This document shows positions 1-39,884 of a stretch of DNA of 39,884 nt, piece by piece (within the stretch, counting starts at the first letter, position 1; each line of letters opens with the position of its first letter). The position numbers were made by a program, and so were the translations under genes. The notes under the pieces were generated by a model, which made no database searches, was not told where the DNA came from, and saw only the letters and a list, made by a program, of their open reading frames with translations. The DNA is taken from positions 1 through 39,884 of IMG/VR virus record IMGVR_UViG_3300029892_000009, one strand, 5' to 3'. The stretch is from a virus.

Positions 1-140
1 TAAAAAATGGGTCGCAGTTTGAAAGAGATGCTTAATTAAATTTTCAAAGGGAGGGGGGAGGGTAGGGGTCATTGATTTGATTGATGATGATTTTAATAAC
101 GAATAGTTTAACAATAGTTAGCAATTAAGAATTTGTAAAG
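1..140. repeat. Terminal direct repeat, left copy
   Basis: The first 140 bases recur at 39745-39884 with one difference (T at 63, C at 39807). The unit has a G-rich run (GGGAGGGGGGAGGG) followed by AT-rich sequence and no credible gene. It is either a short direct terminal repeat of a linear virion genome or the overlap of a circular assembly. The mismatch argues weakly against a pure k-mer artefact, which would be identical. Confidence 0.9.
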
Positions 141-167
141 GGAAGAATATCATCACTTACTCAATGA

Positions 168-207
168 ATGATGGCATTCACTTCAGGATGATGGCACTCA
201 CTTCAGA
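168..207. repeat. Two-copy 20-bp tandem repeat
   Basis: Positions 168-187 and 188-207 are two copies of a 20-base unit (ATGATGGCATTCACTTCAGG and a near-identical second copy). They lie just beyond the 3' end of the leftward gene at 221-481. No terminator hairpin is evident here, and function is unknown. Confidence 0.7.
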
Positions 208-220
208 GGGACATTGGGAT

Positions 221-481
221 TCAGACAGCAAAGGTTGGATTCTCAATTTCTTGAGCTTCTATTTCGTACAAGACATGGCGAATAGTAACCAGCGTATAGT
301 AAGCGTCTTTTTCTGTAAGACGGTTCATCATCACGCCCAGGTAACGTCCATCCTTGGTTGAAAGCTCAAGCGTTCTGTAATTATATCCAGAAGTTGATGT
401 CATGATTAAGTTCTTTTTTTCAAGAAGCTCATTGACTCTCTTTATCTCTTCTTCTAAATCTTTCTTTGTGATTTTAAACAT
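221..481 (-). CDS. Small leftward protein, unknown function (86 aa)
   Basis: This 86-residue protein has a Lys/Glu-rich helical first third (ITKKDLEEEIKRVNELLEKK) and then a mixed region that looks like a small beta fold (TLELSTKDGRYLGVMM). I do not recognise a family. It is very likely real: its ATG follows GAAAGGAGGCG, and a consensus promoter (539-567) lies about 60 bases upstream on the same strand. It is the only gene read leftward from the control region, divergent from the long early operon, which would suit an early regulatory or host-interaction protein. That role is inferred from position only. Confidence 0.8.
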   Translation of the reverse strand: MFKITKKDLEEEIKRVNELLEKKNLIMTSTSGYNYRTLELSTKDGRYLGVMMNRLTEKDAYYTLVTIRHVLYEIEAQEIENPTFAV

Positions 482-538
482 TTCTTCTTCGCCTCCTTTC
501 TTTTAATTTTTACTTCTTCCATATTTTTCTCTATTGTA

Positions 539-567
539 AATATAGCACATCTTCGAAATCTTGTCAA
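539..567 (-). promoter_or_regulatory. Sigma70-type promoter for the 221-481 gene
   Basis: On the minus strand TTGACA (562-567) and TATATT (539-544) are separated by 17 bases. The -35 box sits in AATTTTTTACTTGACAA, a 17-base string also present at the rightward promoter 1280-1308, so the two divergent promoters share upstream sequence. Confidence 0.85.
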
Positions 568-683
568 GTAAAAAATTCACATTCGTTAGGGCGATAACTT
601 ATGCAACTAAATGAGATACAAGAATTTTTTGCCTTTAAAAATTCAGAAATTTTTGAGTTTATCGACTATAAAATGATAAAATT

Positions 684-866
684 ATGGAATATGGCGTATG
701 GAAGGGACATATATATATATTTATCTCTCCAGGGTTCTCTATAGTTTTCTTTTTTTTTCTTTTTTTTTTATTTTTTTTTGTATATATAGAAAAAAGAAAG
801 AAGAGACTTTCCTTTCTTTCTTCCTTTCTTTATATATATCCCTTCCATATTCCATATTTCCATATT
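684..866. repeat. Long imperfect inverted repeat enclosing poly-pyrimidine and poly-purine tracts
   Basis: The left arm (about 684-719) contains TATGGAAGGGACATATATA, and the right arm (about 831-866) contains its near reverse complement TATATATATCCCTTCCATA; a short bulge separates two matching blocks. The loop holds a T/C-rich run (about 738-780), an A/G-rich run (788-807) and another T/C-rich run (808-831). These could form a hairpin or intramolecular triplex in DNA or a structured transcript. Confidence 0.6.
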
Positions 867-993
867 TTCGCCACATCTTCAATAATTTCAATCATTTGCA
901 ACAATTTCATCAACATCCGTTTTCCATATTTTTGCCACAACCCCAACAATTGCAACAGGTTAGTTCCATAATTTTTGCCACATCTTCAACAAT
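860..993. repeat. Three iteron-like 27-base direct repeats
   Basis: CCATATTTTTGCCACATCTT plus CAACAAT-like endings occurs at 860-886, 924-950 and 966-993 with a few substitutions. The spacing is irregular (64 and 42 bases). Such repeats resemble initiator-binding iterons, but no initiator gene is recognised, so the role is open. Confidence 0.6.
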
Positions 994-997
994 GTCT

Positions 998-1030
998 TTG
1001 CATAAGTTTTTGCATAAGTTTTTGCATAAA
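998..1030. repeat. Tandem 12-mers (TTTTTGCATAAG)
   Basis: The unit TTTTTGCATAAG is repeated with a 12-base period: partial at 998-1006, then 1007-1018 and 1019-1030 (last base changed). It follows directly on the iteron-like repeats and may belong to the same element. Confidence 0.7.
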
Positions 1031-1090
1031 TTATTGAATAAGTCATATTCGACAATCACAACATTTGCGTTGTTCATTCGAATGTAATTT

Positions 1091-1155
1091 AAGCTTAATT
1101 CAGCTCAACTTATCTCAACTCAACTCAATTCAATTCAACTCAATTCAATTCAATT
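1091..1155. repeat. Degenerate pentamer array (CAAYT)
   Basis: From 1091 to 1155 the sequence runs in thirteen 5-base units close to CAACT or CAATT with no insertion or deletion. The open frame across it is a by-product of the repeat. The strict 5-base register is shared with the larger NNGGT array at 9816-10050. Confidence 0.75.
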
Positions 1156-1279
1156 TATATAATTTCATAATTTCAAAATTCAATTTACATAATTTCACAT
1201 TCCCACAATACAAAAATTTTTTCCTTCCAATTTATGTAATTTCACAATTTCAAAATCCAAATAATTTTAAATTTTTTAC

Positions 1280-1308
1280 TTGACAAATCATTTCTTTTAT
1301 GGTATAAT
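1280..1308 (+). promoter_or_regulatory. Consensus sigma70 promoter of the rightward early operon
   Basis: TTGACA (1280-1285), a 17-base spacer and TATAAT (1303-1308) form a perfect consensus promoter. The upstream AATTTTTTACTTGACAA string is identical to that of the divergent promoter at 539-567. The leader to the first gene at 1595 is about 280 bases and includes the hexamer array. Confidence 0.9.
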
Positions 1309-1344
1309 ACGCTCAATCAAAAATCAGACCCGCCAATCAATATT

Positions 1345-1404
1345 GGAAATCGAAATCGAAATGGAAATCGAAATTGAAATCGAAATGGAAATCGAAATTG
1401 AAAT
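1345..1404. repeat. NGAAAT hexamer array in the early leader
   Basis: Ten in-register 6-base units (GGAAAT, CGAAAT, TGAAAT) run from 1345 to 1404. Units 1357-1380 and 1381-1404 form an exact duplication of a 24-base block. It lies inside the predicted 5' leader of the early transcript. Confidence 0.8.
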
Positions 1405-1594
1405 GTTGAAATTCCAGCCCATACTAAACTATCAACCCATCAATAATCTTTCAACCTTGCCCTGTTTCCGCTTGATTTTTTTGCCTGAATTTCCCTCAAT
1501 CAACCAATTTTTCAATATTTCATCATTTGATAGTCAATTTATTTATCCAAATTTTACGTTTGAACAATGAAAAATAAAAAAGGAGGTGATAAAG

Positions 1595-1762
1595 ATGAGT
1601 CGATATGAAGAATTTGAAACTGTCTTTAAACGGGAAATCAATAGAAAGCTATGCGACAAAGAAGTAAAGGAAATAAAAAAGATGGCATTAAAAAAATTGG
1701 ATGATATAAATGAGACTCCTTACAAAATTGAGGAGAATTGCAGGACCATTGCTTCAATATAA
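1595..1762 (+). CDS. Small acidic/basic early protein (55 aa), unknown
   Basis: First gene of the early operon. The ATG follows AAAAAGGAGGTGATAAAG, a strong ribosome binding site. The 55-residue product is charged and probably helical (NRKLCDKEVKEIKKMALKK). No family is recognised. Its TAA overlaps the ATG of the next gene (TAATG), indicating translational coupling. Confidence 0.75.
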   Translation: MSRYEEFETVFKREINRKLCDKEVKEIKKMALKKLDDINETPYKIEENCRTIASI

Positions 1763-1908
1763 TGGAAGATGAAGGGATACCTGAGAGATATACGCCTTAC
1801 ATTGACATTATAAGTATGATTTATGATGAAGTATTGGGCGGATATATAAACTATGAGGACATAGAAATGAATGAGACAGCGCATAGAATATTTTATTATA
1901 CCAGATAA
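1762..1908 (+). CDS. Small early protein (48 aa), unknown
   Basis: Starts within the TAATG overlap with the previous gene and encodes 48 residues (begins MEDEGIPERYTPYIDI). It is Tyr- and acid-rich. No own ribosome binding site is obvious, so reinitiation after the upstream gene is likely. Function unknown. Confidence 0.65.
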   Translation: MEDEGIPERYTPYIDIISMIYDEVLGGYINYEDIEMNETAHRIFYYTR

Positions 1909-1944
1909 ATTGATTTAGTATAAAAAACAAAGGAGGTGGTAAAG

Positions 1945-2100
1945 ATGGAAATAGCGCCTATTTGTGAGCATTGCGAATTGTACCAAAACCTGATGTGTGA
2001 AGGGAATGATTATTTTTGCGTGAAGTTTCAAAGGATGAGATATAAAAGTGAAAAAGAGGTGGAGATTGAGGAAGTGTTAGGAAGAGAAATTGAAAGTTGA
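1945..2100 (+). CDS. Cys-rich mini-protein (51 aa), probable zinc binder
   Basis: The ATG follows AAAGGAGGTGGTAAAG. The N-terminal half has a CEHC pair followed by two more cysteines (CEHCELYQNLMCEG and YFCVKF), a plausible four-Cys metal site. The C-terminal half is charged and helical. It is one of a series of small Cys-rich proteins in this operon. Partner unknown. Confidence 0.7.
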   Translation: MEIAPICEHCELYQNLMCEGNDYFCVKFQRMRYKSEKEVEIEEVLGREIES

Positions 2101-2140
2101 AGTTGAAGAAATTGAAGTTGAAAAAATGGAGGTTGAAAAA
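2073..2140. repeat. GTTGAA/ATTGAA short repeats
   Basis: Around the stop of the 1945 gene the sequence consists of repeated TTGAA-type hexamers (GAAAGTTGAAGTTGAAGAAA and similar). This resembles the other simple-sequence arrays of the genome but is less regular. Confidence 0.5.
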
Positions 2141-2259
2141 TGGATAAAGAAAAATACGGGTTACATCCTAACTTTAGGATTGCTGAATTTGTGGCATTTG
2201 TGTTGTGCGCAATTAGTGTAATTTGTATAATTTTTGTGGCAATTTTAGCAAGAAGGTAA
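2140..2259 (+). CDS. Small single-pass membrane protein (39 aa)
   Basis: The ATG follows AATGGAGGTTGAAAA, a good ribosome binding site. After a polar start (MDKEKYGLHPNFR) comes about 23 hydrophobic residues (FVAFVLCAISVICIIFVAIL) and a short ARR tail, so it is a one-helix membrane protein with cytoplasmic positive end. Function unknown. Confidence 0.65.
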   Translation: MDKEKYGLHPNFRIAEFVAFVLCAISVICIIFVAILARR

Positions 2260-2272
2260 AAATATATTTTAT

Positions 2273-2302
2273 TTGACAATCAATTTATTTATCTAATAAA
2301 TA
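2273..2302 (+). promoter_or_regulatory. Possible internal early promoter
   Basis: TTGACA at 2273-2278 is followed after 18 bases by TAAATA (2297-2302), in AT-rich DNA between two small genes. The -10 box is imperfect, and the assignment rests on the exact -35 alone. Confidence 0.4.
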
Positions 2303-2367
2303 TTAAAAAAGTGATATTATTAATCATTTAATTGAAAAATAAAGAAAAACAATTGGAATTTAAGTTT

Positions 2368-2514
2368 ATGAGAATGAAGTCATGTATTAGTTGTGTGTAT
2401 AGTTATACACTTATGGATGAAGGAAAATGGATATGGGTAGGCAATTTAGGGATGCGCAAAGTAACGGGTGCAAGATTTTTACCAAATAGTTGTAATAGTT
2501 ATAAAAGGAAGTGA
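2368..2514 (+). CDS. Small Cys-containing protein (about 48 aa), unknown
   Basis: The frame is open from 2332, but no good ribosome binding site precedes any start; ATG at 2368 or 2374 is the simplest choice. The product contains CISC near the N-terminus and one later Cys (PNSCNSYKRK), with a basic tail. Its TGA overlaps the leader of the next gene. The Cys pattern and place in the operon favour a real gene, but the start is unsure. Confidence 0.5.
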   Translation: MRMKSCISCVYSYTLMDEGKWIWVGNLGMRKVTGARFLPNSCNSYKRK

Positions 2515-2519
2515 TTAAA

Positions 2520-2957
2520 ATGAAATGGATAAAAAAATGGAAAGTCGATGGTAGCAATGGAAATGTCTGGACAGTTGCAATAGATACAGAAGGAAATTAC
2601 GGTTGCAGTTGCCCCCTTTGGAAATTTAAGCGGTTGGAGTGTCATCACATATTACGAATTAAAGAGAATGGAGGTAGAGAATACAAAGAAAAAGAAAAAC
2701 CGAAATATATTCTTGCAAAGGTAAAAAAACCTATTTATAAAAAAGAAAGTAACACTTTACTGATACCTCTTGTAAGAGTTGGCGACATAAGAATGGAAGC
2801 AACAGTATGTTATAATTTATTGAAATATGGCTACACAATGGGAGAAGTAAGAAGGTTACGGGATATCCCAAATTCTTGGACCGCAAAAGCAATAGTGGAA
2901 CACATAAAGCAATATGGAGAGGCTGAATACGAGGAGGACAAAGATGGATTACATTGA
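2520..2957 (+). CDS. SWIM zinc-finger protein
   Basis: The 145-residue protein starts at an ATG preceded by AAAAGGAAGTG; an in-frame GTG lies nine bases upstream. Residues about 18-50 match a SWIM finger: a hydrophobic strand (VWTVAID), then CSC, and a downstream CHH (GCSCPLWKFKRLECHHILRI), i.e. CxC-xn-CxH. SWIM domains bind zinc and mediate DNA or protein contacts in bacterial helicases, transposases and plant and archaeal proteins. The rest (a beta segment and a helical C-terminus) is not recognised. The stop overlaps the next start. A DNA-binding accessory to replication/recombination is plausible. Confidence 0.75.
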   Translation: MKWIKKWKVDGSNGNVWTVAIDTEGNYGCSCPLWKFKRLECHHILRIKENGGREYKEKEKPKYILAKVKKPIYKKESNTLLIPLVRVGDIRMEATVCYNLLKYGYTMGEVRRLRDIPNSWTAKAIVEHIKQYGEAEYEEDKDGLH

Positions 2958-3105
2958 CTTTAAGAAATTGACAGAAGAAGAGTTGAGAGAAGAATTGAAG
3001 AAAATCAGAGAAAAAAGAAGTGAAATTGGAAAGGAAAAAAGAATGAGAAGCAAAGAAAGGAGGATGATAGAGAGTGAGAGAAGGAAAAAGGCAGAAGAGA
3101 CTTAA
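2944..3105 (+). CDS. Highly charged coiled-coil mini-protein (53 aa)
   Basis: The ATG at 2944 has GAGGAGG eight bases upstream and overlaps the end of the SWIM gene. Almost the whole product is one charged helix (LTEEELREELKKIREKRSE) rich in Lys, Arg and Glu with few hydrophobics. This could be a coiled coil or a nucleic-acid-binding helix. No family recognised. Confidence 0.65.
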   Translation: MDYIDFKKLTEEELREELKKIREKRSEIGKEKRMRSKERRMIESERRKKAEET

Positions 3106-3265
3106 GTCACCTCTTCAACAATATAGAAATGACATTGAAGAGATGAGCAAAAAATTATTTAAATGTGCAGTTAAAATATGTAACGATAACTTGCTGTCAG
3201 CAAAGTTTGCATTGTGGGGTACAACACAAATAATTGAAGAGAAGATAAAAAAGGGAAAATTGTGA
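3074..3265 (+). CDS. Small protein (63 aa), GTG start, unknown
   Basis: GTG at 3074 sits nine bases after AAAGGAGG inside the previous gene; a later in-frame ATG (3143) is the alternative. The N-terminus is basic and the remainder looks helical (EEMSKKLFKCAVKICNDN). Its TGA overlaps the GTG of the next gene. Function unknown. Confidence 0.55.
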   Translation: MREGKRQKRLKSPLQQYRNDIEEMSKKLFKCAVKICNDNLLSAKFALWGTTQIIEEKIKKGKL

Positions 3266-3483
3266 ATAAAAGATGTAAGACATGCGAATATTATATAAAT
3301 CATATCAAAGTCGAAGAAGAGATAGAAGAGTTGTTTGGCCACCACGGGAGATGGAATTACAAAGAATGTAGAAAGAGTTGTCCTTTTTTGCCCACTCCAT
3401 TCAGTGTGAGAATGAGAAAATATATGAGGAAGTGGCGCCAAAGAGCAAAGAAGAAGGGAACCAATTGGTCAAAGCCGACTTAA
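3262..3483 (+). CDS. Cys-rich mini-protein (73 aa), probable zinc binder
   Basis: GTG start overlaps the preceding stop; AAGGGA lies upstream. The N-terminus has CKTCEYY and later CRKSC, giving a CxxC...CxxxC metal site. The C-terminal third is strongly basic (VRMRKYMRKWRQRAKKKGT), suggesting nucleic-acid contact. It overlaps the start of the nuclease gene. Confidence 0.6.
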   Translation: MNKRCKTCEYYINHIKVEEEIEELFGHHGRWNYKECRKSCPFLPTPFSVRMRKYMRKWRQRAKKKGTNWSKPT

Positions 3484-4286
3484 AAAAAAGAGTATATGAT
3501 GCAAGTGCTATTAGCACATATCTCTCTTGCCCCCAAAAGTTTTATTGGAGGTATGTGCGTAACTTAGTACCAGTTGTTGAGCCACCTGCATTGGTGTTTG
3601 GGCGTGTGATGCACGAGGCATTGTTGGTGTGGTATAAAACGAAAGATATAATTGAAGCAGTCAAAGTATTTGAACAATTGCCAAAAGACATCGGCAATGG
3701 GAGAAGAACGAGAGAACGTGGAGAAGTTATCCTCAAAGAGTATGTGAAGAGATACTTTGAAGAGCCATACCAGATAAGACAAATGGAGATTAAATTTTGT
3801 GTTGGTATGGAAGAAGGAAGGATGTATGTAGGGAAGATTGACCAAATTGTTGAGTGGGAAAAAAACATTTTTGTAAAAGACCACAAGACAACATCAGCAC
3901 TTGGTCTCTCATTTTATAGGAGCTTCCGCCCATCAGTGCAGATTGATGGATATGTGTATGCATGCAGAGAGTTGTGTGGTCAATGCAGTGGAGCTATCAT
4001 CAATGGCATCTCCGTTGCAGACAACCCAAAAGAAAGATTTGGTCGTGATATCAGCAATCGCACATCTGATGAAATTGACAAGTTTGCAGTAATGTTTGCA
4101 AAATGGTGTGAGCAGATTGAGATTAGTTTGCTGAAGCAAGATTTTTATCTCAATTATAATAGCTGCAACAATATGGGAAGATGCATATATTATGAATTGT
4201 GTTTATATGGAGAAAGTAAACTTATAACATTTAAGGAGGATGAGGCAGAAAAAAATGAAAATGGAAGAATGGGAGAGATTGAGTAG
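3465..4286 (+). CDS. Cas4/RecB-like PD-(D/E)XK nuclease with Fe-S cysteines
   Basis: Predicted nuclease of the PDDEXK_1 (Cas4/RecB/AddB C-terminal) superfamily. Visible marks, in order: SAISTYLSCPQKFYWRYV (helix with the first Cys and QKFYWRY), FGRVMHEAL (His of the GxxxH motif), GKIDQIVEW followed by KDHKTTS (catalytic D...DxK), QIDGYVYAC (QxxxY motif) and a C-terminal SCNNMGRCIYYELC with Cys-x5-Cys-x5-Cys, typical of a 4Fe-4S staple. The frame is open from 3378, but TTG at 3465 behind AAGAAGGGA is the better start (273 aa). The Cas4-like nuclease, Sak4-like ATPase and DUF669-like SSB form a common phage recombination/replication set; likely role is 5' or 3' end processing of DNA. Confidence 0.8.
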   Translation: MVKADLKKRVYDASAISTYLSCPQKFYWRYVRNLVPVVEPPALVFGRVMHEALLVWYKTKDIIEAVKVFEQLPKDIGNGRRTRERGEVILKEYVKRYFEEPYQIRQMEIKFCVGMEEGRMYVGKIDQIVEWEKNIFVKDHKTTSALGLSFYRSFRPSVQIDGYVYACRELCGQCSGAIINGISVADNPKERFGRDISNRTSDEIDKFAVMFAKWCEQIEISLLKQDFYLNYNSCNNMGRCIYYELCLYGESKLITFKEDEAEKNENGRMGEIE

Positions 4287-4428
4287 AGAAGAGCAAGGCG
4301 ACATTTTGCACAAAGGTTATTGCCCATTCTGCGAAAGTGTGCTTGCTATGTTCATTGAGGAAGAAGTAACAACACATTGCTTAGGATGTGGCTATGCATT
4401 TATGAAAGGAGGTGAAAATGGCTACTGA
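4255..4428 (+). CDS. Zinc-ribbon mini-protein (57 aa)
   Basis: Contains CPFC and CLGC pairs separated by about 20 residues, the signature of a small zinc ribbon. AAGGAGG ends at 4239, abutting an ATG at 4240; ATG at 4255 gives a workable though long spacing, so the start is uncertain. The end overlaps the next gene. Confidence 0.6.
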   Translation: MKMEEWERLSREEQGDILHKGYCPFCESVLAMFIEEEVTTHCLGCGYAFMKGGENGY

Positions 4429-4603
4429 CAAGCATAATCCAAATAAATTGGGATATGTTCCACCTGATAATAGTATGTTGATATCAAGAAAAAGGAAGGC
4501 GGAATGTTTCGACTGCGGTGGTAAAGGATGGGTATGGGAAGGAGATGAAAAAGTAGAATGTTTTGAATGTAACGGAAAAGGTTGGTTTTGGAAGGAGGAA
4601 TAG
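4418..4603 (+). CDS. DnaJ-type CxxCxGxG mini-protein (61 aa)
   Basis: ATG at 4418 follows AAAGGAGGTGAAA. The C-terminal half carries two CxxCxGxG repeats (CFDCGGKGWVW and CFECNGKGWFW), the zinc-binding module of DnaJ central domains. The aromatic residues after each repeat could form a peptide-binding face. A four-Cys single zinc site is expected. Role in the phage unknown. Confidence 0.75.
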   Translation: MATDKHNPNKLGYVPPDNSMLISRKRKAECFDCGGKGWVWEGDEKVECFECNGKGWFWKEE

Positions 4604-4816
4604 ATGAAGTGTTATGTAAATGTAGCGTGCCCTTTAGAGCTTGGTAGGGTTAGTCTTACTTCAAGTGATGACAACATCTTAGTGGTTTTTGCTGATAAAC
4701 AAGGAGGAATTACTCATCTGTTTTTAAGTTTTGAAGCAGCAGAAAAAATTATGGTTGCAATACAACAACTATTACAAGATAAGGAGGTGAGAGATAGTGA
4801 ACGCAAAAGATATTGA
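4604..4816 (+). CDS. Conserved-looking small protein (70 aa), unknown
   Basis: ATG immediately follows the upstream TAG, with AAGGAGGAA as ribosome binding site. The product reads like a compact alpha/beta protein (DNILVVFADKQGGITHLFLS then a helix FEAAEKIMVAIQQLLQDKE). It overlaps the start of the RecA-fold gene by 20 bases. No family recognised. Confidence 0.7.
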   Translation: MKCYVNVACPLELGRVSLTSSDDNILVVFADKQGGITHLFLSFEAAEKIMVAIQQLLQDKEVRDSERKRY

Positions 4817-5468
4817 TGTGAGTAACTTAAAATTGAAGGTGTTGGTGTATGGAAAGTCAGGCACAGGGAAAACTACTTTTGCCTGCACATTTCCTCGTCC
4901 GTATGTGTTCGATTTCGACAATGGGATGCTCTCTCAAAGAGGCAAGGATATTGATTATGACACATATACTAACTGGAAATTGTTTTTTCAAAAGTTGAGA
5001 GAGTTTGAACAGAAATGTGAATTTGAGACATTGGTCATTGATAGTGTGACGACGTTGCAGGAGTATATGATGCAGGAGATACTTACTCTTAATAAAAGGG
5101 TTGAGCCAACATTGCACGAATGGGGAAGACTTGTTGATTGGCTGCAAAATTTGTTTTTGCTCTTAACGAAGTTAACGCAACATATTGTGGTTGTGGCGCA
5201 TGAGCAACTTCTGCAAGATGAATTGACAAGTGAGATAACTATATTACCATTAATTGTAGGAAAAAAGATGCCAGCACAATTACCACTCTTCTTTGATGAA
5301 GTCTATAGGTGTCAGACAGCAAGAAATAAGGAAGGTAAGCCAGTATATCAATTGCTGACGACAGCAGATGTGAAATACAGTGCGAAGTCAAGATTGGGGT
5401 GTCTCGATGTGATTGAGACGCCAGATTATAATGTAATTATGGGCAAGTTGAAAGGAGAAAAAGAATGA
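4797..5468 (+). CDS. Sak4-like RecA-fold ATPase (phage nucleotide-binding protein)
   Basis: GTG start with AGGAGGTGAGAGATA upstream; 223 residues. Walker A is GKSGTGKTT (about residues 19-27), a conserved FDFDNGM strand follows, Walker B is TLVIDSV (about 79-85), and a later VVVVAHEQ strand fits the sensor position. This arrangement is that of the AAA_24/Sak4 family, small RecA-core ATPases that act in phage single-strand annealing or recombination with an SSB partner. The expected SSB partner (DUF669-like) is two genes downstream and the Cas4-like nuclease upstream. Confidence 0.85.
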   Translation: MNAKDIDVSNLKLKVLVYGKSGTGKTTFACTFPRPYVFDFDNGMLSQRGKDIDYDTYTNWKLFFQKLREFEQKCEFETLVIDSVTTLQEYMMQEILTLNKRVEPTLHEWGRLVDWLQNLFLLLTKLTQHIVVVAHEQLLQDELTSEITILPLIVGKKMPAQLPLFFDEVYRCQTARNKEGKPVYQLLTTADVKYSAKSRLGCLDVIETPDYNVIMGKLKGEKE

Positions 5469-5701
5469 AATATTGTGCGAAATGTAATGTAGCAATACAT
5501 CAGGAAGAGGCAATATGGTGTGGTTTTTGTGGAGAAAAGTTAATAAGAGGAATAATCAAGTGTTCTAAATGCAATGCAGAGGTAGGAATATGGAACAAGT
5601 TTTGTATGGTATGTGGAAGACCTTTGCAGGAAGAAATAAATGCATACATTAGACAGCAATTAAAGGAAGGAGGTGAGAGAGATGAGAATAGAACTGCCTA
5701 A
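5465..5701 (+). CDS. Double zinc-ribbon protein (78 aa)
   Basis: ATGA overlap with the previous gene. Four CxxC knuckles in two pairs (CAKC...CGFCGEK and CSKC...CMVCGRP) mark a double zinc ribbon like those fused to bacterial regulators or found in ribosomal and transcription proteins. A helical tail follows. Its place between the recombinase-like ATPase and the SSB suggests a replication or recombination accessory. Confidence 0.75.
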   Translation: MKYCAKCNVAIHQEEAIWCGFCGEKLIRGIIKCSKCNAEVGIWNKFCMVCGRPLQEEINAYIRQQLKEGGERDENRTA

Positions 5702-6071
5702 CTTTGATGAGGTTGGTGTTGGGTTTGAGCCAATTCAACCAGGGAGGTATAGTGCAACTGTTACGAGTGCGGATGTAAGAGCAACAAAAGATGGAAGTGG
5801 GAAGTTGATTGTATGGGAATTGACAATATTAGGGCCAACTGAGAATGGGAGAAGATTGTGGTTGAATACGGCTTTAAAGAAGGAAGCATTGTGGAATTTG
5901 AAAGGGTTTCTTTCAGCTTGTGGAGCAAAGTTTGATGAAGGCGGGTTCAATACGGAGGATGTGATTGGGTTGAAGGTTGATATAAATGTGGAGCAGGAAG
6001 AATATCCGCCAGATTCGAATGTGCTTCGCAATCGTATTGTGCCACCATACTATCCTTGCTCACTTGTTTAG
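5682..6071 (+). CDS. Phage ssDNA-binding protein, DUF669-like
   Basis: ATG at 5682 is eight bases after GGAGG; it overlaps the end of the zinc-ribbon gene. The product is 129 residues, with the pattern of DUF669-type phage SSBs: an N-terminal FEPIQPGRYSATVTSADV, a beta-strand SGKLIVWELTILG, a W-containing strand LWLNTALKK, a helix with ALWNLKGFLSACG, and VIGLKVDINV. These proteins bind ssDNA through an OB-like fold and usually neighbour Sak4. It ends the first block of the operon and is followed by a terminator-like hairpin. Confidence 0.7.
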   Translation: MRIELPNFDEVGVGFEPIQPGRYSATVTSADVRATKDGSGKLIVWELTILGPTENGRRLWLNTALKKEALWNLKGFLSACGAKFDEGGFNTEDVIGLKVDINVEQEEYPPDSNVLRNRIVPPYYPCSLV

Positions 6072-6090
6072 TAATTTCAAATTGAAAATG
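6070..6090 (+). repeat. Palindromic TTTCAA-TTGAAA element, copy 1
   Basis: Directly after the stop codon of the SSB gene the sequence is TAGTAATTTCAAATTGAAAA. The same stop-adjacent palindrome is found, in transcription sense, at 19946-19972 and 37414-37440. Confidence 0.6.
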
Positions 6091-6126
6091 CGAGCTGCAA
6101 CACTATGTTGCAGTTCGTGTTTTCCC
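6091..6126 (+). terminator. Rho-independent terminator or attenuator after the SSB gene
   Basis: CGAGCTGCAAC (6091-6101) pairs with GTTGCAGTTCG (6107-6117) with a single G-U pair and a five-base loop, followed by TGTTTT. The U run is interrupted, so it may be partial. A palindromic TTTCAA/TTGAAA element lies just before it (6070-6090). Confidence 0.65.
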
Positions 6127-6133
6127 ATTGAAT

Positions 6134-6520
6134 ATGTCAATAAGAAATTTTATTTCTAAACTATTACTAATCATAATAATTAGTGGATGTGATATTCCTT
6201 CATTTGCACGTAGAATTAAAACTCCTCTTTTCCCACTCACTATTGGACAATTTACCTTAACTGAAGAAACTTGGGAACATATTCAAGAAAAACATCCAGA
6301 TGTTACCATTGAATATATAAAAATAACCTTATTAGACCCGCAGTTAATTGTGATAGACAGTAAGCGTCCAGATACTAAGATTTATCTAAGAAGAGTGGGA
6401 GAAGAAGAAAAAGTTTTAGCAGTTGTGGTTTGGTTGATTGTGCCTGTGAAAGGTTATGTAAAGACGGCGTATTTTACTCATGTATATGATGAAGTGATGC
6501 CAAAAAGGAAAGGGAAATAA
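6134..6520 (+). CDS. Putative lipoprotein with BECR (barnase-EndoU-ColicinE5/D-RelE) nuclease-like domain
   Basis: The 128-residue product starts with a short basic segment and a hydrophobic stretch ending in IISGC, a good lipobox, so export and lipidation are plausible. The remainder resembles phage-associated BECR-fold nucleases: TWEHIQEKHPDV, a LLDPQLIVID strand/turn, LAVVVWLIV and a conserved TAYFTHVYDE end; the His and Thr residues are candidate active-site positions. There is no ribosome binding site before ATG 6134 or TTG 6128, and a terminator precedes it, so the gene behaves like a separately acquired moron. Phage lipoproteins often act in superinfection exclusion. Both the fold and the role are inferences. 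Confidence 0.55.
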   Translation: MSIRNFISKLLLIIIISGCDIPSFARRIKTPLFPLTIGQFTLTEETWEHIQEKHPDVTIEYIKITLLDPQLIVIDSKRPDTKIYLRRVGEEEKVLAVVVWLIVPVKGYVKTAYFTHVYDEVMPKRKGK

Positions 6521-6600
6521 TGGATTCAATAATAAAAGACATATTGGGATTGATTGCAGTAATGGTATTGGCATACCTCATTTGGGGATGGCCAAAATGA
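6520..6600 (+). CDS. Single-pass membrane peptide (26 aa)
   Basis: TAATG overlap with the lipoprotein gene and AAAAGGAAAGGG upstream. The 26 residues are almost one transmembrane helix (DILGLIAVMVLAYLIWGW). The size and position among other membrane genes resemble small holin-like or inhibitor peptides, but nothing specific identifies it. Confidence 0.5.
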   Translation: MDSIIKDILGLIAVMVLAYLIWGWPK

Positions 6601-6737
6601 ATTGGTTGTTTCCATTGATTTTTTCAACTGTCTTTGCATTTGTTTTCTTAACAAGAGGAGGAGATGTACTTTTTTGCCTCAACTTTCTGATATTTTTATT
6701 CCTAATTAATTTAATTAGAGGAGGTAAAAATGAATAA
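6597..6737 (+). CDS. Two-helix membrane peptide (46 aa)
   Basis: Starts in an ATGA overlap with the previous peptide. Two hydrophobic segments (LFPLIFSTVFAFVFL and FCLNFLIFLFLINLI) are separated by a TRGGDV turn. Its last codons overlap the next gene, whose ribosome binding site (AGAGGAGG) lies inside it. Function unknown. Confidence 0.5.
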   Translation: MNWLFPLIFSTVFAFVFLTRGGDVLFCLNFLIFLFLINLIRGGKNE

Positions 6738-7149
6738 AGAACTTCTACAAATTATCTCTATGACCTTCGGCGGCTTACTTTTCAGTTTAGGAGGCTACAG
6801 ATGGAAATGGTTGAGAAGATTTTGTTTGCCTTTTGTTTTAGCCGCAGTTGCTTACATCTCAAATTTTCCTCTCCATAAGGTAGTTTTATTGATGATAGGC
6901 CTAATGTTTGCATTTTCTCTGGGGTATGGCGAACGCAAGCCATACTCCATCAAAATGTTGGTGGGGATTTGCTTCATCTTACCAACTCTATTATTAGGCT
7001 ATACCATTTGGCAACTTATCACACCTATCTTATGGATTATTATGTTTCGATTATCAAATTGGCGACCACTCGCAAATCAATTCTATTGGAAAATGTGCGA
7101 GTTTATGACTGGAGCATTAATTGGAGTAACAATAGGAGCACTGATATAA
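6730..7149 (+). CDS. Multi-pass membrane protein (139 aa), unknown
   Basis: ATG with AGAGGAGGTAAAA upstream. Four to five hydrophobic segments can be seen (FGGLLFSLGG, FVLAAVAYI, VVLLMIGLMFAFSLG, GICFILPTLLLGY, ALIGVTIGALI). It forms a membrane cluster with the three upstream genes. No family recognised. A role in envelope modification or superinfection exclusion is possible but unsupported by a motif. Confidence 0.65.
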   Translation: MNKELLQIISMTFGGLLFSLGGYRWKWLRRFCLPFVLAAVAYISNFPLHKVVLLMIGLMFAFSLGYGERKPYSIKMLVGICFILPTLLLGYTIWQLITPILWIIMFRLSNWRPLANQFYWKMCEFMTGALIGVTIGALI

Positions 7150-7151
7150 TT

Positions 7152-7221
7152 AAATGTATTTCTTATTTGCTCACAATAACTATAACTTTATAAAATAAAT
7201 GTATTTCTTATTTACTCACAA
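7152..7221. repeat. Direct repeat of 25 bases (24/25 identical), two copies
   Basis: AAATGTATTTCTTATTTGCT plus CACAA at 7152-7176 recurs at 7197-7221 with one substitution. Each copy begins an ATG reading frame: the first stops after 14 codons, the second opens into the 69-codon frame at 7199. It looks like a local duplication. Confidence 0.75.
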
Positions 7222-7408
7222 CAGCCACGACTTTGTAGTTAATATCTCCCTTAATATTATTGGTTGCTGGAAAAATAACACATACTTTCCACTTCAAAAA
7301 TTTGACAAAAAAATGTATGAAATGAGTGTAAGATGTGAGGCGGAGTTGAACCAAAAATTAATTCAGCTTCATTCCAATTTAATGGAAAAGAGGAAAAATG
7401 CCAAATGA
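7199..7408 (+). CDS. Uncertain small protein (69 aa)
   Basis: Open frame ending in an ATGA overlap with the polymerase gene, which favours translation, but there is no ribosome binding site before ATG 7199. A shorter form from ATG 7314 would give a charged helix (MYEMSVRCEAELNQKLIQLH). No family recognised. Confidence 0.4.
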   Translation: MYFLFTHNSHDFVVNISLNIIGCWKNNTYFPLQKFDKKMYEMSVRCEAELNQKLIQLHSNLMEKRKNAK

Positions 7409-9657
7409 ATACAATAGTTCCATTTGAAGGTCCCACTGACGCAAAGATTTACATAGTAGGGGAAGCACCTGGCGCAGAAGAAGAAGCACAAGGACGACCC
7501 TTTGTTGGAAGTGCAGGACGAATACTTGATAAGTTATTGATGGATGTAGGTATAGTGAGAAGTGAATGTCGTCTTGCAAATGTAATGAGAATTCGTCCGC
7601 CAACGAATAACTTTGCTCACTTCTATGTTGACAAACAGATGCATATACCAAAGCCAGAATTAATTGAAGGAAGAAAATATTTGTTGGAAGACATCAAAAA
7701 GTGCAGACCAAATGTTGTCTGTGCTTTAGGAAATGAAGCATTGATGGCACTATTCTCCCACAGAAATATTACTGATTGGCGTGGCAGTATTCTTTGGCAT
7801 CATCGTCTTAATGTCAAAGTTATTCCCACAGTGCACCCTGCAATGATTATGCGTCAATGGGATTTTGCACCACTTGTTTTATTCGACCTGCGAAAAGTGA
7901 AGGAAGAAAGTGAGACACCAAAATGTAATATACCAAATAGGGACTTCATTCTTGCACCAACATTTGAACAAGTGATGTGTGAATTGGTTAGGTTGCAAAA
8001 ATGTAAAAAAATTGCATTTGATATTGAAACAGAAGGAACTATAATAACTGCCATCGCATTTGCTGATTCGCCTTTTTCTGCCATCTGCATTCCCTTCACA
8101 TTTAGCAAAGGAACAGAGACCATCAACTACTGGCCAACAATAGAAGAAGAAATTGCGGTAATGAATGAAATAAAAAAGTTGATGGAAGATGAGAAAATTG
8201 AGAAGATTGCACAAAATGCTCAATTTGATTGTGTCATATTTGCCATCAATCCTCCTTACATCAATACCAAAAATTTGGTGATGGACACAATGTGCGCTCA
8301 CCACACAATTTACCCAGAATTGCCTAAAGGATTAGAAGTATTATGCAGTATTTATACTCGTCAACCTTACTATAAACATTGGGCAAAAACTGGCTCAGCA
8401 GTAGATTTTTGGAAGTATAATGCAATGGATGCCTGCATTGCATTTGAAACTGCAATTGCAATTGAGAAGGAAATGAAAGAGTTTGGTGTGTATGACTTTT
8501 ACTACAAACTGGTGCATCCATTGATACCAATATTAACTGAGATGCAAATAAGAGGAGTGAAAGTTGATAATCTCGTAAGGCTACAAGCAAATGAGGAATG
8601 CTTGAGAAAAGTTGCAGAAACACAAAACAGATTGAATGAATTGGTAGGAAGACAGGTAAATGTGGTGTCACCAAAGCAACTTAAACAATTATTTTATGAA
8701 GAGATGAAATTGCCTCCTCGCATTAGCAGAGTGCGAGGAACAGAAACAACAGATGAAGAAGCAATTGAAGCACTTGCAGCACAATATCCAAATGAGGTAT
8801 TTGATTTAATCTTAACAATAAGAAAGAACCTGAAGCTGTTAGGAACATATTTGACAGATGAAGGAGAGAGGATAAGATGCTCATATCTCATCGGTGGAAC
8901 AAAAACAGGAAGACTATCCAGTAGAGAAAGTGTGTTTGGCACTGGGTCAAATTTACAAAATATACCAAAAGGCATTTGCAGAAAGATGTTTGTCGCTGAC
9001 GAAGGAAAGGTGTTTATTGAGGCAGATTTGTCGCAAGCCGAAGCAAGAATTGTCGCATACCTCTCAGGAGAAGAGAAATTAATTAATTTGTTCGAGAAAG
9101 GAGGTGACATACACGCACAAGTTGCAGAATGGATTGGTGTTGATAGAGAGCTGGCAAAAAGATTAGTGCACGGAAGTAATTACGGAATTGGTGTAAGAAC
9201 ATTTGCTTACCACGCACAAATCAAAGAAAGCAAAGCAAGGGAGGTATTGCAGAAGTATTTTGACACATTCCCAAAAATCAAAATGTGGCAATTACAAATA
9301 CAAGCACATCTTTCTAAAACACGAATAATGGAAACACCAATGGGAAGAAAAAGACTATTCTTTGGTCGTTGGGGAGAGCAATTGTTTCGTGAGGCATATA
9401 GCTACATACCGCAATCCACAGTTGCTGATGTCTTAAATTTGGCAATCATCAATTTAAAGAAATCAATACCAAATGCGGAGATTATGTTGCAAATACATGA
9501 TGCCTTTGTGGTGCAATGTGCGGAAGGAGAAGTAAACATGTATGCTGATGCAATTAAAGAAATATTTAAAATACCTCTCACAATAAACAACAAGACATTC
9601 ACAATCCCTGTTGAGATTAAGACAGGTAAAAACTGGGACGAAATGCACAAAAGGTGA
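7405..9657 (+). CDS. DNA polymerase: uracil-DNA glycosylase-like domain + 3'-5' exonuclease + family A polymerase
   Basis: The 750-residue replicative polymerase. Residues about 1-180 resemble family 4 uracil-DNA glycosylases: IYIVGEAPGAEEEAQGRPF (motif 1) and TVHPAMIM (HPA motif 2); the usual N-terminal CxxC of the Fe-S cluster is absent. A DnaQ-like exonuclease follows, with FDIETEG (about 205), AQNAQFD (about 270) and YNAMDA (about 338). The family A core has DLSQAEARIV (motif A, about 541), RLVHGSNYGIG (motif B) and QIHDAFVV (motif C, about 696), where the usual HDE is HDA. A UDG-like domain N-terminal to a PolA-type polymerase is known from phage SPO1, so this fusion is not unique. The start overlaps the previous stop, with GAGG upstream. 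Confidence 0.9.
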   Translation: MNTIVPFEGPTDAKIYIVGEAPGAEEEAQGRPFVGSAGRILDKLLMDVGIVRSECRLANVMRIRPPTNNFAHFYVDKQMHIPKPELIEGRKYLLEDIKKCRPNVVCALGNEALMALFSHRNITDWRGSILWHHRLNVKVIPTVHPAMIMRQWDFAPLVLFDLRKVKEESETPKCNIPNRDFILAPTFEQVMCELVRLQKCKKIAFDIETEGTIITAIAFADSPFSAICIPFTFSKGTETINYWPTIEEEIAVMNEIKKLMEDEKIEKIAQNAQFDCVIFAINPPYINTKNLVMDTMCAHHTIYPELPKGLEVLCSIYTRQPYYKHWAKTGSAVDFWKYNAMDACIAFETAIAIEKEMKEFGVYDFYYKLVHPLIPILTEMQIRGVKVDNLVRLQANEECLRKVAETQNRLNELVGRQVNVVSPKQLKQLFYEEMKLPPRISRVRGTETTDEEAIEALAAQYPNEVFDLILTIRKNLKLLGTYLTDEGERIRCSYLIGGTKTGRLSSRESVFGTGSNLQNIPKGICRKMFVADEGKVFIEADLSQAEARIVAYLSGEEKLINLFEKGGDIHAQVAEWIGVDRELAKRLVHGSNYGIGVRTFAYHAQIKESKAREVLQKYFDTFPKIKMWQLQIQAHLSKTRIMETPMGRKRLFFGRWGEQLFREAYSYIPQSTVADVLNLAIINLKKSIPNAEIMLQIHDAFVVQCAEGEVNMYADAIKEIFKIPLTINNKTFTIPVEIKTGKNWDEMHKR

Positions 9658-9686
9658 GGAAATGCGTGAAAAAAGGGAGTGAGAAA

Positions 9687-9842
9687 ATGATAATTTGCAC
9701 TTGTATCGTTTGCGGTTGTAAGTGGGGATACAACGATGAGACAGATATAGATGTAATTAGAGCGACTGCTTCTCCTTGCGGTCATCAAGGATTGTTTAAA
9801 GTTGAGGATGAAAAGGAGGTGAGGCACGGCGAGGTTAGGTAA
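9687..9842 (+). CDS. Cys-rich mini-protein (51 aa)
   Basis: ATG at 9687 follows AAAGGGAGTGAG; a GTG at 9654 is an alternative start overlapping the polymerase stop. It begins MIICTCIVCGCKWGY with CxCxxCxC and has a later PCGH, a likely zinc-binding protein. Its last eight codons are read from the first units of the NNGGT array, so the C-terminus may be a product of repeat invasion. Confidence 0.6.
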   Translation: MIICTCIVCGCKWGYNDETDIDVIRATASPCGHQGLFKVEDEKEVRHGEVR

Positions 9843-10050
9843 GGCGATGTATGGTTGGGTCGGGCAAGGTTTGGTGAGGTAGGCTTTGGTTTGGTTCGGT
9901 CAGGTAGGGTGAGGTTTGGTGATGTTTGGTTTGGATTGGTGGGGCACGGTTTGGCAAAGTAAGGTGCGGTTTGGTTAGGTGTGTCGGGGTGAGGTGTTGT
10001 GCGGTTTGGTGTGGTTCGGTTGGGTCTGGTTTGGTAAGGTAAGGTAGGGT
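9816..10050 (+). repeat. 47-unit degenerate pentanucleotide array (NNGGT)
   Basis: From 9816 to 10050 every five-base step is a unit of form NNGGT, with no insertion or deletion over 235 bases: 34 of 47 units end exactly in GGT, and most others differ by one base (GGC, TGT, AGT). The first two bases vary (TT, GA, AA, GC, TC and others). It fills the space between two genes, ends just before the ribosome binding site of the 10079 gene and is extremely G/T-rich on the coding strand. The reading frame on the opposite strand is only a consequence of stop-free ACC units. Possible roles are G-rich secondary structure, a replication/recombination signal or selfish slippage; none is shown. Confidence 0.9.
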
Positions 10051-10078
10051 AGGGACAATACAAAGAAAGGAGGAAAAA

Positions 10079-10603
10079 ATGAAAAAAGTAAAAGTTAAAA
10101 TTGAGGGTATAGCACCATTATTACAGCATCGTTTTCCAGAAGAAGAAAATCCAGAGCATAAGTCAAAGAAGAAAATAAAAGAGTTTCCTGCAAGAGAGGA
10201 ATGTGAGAAGAGTTTGTATAAAGACGAGAAAGGAACTATTTATCAGCCTGCCACTCACATTTTAGGAGCTTTAATTAAAGCTGGAGCAAGATTTCAGTTT
10301 GAAAGAAAACTAACTTATTCCTCAGTTATAAAAAGTAGTGTTTTCGTTACTCCAGATGCGATACCCCATATCTGCCAGGAATGGGTAATTGACCGTAGAC
10401 CTGTAGTTATACAAAGGATGAGAATAATGCGTGCCAGACCACGTTTTGACAAGTGGGCGTTGGAGTTTGAAATTGAGTATGATGAGGAAATAATTGGAAA
10501 AGATAAGTTAAAGGAGATACTTGATTATGCAGGTCAAAGGATAGGCATTGGTGATTATCGTCCTTTGATGGGAAGGTTTATAGTTACAAAGTTTGAGGAA
10601 TAA
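10079..10603 (+). CDS. Conserved-looking protein of unknown function (174 aa)
   Basis: ATG with AAAGGAGGAAAAA upstream. The 174 residues look like an alpha/beta protein: VKVKIEGIAPLLQHRF at the N-terminus, a Lys-rich loop, TIYQPATHILGALIKAGARF, and a C-terminal GQRIGIGDYRPLMGRFIV. The glycine-rich ending recalls RAMP/Cas7-type RNA-recognition folds in appearance, but that resemblance is weak and I do not assign it. It lies between the polymerase and a DUF3987-like ATPase, so a replication role is likely. Confidence 0.75.
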   Translation: MKKVKVKIEGIAPLLQHRFPEEENPEHKSKKKIKEFPAREECEKSLYKDEKGTIYQPATHILGALIKAGARFQFERKLTYSSVIKSSVFVTPDAIPHICQEWVIDRRPVVIQRMRIMRARPRFDKWALEFEIEYDEEIIGKDKLKEILDYAGQRIGIGDYRPLMGRFIVTKFEE

Positions 10604-10619
10604 AAAGGGAACTGCATAT

Positions 10620-11777
10620 ATGAGACAATGCAAGGACTGGTTAGGCACATACTTAGAGTATACGCAAGAACAGGAAAGTCCGAGTATGTTCCATCTTTGG
10701 GTCGGCTTGTCTGTCATTACCAGTGCGCTTGAGAGGAAAGTGTATATGGATAGAGGATATTACACACTTTATCCAAACTTATATATAGTATTAGTTGGCG
10801 CAAGTGCACGCACACGTCGCACAACTGCGATAAATATAGGCTACTCAATTTTCAAAGACGCACTTCCTAATGTATGCACAATAAGCCAGAAAATAACACC
10901 AGAGGCGTTAATATCTGTACTGGTAGACAAAAACAAAACGGGAATGGCAGGAGGAACTATTGTTAGTAGTGAGTTAAGTGTATTCCTGGGCACATCAGTT
11001 AAAGATGATGCACTCATACAATTACTTACTAAATTATATGATTGCGAAGATATATTTGATTATCATACAATAATAAGAGGAAGAGAGGTATGTCGTAATG
11101 TGTATATGAACTTAATTGGAAGCACAACACCAGAATGGATAAAAGGCTCACTACCCTCACACGCAATTGGAGGAGGATTTACTTCTCGTGTTATTTTCGT
11201 TTATCAATATGAACCAGAGAAGTTAGTGCCATTTCCTCAATTGACAAATAATCAGAGAAAACAGAGGCAGATGTTAATAGCTGACTTAAAGCTAATAAAT
11301 AAATTGAAAGGGAAGTATGAGTTGAATGAAGATGCAAAAAAGTGGTATGAGACGTGGTATGTGAATATATTTAGCAAGTCGATGAACAAAAGTGAGAGTG
11401 CATTGAACGGATATTATGGAAGGAAGCACGACACACTGTTGAAGGTTGCAATGTGTGTCGCTGCATCTCACAATGATGAGTTAATAGTAAATGATAGTGA
11501 TTTAGAGGTAGCATTAAAAGCGATGGATGAAAATGAGAAGTATTTGCCTGAAGTATTGAAGAGTGTGATGGCAACACAAGTTGGAGAAGACAAAGGAAAA
11601 GTGTATCGCACAATAGCAAGAAGAGAAGAGGCAAGTTTCACTGAGGTACTTCGTAATGTTAGCTATTGTATTGATGCGAAGAGATTGACTGAAGTATTGC
11701 AGAGTTTGCTTGCGGAGGAGATAATTGAAGAAATAATAAGAGATGGGAAGAGATATTTTAAGATAAAGAGGAAATGA
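10620..11777 (+). CDS. DUF3987-like (YfjI-type) ATPase, replication-associated
   Basis: 385 residues from ATG 10620 (AAAAAGGGAACTGC upstream; the frame is open from 10593). It matches the layout of DUF3987 proteins found near primase-helicase genes: PSMFHLWVGLSVITSALERK, then a strand and P-loop-like LVGASARTRRTTA, IVSSELSVFLG, a Y-D-C segment, and LIGSTTPEWI before GGGFTSRVIFVY. The P-loop lacks the normal GK[ST]; Arg takes the lysine place. A winged-helix-like C-terminus (FTEVLRNVSY...LLAEEIIEEI) follows. It is the only candidate for the replicative loader/helicase function in the window. Confidence 0.7.
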   Translation: MRQCKDWLGTYLEYTQEQESPSMFHLWVGLSVITSALERKVYMDRGYYTLYPNLYIVLVGASARTRRTTAINIGYSIFKDALPNVCTISQKITPEALISVLVDKNKTGMAGGTIVSSELSVFLGTSVKDDALIQLLTKLYDCEDIFDYHTIIRGREVCRNVYMNLIGSTTPEWIKGSLPSHAIGGGFTSRVIFVYQYEPEKLVPFPQLTNNQRKQRQMLIADLKLINKLKGKYELNEDAKKWYETWYVNIFSKSMNKSESALNGYYGRKHDTLLKVAMCVAASHNDELIVNDSDLEVALKAMDENEKYLPEVLKSVMATQVGEDKGKVYRTIARREEASFTEVLRNVSYCIDAKRLTEVLQSLLAEEIIEEIIRDGKRYFKIKRK

Positions 11778-11795
11778 AAGGAGGTGTGTAAGATA

Positions 11796-11909
11796 ATGGA
11801 AAATGGAAACATTGTTTTGTTTGTGTCTTTGGTTGTCATATTATCTATTGGTTTTTATATGGGATATAAATATGGAAACCAACAAATTCAGAAAAAAGGA
11901 GGTAAGTAA
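11796..11909 (+). CDS. Single-pass membrane peptide (37 aa)
   Basis: AAAGGAGGTGTGTAAGATA precedes the ATG. One transmembrane helix (IVLFVSLVVILSIGFYMG) with a polar, basic C-terminal tail (YKYGNQQIQKKGGK). The TAA overlaps the next ATG (TAATG). Function unknown; similar in build to the 2140 peptide. Confidence 0.65.
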   Translation: MENGNIVLFVSLVVILSIGFYMGYKYGNQQIQKKGGK

Positions 11910-12145
11910 TGATTAAAGTCAGCAAATATGTAGATATGACAAGAAAAGAGTTTCAGGGTAAATCAGAGCTGGAAATATGGATGATGTTACCAGCTGAATT
12001 GCAACAATGGGTAACTGTCAATCATATCTCTGAAGTAATACACAATGCAATCATTGAATTGGGGGAGAAAGTAGGGAGTGCAGTAATTGCAGTGGTGAAG
12101 AAGGAGAAGGAGAAAAAAACAAAGGAGGTAAGGGGTGACAACTGA
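11909..12145 (+). CDS. Small protein (78 aa), unknown
   Basis: Coupled to the preceding peptide by TAATG and with AAAAAAGGAGGTAAG as ribosome binding site. The product has helical segments (IWMMLPAELQQWV and SEVIHNAIIELGEKVGSAV) and a Lys/Glu-rich tail. It overlaps the methyltransferase start. No family recognised. Confidence 0.65.
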   Translation: MIKVSKYVDMTRKEFQGKSELEIWMMLPAELQQWVTVNHISEVIHNAIIELGEKVGSAVIAVVKKEKEKKTKEVRGDN

Positions 12146-13238
12146 AGATTTCACAATTTTAAATTATGCTTACTATCAGACTGAAAACGTCAAACTTTAT
12201 AAAGGTAATGCTTTAGAGATTTTGAAGACTTTTCCTGATGAATTTGTGGATTGTGTTCTAACTTCTCCTCCTTATTGGACATTAAGAAATTATGAATTAG
12301 AACCTCAAATCTGGGATGAACCTGTTTATAACTATAAACATGTTCACAATTGGGAATTAAATATCCATAAAGGCAGAATAGGATGGGAAGCAACTCCAAA
12401 AGGACAAAAACAATTTAAGAAAGCAACTACAGAAGATTATCAATCTGATTCTCAATTTTGTAATTGTGGAGCTTGGCGTGGTTCTTTAGGTTCAGAACCT
12501 ACTTTCCAACTTTATCTTAAACACCTTTACGATATTTTTGATGAGATAAAAAGAGTGCTTAAAAAAACAGGAACTTGTTGGGTAAATATAGGAGATTCTT
12601 ATAATAATCAATCTACAAATAATTTATCAGCAAAATGTCTTCTTCAAATTCCTTCTCGCTTTGCCATAGAAATGACAAATCGTGGCTGGACATTACGCAA
12701 TGAGTTGATTTGGCACAAGCCTAATTGTTTACCCTCATCAGCAAAAGATAGATTTACAGTAGATTTTGAAAAAATATTTTTCTTTGTAAAAAATAAAAAG
12801 TATTGGTTTGAACAGCAATTTGAAAAATATCAAGCACCAATAAACAGATGGGGTGGAAATTATTTTAATTATAAAGTTAAAGATGCAAAAGAAATAGAAC
12901 AATATGTTGAATCTCAAAAGGCACTTTTAAGAAGTAGAAATATGCGACCTAACAAATTAGGTCGCAACAAACGTTGTGTTTGGACTATTCCAACAAAAGG
13001 CTTTACAGGAGCTCACTTTGCAGTTTATCCAGAAGAACTTTGTATAACTCCAATTAAAGCAGGATGTCAAAAAAATGGTATTATTCTTGACCCATTTATG
13101 GGAAGCGGAACAACAGGGGTGGTTGCACGAAAATTAGGCAGGAAGTTTATTGGAATAGAATTATCTAAAAAATATTTAGATGAGATTATCATACCAAGAT
13201 TAAATAAATTACAATTACAGAAAGAATTGTGGACATAA
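12135..13238 (+). CDS. DNA methyltransferase, beta-class (N4-cytosine or N6-adenine), orphan
   Basis: GTG start with AAAGGAGGTAAG upstream; 367 residues. The catalytic motif IV, TSPPYWTLRNY, is at about residue 42, and the S-adenosylmethionine motif I, DPFMGSGTTGVVARKLGRKF, is C-terminal (about 319), the order of beta-class enzymes. SPPY is common in N4-cytosine enzymes but also occurs in N6-adenine ones. A Cys pair (FCNCGAW) lies in the central insertion, probably target recognition. No restriction gene accompanies it, so it is likely a protective or regulatory solitary methylase. It ends the early operon two bases from the convergent late operon. Confidence 0.88.
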   Translation: MTTEDFTILNYAYYQTENVKLYKGNALEILKTFPDEFVDCVLTSPPYWTLRNYELEPQIWDEPVYNYKHVHNWELNIHKGRIGWEATPKGQKQFKKATTEDYQSDSQFCNCGAWRGSLGSEPTFQLYLKHLYDIFDEIKRVLKKTGTCWVNIGDSYNNQSTNNLSAKCLLQIPSRFAIEMTNRGWTLRNELIWHKPNCLPSSAKDRFTVDFEKIFFFVKNKKYWFEQQFEKYQAPINRWGGNYFNYKVKDAKEIEQYVESQKALLRSRNMRPNKLGRNKRCVWTIPTKGFTGAHFAVYPEELCITPIKAGCQKNGIILDPFMGSGTTGVVARKLGRKFIGIELSKKYLDEIIIPRLNKLQLQKELWT

Positions 13239-13240
13239 AA

Positions 13241-14539
13241 TTATAAGTAACCCCACATTTTTAACCTTTTAACATCTTCATTTACCCTCTCCCCTATGTC
13301 AGTTCGATACTGCGCTTGTGGTATAATTAAATTATTTATTGTCCTATAAACACGACGACGACATTCCCTCACATCCGACCCTCTTGCAGTCACCACACCT
13401 AAATTACCATCACTACCTGCACTCTCATAATATTTGCTTCCCGCTCGCACATCACCCCACCAAATATGTTTTAAGTTCTCACTATTAGTTCCAATCACTG
13501 GCACTCCTATAGGGACATTTTCTGCAGTGTGAGGATAAGGCGGTATACTGACACGAACGCCAATTGCATATCCACTGTGATATTCTCCATGTTCATTACT
13601 TCCTGTCGCTATTGCAAATAATAGTTGTGTAAGAGAGCCACGGTAAAGTTCGAGCAATGTTTGCACAGCATCATATCCAAATCTCACTGTAAACTCTAAC
13701 CCAAACAAACCATCTTTATTCACAATTGAGTTCAAATCAATTGGGCCACGATATTGTACTTTCTTCAGTAAGCGTTCCATCTTTCCCACACCTTCTCTTA
13801 CCAATCTACTTTTCGAAGGTAAGAAAGCAACCACATTGCCTGCACATCCCATCGCAGGCCCAACATCGTCATTCATAAACTTCTTCTCTTCCATCGTCCA
13901 GTTGTGCAAATGTGCGCTGATGCCATTCCACCAAATTTCACAACTTACCTCAACTCCTTCTACATACTCCTGCAACTCAAACTCACACTTGTCATTATGC
14001 CAAAGTTGCAACATCGCTATCATATCCTCTGTTCCTTTTGCAACATATGTATGAGAACACTCAATATTCCCACTCGGCTTATACACATACCTTTTTCCCG
14101 TCTTCTGCACAAACTCCGCTGCCTTTTCATGTTGTCCTGCAGTAAACATATGTGTGAGAGGAGTGCGTATGTCCGTTGCCTTCATCAACTTATATCCATA
14201 CGCACGGTCAAGTTCAGCAACATCAGCCCACTTGCTTGCACCAAATACAGGTATATTTTGTGTGCGTATGCAGTCAGCAACTTCTCCCATCTTCACCATA
14301 TCAAATACACAGAAATCAGGCTGTACTTCACGCAAAAGCACATTCACATTCGCCTTAATTACTTTACGAGTCTTCTTCGTCATTATTGGCAACTTACACT
14401 TTGGCTTCTGCACTATTCCATCCCCAATTTTCTGTGCCTTTTCTTCATATATGTAGAAGAACACATTGTGTCCCTCTCTTTGCACACGCTCAGCGAGAGA
14501 GAGTGAGTCGCCACTCATACTAACAAATAAGACGTTCAT
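13241..14539 (-). CDS. PurD-like ATP-grasp ligase (phosphoribosylamine-glycine ligase family)
   Basis: 432 residues with the PurD plan: N-terminal Rossmann part (VLFVSMSGDSLSLAERVQ; VQPDFCVFDM), an ATP-grasp with FGASKWADVAELDR, RYVYKPSGN (ATP-binding Lys), LQEYVEGVEVSCE and the C-terminal GLEFTVRFGYDAVQ. In classical PurD the last motif is EFNxRFGDPE; here Asn is Thr and DPE is YDA, so a changed substrate is possible. It is the last gene of the late operon, after the ejected-protein genes, without a clear ribosome binding site, 18 bases downstream of the previous stop. Similar PurD-like genes occur in other phages. Glycine- or amine-ligation to a nucleotide, DNA base or virion component is inference. 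Confidence 0.75.
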   Translation of the reverse strand: MNVLFVSMSGDSLSLAERVQREGHNVFFYIYEEKAQKIGDGIVQKPKCKLPIMTKKTRKVIKANVNVLLREVQPDFCVFDMVKMGEVADCIRTQNIPVFGASKWADVAELDRAYGYKLMKATDIRTPLTHMFTAGQHEKAAEFVQKTGKRYVYKPSGNIECSHTYVAKGTEDMIAMLQLWHNDKCEFELQEYVEGVEVSCEIWWNGISAHLHNWTMEEKKFMNDDVGPAMGCAGNVVAFLPSKSRLVREGVGKMERLLKKVQYRGPIDLNSIVNKDGLFGLEFTVRFGYDAVQTLLELYRGSLTQLLFAIATGSNEHGEYHSGYAIGVRVSIPPYPHTAENVPIGVPVIGTNSENLKHIWWGDVRAGSKYYESAGSDGNLGVVTARGSDVRECRRRVYRTINNLIIPQAQYRTDIGERVNEDVKRLKMWGYL

Positions 14540-14557
14540 TTGAAATTATTATATAAT

Positions 14558-17500
14558 TTACTCAAACGCAGGAGATTCATATATTTCTCTTCTTCTTTTT
14601 CTCTCCCATCGGTATGCTTCTCCAGGTGTTATTCTTTTGAGAGCAGTGCCTGTCGCATTCTTATATAATTCGCTATACTTCATAATCTTCCAGTCATCTA
14701 AATCTCGTGCCTCTCTTCCTCTTCTCTGTAAGTATAGTTGTTTTATTTTTCTATTTAATTTTTGCACAGTGTAAACGACATTTCTGCGTTGAGTTAAGAA
14801 ACGACGCACTTCCATCTCCTTCACAGTTGTAAACCCAAACATCTTCATCAACTCTTCGGTGGGAGAAGACTGATAGAGTGGCTTGCCAGTGATTTTATCT
14901 CTAATCATCCAATTGTCAGCTTCTGCCCTCCAGAAGTCTGCTACTTCACTAACAGCAATTCCAGCGGGGAGGAAAATGCGTAATGTGCTTAACATTTTTC
15001 CGATGTTTCTATCTATTAATCTTCGGTTGCCATAGTAGAGAGATTGCATTAATTCAATTGAAGAGACGGTGAGTTGTGGAAGTGGTGCAAGGGTAGGGTT
15101 AAGTATAGCATCTAAAGCATAAAATCTTCGTGGGTGGACTCCTAATTTGCGTAGTGTCCCTACTATGATTGCTCCAACAATTCCAAACAATGCAAGCTTA
15201 TCAAATTGACCGCGACCTATCCACCTTCTGGCCAAATTGAACGCAAATTCAGTTGGCCAAACACCAAATTGTCCAAAGTATTTGCCAGCACTTACACCAA
15301 CAAGTATCTCACTTCCTCTACGATATGGATAGAATATACCATCAATTACTTCCCTCGTCTGCAACCTCAATGCTTCATCTGCTCTCCCCTCCTTCACTAA
15401 TCTTTCTATTTCTGGTTGCAAAGTGATTGGTGCTCCATCTAAATCAATACCTCTGGCAAATGTCTTAAAATTTATTTTCCCTTTTTTGTATAGAGAAAGA
15501 TAATGGTTGAAACGTGCTTCCACTGCACCAATGCCCATTATTCTGCCCACACTATCGGCAAACTGCCCATAGGGCATCATTCCTATTTTTAGAATTTTTC
15601 TCCATATTTCCAAAGGTGCTGTCAATTTGCCAAGTTCTAACTTGGATGCAATCATCTCTGCGTATGGCACACCCATATATGGAAGCCATCCTTCTCTGCG
15701 TGCTTTTCTCCAGCTCTCAGGTTTGACAACTGCTTCTACACCTTTTGCCCACCATCTTGGCCCTACCTCTGGCAATAACATTCCAATTGGCTGGACTATC
15801 AAATTTCTGATGATAGGCATAATTCTGTATGCCAATGCACCTCCGTATGTGGAAAGGAAGTAGAGATGTCGGAAGGCATCTTTCGTCTCTGGATGCAGTT
15901 CTATTTTTAATGACCTAAATATATTGTCCATTGTTGCTTCTGCCAGCATCATTCCTCTTTTGCCGCCAAAGAGTTTCTCTTGGAGGTATGCATCTATGCC
16001 TTGACTTACGTTTCGGGGAAGTAGTGCACGAATGGGTTTTATTTTTTCTAAGACAGGTTGAAAGAATTTCTTTCTGATGCCAGCATTGAGATATGTGCTG
16101 AAGATAGTGAAAGCATCGGTTTCTTTTGGTGAGAGAATTCCAGCTCTTTCGAGGTCAGCAAACCATCTTAGCTCGTCGGGAACATACTCGTAGCGAGGAT
16201 AATGTGCTCTAAAACCTTCTCTTGGTCGAATACGAGACCAATAGCCTTTCACATACTTTTCAGGGCCTAACCAGTCAAAGTAGTCAAACAACTCTTTGGT
16301 CATTGCACGCAGACGTTTTGCTGCCTCATACTCAACATCACTTAGATTTAGTTCAGTCGCCAATTTGATGCCGTCAGCAGATGTAGGGTCTTCGGACAAC
16401 GGGTTGTCTAAGTAAGAAGTAAGAATTTTTAGTGACTCGGATTGGTGCAGTGTATCGCCAAATGCTTTTCTCATTCTATCAAACCAATAGATACGTGCCG
16501 CCTTTGTTTGCTGGTCAGCATTCTCCACTGGTTCGACTATTTGTGTGCGAATGGGTATGCCTGTCTTTGCCTGGTATGTGTCAGTCCAGTATCTGATTGG
16601 GCCAAGTCTTGTGATGCCAATATCTGGAAGTGATGCAATCCACTCGAAGAAGCCTTCTGGTGTCATTCGTGCTGTGCGTGGTATGACTGGTGGTTTATAA
16701 GGTGGTTTGACGACATGACGAATAGCACGAATGAAATCTGCTGCCTCTTTTCTCGTCATTACAACTTCTCCCCTTCCGAGTGGAGCAAGTCTGAAGGTGG
16801 TAGCTTCCGTAAGAACTTTTCTTAATCTACTCATCTGTCGTGGAGTTAATCCTTTTCTTTGTGCATATAAGAAGATTGCCCTCTGTTGGGCACGTGTGAT
16901 AGTTGGAACTGGCTTTCCTGAGAGGATGTCTTCAACCTCTGCTTCCATCGTTGCTTCTGTGGGATTGACAGTCTCACCAACTCCACTGATTAGTTCTTGT
17001 TCAGGTTCTTTCTGCACATCTTCAATTGCTGCTTTCTTTGCAATCTCTTGTTCGGCAATGGCAACCTCTGGAAGGTATGGTGTTTGGGCAGGACGGAGGT
17101 CTGCGTAGATGAATGAAAATGGTCTACCATCAGGTATACGACCTGTTTGATGTGCTGAAAAAATATCTCTGCCGCTCATTGGGCCATACACCATGGTTTC
17201 TCCCACTCTGTATGCTACATCATACTGTAGATGCTGATAAATTGGGTTACCGAGTCGGTCGTGCAAAGTAAGGAATGCTTCAGGAAAAGATGCTTTGATG
17301 CTATCTGCCAGCAAAGTGAAGTCTGATACTAAGGTAGGGTATGTCGTCTTAGCATTTTCTATTCTTCCCACCAAATCTCTTATCTTTTCAGGGTCTTGCG
17401 TCCGTAGAATGACCAATGCGTCAGTGGCTGTAACAGAAATAGGAATGTGTGGTGAGAGTGTGAAGTCAGTTATTTTCCTAATTGGTTCAGGGATAGGTTT

Positions 17501-18790
17501 GATATGTTCAGGTGTAGGTGGAATGGTTGAAGGTTCAGGTGCAGGAACTTGTGCAAGTTCTTCTTCTATTACGTGTGGAGGTGTAGGATGTAAAGGAACT
17601 TCTAACTCTGGCCGTATGGTTGGCATACGTTCTCTCAACCAAGCCTCGTATGCCTCTGCTTCATCTGCTGGTATAGGTTCTACGGCTTTTGCTTTAGTCT
17701 TTAGGTCTTCAACTGCTGACTCAATAACTACCCTGCCTTCGTCAGTCTCGGCTATTCTGTCAAGTGCATTTAGTTCTGCTTGCTGTTCAGGAATTCCTTT
17801 TCTTAGTTCTTCAGCTTTAATTCTTTCAAGGTCAATTGTCATCCCTGGTGGCATATTTCTCCTAATTTTCTGCACTAAACTGGTATAGACGCTTCCTGCT
17901 GTACCTAATCCAGCACCAAAGATAGCTCCTATTGCCATTGCTTCGGACATTTGCGGGTCTAAAGTAACTTTCTCGCCAATTGCTCTCCTTTGTATAATAT
18001 CTTGATATCCTTCTTCGCCTGCTTCCACTGCACCTGTTACTCCAATTCTGGCACCAACTCTTCCGACTGATAGTATTCTTCTACTTAATGCACCTTTGAA
18101 TATTGGACCGAAACCTTTGATTGGAGCAAAGGCAATAATAAATTGAGCAGCATCTAACCCTACCAGTTTCATATTGTCCCAAAAAACTTTGTTGGCTGAC
18201 CTCTCAGCTTCCTGTTCTGTTCTTCCTCTTGCAATCATTTGCTCGTGTGCGCCTGCTGCCTCTAATGCCGACTCAATTGGTCTTGATAGTGCTGCACCAC
18301 CAAGTGAACCTAAGACAGTTTTCCCAAATGCACCTAATCCTGCTATTGTTGCCATCTTAACTCCACCATAAGCACCAAGGATTGCAGCTGGCACTAATGA
18401 TAGAGTAAAAGGTACAGCCCTGGATACTGAAGTAGCCCACCATTCAGGGTCTAATACACTTTTCCAACTAAATTCTTCTGGTCTTTCTGGTGGAATGTAT
18501 CTTGTACGTAGTTGTACACCTAAAGCTCTACTTTTTTCTGATAACTTTTTTGCACCCATCCAACCTAAAACTGTGCCGCTTGTGGACAGTAAGTCGCCTA
18601 CTCCTGCTACAAAGCCTTCTGTTGCTTTACTCCAAAGTGGTATTGTTAAATCAGCAATGAAAGAAGGTGTTGGTTTATGTGGTTCGTCAGGAACAAAAGA
18701 AGGAGTTACGCCAGTAATAGCAGGAGTGCGAGGGACATCAGCCACAAAAGAAGGCGTTGGTCTTTGTTCTTTATCAGGTATAAATGGCAT
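14558..18790 (-). CDS. Very large (1410 aa) putative ejected/internal virion protein, polyvalent-protein-like
   Basis: ATG preceded by GAGAGG and in a TAATG overlap with the upstream gene. The N-terminus repeats a short motif three or four times (TPSFVADVP, TPSFVPDEP, TPSFIADL). Residues about 120-250 contain hydrophobic Gly/Ala-rich segments (LVPAAILGAYGGVKMATIAG; AMAIGAIFGAGLGTAGS), then a Pro/Glu-rich linker, an alpha-helical central part and a Trp/Arg-rich C-terminal half with further hydrophobic stretches (LFGIVGAIIVGTL). No catalytic motif was recognised with confidence. Size, membrane-active segments and place beside other Gly/Ala-rich proteins suggest a protein carried in the capsid and injected with DNA. 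It accounts for about a tenth of the genome. Confidence 0.65.
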   Translation of the reverse strand: MPFIPDKEQRPTPSFVADVPRTPAITGVTPSFVPDEPHKPTPSFIADLTIPLWSKATEGFVAGVGDLLSTSGTVLGWMGAKKLSEKSRALGVQLRTRYIPPERPEEFSWKSVLDPEWWATSVSRAVPFTLSLVPAAILGAYGGVKMATIAGLGAFGKTVLGSLGGAALSRPIESALEAAGAHEQMIARGRTEQEAERSANKVFWDNMKLVGLDAAQFIIAFAPIKGFGPIFKGALSRRILSVGRVGARIGVTGAVEAGEEGYQDIIQRRAIGEKVTLDPQMSEAMAIGAIFGAGLGTAGSVYTSLVQKIRRNMPPGMTIDLERIKAEELRKGIPEQQAELNALDRIAETDEGRVVIESAVEDLKTKAKAVEPIPADEAEAYEAWLRERMPTIRPELEVPLHPTPPHVIEEELAQVPAPEPSTIPPTPEHIKPIPEPIRKITDFTLSPHIPISVTATDALVILRTQDPEKIRDLVGRIENAKTTYPTLVSDFTLLADSIKASFPEAFLTLHDRLGNPIYQHLQYDVAYRVGETMVYGPMSGRDIFSAHQTGRIPDGRPFSFIYADLRPAQTPYLPEVAIAEQEIAKKAAIEDVQKEPEQELISGVGETVNPTEATMEAEVEDILSGKPVPTITRAQQRAIFLYAQRKGLTPRQMSRLRKVLTEATTFRLAPLGRGEVVMTRKEAADFIRAIRHVVKPPYKPPVIPRTARMTPEGFFEWIASLPDIGITRLGPIRYWTDTYQAKTGIPIRTQIVEPVENADQQTKAARIYWFDRMRKAFGDTLHQSESLKILTSYLDNPLSEDPTSADGIKLATELNLSDVEYEAAKRLRAMTKELFDYFDWLGPEKYVKGYWSRIRPREGFRAHYPRYEYVPDELRWFADLERAGILSPKETDAFTIFSTYLNAGIRKKFFQPVLEKIKPIRALLPRNVSQGIDAYLQEKLFGGKRGMMLAEATMDNIFRSLKIELHPETKDAFRHLYFLSTYGGALAYRIMPIIRNLIVQPIGMLLPEVGPRWWAKGVEAVVKPESWRKARREGWLPYMGVPYAEMIASKLELGKLTAPLEIWRKILKIGMMPYGQFADSVGRIMGIGAVEARFNHYLSLYKKGKINFKTFARGIDLDGAPITLQPEIERLVKEGRADEALRLQTREVIDGIFYPYRRGSEILVGVSAGKYFGQFGVWPTEFAFNLARRWIGRGQFDKLALFGIVGAIIVGTLRKLGVHPRRFYALDAILNPTLAPLPQLTVSSIELMQSLYYGNRRLIDRNIGKMLSTLRIFLPAGIAVSEVADFWRAEADNWMIRDKITGKPLYQSSPTEELMKMFGFTTVKEMEVRRFLTQRRNVVYTVQKLNRKIKQLYLQRRGREARDLDDWKIMKYSELYKNATGTALKRITPGEAYRWERKRRREIYESPAFE

Positions 18791-19449
18791 TAGAACCTCT
18801 CATAAATTGCAGGGTCAAATTCGTGTTCTTCGATTGTGCCAGTTTGTCCTGTGGCTTTAAGTCTAACTCTTATTCTTCCCCTCCTTCTTCTTGGCGCTGG
18901 TGGTGGTACATAGTAGTCTGCGATTGCAGCTGGCGCGGGCGGTGTGACTGTAGGCGCTGTTGGTGCAGGTGGTGGAAACGGTGGAGGCGTAACTCTCTCA
19001 CCTCCGAATAGGCGTTGCCACCAACCTATTTTAGGAGGGTCTTGAGTAGCTTCGTATGCTCTGATATACATATCACTAAAACGTTCACCAAATTGCCTTT
19101 GCCACTCTCTGCCAATATATGTTGCATCCAACATAGGAGCTCTTTCTCTTAGGAAGGGCAGTCTTTTGTCCCAGTCGATGGCTTCAAGTTCTGCGTGAAG
19201 TCGTCGAAATACTTGTTCATCGCTTTCCAGCAGTGCACGTACAGTTTCTCTTCTTTCTTCTGCAGCAATTTTTCTCTCTTCTAATTCAAATTGTCTTTCC
19301 CACGGTCTAATTCGTGCTCTTTCCAATTCTCTCTGTTCCCTTCTTTCCCTTGCACCAATATACGCTCCAAGTCCTTCTCTTATTGCTTCAGCTAAATAAC
19401 TCCACCTATCTTCTCTTGGTAAGACACCAAGCCAAGTTAAACCTGCCAT
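18790..19449 (-). CDS. Charged helical virion protein with proline-rich linker (219 aa)
   Basis: GGGAGGTGAAAT precedes the ATG. Residues about 20-90 form a long Arg/Glu-rich helix (ARERREQRELERARIRPWER), followed by a segment ending WWQRLFGGE, a proline/alanine-rich linker (TPPPFPPPAPTAPTVTPPAP), a basic RRRRGRIRVRLK strand and a final EEHEFDP. It probably belongs to the internal-protein set with its neighbours. No enzyme motif is seen. Confidence 0.65.
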   Translation of the reverse strand: MAGLTWLGVLPREDRWSYLAEAIREGLGAYIGARERREQRELERARIRPWERQFELEERKIAAEERRETVRALLESDEQVFRRLHAELEAIDWDKRLPFLRERAPMLDATYIGREWQRQFGERFSDMYIRAYEATQDPPKIGWWQRLFGGERVTPPPFPPPAPTAPTVTPPAPAAIADYYVPPPAPRRRRGRIRVRLKATGQTGTIEEHEFDPAIYERF

Positions 19450-19928
19450 ATTTCACCTCCCATTTTAGCACCCTTTTTTATGTTGTATTCAGTACATAAA
19501 CTTCTTATTTTGTTAGCTAAATAATAATCTACATCATCATATTTTTCTTTCCCACCTTTGTCTAATCTATTTTTGATGTAATCAATCATAGATTGAGCAA
19601 TTTGTTTTTTTCCACTTAACAAATAATTGACTATTGGTAAAAGAACTTTTAAAATACTTTTATGTGCTTGAACATTTATATGATAGACATCTCTCCCGAT
19701 ATAAGTCTTAGGTTTAGTTACGTGAATACTATATTCAACTCCCATCCCGTTGTATACTCTAATTATATTGTCTCTGAGAGGAACACTCGATGTTGATATA
19801 GTTACCCTCAGCATTACTCTGGTTCTATCATCTCTTTTATCATATCCAGCTTTACAACTCAAACAACCTTCACCTTCAATCATTCCAACTAACCACCCCA
19901 AATCAAATTGGGAAAATAACTCTGCCAT
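19437..19928 (-). CDS. Free-standing LAGLIDADG homing endonuclease
   Basis: 163 residues with one LAGLIDADG helix (LGWLVGMIEGEGCLSC, about residues 10-25), so it should act as a homodimer. The downstream strands (VMLRVTISTSS; VYHINVQA) fit the saddle of this fold. GAGGTGTAATT precedes the ATG, and its 3' end overlaps the next gene by 13 bases. The flanking genes have their own intact starts and stops, so it appears to sit between genes rather than in an intron. The stop-adjacent palindrome copy 2 is in its leader. Confidence 0.85.
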   Translation of the reverse strand: MAELFSQFDLGWLVGMIEGEGCLSCKAGYDKRDDRTRVMLRVTISTSSVPLRDNIIRVYNGMGVEYSIHVTKPKTYIGRDVYHINVQAHKSILKVLLPIVNYLLSGKKQIAQSMIDYIKNRLDKGGKEKYDDVDYYLANKIRSLCTEYNIKKGAKMGGEIWQV

Positions 19929-19945
19929 AATTACACCTCACTTTC

Positions 19946-19972
19946 GTAATTTCAAAAATTGAAAATACTAAA
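19946..19972 (-). repeat. Palindromic TTTCAA-TTGAAA element, copy 2
   Basis: On the minus strand, after the stop of the 19973-20950 gene, TAGTATTTTCAATTTTTGAA plus ATTAC forms a hairpin with one mismatch and is followed by GAAAGTGAGGTG. This matches copy 3 after the terminase gene over about 40 bases, including the downstream ribosome binding site. Confidence 0.7.
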
Positions 19973-20950
19973 TTACTCTCCTCTCAAAATAGCTTCTATC
20001 TCATGTCTGGTAATAGGTCTTAATGGGTCTCTAGTACGACGAGAAAGGGCAGGCCCTATTTGGCCAGCTATTTCACTAGCTAATCTACTAACCCCATCAG
20101 TTGCTAACCCGCCCAAGTATGCTCCAACCCCAGGTGCAATTGCACCAAGTATTTCCACGAGTGGAGATGGTCGATACGGTCTATAAAATGCTGCTTGTGT
20201 CTGTAAACGCAGTAAATTCATTGCTAAATCAAGCACAGGTGATAATTCTGGTGTTGTTCGTCTGAACTCCTCAAATTGAGCAGCAATTTCCGCTTGTCTC
20301 AACAATCGAGGCAATGCACCTAACTCCATTGCTGCCCGTGCCCTACGAAGTGGTGCCTCTTCAACAAGTGCAGCCATTTCTGGCACGTAAGGTAACATAG
20401 CTCTCGCTGCTTCCCTTTCTTCCATTATTGCTCTACCAAGTTCTGCCTGTTGTGCTTCTGCCCACCTTCCCATCATTCTTTCTACATCTGTCACATACGG
20501 CGTCCCATACAATGTGCCTGGTGCAACTCTTGCCTCTCTCAATCCAGGCACTATCTCTTCTTCCCACATTCTCTGCCACATTGGTTGTCTGTATGCACGC
20601 CACCACGCTTCTGTCTCTTCTGGTGTTAGTCCAGCAAGTGCTTCCCTGAACCGTCCTAAACCAAATTCTGTTATTTCTGGAATACCAGCACGTAAATATT
20701 CACCAAGTCTTCCAAGTCCTATTTCTTCTTCTGGTGAAGGTGGCGCTATCCATGGTCCTTCCCACGCAGGTAATCCTCGCCCAATTCGTTCTTCAACAAA
20801 TGGTGTAAGTCTTGCCAGTATTCGTTGTTGTTCTGGTGCTAAAATTGGCATACGCTCAATTCCCCCTGGTCTCCCACGTATTCCACGCCTTCCTAATAAT
20901 CCTCCAAGTGCTCCTATTGCTGCTGGAAGTACCCACTTTGGTAATGGCAT
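19973..20950 (-). CDS. Putative internal/ejection virion protein (325 aa)
   Basis: AAGGAGGTAAAG lies before the ATG. The N-terminus is hydrophobic and Gly-rich (VLPAAIGALGGLLGRRGIRG), the middle is a long series of Arg/Glu/Ala helices (REALAGLTPEETEAWWRAY; RARAAMELGALPRLLRQAEI), and the C-terminal part has a second Gly/Ala-rich segment (ILGAIAPGVGAYLGGLA). This build is shared by ejection proteins of podoviruses that form a channel across the envelope. No sequence family is recognised. Confidence 0.6.
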   Translation of the reverse strand: MPLPKWVLPAAIGALGGLLGRRGIRGRPGGIERMPILAPEQQRILARLTPFVEERIGRGLPAWEGPWIAPPSPEEEIGLGRLGEYLRAGIPEITEFGLGRFREALAGLTPEETEAWWRAYRQPMWQRMWEEEIVPGLREARVAPGTLYGTPYVTDVERMMGRWAEAQQAELGRAIMEEREAARAMLPYVPEMAALVEEAPLRRARAAMELGALPRLLRQAEIAAQFEEFRRTTPELSPVLDLAMNLLRLQTQAAFYRPYRPSPLVEILGAIAPGVGAYLGGLATDGVSRLASEIAGQIGPALSRRTRDPLRPITRHEIEAILRGE

Positions 20951-20965
20951 CTTTACCTCCTTTGT

Positions 20966-21268
20966 TTATGTAAGTGTTACATATCTCAGTATTCCATTCA
21001 TTTTAGTATATATTCGTCTTGTGTCAATTTGGTTGTCATACAACAAAATTTCTCCCTCTTCTAAATCCCCTGTAGTTGGCACAGATGCAGTTATCCTAAA
21101 TCTACTCGTCCCCATACTTACATCAAGATATGCCTTTCTAAAGTATTCTTCTATTGAATGACACAGTTCTGCCAGCCATCTTTGCAACTCATCTCTTTGC
21201 TCCTCTGGTGTTTCTGGCAGAATTAAGTCAGGTACCAGCATTACTTTACTTGGCAAATATATTCTCAT
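20966..21268 (-). CDS. Small virion-associated protein (100 aa)
   Basis: GAGGTG lies about 13 bases before the ATG. A helical segment (EEQRDELQRWLAELCHSIEEY) is followed by a short beta part (RFRITASVPTTGDLEEGEIL LYDNQ) like the shaft-to-fibre connectors near phage tail genes. It follows the nozzle gene directly. Function is inferred from position only. Confidence 0.6.
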   Translation of the reverse strand: MRIYLPSKVMLVPDLILPETPEEQRDELQRWLAELCHSIEEYFRKAYLDVSMGTSRFRITASVPTTGDLEEGEILLYDNQIDTRRIYTKMNGILRYVTLT

Positions 21269-21273
21269 TGTAG

Positions 21274-23055
21274 TTAACTTACACCTCTATCCGATGCAGG
21301 CAAAAAGCCAACTTCCAGCATCCTCAATTCAAATGTTTCATTCATTCCATTGTTACGAAAACGAAACCTTATCTGCGGAGAGTTCACTTCCATATCATAG
21401 TTTTGCAGTGCCCACTCATTTGTCAGCGGAAATATCTTTTCTGGACTCCAAGTGTCACCAGAATCAGTGCTGTATGAGACACCAACGCTGTTCCCAAACG
21501 CTTCGAAATTAAGTTCCATCCAGTTTGTCAATTCTCTTCTATAACCGTCGCCAACCAGAAAGTCTTTTGTTTGCCACCAACCATCTATTGCTATGCCAGA
21601 CAAATTGTGCTTCAATGCATCACCTTTATACACACGACCACTTGTGTCACCAAACAAATTGAGAGGAGCAAGTGCAAGCAGTGCACTGTCGTCCCATCTA
21701 ATAGTGCAACTATCCCAAGTCATAGTCATCTCATTCCAAGTAGGTGCACTCTTCGTCTCATAATAACCGCACCCAGTGAAAGAACGAGAACCTCTGCTCC
21801 AACTCCCATTTTTTAAGTTATATATGAAGAGAGCGTTGGGTATTGAACTTCCAGCAATCGGCACAAACAAATATATTTCCTCTGTCTCTTCCACATATAG
21901 CATAAAGGAGCGGCAAATGTATTCTGGAGTTATAAGTCTAAATAATTCTTCTCTTATCCCATTCGCTATTCCTTCAGCACTCCTTCCACCTTTATAACTA
22001 TACACATTATCCCAACCAAGAAAAACATGTTCTTCACCTAAGTTAATTACTGCACGAGGAGCTGCCAAACCAACACCAGACAGGCGTGCGTCAAAAGTAA
22101 ATGGTTCGGTGACATCTGCCTTGTATTCCATCAATGCAATAGTGCGTTCACCATACACCGCCACATAATTTCCAATCTTTTCTGCACCTTGTATGAAGTC
22201 AACACCAAGTACGCCAATTAAATCAACATATCCGCTCCCTGTGCCAGTCCAATCCTCTGGGTTTGCCACTACTGACCAACGCACCCTTTGTGGGTATGCT
22301 GTTCCTCCATCAACTACATGAAACAGACAAAGGCGTTCACCATACTTAAGTATCTTCTTTGCTTTATGAGTGGATGCACCACCCAATAAAGAAACTGTTG
22401 TAGCAGTCATATCCCACTTGTAAATGTTATCAACGTAGTTGCAAAAGATGTACAGGTCATTCATTGTCTCACTGCTATAAGCATGGTCCTCATCGCCAGT
22501 AAACAACCTACGTATGCAGTATGATTGACCTATTGCACTTGCTTCTGTGTATGTGGCAGTCAATGTTATTTGTGTCTCGCTGTCTACGGTTTGAACTGTA
22601 TACCACACACTAATCAATTTAGGGTCAGTGTTACCAACACCAAACTTATCCCCTACCTTTATTCCCGCAGTTACCCAAGAAGTGCCTGTGCCAGTCACCA
22701 CAGCACTTCCATTCGTCACAGCTACTGTGCCCGTGGTATAACACAATGTGAGGAGGTCAAATTTGTTGGTCACTGTATTATAACAATACACATCTCTAAT
22801 TGAGTGGCACACCAACTTTTCCGACCCATCACTTTTGTAAAACTGGTCCAAATGCATTACCGTTCCATTCAACGGGTATGTGTTGGTCTGTGCAAAAATG
22901 GATGTGCCCCTTGCCTTGCTTATTTTACCTTCCCTGAATACGACTTCATTGCAAGCAGGTGTGTTTGCTTCAGGGATTAGTGTTGATGCAAGGTCATACT
23001 TCAAACCTTCGATTGGCGCATATATTTTGTGGTATTGTCTTCGTCTTGTTGGCAT
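21274..23055 (-). CDS. Tail nozzle/stabilisation protein, beta-propeller (P22 gp10-like)
   Basis: 593 residues with repeated propeller-blade-like strands: N-terminal PIEGLKYDLASTLIPEANTP, then LDQFYKSDGSEKLVCHSIRD, TMNDLYIFCNYVDNIYKWD, GERLCLFHVVDGG, KIGNYVAVYGERTIALMEY, HVFLGWDNVYSYKGG and LFIYNLKNGSWSRG. An embedded TGTVAVTNGSAVVTGTGTSW insertion is a common phage virion module. This layout resembles the nozzle/stabilisation proteins of P22-like and related podoviruses, which close the tail end. Next to a fibre gene and ejected proteins, it supports a podovirus-like tail. Confidence 0.7.
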   Translation of the reverse strand: MPTRRRQYHKIYAPIEGLKYDLASTLIPEANTPACNEVVFREGKISKARGTSIFAQTNTYPLNGTVMHLDQFYKSDGSEKLVCHSIRDVYCYNTVTNKFDLLTLCYTTGTVAVTNGSAVVTGTGTSWVTAGIKVGDKFGVGNTDPKLISVWYTVQTVDSETQITLTATYTEASAIGQSYCIRRLFTGDEDHAYSSETMNDLYIFCNYVDNIYKWDMTATTVSLLGGASTHKAKKILKYGERLCLFHVVDGGTAYPQRVRWSVVANPEDWTGTGSGYVDLIGVLGVDFIQGAEKIGNYVAVYGERTIALMEYKADVTEPFTFDARLSGVGLAAPRAVINLGEEHVFLGWDNVYSYKGGRSAEGIANGIREELFRLITPEYICRSFMLYVEETEEIYLFVPIAGSSIPNALFIYNLKNGSWSRGSRSFTGCGYYETKSAPTWNEMTMTWDSCTIRWDDSALLALAPLNLFGDTSGRVYKGDALKHNLSGIAIDGWWQTKDFLVGDGYRRELTNWMELNFEAFGNSVGVSYSTDSGDTWSPEKIFPLTNEWALQNYDMEVNSPQIRFRFRNNGMNETFELRMLEVGFLPASDRGVS

Positions 23056-23056
23056 T

Positions 23057-24250
23057 TTATTTTAAGATTATCTTCTTATACAACATATAATCTGGCAACT
23101 TTTCTACTATTCTTTGTTCAAGGGTTATTTCATCTTGGTTTATCATTATTTTCGCCCACTGAGGAGTTTTAATTCTTGCAATAGTTTCACCAATTGGTTC
23201 TGAAGGATACTCATTTATTTTTATTATCTCTCTTGGTTCATACTTTGGTCTTTTAGTATCATCAATTAAGCATTGCTCATTTATTAGGGACAATAAAGAG
23301 TTTCTTCGATTTAATTTCGTTTTTAATTGAGCAAGGATGTCATTATCTACAACTACTACTTCATACTTTTCTGGGTTATACGACCCAAATGGATGGGGTA
23401 TATCTAATTCAGTCGTTCTACTTTGATTAGCACAAGGGTGGTCTAATGCTTGATAACTACTAATAATTTGGTTTGTTTCTTTATCTACCAATAAAAATAT
23501 CCAATGGTCTTTACCTGAGGTGGTGATGTAACGTTGTTTGAAATATGAGTTTGTTCCTGAGGTGTAACCATTTGGGTAAAATCCATATTCTCCTCCTGGA
23601 AGGGTCAAAGTTACAACTAAACAGTTTTCCCCTACCGTAGCTACAACGCTGCAAAGAACAACTCGTGGCGCATAAGTTCCTCCTGATAATCTATGATGAA
23701 TGCCCCAAAAACGGTCATTTGCACCATCCATAGTCGTTGATACTTCTCCTGTTGTAGTTTTAAGTTTTGTCTGGGAGACTACGGAAGCACCAATGTTTGC
23801 TTCAACCACTGGAAAATAACTATCTACATATGCCTTTCTACTTGCTTCATTATCCGCTGTTGGGTTAGTAGCAGGTAAAACTGGAATAGAATCAAATGTC
23901 TTTACATCTGCGATTGTCTGAGCACCGCTCAGTCGAACAAATCCTGCAAATTCTGCGGTTATGTCAGTCCAGCTCCCTGCAGTCTTACAATGATACAACT
24001 TATATGTGTCAGTAGCATAATAGAGTTGATTTAGTTTAGGTGAAGCAGGTTTGGTTGCATCTGTGCCTGATTGTATTCTTGCCGAACCATCTTTGTGCAA
24101 CCCATCATCAGTAACATTGACATTCCAAATGTGCTCAAGTGCTAACCTTTCTCTGATATCAACCTTCGTGGCTCGTATTTCATCATCCCCTTCACTAACA
24201 TAATCAGGTCCTGCAGGTTTAGTTTCATCCCAAGCTCTTGTTGCTGCCAT
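23057..24250 (-). CDS. Tail fibre/appendage protein
   Basis: GGAAGGTGACAT precedes the ATG; 397 residues. The N-terminus (ATRAWDETKPAGPDYVSEGD then DDEIRATKVDIRERLALEH) is a recognisable phage fibre attachment segment, followed by YYATDTYKLYHCKTAGSW, a module frequent in fibres, and ADNEASRKAYVDSYF. The C-terminal third (HWIFLLVDKETNQIISSYQA onwards) is of a different character and may be the receptor-binding or chaperone-like part. Confidence 0.75.
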   Translation of the reverse strand: MAATRAWDETKPAGPDYVSEGDDEIRATKVDIRERLALEHIWNVNVTDDGLHKDGSARIQSGTDATKPASPKLNQLYYATDTYKLYHCKTAGSWTDITAEFAGFVRLSGAQTIADVKTFDSIPVLPATNPTADNEASRKAYVDSYFPVVEANIGASVVSQTKLKTTTGEVSTTMDGANDRFWGIHHRLSGGTYAPRVVLCSVVATVGENCLVVTLTLPGGEYGFYPNGYTSGTNSYFKQRYITTSGKDHWIFLLVDKETNQIISSYQALDHPCANQSRTTELDIPHPFGSYNPEKYEVVVVDNDILAQLKTKLNRRNSLLSLINEQCLIDDTKRPKYEPREIIKINEYPSEPIGETIARIKTPQWAKIMINQDEITLEQRIVEKLPDYMLYKKIILK

Positions 24251-24253
24251 ATG

Positions 24254-24499
24254 TCACCTTCCTTTGTCCATTGCATTTAGCAATGTTTCTATTCTTGTTA
24301 GACGTTTCTCCATCAACACTTCTACTTGTTTGTGTTCCTTTAAATGATTTACGAAATGCTCTTTTATCTCCTTGATGTCTGATTGTAATGTTGAGATGTT
24401 TGTTTGCATCATCGTCAACATATATAACATAATAGTTATCAAAATGGGAGTAATGAAGCGAAACAGAATACCAAAATTATTTACCTTTTCTTTGTTCAT
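24254..24499 (-). CDS. Holin-like or lysis accessory protein: membrane anchor plus coiled coil (81 aa)
   Basis: One transmembrane helix at residues about 10-28 (ILFRFITPILITIMLYMLTM), followed by a coiled coil (QTNISTLQSDIKEIKEHF; VEVLMEKRLTRIETLL). XhlA-like lysis proteins combine the same elements with the helix at the other end. It follows the holin-like gene 24633-24803, so a lysis module is likely. The ribosome binding site is weak, and a six-codon frame (MSENKT) overlaps its start by ATGA. Confidence 0.55.
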   Translation of the reverse strand: MNKEKVNNFGILFRFITPILITIMLYMLTMMQTNISTLQSDIKEIKEHFVNHLKEHKQVEVLMEKRLTRIETLLNAMDKGR

Positions 24500-24516
24500 G
24501 TCTTATTTTCTGACAT

Positions 24517-24636
24517 CTACCACCTAAAAGAGTATTTAAATCCCCAGTATTTTGTCCCTGCGGGTGTTTCACAGTAACCAATTTTCAGTCTACCACTTAA
24601 TAGTTCTTTGGTTACTACGAAAGCACCCAAGATTAC
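24517..24636 (-). other. Open -1 frame downstream of the holin-like gene, possible frameshift extension (39 codons)
   Basis: If ribosomes slip -1 on A_AAA_AAG at 24636-24642, translation continues past the holin stop for 39 residues (VILGAFVVTKELLSGRLKIG, then YCETPAGTKYWGFKYSFRW). The sequence reads like protein. The alternative is a separate frame from TTG 24630 with no ribosome binding site. A 7-bp hairpin (24610-24616 with 24573-24579) lies about 19 bases past the slip site, farther than usual for a stimulator. Confidence 0.45.
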
Positions 24637-24803
24637 TTTTTTGCAATGCCTGCTCTAAGTGTCATTGCTAAAATTGTGGTCATCAACAAGTTCCAGTTGA
24701 GTTCGCCTGTCTCTACCCAAGTAATCAAGACGCCGATGATGGTCACGATACCAACGAGATAAGTCTTTTTGCCAGCTAACACCTGTCGGATTTTGTCTAA
24801 CAT
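24633..24803 (-). CDS. Small holin-like membrane protein (56 aa)
   Basis: GTAGGAGGTGAAAAGCA precedes the ATG. The product begins MLDKIRQVLAGKKTYLVG, has one transmembrane helix (YLVGIVTIIGVLITW), a short ETGELNW link and an amphipathic second segment (LLMTTILAMTLRAGIAKK). This build, including the TLRAGIAK ending, is frequent in small phage holin-type proteins of tail/lysis regions. It would make membrane lesions at the end of infection. Its last codons form the heptamer A_AAA_AAG in the -1 slip phase directly before TAA. Confidence 0.65.
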   Translation of the reverse strand: MLDKIRQVLAGKKTYLVGIVTIIGVLITWVETGELNWNLLMTTILAMTLRAGIAKK

Positions 24804-24821
24804 TGCTTTTCACCTCCTACT

Positions 24822-25061
24822 TCAAATTGTTGATTTTTTACTTCTTTCTTCAGCAGTTTCTAACTTCAAAGACTTAATAATTTCCAATTTTTTCTCAAGT
24901 GGTGTATATTGACTACCCAACCCACTTCGCTCAACGATTTCGTCAATACATTGTCGGGCCTTGTTTTTGATTGCATTCTCTATCCACTCCTGAATTGAAA
25001 TCATATCCGTAAGCAATGCTTTTTCTTCTTCTGGTGTTAATACAATTCTATATTCTCCCAT
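24822..25061 (-). CDS. Small helical protein (79 aa) of the tail/lysis region, unknown
   Basis: AAGAAGGTAAA precedes the ATG. The product is helical throughout (TPEEEKALLTDMISIQEWIE; IDEIVERSGLGSQ; LEKKLEIIKSLKLETAEE). Proteins of similar size and composition are common beside phage fibre genes, but the role is unknown. Confidence 0.65.
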   Translation of the reverse strand: MGEYRIVLTPEEEKALLTDMISIQEWIENAIKNKARQCIDEIVERSGLGSQYTPLEKKLEIIKSLKLETAEERSKKSTI

Positions 25062-25073
25062 TTTACCTTCTTA

Positions 25074-26075
25074 TTAAAATAGTTTCGTAACTGAGAAATG
25101 GCAATTATAAAGCGTCGCATACAAATTTTTATTAGCCCCTGTCGTCTGGTAAACATACATCTCAAGATAATCACCTGCACCAAGGTGAAGCGGAATTGAG
25201 AAACCACAACTATGTTCTATTGTAGTAGCACCTGGAATTGAGAAAAAATAGACATGCGCTGCACTATTTTTATGCAGTGAAAGTCTCCAAGGCATCCCGT
25301 CGGTAGTTTCTAATCTTACTTTTAGCGTAACTAAATACTTTCCTACTTTTGTAGTTGTCCATCTATAGTTTGTAGTTGCATCAAATTCGTTTTGAGTATC
25401 ATACTCTTTACCATTTAAAACTACTTTTGTATCAGCTCCAGATGGTATAACCTGAATTACACCATTTGTAACTAAACATCCTGACTGCTTCGGTAAATCC
25501 AGAATTCCAGAAGTATGAAATCTTAATGCCTCAACTCCTGCTACTTTTCCAACGATGGTATCAGCGTCAGCAGTTTCTTCTACGTCAACTGTTGTGTCTT
25601 TATCTGCATCTCTAAGATTTCTCCATAATCTACTATCTTCTATTGCTTTTGGAGTGGTGAATTTAGTGTTATCTGTGCCTGTGTTGACATCTGTGCCTGT
25701 GGCTTTCTCTAAAACAACATCTGTTCCGCCTGGTTGGTGGTCTGCTGCGTGTGCACCAAGTCCAGCTGTGTGTTGTGCTTTTGCAGTTCCAGCTTTGTGC
25801 GTATCAAATTCTGTTTTTCTATCGTCGCAAGTGGTTTTATTTGCGCCAATCAGGTCTTTGTTTCCTTTGACTGTCTCTGTGGTCCTACCAGAACCTGCAA
25901 TTTCTGCCAATCCATCTTCTACATTCGTAGATGTGTATCTGCTTGTGTTATCTTCAATGCCAATTTGTGATGCACCTTTCCCACTCGTAGTGGAAAGCAA
26001 ATCATCAATAAGTTGATTAAAGCGTTCAGTTAAATGTTTGATTGTCTGACCTAATGGTGATTTATCAAATGCCAT
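25074..26075 (-). CDS. Tail appendage protein with C1q/TNF-like C-terminal domain
   Basis: 333 residues, SD GGAG upstream. The N-terminal half is a Thr/Gly/Asp-rich fibre-like region with phage repeats (LGAHAADHQPGGTDVV; NTGTDNTKFTTPKAIEDSR). The last 130 residues (VLNGKEYDTQNEFDATTNYR, then GKYLVTLKVRLE, LGAGDYLEMYVYQTTG, FSVTKLF) match the strand order of a C1q-like jelly roll, a trimeric receptor-binding tip seen in phage fibres. Together with 23057-24250 it gives two fibre-type genes. Confidence 0.75.
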   Translation of the reverse strand: MAFDKSPLGQTIKHLTERFNQLIDDLLSTTSGKGASQIGIEDNTSRYTSTNVEDGLAEIAGSGRTTETVKGNKDLIGANKTTCDDRKTEFDTHKAGTAKAQHTAGLGAHAADHQPGGTDVVLEKATGTDVNTGTDNTKFTTPKAIEDSRLWRNLRDADKDTTVDVEETADADTIVGKVAGVEALRFHTSGILDLPKQSGCLVTNGVIQVIPSGADTKVVLNGKEYDTQNEFDATTNYRWTTTKVGKYLVTLKVRLETTDGMPWRLSLHKNSAAHVYFFSIPGATTIEHSCGFSIPLHLGAGDYLEMYVYQTTGANKNLYATLYNCHFSVTKLF

Positions 26076-26078
26076 CTC

Positions 26079-26300
26079 TTATCTCCAATTTGGTAATCCT
26101 TCATTTGTCCACTCTTCTGTGTTATTTAGTATATTCTCTTGGTTATTAAGAAGTAATGTCGGCTCTTCATTCCACACCTTTATATTTGGTATTGTCTCAT
26201 CCCAAACTTGTGTATTTGGTGTTATTTCTGTGTGACTCGTTACTTCAGGTCCTACCTCAACCCAATTTGTTGTGTTTGGTGTTTGTTCTTCCCAATTCAT
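26079..26300 (-). CDS. Asn/Thr/Trp-rich repeat mini-protein (73 aa)
   Basis: The sequence is a set of imperfect repeats around NxxxWxExxP (NTTNWVEVGPEV; NTQVWDETIPNI; VWNEEP; EEWTNEGLPNW). No ribosome binding site is clear before ATG 26300. Similar short Trp repeat proteins are found in some tail modules and may decorate the tail. Function unknown. Confidence 0.55.
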   Translation of the reverse strand: MNWEEQTPNTTNWVEVGPEVTSHTEITPNTQVWDETIPNIKVWNEEPTLLLNNQENILNNTEEWTNEGLPNWR

Positions 26301-26322
26301 TTTATATTGAACATACGAAAAA

Positions 26323-27003
26323 TTACGGCATCGCCTTTACTAAAGGATTACTCCAATATTCACCTACTCTTTCAACTCTCGTGTCATACCCTCTTGCAAT
26401 CGGTACCCAATCTTCTGCGCTGTGGTCACTTGCCACACTTGCCAAATACAACGGCGCCACCACTTCATTCTTCCAGTATGTTGCATCTTCTATCTCACGT
26501 AAGGAGAGAAAACCAAACATTGTTGCACATGCAACAATCAATTGGTCTTTCCTAAGTAATGTACTTTCACTGCTGTCAGCAGTAAGGTCAGCTGGGTAGA
26601 CAGAACATCGCAAGTTGAGAGTGTATGCTTTGTCTGGTATGCGATACAACTCAAAGTTCACGCCATAGTCTACGTAGAATGCAGAACGTCCTTTGGTTGT
26701 TTGCTCTGGACGGGGCACTTTCTGGTCGAACTCACGAGGATGCACATATATCAACTTTCTGGAAGATGCACCATCTTGCAAGGTGAGTGAGTAAACGTCC
26801 TTCATCCGTGTGGGGAAACCATACCTTTTTTGTGCACTTACTGTTGCAGCTGTGTAGTTCTTTCTCATCTCTTCGTATGTGTGCCAATCAGCAATCAACG
26901 CCTGTCCCCAATTTATCCAAGTGTTTATTCTACTATCAGGGACGCCATCAGTTGTCCTCTTTATGTTACTTCTTACTTCTGTTCTTATCTCTGACCTTGT
27001 CAT
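26323..27003 (-). CDS. Head-tail adaptor/head completion protein (P22 gp4-like)
   Basis: ATG at 27003 follows CAAGGAGGAAAG. The 226-residue product has the adaptor pattern: an N-terminal helix starting TRSEIRTEVRSNIK, INTWINWGQALIADWHTYEE, a beta region FPTRMKDVYSLTL, and FELYRIPDKAYTLNLRC, typical of gp4/Phage adaptor proteins that bridge portal and tail. Located between head and tail genes as expected. Confidence 0.7.
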   Translation of the reverse strand: MTRSEIRTEVRSNIKRTTDGVPDSRINTWINWGQALIADWHTYEEMRKNYTAATVSAQKRYGFPTRMKDVYSLTLQDGASSRKLIYVHPREFDQKVPRPEQTTKGRSAFYVDYGVNFELYRIPDKAYTLNLRCSVYPADLTADSSESTLLRKDQLIVACATMFGFLSLREIEDATYWKNEVVAPLYLASVASDHSAEDWVPIARGYDTRVERVGEYWSNPLVKAMP

Positions 27004-27115
27004 CTTTCCTCCTTGCACTCATTTCCCTTTTTATTGCTTGTCTCAACAATTGCAGCCCTCTATCTAAATAATCTAATGAGTGTATCATCAGGCGTAGATT
27101 GCGACGTTTCTTCAT
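26966..27115 (-). CDS. Small basic protein (49 aa)
   Basis: ATGA overlap with the end of the 27112 gene; the 3' part overlaps the start of the adaptor gene in another frame. The product is Arg/Lys-rich (MKKRRNLRLMIHSLDYLDRG, then LQLLRQAIKREMSARRK). GAGAGGATGAG precedes the ATG. It fills what would otherwise be a 108-base gap. Function unknown; evidence is coupling and codon continuity only. Confidence 0.5.
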   Translation of the reverse strand: MKKRRNLRLMIHSLDYLDRGLQLLRQAIKREMSARRKDDKVRDKNRSKK

Positions 27116-27510
27116 CTCATCCTCTCAAAAATTGCTCCTGCTGTCCCTTCAGTTTTGTTGATGTGTTCACGCAACCTTTTCTCTCGTCCTCTCATTATTT
27201 CTCTTATCCTCTTACTCTCAATCTTTTCTATGTCCCCACCTGTCCTTGCATATCTACCAGGTGTTAACCACCATAAAGCACGAGTAAAGTCATCATCGGG
27301 AATCCCAAAGTCGCCTAATCTTTCCCAGTATGCATCAACAATATCATCATAAAGTTGAGTGCCTGGCACTACATCAGACCATTTCACATCTTTGAATAAA
27401 CCTTTATTTTCTTGTAAGTCACGGAGGACGACAGGTTCCAGCTGTGCATAATCACCTGTCATCCTCCCATAGTGCTCAAGCACTGCAATATACTCTTTGT
27501 TTGCAGGCAT
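27112..27510 (-). CDS. Head-region protein (132 aa), unknown
   Basis: Short N-terminal helices (NKEYIAVLEHYGRM; EPVVLRDLQENKGLF) followed by DVVPGTQLYDDIVDAYWERL, GIPDDDFTRALWWLTPGRY and a basic tail. Position after the decoration-type genes and before the adaptor suggests a minor head or connector protein. No family recognised. Confidence 0.65.
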   Translation of the reverse strand: MPANKEYIAVLEHYGRMTGDYAQLEPVVLRDLQENKGLFKDVKWSDVVPGTQLYDDIVDAYWERLGDFGIPDDDFTRALWWLTPGRYARTGGDIEKIESKRIREIMRGREKRLREHINKTEGTAGAIFERMR

Positions 27511-27511
27511 A

Positions 27512-27970
27512 TTAAATTAACCCTACTGCTATGAAACTCACACCTGTCAGCGCACTTAAGTTAGTCCCATTGGGAACTTCTGCACCCGCACCTGCTGCCA
27601 CACCAGCCACTCCAGAAATGGTGCAAGATGCTGCTGCGTGGCTGGGCATTGTTGCAGCGGTAGATGTAACTGTTGTTGCACCTGCTTCGTGGGCAAGCGC
27701 TGGGGTAGAAACTGCAAGAGTGCTTGCAATTGCTGCTCTTGGGTGTAGGACTTTTACTTTCTTGTTTGCCCTATCAAACTCGAAAAGGTAACCACCTCTT
27801 TGGTCAAATGTCATACGAAGTAGAGTCATAAATTGACCTGTTATAGCTGGTGTGAGTGGCTCACCGCCAGTTGGGTAGCTACTGTCAAAGGTAATTGTTC
27901 CTATCAGTATGCCCAAGTTGCGACTAATCCTCTCTGCGTGAGGTGTGTCGAGTGTAACTGTTAATGCCAT
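27512..27970 (-). CDS. Ala/Thr-rich virion protein (152 aa)
   Basis: GGAGGTGAAAAAAG before the ATG. The first half looks like a beta/helix structural domain (LTVTLDTPHAERISRNLGIL) ending KKVKVLHPRAAI, and the second half is an Ala/Thr/Gly-rich strand region (EAGATTVTSTAATMPSHAA). Likely a decoration or minor capsid protein. Confidence 0.65.
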   Translation of the reverse strand: MALTVTLDTPHAERISRNLGILIGTITFDSSYPTGGEPLTPAITGQFMTLLRMTFDQRGGYLFEFDRANKKVKVLHPRAAIASTLAVSTPALAHEAGATTVTSTAATMPSHAAASCTISGVAGVAAGAGAEVPNGTNLSALTGVSFIAVGLI

Positions 27971-28057
27971 CTTTTTTCACCTCCTTAGTGCCGATACTTG
28001 CCGTTTACCTAAGTTAAGTTGTGCGTGATAATGTATGCGCACCCCACATTGAGTGTG
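27971..28057. other. Gap between two virion genes with short hairpin potential
   Basis: GTGCG and CGCAC arms (about 28021-28042) can form a small hairpin. There is no U run and no promoter, so it is not a clear terminator. Confidence 0.3.
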
Positions 28058-28801
28058 TTATTCAAGTGATAGGTCAATTAAGCTATAGTCAGTGCTTGCA
28101 TTGACTTGAAGAACACGACCCCAGACGTCAGTTGTCACTGCACCTACTGGGCCACAAGCACCATCAACTGTGCCACCTAATCCAACATTCTGCCCAATCA
28201 CAATTGTTCCTTGTGTAAGAACAGCTGCAGGGCCTTTTGTCTGCATCCAGAAGAAGTTGCCTGCGGCGACATTAATGAGAGGAACTCCCGTTGCTGCACT
28301 TGTTAAACCAGCGGCTGGTGCAATTACCACACTATCATACTTGCCCTTTGTCAACGTCACTCTGCTTGTTGTTGTAAGTGCAGTCTCAAGTGCATCATAT
28401 AGTGTAACTACGAGGTTTGCACTTGCAGCTGCAGCTGGGTGTGACTTAATTCTATATGTCACGCCTTCTCCAGCTTCATTATTTACGTGCAAGTAACCAT
28501 CTGCATATTGGTTTGCTACCACTGCAGTTGCACCTAAAGTGACAGTTACTGTTGTTGTAGCAGCAGGTGCAGCAGCTGCAACTACTATATTCCTGTGGTT
28601 TGCAATTGCTACTGCTCCTTGTGTCATCTTCCCTTTTGCTAATGCAACAGCTCCATTCTTTGCATAGCGAAAGAAACGGTCACCAAGCTGCAGTAGTAAA
28701 CCAATTCTACATTTTGGCGTGCTACTTTCCTCATAAATGTCTTGACCGACAACTGTTGGCCCGACTTGTTTACCCCATACTGTTGTTCTTGGGTCTGCCA
28801 T
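28058..28801 (-). CDS. Capsid decoration/fibre-like protein (247 aa)
   Basis: AAGGAGGAAATTGAA before the ATG. N-terminal TTVWGKQVGPTVVGQDIYEE, then LGDRFFRYAKNGAVALAKGK, an Ala/Thr/Val-rich strand block and a C-terminal VDGACGPVGAVTTDVWGRVL. This is the composition of decoration proteins encoded directly after major capsid genes in many environmental phages. Confidence 0.7.
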   Translation of the reverse strand: MADPRTTVWGKQVGPTVVGQDIYEESSTPKCRIGLLLQLGDRFFRYAKNGAVALAKGKMTQGAVAIANHRNIVVAAAAPAATTTVTVTLGATAVVANQYADGYLHVNNEAGEGVTYRIKSHPAAAASANLVVTLYDALETALTTTSRVTLTKGKYDSVVIAPAAGLTSAATGVPLINVAAGNFFWMQTKGPAAVLTQGTIVIGQNVGLGGTVDGACGPVGAVTTDVWGRVLQVNASTDYSLIDLSLE

Positions 28802-28823
28802 TTCAATTTCCTCCTTCTGTATC

Positions 28824-28894
28824 CTTTACACCGCACGGAGTGTAAAGTTCAGTTAAGTGCCGTGCCACTAACACCCCATATTATTATGGAGTGT
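28824..28894 (-). other. Two tandem hairpins at the 3' end of the capsid gene
   Basis: ACACTCCATA / TATGGGGTGT (28871-28894, four-base loop, one mismatch) overlaps the capsid stop codon; CTTTACAC / GTGTAAAG (28824-28847, eight-base loop) follows. Neither has a U run. They may stabilise the capsid mRNA or be processing or attenuation sites before the decoration gene. Confidence 0.6.
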
Positions 28895-29835
28895 CAATAT
28901 TGAACAACACGCCTTGCCTCTTGCAATTACTGCACACCAAATTGCCTACTGTAACTACCTGTGCAACTCTGTCATTCGGCTGGTCTATTATTGGCTTCCA
29001 CTCGGTCATATCGAAATTAGCAATAGGGTCTGCAACCCATTGCAAAAATGCAGTATTCACAAAATACATACTATTTGCAGTAAGTGCAGGTGACCAAGTC
29101 ATTGGTCTTCCCTTGTATGCTAAATCTCCAAAACCAAGGTCAGCTAATGTCCTATCGCCAATGCGGATTTGAGCAATCTCAAGGCACTCACTCTCATAGT
29201 ATTCATAGGTGGTCTGTGAGGTAACAATCAAATCTGGGAAGCGTGTTACACCTTCACCTTGCCTTCCGCAATCGTTAAACATAGTCGACATATACTTACG
29301 TAGATTGACAGATGCACTAAGACCAGTCATATTGGTGGCATTATTTCTCCACCAAACATAAGTTGCACGGTCAATTCCTGCAACTGTCCCAGAAGTAGGA
29401 ACTTCAGCAATTATGTTACCAAATCCATCAATTGCTTTTCCAGCATCAGCAGTTCCATCTCCGAATAGCGAATTTTCTAACTTATCAATTAAACTACTTT
29501 GTAAGTTATCAATCTTCGCATTCATCATATTGATGACTGCTGCCTGACCCCTATTCTTCTGGTCATCTACAAAGTATCTAACGATGCTGCCTGCAAGGTA
29601 TTTCCAATCCCACCTTGCTACTGTGAGAGGTTGAGTGTCTGCAATTGAGATTGCATCGCCCTTTCCAAAGAACTGCACAGTCTCATTGCGTGCATATTGC
29701 AGAGGAATTTCTATCCACCTACCACCAGCTTCAGTTGTGCGTTTGCCTTTCTTTGTCAGCAAATACCATAATGGTGTTGCTGTAAAAATTTGATCGATTA
29801 TTTGTCTTCGACGCAACTGAAAGGTAGTCGTGTAC
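28884..29835 (-). CDS. Major capsid protein, exon 2 (residues 12-328 of the spliced product)
   Basis: Main part of an HK97-fold-type major capsid protein. Read from 29835 it gives YTTTFQLRRRQIIDQIFTAT, PLWYLLTKKGKR, WIEIPLQYARNETVQFFGKG, then a helix QAAVINMMNAKIDNLQSSLI, DGFGNIIAEVPTSGTV and FPDLIVTSQTTYEYYESECL, a composition typical of capsid genes of this type. A stand-alone frame would need the TTG at 29816 and lacks a ribosome binding site and the N-terminus. Joined to exon 1 (30504-30538) by removal of the intron, the frame is continuous (35 + 952 nt, 328 codons plus stop). The C-terminus has a CSNC pair. Confidence 0.85.
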
Positions 29836-30503
29836 CAGTTTTGTTATCCTACAGGTATCTCCCCTGTAGTTCTACACATTGCTGTGTAGCTCGGGTCATC
29901 TCATCCGCTTCATTCGGTTGGGCACTTATGTCCATTATTTCAGGACTGACCTCCACACCTTCTCCACTTCTGGAGCTTGGCTCGGTATCGTCCATTTTTG
30001 GATGTTCACCGAATTCACCCAATTTTTCATCTGGATGCAGGATGGACTGTAACTCTTTAAATAGTCGCTCTCTCCGTGCGTTCACTTCAGCTGTTACGAA
30101 ATTGTTTCTCTTAAATGTAGACACAACTTCATAAACTATCTCCAACTGTCTTTTCTTGACTATGGAAAAGGGATGCATTGCTTCTATCAGGTCTAAAATG
30201 TCTTGAGTTCCTCCCACACGCCAATCAAACAACGGTCTCCTTTTGCCGCTTGTCTTTCTGTCTCTTGGCGTCCCAATACCAGTCATTTTGTAAAGATGCA
30301 GGATTAACTCTAAAGATGTGTTGGCAATAAATAAGTAGCAGCGAAAAATGGGATAACCCCTTTTGCTAACCTCACACATCTTGTCTTTGTAGAGGACAAC
30401 ACAACCTTCTCCATCAAAAATACCAGCGAGATAGGCTCTTTCCGCATCCGAAAGCAACTCTATTCGTCTCATCATTTCTCCAGATGCTCCCTTACACTTT
30501 GCG
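29836..30503 (-). ncRNA. Group I intron in the major capsid gene
   Basis: The minus strand has the conserved group I core. P4: TTGG (30019-30022) with CCAA (29977-29980). P5: CGGT (30008-30011) with ACCG (29983-29986), inside the hallmark TTGGGTGAATTCGGTGAA ... ATACCGAGCCAAGC. P6: CTCCA/TGGAG (29962-29975). P7: GGTCA (29947-29951) with TGACC (29894-29898). P9: CTACAC/GTGTAG (29872-29889); P9.1: CTACAGG/CCTGTAG (29849-29869). The terminal G is at 29836. P1 pairs exon CTCT plus C with GGGAG (30487-30491), with U-G at the splice site; P10 pairs exon 2 TACAC (29830-29834) with GTGTA (30493-30497). P3 and P8 are less certain. Length 668 nt. Confidence 0.88.
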
Positions 30504-30538
30504 AGAGTATCCAACTGCTCAACATACGAAAGTGCCAT
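29849..30538 (-). CDS. LAGLIDADG homing endonuclease of the capsid-gene intron
   Basis: 229-residue frame starting at the capsid ATG and continuing in frame from exon 1 into the intron. The single LAGLIDADG motif is YLAGIFDGEGCV (about residues 34-45), with further fold-like strands (FRCYLFIANTSLELILHLYK; PLFDWRVGGTQDILDLI). After about residue 165 the frame only translates the intron core (P3-P9), so the functional domain is shorter than the frame. An internal start, ATG 30475 or 30472 behind GGAG, would give the enzyme without capsid residues. It would cleave intronless capsid alleles and promote intron spread. The stop lies in P9.1. Confidence 0.85.
   Translation of the reverse strand: MALSYVEQLDTLAKCKGASGEMMRRIELLSDAERAYLAGIFDGEGCVVLYKDKMCEVSKRGYPIFRCYLFIANTSLELILHLYKMTGIGTPRDRKTSGKRRPLFDWRVGGTQDILDLIEAMHPFSIVKKRQLEIVYEVVSTFKRNNFVTAEVNARRERLFKELQSILHPDEKLGEFGEHPKMDDTEPSSRSGEGVEVSPEIMDISAQPNEADEMTRATQQCVELQGRYL
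30504..30538 (-). CDS. Major capsid protein, exon 1 (first 11 codons plus two bases)
   Basis: AGAGAGGTGAGAA precedes the ATG. The 35 nt encode MALSYVEQLDT plus CT of the next codon; the first base of exon 2 completes it (CTG, Leu), giving MALSYVEQLDTLYTTTFQLR. The MALSYVEQL start is typical of capsid proteins with a following TTTxQLRR segment, which supports the join. Confidence 0.8.
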
Positions 30539-30559
30539 TTCTCACCTCTCTTTCTTCCA

Positions 30560-31291
30560 CTAATCCACAGACTGCTTATTACCAAATGATGCTCTCCACG
30601 CCTTTTCTGCTGCCTCTTCTTTGCTTAGTTGCTTACCTTGCAATAGTGCTTCTACAGCACCAGGCTTTTCAGTCAGCGTTTTTCGCTCCTTCTCAGCCTT
30701 CTCCCTCTTCGCAGCTTCCCTTGCCTCTGCCTCTTCTTTTATTTCCATCTTTGCGACTTTGTAGCACTTTTCAGTTGGCCAGGTTGGATTTTCTATTGCT
30801 ATGTTGTAGATTTTGTCAACAAGTGCTTTCTGCTCTTCAGTTCGTTCTTTAATCGGTGTCTCGAGTGCCTCACCTAAATCTTTATATTTCATAGATGTGA
30901 GGGTGAGGTCAATTTGAGCAGCAAGTCTTCCAATCCCATCCTCAATTGCGTCCATTCTGTCTGTGACAGCCTTCCCTGCTTTCTCCAAGTCACCCTTATA
31001 CTTGCTTTCAAAATACTGTGCAATTTGTGCAGGTGTCATTTCATCAAAGTTTATTTCCTTCTCTGCTGCTGGCGCTGGTGCACCTGCACCTCTCCTTCCC
31101 TCAATGAACTCAAGATAGTCAGGGCTGAGAAGTTCTTTGTCAGCATCATCCAGTTTTTTCTCTAAATCAGCTTTCGCAGCCTTTAGTTGTTCCATCTCGC
31201 CTTTCATCGCATTTAATTGCGATTTCAGTGTTTCCAGGTTTTCGCCTACTGGTTCTGTATCGCCTTCCTTTTTGATATCTTCGCCGTTCAT
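30560..31291 (-). CDS. Capsid scaffolding protein
   Basis: GAAGGAGGTAAAAC before an ATG that overlaps the preceding stop (ATGA). The 243-residue product has the composition of a scaffold: an N-terminal coiled coil (LETLKSQLNAMKGEMEQLKA), a short LLSPDYLEFIEGRR, an Ala/Pro linker, a middle helix with EMTPAQIAQYFESKYKGDLE and a Lys/Glu-rich C-terminus (REAAKREKAEKERKTL) ending in a basic helix-like GKQLSKEEAAEKAWRASF. It lies directly before the capsid gene, the usual place. Confidence 0.8.
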   Translation of the reverse strand: MNGEDIKKEGDTEPVGENLETLKSQLNAMKGEMEQLKAAKADLEKKLDDADKELLSPDYLEFIEGRRGAGAPAPAAEKEINFDEMTPAQIAQYFESKYKGDLEKAGKAVTDRMDAIEDGIGRLAAQIDLTLTSMKYKDLGEALETPIKERTEEQKALVDKIYNIAIENPTWPTEKCYKVAKMEIKEEAEAREAAKREKAEKERKTLTEKPGAVEALLQGKQLSKEEAAEKAWRASFGNKQSVD

Positions 31292-31515
31292 GTTTTACCT
31301 CCTTCGCCTATTTTTAGTTTTCTGTCTTTTTCAGACATTTGTGAATGTTTCCACTTTCTATACTCCTTCATCATTCCTCTCCACGCTACAGAAACATCTG
31401 CCCCTTTTACATCACCATCAAATATTGCAGTCGGCGGTTTGTTGTTGTAGAGGGTAATGGTGATTGTTGCTTTCCAATCTTTGTCGCCTGCTACTGAAGT
31501 GCTCGCCTCTCCCAT
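31288..31515 (-). CDS. Small head-module protein (75 aa), unknown
   Basis: AAAGGAGGTGAAGT before the ATG. The middle is a likely beta hairpin (DWKATITITLYNNKPPTAIF DGDV) and the end is a basic helix (WRGMMKEYRKWKHSQMSEKD). Coupled to the scaffold by ATGA. Function unknown; similar genes lie beside scaffolds in related gene orders. Confidence 0.65.
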   Translation of the reverse strand: MGEASTSVAGDKDWKATITITLYNNKPPTAIFDGDVKGADVSVAWRGMMKEYRKWKHSQMSEKDRKLKIGEGGKT

Positions 31516-31530
31516 ACTTCACCTCCTTTT

Positions 31531-31770
31531 TTACCATCTAAAACTCCCTCTCAAGCCTATATATTGTCTAAACGGGTCAGCTTCCAAACGAATATCACCT
31601 GCTTCTCCGAAAAGTAATTGAGCTAAGTAAGGTTTTGGAGGACGTAATTCAATGCCTACTTTGTTTAACTCTTCTAAAATTCGCCCAATAGGTATTTTTC
31701 TTCTCTTTGCTTCTCTGAAGAGAGCATCAAGGATTATGTCGTATGGACCAGCAATATCTAATCTTGGCAT
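31531..31770 (-). CDS. Small head-module protein (79 aa), unknown
   Basis: TAGGAGAAATAA before the ATG. The N-terminal half is helical (YDIILDALFREAKRRKIPIG RILEEL) and the C-terminal half is PPKPYLAQLLFGEAGDIRLE. Probably a minor virion or assembly protein judged by place between the portal and the scaffold. Confidence 0.65.
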   Translation of the reverse strand: MPRLDIAGPYDIILDALFREAKRRKIPIGRILEELNKVGIELRPPKPYLAQLLFGEAGDIRLEADPFRQYIGLRGSFRW

Positions 31771-31779
31771 TTATTTCTC

Positions 31780-32050
31780 CTACATACAGGGCGCTCTAAA
31801 TCCACGCCTCTTTTTATATTTTTCTGCAAGTTCTCTTTCACACCACCAAATATTAGAGAAGCCTGACTGCGATGAGGTTTCTCTTTTTGCACTCTTCTTT
31901 GAGTTGTCTTTTGCTGGTGATGTGGATGGGATAGACATCAAGGTCTTCGTATGTCCAGGGGGTAAAAAACATCGGCTTTGGTGATGTGTCTTCCCCACAT
32001 TTGCATATCTTTTTCCACCATCCGCACTGTTCACAACTCTCTCCTTTCAT
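31780..32050 (-). pseudogene. Cys-rich small protein, apparently frameshifted near its end
   Basis: The frame from ATG 32050 (TAATG overlap with the portal stop) gives 65 residues, MKGESCEQCGWWKKICKCGE with CxxC...CxC, then FTPWTYEDLDVYPIHITSKR, and ends at TAA 31853. The +1 frame downstream, to 31780, stays open and protein-like (SNIWWCERELAEKYKKRRGF RAPCM) up to the next gene. The reading that joins the two frames would be about 90 residues, as in phage proteins with a SKRQLKEECKKR segment near the end. It may be a real broken gene, a sequence error or a programmed event; no classic +1 signal is seen. Alternatively the 65-residue form is complete. Confidence 0.5.
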
Positions 32051-33804
32051 TACATTCCTGCTCCTACTAATTGTTGTGTTCTTCTTGTCCTTGCCCCAAG
32101 TATTTCTGGTGATGCCAGCAATCCTTGTTGCTGTCGCACAAATTGCTCCGCCAGCATTGGTTGTCCTATTGGTGCTTCTGGTGCTTCAGGTAATAACGTC
32201 ATTACGTCGATGTAGTCAAATTCTCTCAGCAACATACGCATCAGGTAGTCGATGTTTGCACGTGGGTATCTACTCAATGCACCAATCAATTCAACAATTT
32301 CCCTCTTCTTCATTGCTTTTGTTGTTGGTGTCATACTTTCCACATCTACCCGTACATTGTATTCACCCGTAATTGCCTCCTTTGTGTATTCGACCCAGTA
32401 GCGTGCGGCATCATATCCTACCACTTGCACAACATGTCTGTCATCCCATCGTTCAAAGATGATTTGATTTACTTTTCGCACAATTTCTGTGAGTGCATCA
32501 GCCAACATATCTCTTCTTTCATCCAATCTTATTTCTTTCGCCAGTGTTGCAATGTCAACTTCCCTTGCTGTTCTCCGTCCAGCAGGTATTTCACCTAATG
32601 CCTGTCTGCTCATTCCTATCAATTCACGCACATCACTCCTTATTTGCTCCACCCAGATTGAGAGGTCTGCTGGGATGTGTGGTTGTAGTAGTGCAACTGC
32701 TGCATTAGGATTACCTTTCACCTTCACAACTGGCATAACATTTTCACTTATCATTTTCTGTATTTCAGCGTCATCTATTACGCCTGTGTCTACCAACATT
32801 TTCACCAATGCTACTCTCCTGTGCAACATTGCTTGCGTGCGTGCTTCATTCACTTCCAGTTGCTGTGGTTCGATGATTGCACAGTCACTTGCACCCCAGT
32901 AGAATTGGCAGTCTTCGTTGAATGCAATATCCACATAGGGTAGTCCTTCAATTTGAAGGATATCTTCCTCTGGCTCTCTTATGTAACCATATCCATATAC
33001 GAATGCAAATATTTCTTTTCTTTTTCTATCCCTCACTTCAAATATTTCTACCCAGTCGCAGATGCTGGTCATTTGTCGGTAGAAGTCAGCCCTTTTGCTA
33101 TCTTTGTATATTTGCTCTAAGTGTGTGCCACTCAAGTCTCTGGTGTTCTTATATTTTGTGTCTGCCTTCACATCTTCGAGTGGTCGCATGACCCGATGAC
33201 ATATCCAAGGGCATTCATCCAGGGTGCGAGTGCCGAATGGAACGATTATGTCATCGGGGTCAATGCGGAGAACCCAAGGCATGCCTGGTTTTACATTTAT
33301 GTTGTATTCAACTGCTTCTCCTTTTCTGCTGTATTGAGTGGGTGTTGTATCTTCCATCCCTATCTCATCCATTGTGTGTTCTGCTGCAAATCCATACATA
33401 CTGTCATAACCTATCTTCCATATTCCTCTGTTTGTGAAGAAGCAATCCAGCAGTGCTGTTTTCATTTCTTTCTTCATACTCATCTCTTGCATCAGCCAGT
33501 TGTCTATGCTCTCAACAATTTTTGCGTGGATGTCTAATCTAATTGGTGAACCCATCTTGTGCCTTGGTGTGATGTTGATGTATGGGTTGCGGAAGTAGAT
33601 GTTTGGGATGAGGGTGCGTGCCATTGCGTATGTCAGGTTGTATGGCAGAACTTTACCAGCAGTTGAGTAACCTGGGAAGTTACCTCGGTAGTATCTGCGA
33701 TAGGTTTCCCAATCATCGCTGTTCCCATAACGCTTTTTATACAACACGCCAAGGTCAATGGCATCTTGCCATTGCTTCAATTTGTCACTTATTTGTTCTG
33801 GCAT
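32050..33804 (-). CDS. Portal protein
   Basis: 584 residues; ATAGGAGTAAGTA precedes the ATG, TAATG-coupled to the upstream gene. The start (QWQDAIDLGVLYKKRYGNSD), VLPYNLTYAMARTLIPNIYF RNPYI, DNWLMQEMSMKKEMKTALLD, LRIDPDDIIVPFGTRTLDEC PWI, and QQLEVNEARTQAMLHRRVAL follow the order seen in P22-like/DUF4055-type portals. The C-terminal helix region (VNQIIFERWDDRHVVQVVG) ends in a Gln-rich segment. It forms the dodecameric DNA gate; the neighbours (terminase upstream, scaffold and capsid downstream) agree. Confidence 0.85.
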   Translation of the reverse strand: MPEQISDKLKQWQDAIDLGVLYKKRYGNSDDWETYRRYYRGNFPGYSTAGKVLPYNLTYAMARTLIPNIYFRNPYINITPRHKMGSPIRLDIHAKIVESIDNWLMQEMSMKKEMKTALLDCFFTNRGIWKIGYDSMYGFAAEHTMDEIGMEDTTPTQYSRKGEAVEYNINVKPGMPWVLRIDPDDIIVPFGTRTLDECPWICHRVMRPLEDVKADTKYKNTRDLSGTHLEQIYKDSKRADFYRQMTSICDWVEIFEVRDRKRKEIFAFVYGYGYIREPEEDILQIEGLPYVDIAFNEDCQFYWGASDCAIIEPQQLEVNEARTQAMLHRRVALVKMLVDTGVIDDAEIQKMISENVMPVVKVKGNPNAAVALLQPHIPADLSIWVEQIRSDVRELIGMSRQALGEIPAGRRTAREVDIATLAKEIRLDERRDMLADALTEIVRKVNQIIFERWDDRHVVQVVGYDAARYWVEYTKEAITGEYNVRVDVESMTPTTKAMKKREIVELIGALSRYPRANIDYLMRMLLREFDYIDVMTLLPEAPEAPIGQPMLAEQFVRQQQGLLASPEILGARTRRTQQLVGAGM

Positions 33805-34046
33805 TACTTACTCCTATCCCTGATTGCTCGTGCGACTGGTGAGCCTCTTCTACGTTCTCTATATTTTGCTCTTACTGTTTGCCAGTAAGCAGCTCCCGCA
33901 ATTTTCTCTGCTCTTTCTCTACCAAACCCATATCTTCTCATTATCTGCCGCACAATTCTTTCAAATGTTGCTGGACGCATAATTGCACCTGGTCTCTGTC
34001 TTTCTCTCCATCTCAACAACTTTTCACCCATTATTCTGCCGCCCAT
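33804..34046 (-). CDS. Small basic protein (80 aa)
   Basis: Coupled by TAATG to genes on both sides. Arg-rich throughout (GEKLLRWRERQRPGAIMR; MRRYGFGRERAEKIAGAAYW) with a helix-turn-helix-like middle, so nucleic-acid binding is likely. Function unknown. Confidence 0.65.
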   Translation of the reverse strand: MGGRIMGEKLLRWRERQRPGAIMRPATFERIVRQIMRRYGFGRERAEKIAGAAYWQTVRAKYRERRRGSPVARAIRDRSK

Positions 34047-34207
34047 TATTTTCCTCTCCTTTCGATTGCATCTGCTACCCGACTTCTTCCTTTTCTTGCT
34101 TGCTTCAACGCAATTGCAACTGCCTGTTTACGTGGATAGCCAGCACGTACTAACTCACTGATGTTTGCACTAATCACTTCTCTACTTGTTCCTCTTTTGA
34201 GTGGCAT
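34046..34207 (-). CDS. Small basic protein of a widespread phage family (53 aa)
   Basis: Begins [20 protein letters not shown], continues [19 protein letters not shown] and ends ADAIERRGK. The MPLKxGxSxxVISxNIxEL...[12 protein letters not shown] pattern recurs in many phages near terminase and portal genes; its role is unknown. The stop overlaps the next ATG (TAATG), and GGGAGTTAAAA precedes its start. Confidence 0.75.
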
Positions 34208-34229
34208 TTTTAACTCCCTTCATTTAATC

Positions 34230-35873
34230 TTAAAATTTTATATACTTTGATAATGAAATATGTTTTATTACTGCTACTCCTGCTACCACATTATCATCTT
34301 GGTCAGGACCAATGTTCCATTGGTAATCGCCAATCACACCACTATTAAAAGTTTGAGGAAATCCTTTTCCTAAGCAAGGACTTGTTGATTGAAGAGTGAA
34401 GTTTGCGTTTGCTGCATCAGTGAAAAGAGGGTCTGCTTCTACATCATTTAAACCTGCATCAATGTTGTTCAAGTTACCGCCTACGTTACCAAAGTAGCAG
34501 TTATAATCAAATAATAAAAATGGCTGTTTAGTCACATAATTGAAACCAAATCTTCCATTATTCACAGCGATATTATTGAACCAAGCATAACCAAGTCCTC
34601 CAGCATCACTTCTAAAACCATCGGAAGTTGAGCCTGTGTTATTAAATGCAATGTTATTAACAATTCCCCCTAAACTTGTTCCCCCAAAAGCGAAACCACC
34701 ACCCCCATTTGAACGAGAAATATTGTTATAAACGAAGTTCCTTCCCTCGGCTCTCGTTATTACAAATCCACCCCAGGTATTGTCATGCGCATGACAACCT
34801 ACAGCAAGAGCTATTCCAGTTGAAAGAATACTAAAGCCACCTCTGCTGTTATTGTTAGCTTGACATTGAAAAAGAGCATAATCATTGGTAGTACCTCTAT
34901 CAAACCCCCAATATCCATTATTTGAAGATTTACAGAAATACAAAATCGCCAGACCTGCGACAGCAAAATATACTCCAGTTTGAGTAGCTCTTGCAATCCT
35001 AAGATAAGCAAAAATATTGTGGCTTGCCGATATAGATATACCATAGGTAGCAACACTTGCTGCATCAAGAAGAGGCCTTGTATCATCAGTTGGTTTATCT
35101 CCTCGAGTAACATTATAACCTTCCCAACAGATTGGAGCAGCCGAAGTGCCTCCTACAACTGGCCTCAAAACAAAAGTATTAGCTCCTAAGCGAGTGTAAG
35201 TTCCGTTTTTAATCCAAATTCTATTGCCTGCTACAACTGGGGGAGCAACTGTTTGTGGGTGGTTTGCTGCTCCTCCAATATATCCAGTTCCTGCTGATGC
35301 ATTGGCTAAGTTTGCTGCAGTCCTATCTATTTTTATTGTATTAGTATCTACATATGTAGTTATCTGATAATACCCAACAATAAAGTTAGTTCCCGCAGTA
35401 ATTTTGATATTATTGCCTACCAAACCCGAAATGAATCCACCTGTTGCAGAAGTTAAATTTAAAGTTGTAGTCCAAGTCCAATAATCTCCTAAAGTATGTC
35501 CTGTTGTTGCCCCAAAGATTATAACTACCCCGTTATTCAAAGGTTGGTCACTCCCTGTTATTGCCACTAAAGTTGCATTCCAAGTAGCTCCTCCACTATC
35601 CGACCATTTAAAAGTGTCTGGAGTTCCTACTCCATCTATTTCTACTTTGTAATTAACGGCATCTGCTGTATGAACACCCTTTAGAGTTAAATCATTTAAT
35701 CCAACTCCTACGAAGGTAACCGCTGGATAAATCATAGCTAAATCAGTTGGGGCTAATTGAGCAGAATCCTGCTGAGAGTAATCTGTTCCACCCCAGAAAG
35801 AAGAAAACCCTCCTCCGTTATTTTGGCTTCCAGTAGTTCGAACCTCCCAAACTGTGTCTCCTCGTAATGCCAT
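34230..35873 (-). CDS. Right-handed beta-helix virion protein (tailspike- or polysaccharide-lyase-like)
   Basis: 547 residues from ATG 35873 (GAGGAGGTTTG upstream). The C-terminal 300 residues are parallel beta-helix rungs rich in Asn and Gly (SHNIFAYLRIARATQTGVYF; NNSRGGFSILSTGIALAVGC; RNFVYNNISRSNGGGGFAFG; GIVNNIAFNNTGSTSDGF) with the DADPLFTDAANANFTLQSTS-like ending of pectate-lyase-type proteins. The N-terminal half has Thr/Gly beta modules. It may be a tailspike or capsule-degrading enzyme; the catalytic residues are not evident. Its place between terminase and portal genes is unusual. Confidence 0.75.
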   Translation of the reverse strand: MALRGDTVWEVRTTGSQNNGGGFSSFWGGTDYSQQDSAQLAPTDLAMIYPAVTFVGVGLNDLTLKGVHTADAVNYKVEIDGVGTPDTFKWSDSGGATWNATLVAITGSDQPLNNGVVIIFGATTGHTLGDYWTWTTTLNLTSATGGFISGLVGNNIKITAGTNFIVGYYQITTYVDTNTIKIDRTAANLANASAGTGYIGGAANHPQTVAPPVVAGNRIWIKNGTYTRLGANTFVLRPVVGGTSAAPICWEGYNVTRGDKPTDDTRPLLDAASVATYGISISASHNIFAYLRIARATQTGVYFAVAGLAILYFCKSSNNGYWGFDRGTTNDYALFQCQANNNSRGGFSILSTGIALAVGCHAHDNTWGGFVITRAEGRNFVYNNISRSNGGGGFAFGGTSLGGIVNNIAFNNTGSTSDGFRSDAGGLGYAWFNNIAVNNGRFGFNYVTKQPFLLFDYNCYFGNVGGNLNNIDAGLNDVEADPLFTDAANANFTLQSTSPCLGKGFPQTFNSGVIGDYQWNIGPDQDDNVVAGVAVIKHISLSKYIKF

Positions 35874-35907
35874 CAAACCTCCTCAATTATCTCATCTACA
35901 CCTTTTG

Positions 35908-36324
35908 CTACTCCCCGATGTGAAACCAATCTGGCAGTTTAAAAGTATCCCTTCTAATCTTATTTGTAGGAGCAATTGGAACCCTTCTTATCTGAGCAGT
36001 GTTGCAGTCTATAACTGTCCAAGTTGGGTCTAATTCAACATTGACTAAATTACATTCTATAAAAGTCAAATTTTTCCCTGCAATGCAATCTGTATGAGGT
36101 TCTTTTTGCGTAAAATTTGCTTCTTTTATAATTGTGCCATTTGGAATCACAACTTTGTGGAAAGAGTAATTTTTGGACTGAAAGTTGTATTCGACCGTTC
36201 CCCTGTCAAAATCATTCTTGTAATCTTTAAGGATTGCTTCGTGTGTAGCAGAAATCAAACCTCTCAGTTGTTCATTCCATTTTCTTTTTTCCTCAACCTT
36301 TAAGATTATTTTTGGCTCTTTCAT
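35908..36324 (-). CDS. Virion-region protein (138 aa), unknown
   Basis: AGGATAAAAATAA before the ATG. A helical N-terminus (VEEKRKWNEQLRGLISATHE) is followed by a beta-rich part (VVIPNGTIIKEANFTQKEPH; NLTFIECNLVNVELDP) that has a pentapeptide-like alternation. It ends LPDWFHIGE. Position suggests a virion accessory or a partner of the beta-helix protein. Confidence 0.6.
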   Translation of the reverse strand: MKEPKIILKVEEKRKWNEQLRGLISATHEAILKDYKNDFDRGTVEYNFQSKNYSFHKVVIPNGTIIKEANFTQKEPHTDCIAGKNLTFIECNLVNVELDPTWTVIDCNTAQIRRVPIAPTNKIRRDTFKLPDWFHIGE

Positions 36325-36340
36325 TTATTTTTATCCTGTG

Positions 36341-36721
36341 TTATACAATCTTATGGGATAAGTTAATTACTTTTCCCGCACTACCACAATAGACATATAC
36401 TTGTTGATTTGCTCCTAAATCTATGGATAAGACTATTCCTGTAGCAATCTTTATTCCCCCAGTTGTGCCTGAAGTAAACCTAAAATAAACATCCGTATCA
36501 GAAACGTTGCAGATTATTAAAGTGTAATAGTCTGAAGGCGGACTTTCAGGTATTGCATAAGCAGTGTTGGCAAGAGTAAGAGTAAAAGTTGTATCTGTAC
36601 CAGCTCCAGACAAACCTAAAGCTTTTGCTAAATTTCCATCCTCTCTTGCAAGTTGGATAGCACCTGGAACATCCCCGCTAACCAGACGAAATTTTTCCCC
36701 TGATATTTTATCTGTTGCCAT
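36341..36721 (-). CDS. Small beta-sandwich virion protein (126 aa)
   Basis: Alternating strands typical of decoration/coat-like proteins: DTTFTLTLANTAYAIPESPP, YYTLIICNVSDTDVYFRFTS, KIATGIVLSIDLGANQQVYV and a final YCGSAGKVINLSHKIV. The pattern is widespread in phage accessory structural proteins. Function inferred only. Confidence 0.6.
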   Translation of the reverse strand: MATDKISGEKFRLVSGDVPGAIQLAREDGNLAKALGLSGAGTDTTFTLTLANTAYAIPESPPSDYYTLIICNVSDTDVYFRFTSGTTGGIKIATGIVLSIDLGANQQVYVYCGSAGKVINLSHKIV

Positions 36722-36722
36722 C

Positions 36723-37037
36723 TTACTTTACTTCTATTTTTATTGTTCCGTCACCAATCACTTTTAGTTGTATGGATGAGATGAGTTGTTTGACTTGCTC
36801 AATCGCTGCCTCAGCTACAGCCTTTGTTATATCCTCCATTTGTATTTTCTCTACAGTTACTCGCTTCTCTACGATGACTGGTCTGTCGATTTCTACTTCC
36901 CTATACTTTGGCACTTCCACATCCTTCTGAATGAAGTTGGGAACAATTATGTCTTTGATGTGCTCCACTACTCTGATTGTGTGAATCTCTCTTACATCTA
37001 ACAACGAAACGTTTTCTTTTGATGTTAATTCTGGCAT
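36723..37037 (-). CDS. Virion-region protein (104 aa), unknown
   Basis: AAAAGGAGGTAAACT before the ATG. Val/Glu/Lys-rich alternating strands in the middle (KDVEVPKYREVEIDRPVIVE KRVTVEK) and a helix (ITKAVAEAAIEQVKQLISSI) near the end. It reads like a short fibrous spacer. No family recognised. Confidence 0.6.
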   Translation of the reverse strand: MPELTSKENVSLLDVREIHTIRVVEHIKDIIVPNFIQKDVEVPKYREVEIDRPVIVEKRVTVEKIQMEDITKAVAEAAIEQVKQLISSIQLKVIGDGTIKIEVK

Positions 37038-37055
37038 AGTTTACCTCCTTTTGTG

Positions 37056-37397
37056 TTAAATGCCGCTTACAAACTGGTCTCCAATTGCGTATGCAGAAAT
37101 TGTTCCACTTGTGTAAGCGCTAATCTTTACCTTCAACCACTTTAATTTTGCTGTAATCTCATAAAGTGTGTCAGATGTGATGTCACTACCTATTTGAATG
37201 TGGTCTTCACTATCTAAAGGTTTTGTGGGCGTTGCACATCCACGAATTTGACAGGTTGCAGTAACAATACCTGTAATGTGAACAGTAGCACGCCTCCAGC
37301 CACTCACATCCGCCCATTCCCCACTTGTTGTACTTGTTTTTGCATCAAGTAATGTATACTCTCTGCAGGCCTTTGCTCCTCTCGCTTCTATAGGCAT
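37056..37397 (-). CDS. Small beta-rich virion protein (113 aa)
   Basis: GTGAGGTGAGAC before the ATG. Strands TTSGEWADVSGWRRATVHIT, GIVTATCQIRGC, HIQIGSDITSDTLYEITAKL and KWLKVKISAYTSGTISAYAI resemble the one-domain structural proteins found beside terminase genes. First gene after the terminase, with palindrome copy 3 in its leader. Confidence 0.6.
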   Translation of the reverse strand: MPIEARGAKACREYTLLDAKTSTTSGEWADVSGWRRATVHITGIVTATCQIRGCATPTKPLDSEDHIQIGSDITSDTLYEITAKLKWLKVKISAYTSGTISAYAIGDQFVSGI

Positions 37398-37413
37398 GTC
37401 TCACCTCACATTT

Positions 37414-37440
37414 TGGTATTTTCAATTATTGAAAATACTA
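37414..37440 (-). repeat. Palindromic TTTCAA-TTGAAA element, copy 3
   Basis: On the minus strand the terminase stop TAG runs into TATTTTCAATAATTGAAAAT, a perfect inverted repeat (10-base arms, one-base loop), then ACCAAAATGTGAGGTGAGAC and ATG. It is the best-preserved copy of the element also found at 6070-6090 and 19946-19972. Confidence 0.75.
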
Positions 37441-38946
37441 ATATGGTTTAGTTAACAACTCATTTCCTAATTGTACATCAAACGGATATTTGCTTCTACT
37501 CTGTCTACTGTAGAGTGTCTGCAACATCTCTTCAAACGTTGGTAGTCGTCGCCTTATGGTTACTTGAGGTGGTTTGAACTCTGTGGGATGAACTCCTTCA
37601 ATCTGCCATGCTAACGCATCAATTAGGTCATCGTGTGCTCCATTTGGAAACTGATATAACTCATTCTCCAGCTCCTTCATTCCTCTCTTCAGAAATATTA
37701 CTCCATTTTCAAACATTGGCTGAAGTCTCTGTCTAATTCTTCCCTCTTTTTGCTTGCCATGCGTTTTCACTGCTTCCAGAATGAAATATACATTCCTTTG
37801 CCTCATTCTTTCTCTGTATGCAAATTGCAGATGTGCATATCTATCAATCTCTACCCTTATTTTTAATGCTCCATCCTGCACAGCATAATCAATCGCTGTG
37901 TCAATTGCTTGTCTGTCACTAACTCTGTCTCTCATATATCTACGCACAAACACACCTTTGTTGGTATGCTTACAACTCACAATTGCACTGTAGTCCTGAG
38001 ACTTACGATTGGTAGGTGGGTCAGCTGGGTCATGTGTCACCACACCATTTCCTTCATTTGGCAATTCATTCTCCTCATAATATCTAATCCAATCTGGATT
38101 AAATACCATCTGTTCCTTTGCCAGTGGTTGATTTAAGTAAAGTGAAGAAAAGAGGTATGTGCCCATTGCCATCCTTATTGCCTCTAATCTTTCAATACTA
38201 AATCTTCGATACAATGACATACCTTTCTCATCAATTGCTGGTCTGTTATATACATCAAATTTTTCATTTTCAAGTATCCAATTGATGTGGTCGTATGATG
38301 CCCACCTTGTGCCAATCACAATCACTTCATCATTCTCATTTATCAATAATGGAGTTGTTAGTCGATGAAATCCAATTGCCTGTTCAATATCATCCCTGCT
38401 TGGCATACATTCTTCCCCTGTTAAGTCATCCTTCTTTGGTGCAACGGTGTCGTCTTCGATGATTATATTAAAGTGACGTCTGATTATATTAGCACCAACA
38501 CCTGCACTCTCAAATGTTCCTTCTGGGTAATCTTCCTTTCTATTCAGGCACGCACAACGGTCACTCCATCTCACCTTACCAAAGTTAGGCACGCATTCTG
38601 GAAACAACACTTGATATACTTTATTACTTTCTACAATTGACCGTATCGCACGCACTGTTTTTTCCGCATTTGGGGTTGTGTTGCTTACTTGCAATATTCT
38701 TATATTGGGATTTTGCGTAGCACGCCACAGTGCATACAGTGTTGCACAGACTGTTGTCTTCAGGTGAGTTCTTGGCAGTATAATTAACTTCTTCGGTTTT
38801 GAGTTCTGCATAAAGTTGCACAACTCAGTATGGAACTTCTCATCAAACCATTCTGGCGACATCAGTGATTGACAGAACAAGGAAAAGTTTTTAATTATCA
38901 ATTCTCTCGCCGCCTTCAATTTCTTATCATCTACTGTCAGTTGCAT
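37438..38946 (-). CDS. terL: Terminase large subunit
   Basis: 502 residues with ATPase and nuclease halves. The Walker A-like motif is ILPRTHLKTT (about 56-65), the variant found in terminases with HLKT/HLKS; Walker B is NIIIEDD (160-166); the coupling motif is IGTRW (211-215). The RuvC/RNase H-like nuclease shows THDPADPP and KSQDYSAIV (first Asp), VEIDRYAHLQ (second) and HDDLIDALAWQ (last). It packages DNA into the procapsid through the portal. Its start overlaps the small-subunit gene by 20 bases. Confidence 0.92.
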   Translation of the reverse strand: MQLTVDDKKLKAARELIIKNFSLFCQSLMSPEWFDEKFHTELCNFMQNSKPKKLIILPRTHLKTTVCATLYALWRATQNPNIRILQVSNTTPNAEKTVRAIRSIVESNKVYQVLFPECVPNFGKVRWSDRCACLNRKEDYPEGTFESAGVGANIIRRHFNIIIEDDTVAPKKDDLTGEECMPSRDDIEQAIGFHRLTTPLLINENDEVIVIGTRWASYDHINWILENEKFDVYNRPAIDEKGMSLYRRFSIERLEAIRMAMGTYLFSSLYLNQPLAKEQMVFNPDWIRYYEENELPNEGNGVVTHDPADPPTNRKSQDYSAIVSCKHTNKGVFVRRYMRDRVSDRQAIDTAIDYAVQDGALKIRVEIDRYAHLQFAYRERMRQRNVYFILEAVKTHGKQKEGRIRQRLQPMFENGVIFLKRGMKELENELYQFPNGAHDDLIDALAWQIEGVHPTEFKPPQVTIRRRLPTFEEMLQTLYSRQSRSKYPFDVQLGNELLTKPY

Positions 38947-39418
38947 CTTTTTCCCTCATTTCTTTTATCGCCCTATTTAATGCATTGATTAATCCTTCAC
39001 TTGCATCAATCACAATTTCTGCTTCCATCTTTTCACTCGCCTTAATTCCTGCTCTATCCAGTATCTCAATTGCACTCAGTTGTCTCACTCTCTCACTACT
39101 CGCCCTATCCCTCAATCTCACTAATGTCTCAAGTGATTCCAACGCTTCTTCCTTCAACCTCACTCTCACAAGGTCACTTTGCACTTTACTTCCTTCACTC
39201 TTCACAAACTCTCCTTTAATTTCTTCCTCCATTCTCTTCTTCTCCTCTTTAAATAGTGGGCTATTTGCAATAAGTGATGCTCTCTGCACATCATACCCTA
39301 ATTCCTCTGCCGCTTCACTTAATGGTATGCCCGCAACCAACCTTCTCATCAGTGCCCTATGCCTCGAATTAATCCTCTTTGGCATAGCATTAATTGTGCT
39401 TTGTGAGTAATTCTCCAT
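38927..39418 (-). CDS. terS: Terminase small subunit (putative)
   Basis: 163 residues: an N-terminal helix-turn-helix-like part (RHRALMRRLVAGIPLSEAAE ELGYDVQRA), then a long charged helix region (EEKKRMEEEIKGEFVKSEGS; LESLETLVRLRDRASSERVR) and QLSAIEILDRAGI, a composition common in small terminases. It is the first gene of the late operon, directly before the large subunit. No convincing ribosome binding site precedes ATG 39418 or the in-frame ATG 39385. It should recognise the packaging site, possibly in the repeats at 39600-39884. Confidence 0.8.
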   Translation of the reverse strand: MENYSQSTINAMPKRINSRHRALMRRLVAGIPLSEAAEELGYDVQRASLIANSPLFKEEKKRMEEEIKGEFVKSEGSKVQSDLVRVRLKEEALESLETLVRLRDRASSERVRQLSAIEILDRAGIKASEKMEAEIVIDASEGLINALNRAIKEMREKDATDSR

Positions 39419-39483
39419 TTTGAAAAAGGTAAATATTTGTTTTGCAAATTTTGCTATTTGCCACTTGCTTTTTGCTGCACTAT

Positions 39484-39511
39484 ATTATACCACAATATTT
39501 AGATTTGTCAA
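39484..39511 (-). promoter_or_regulatory. Promoter of the leftward late operon
   Basis: On the minus strand TTGACA (39506-39511), a 16-base spacer and TATAAT (39484-39489) precede the terminase genes by 65 bases. Both boxes are perfect sigma70 consensus, so a host polymerase could read the late operon without a phage activator. A GCAAAT/ATTTGC hairpin is possible in the leader (about 39440-39460). Confidence 0.85.
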
Positions 39512-39529
39512 TATAACAAAACACAAGAT

Positions 39530-39744
39530 ATGACTGCGCAGTGCAGTGCAGACACAAATGAAGTTTGAAAATTGCGTCTGAAACTTTCATAATTCTAAAG
39601 TCTGAAATTATATGAGTGAGTTTGAAATTAAATGAAGTGTGAGTTTGAAATTATGTGAGTCTGAAAATGAGTGAGTCTGAAAATGAGTGAGTTTGAAATT
39701 ATGTGAGTGAGTTTGAAAATGGATGAGTTCGAAAATGGATGAGT
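39530..39744. repeat. Non-coding TGAAA-type direct repeats next to the terminal repeat
   Basis: Some ten copies of a GAGTYTGAAAWT-like unit (for instance GTGAGTTTGAAATTATGTGA and GAGTCTGAAAATGAGTGAG) spaced about 18-22 bases apart run from about 39595 to 39744 and end at the right terminal repeat. There is no gene with a ribosome binding site. This could be a packaging (pac/cos-near) or replication site. Confidence 0.7.
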
Positions 39745-39884
39745 TAAAAAATGGGTCGCAGTTTGAAAGAGATGCTTAATTAAATTTTCAAAGGGAGGGG
39801 GGAGGGCAGGGGTCATTGATTTGATTGATGATGATTTTAATAACGAATAGTTTAACAATAGTTAGCAATTAAGAATTTGTAAAG
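39745..39884. repeat. Terminal direct repeat, right copy
   Basis: Matches 1-140 at 139 of 140 positions (C at 39807 against T at 63). If the genome is circular, the two copies are one sequence and the late promoter, TGAAA repeats and the 221-481 gene are contiguous. Confidence 0.9.

Follow-up and report, generated by a model that had tools for sequence, protein, structure and literature searches.

The window analysed here is the whole stretch of 39,884 bases of IMG/VR record IMGVR_UViG_3300029892_000009, which derives from an uncultured virus. Terminase, portal and podovirus-like structural genes lie on its minus strand. The holin-like gene that is the subject of this study is surrounded by tail-fibre-like and podovirus-like structural genes and by small membrane proteins; no tape measure gene was identified in the window around it. 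The features of the locus are as follows.

24633–24803, minus strand: holin-like gene, short product; ATG start, 56 codons, TAA stop; predicted two-helix hairpin; C-terminus ..RAGIAKK, then the stop
24636–24642, minus strand: slippery heptamer A_AAA_AAG, in the phase for a -1 shift; the zero-frame stop TAA (24635..24633) comes immediately after it
24629–24635, minus strand: spacer TAATCTT, 7 nt, between heptamer and hairpin
24562–24628, minus strand: predicted stimulatory hairpin, GGGTGCTTTCGTAGTAACCAA / TTGGTTACTGTGAAACACCC, with a 26-nt loop region
24517–24636, minus strand: -1-frame extension, 39 codons and TAG, VILGAFVVTKELLSGRLKIGYCETPAGTKYWGFKYSFRW; predicted long product of 95 aa
24254–24499, minus strand: gene of an 81-aa protein in which a single transmembrane segment at the N-terminus precedes a charged, helix-like tail

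Elsewhere in the window, a single open reading frame on the plus strand (7405–9657) unites a domain of the uracil-DNA glycosylase superfamily, a family A DNA polymerase and a 3'-5' exonuclease domain, and positions 6128–6520 (plus strand) weakly match the PBECR2 phage nuclease family. An ATP-grasp protein resembling phosphoribosylglycinamide synthetase (PurD) is encoded at 13241–14539 (minus strand) and is possibly an auxiliary metabolic gene. Two weak LAGLIDADG-type homing endonuclease matches (19437–19928 and 29849–30538, minus strand) lie amid the structural genes. The late block is compact apart from two unusually long gaps with no assigned gene, at 31292–32049 (758 nt) and 33805–34229 (425 nt).

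Read from 24803 to 24633, the holin-like gene encodes MLDKIRQVLAGKKTYLVGIVTIIGVLITWVETGELNWNLLMTTILAMTLRAGIAKK. AlphaFold2, run on 15 relatives, confidently predicts a hairpin of two helices at residues 13–32 and 37–55, with a mean pLDDT of 88.9. Hydropathy peaks at 2.62 and 1.64, the N-terminus is positive, and the turn is acidic. Holins are small and span the membrane with one to three helices; this protein, with two predicted helices, has the size and topology of one. One could argue that it has another late role in the membrane, such as that of a spanin partner or of a virion-associated protein: the 56-aa protein has no significant match to a described holin family in Pfam or PHROG, no endolysin was recognised in the 39,884-base window, and tail genes surround the locus. 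The predicted hairpin with its positive N-terminus argues against this, and so does the neighbourhood of its relatives. On viral and genome contigs, homologues flank five kinds of cell-wall hydrolase recognised by Pfam (VanY, Amidase_3, GH108, Amidase_2 and CHAP); the endolysin-adjacent relatives are L033, L039, L040, L042, L046 and Synechococcus phage Ssp-JY42. In Ssp-JY42, an isolated phage, a VanY-type endolysin lies on one side of the homologue and an Rz-like spanin on the other. We therefore call the gene holin-like, with moderate confidence. From the gene neighbourhood of its relatives and the predicted topology we infer that the protein is probably a holin; a different membrane function is unlikely, though it keeps an appreciable share of the probability.

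The nearest match by neighbouring structural gene is L006, which encodes a 593-aa homologue, 52% identical, of a structural gene product. Its lysis region is different and has no holin-like gene; hence it has no bearing on frameshifting. Its structural genes are closely related, yet the small membrane proteins that it encodes at the same place (L006:4200-5040) have nothing in common with those of the window. The lysis-like region is thus exchanged between relatives.

The last codons of the holin-like gene are GCA AAA AAG, followed by TAA. The heptamer starts on the third base of a codon, which is the classical -1 phase. The initial annotation had drawn attention to this heptamer at the gene end and to a -1 frame open for 39 codons, with forms of 56 and 95 residues. 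Both hold on reading the sequence: A_AAA_AAG lies at 24642..24636, right before the TAA, and the -1 frame runs to a TAG at 24519..24517. On the statistics of the window alone, the combination could be due to chance. Among 10,766 gene codons there are 7 in-phase A_AAA_AA[G/C] sites, so the heptamer is ordinary by itself, and 9 of the 38 genes have a -1 frame that stays open for at least 39 codons past the stop. What lifts the signal well above chance is the hairpin, together with the conservation of heptamer, hairpin and -1-frame protein in two other lineages.

The hairpin, a strong structure that the initial annotation did not mention, begins 7 nt 3' of the heptamer and has a folding energy of about -26 to -27 kcal/mol. 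Its z-score is -4.0 to -4.3 against dinucleotide shuffles and -3.4 against synonymous shuffles that preserve the -1-frame protein. The corresponding synonymous-shuffle scores are -7.4 for L084, -2.3 for L030 and -2.25 for L031, so that the last two hairpins are only moderately unusual. In all three lineages a hairpin is predicted 7–8 nt after the heptamer, within the spacing of about 5–9 nt expected of a stimulatory structure. The registers of stem pairing differ among the lineages. Hence, the position of the hairpin is kept and individual pairs are not, and there is no strict base-pair covariation. The window hairpin has no match in Rfam, and we rejected its reading as a transcription terminator because it lacks a U-tract. 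A few nt 5' of the heptamer, where dnaX has an optional Shine-Dalgarno-like stimulator, the window and L030 read GCAGG but L084 reads GCTGG, and the conserved RAG codons also dictate these letters.

The -1 frame carries a tail of the pattern GYCET..KYWGFK..RW in the window and ..GYCET..KYWG[FI]K.S across lineages. Modelled alone, the tail forms three short strands at modest confidence (pLDDT 77), and structure searches with this model gave no significant match. Neither the long form of the window nor that of L030 has a match in isolated phages or plasmids; the long form of L084 matches two Synechococcus phages in its holin part only.

A protein-family scan gave about twenty members. The closest of them, on the viral contigs L030, L031 and L032, are about 55% identical to the window protein and were found without using the heptamer. 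They carry A_AAA_AAC at the same codon and in the same phase as the window heptamer, followed by a GGGGTC..GACCCC hairpin. Their -1 frame reads LVLGVFKVVRAFTVYKLQIQIGYCETPEWAGSQKYWGFKVSWRW, which is homologous to the extension in the window. Their zero frame continues for seven codons beyond the heptamer; conservation of the -1 frame thus holds despite different zero-frame ends. A third lineage, the viral contig L084, came from a pattern scan for the heptamer in a holin context. It has A_AAA_AAC TAA, a hairpin of roughly 20 bp after 7 nt and a -1 frame that reads LIKGLFIAVKTYSIMNKAHLKLGYCETEKWYDPRTDSMQGGTKYWGIKIS... Since L084 was picked out by its heptamer, only its extension and hairpin count as independent support. 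The scan returned 69 matches, and L084 was the only new true relative among them. Most of the others belong to an integrase-like protein (..ISAGIRKNSPDGS) and were set aside as not being holins; matches to the extension pattern in L058 and L059 were dismissed as chance.

The extensions are clearly related to one another. Alignment scores are 103 (window and L030), 76 (window and L084) and 95 (L030 and L084), while the best of 3000 shuffles reached 47, 53 and 45. This corresponds to z-scores of 12.6–17.6, and the other two reading frames score 17–33. Between the window and L030, 21 residues of the extension are identical, and 12 of these 21 are encoded by different synonymous codons. The differences by codon position (13/14/22) point in the same direction, a signal that is weak alone. 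Heptamer (A_AAA_AA[C/G]) and extension occur together in 5 of the 22 family members and are both absent from the other 17. The combination is seen in three lineages only, namely the window, L030/L031/L032 and L084, and scans with the extension sequence found no copy without holin and heptamer. That relatives might keep both elements had been proposed as a check on the initial annotation, and L030/L031/L032 and L084 do keep them. Of its interpretation, the frameshift part is thereby well supported; the holin part stands on neighbourhood and topology, and family models did not bear it out.

Homologous extensions, in-phase heptamers and hairpins in the relatives, together with the absence of start codons from the tail frame of L030–L032, make it very likely that programmed -1 frameshifting yields the 56-aa and 95-aa products. 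That slippage takes place in vivo is what we infer from the signal, the homologous -1-frame tail and the spacing of the hairpin.

One could also argue that frameshifting is real but serves mainly to carry ribosomes to the gene of the 81-aa protein, with the tail being secondary. Some aspects of the arrangement fit such translational coupling. In the window the -1-frame TAG abuts an ATG, and in L030–L032, where a homologue of the 81-aa protein follows the extension, the TGA overlaps the next ATG. Delivery of ribosomes to the next gene is therefore possible in these genomes. In addition, the gap of 133 nt behind the stop of the holin-like gene, which only two of the 27 gaps of the late block exceed, would otherwise be untranslated. 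Coupling as the main purpose nevertheless seems rather improbable to us, because the amino-acid sequence of the tail is itself conserved and because the extension of L084 is longer and ends about 30 nt short of the next start.

Directly after the -1-frame TAG of the window lies a six-codon open reading frame, MSENKT (24516–24496, minus strand), behind AGGTGG. Its stop codon TGA shares bases with the start of the 81-aa gene (ATGA), which points to stop-start coupling of that gene.

The extension might instead be an independent small gene, or be reached by re-initiation just past the holin stop, the heptamer being incidental. Internal starts are possible in two cases, given that in the -1 frame a TTG follows the heptamer at 4 codons in the window and an in-frame ATG at 16 codons in L084. 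Moreover, in members that lack the extension (L001, L033), an overlapping ATGA often opens the next gene, which lies in the -1 frame. The initial annotation had named an extension with its own start in relatives as one observation that would speak against frameshifting. We find the opposite in L030, L031 and L032: from stop to stop their -1 frame contains no ATG, GTG or TTG, which excludes independent initiation there for the usual start codons. The homology sets in right behind the lysines of the heptamer (KK[VL][IV].G.F) and so precedes the possible starts, and every member with the extension has the heptamer. A separate or re-initiated gene is thus very improbable.

RNA polymerase could also slip on the A6 run and produce mRNA with one or more altered As that encodes the long form. 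A run of six As is short for efficient transcriptional slippage. Furthermore, the heptamer fits the X_XXY_YYZ codon phase exactly, G or C closes the run in every case, and all three lineages place a hairpin at the distance that stimulates ribosomal slipping. Products of this kind are known to arise alternatively through transcriptional slippage on A runs (PMC5009743), yet at this site that route is very improbable.

Pure coincidence of the heptamer with an open -1 frame, KK being a conserved C-terminus, can hardly be credited: the counts of heptamers and open frames in the window would allow it, and L001 and L033, which lack the extension, likewise end in AKK, but it is contradicted by the homologous extensions in L030–L032 and L084, by a -1-frame peptide conserved across lineages whose holin parts are only 40–56% identical, and by the fact that in L030–L032 the conserved frame is the -1 frame even though the zero frame runs on.

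Most known cases of programmed frameshifting in tailed phages concern tail chaperones, major tail proteins and capsid proteins. In the open-access literature we found no published case of a frameshifted holin; the frameshifts met there are in tail or capsid genes. The mechanism is of a known kind, and it is the gene class and the conserved tail that appear to be new. The tail-assembly chaperones (lambda gpG/gpGT, P2 E/E+E', phiCbK) resemble the window gene in that a -1 shift near the 3' end of a late gene adds a C-terminal extension to a minor product, and the chaperone gene of phiCbK uses A_AAA_AAC (PMC3556154). The window gene differs in that its product, of about 56 aa, is a membrane protein with two helices and the extension is unrelated. 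We rejected a chaperone frameshift of the gpG/gpGT type because the site does not lie between a major tail protein gene and a tape measure gene. The signal also resembles that of E. coli dnaX (tau/gamma), where A_AAA_AAG and a 3' hairpin likewise give two proteins from one start (PMC5009743). The shifted product is shorter in E. coli dnaX and longer in the window gene; for some other bacterial dnaX genes with a stop directly after the site, a longer shifted product has been proposed (PMC5009743).

Two kinds of lysis system also invite comparison. Dual-start holin/antiholin genes (lambda S105/S107; SPP1 24.1/24.1* and 26/26*) encode two products per gene that are proposed to tune lysis (PMC6316719). 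Like the window gene, they give products that differ at one end. In the dual-start holins, however, the difference is a few N-terminal residues set by two start codons, whereas in the window gene it would be a 39-residue C-terminal tail added by frameshifting. In the two-component holins of the XhlA/XhlB type (PBSX, SPP1), a small protein with two transmembrane segments adjoins a single-span protein with a helical tail, as is the case here. Unlike in those systems, no endolysin was recognised in the window, and the 81-aa protein matches XhlA only at E 0.18, far below the cut-off.

Under our preferred reading, most ribosomes would terminate at the TAA that adjoins the heptamer, yielding the 56-aa short form. 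Some, held by the hairpin, would slip by -1 with tRNA-Lys and read 39 more codons, giving the 95-aa long form. The long form would consist of the membrane part and a basic, presumably cytoplasmic, tail. By analogy with known antiholins, it could assemble with the short form in one membrane complex, where it would be a minor subunit that delays or tunes lysis. An antiholin-like form would then be made at the 3' end of the gene instead of through a dual start. We regard the account as a whole, a holin-like gene with a programmed -1 signal that yields a short form and an antiholin-like long form, as likely. A role of the long form in lysis timing is a more tentative suggestion, again drawn from analogy. 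Still more doubtful is the proposal that a lysis protein encodes both its active form and a built-in modulator from one start codon, in a ratio set by programmed -1 frameshifting.

If there is indeed an antiholin-like long form with a GYCET/KYWGFK tail, then the timing of lysis depends on the behaviour of the ribosome. The ratio of two lysis proteins would be set during translation, by a route that is simple and can be tested. In these viruses gene finders would also be overlooking a conserved domain, the -1-frame tail. A conserved frameshift in a holin-like gene would join two themes of phage biology, frameshifting and holin genes with two products.
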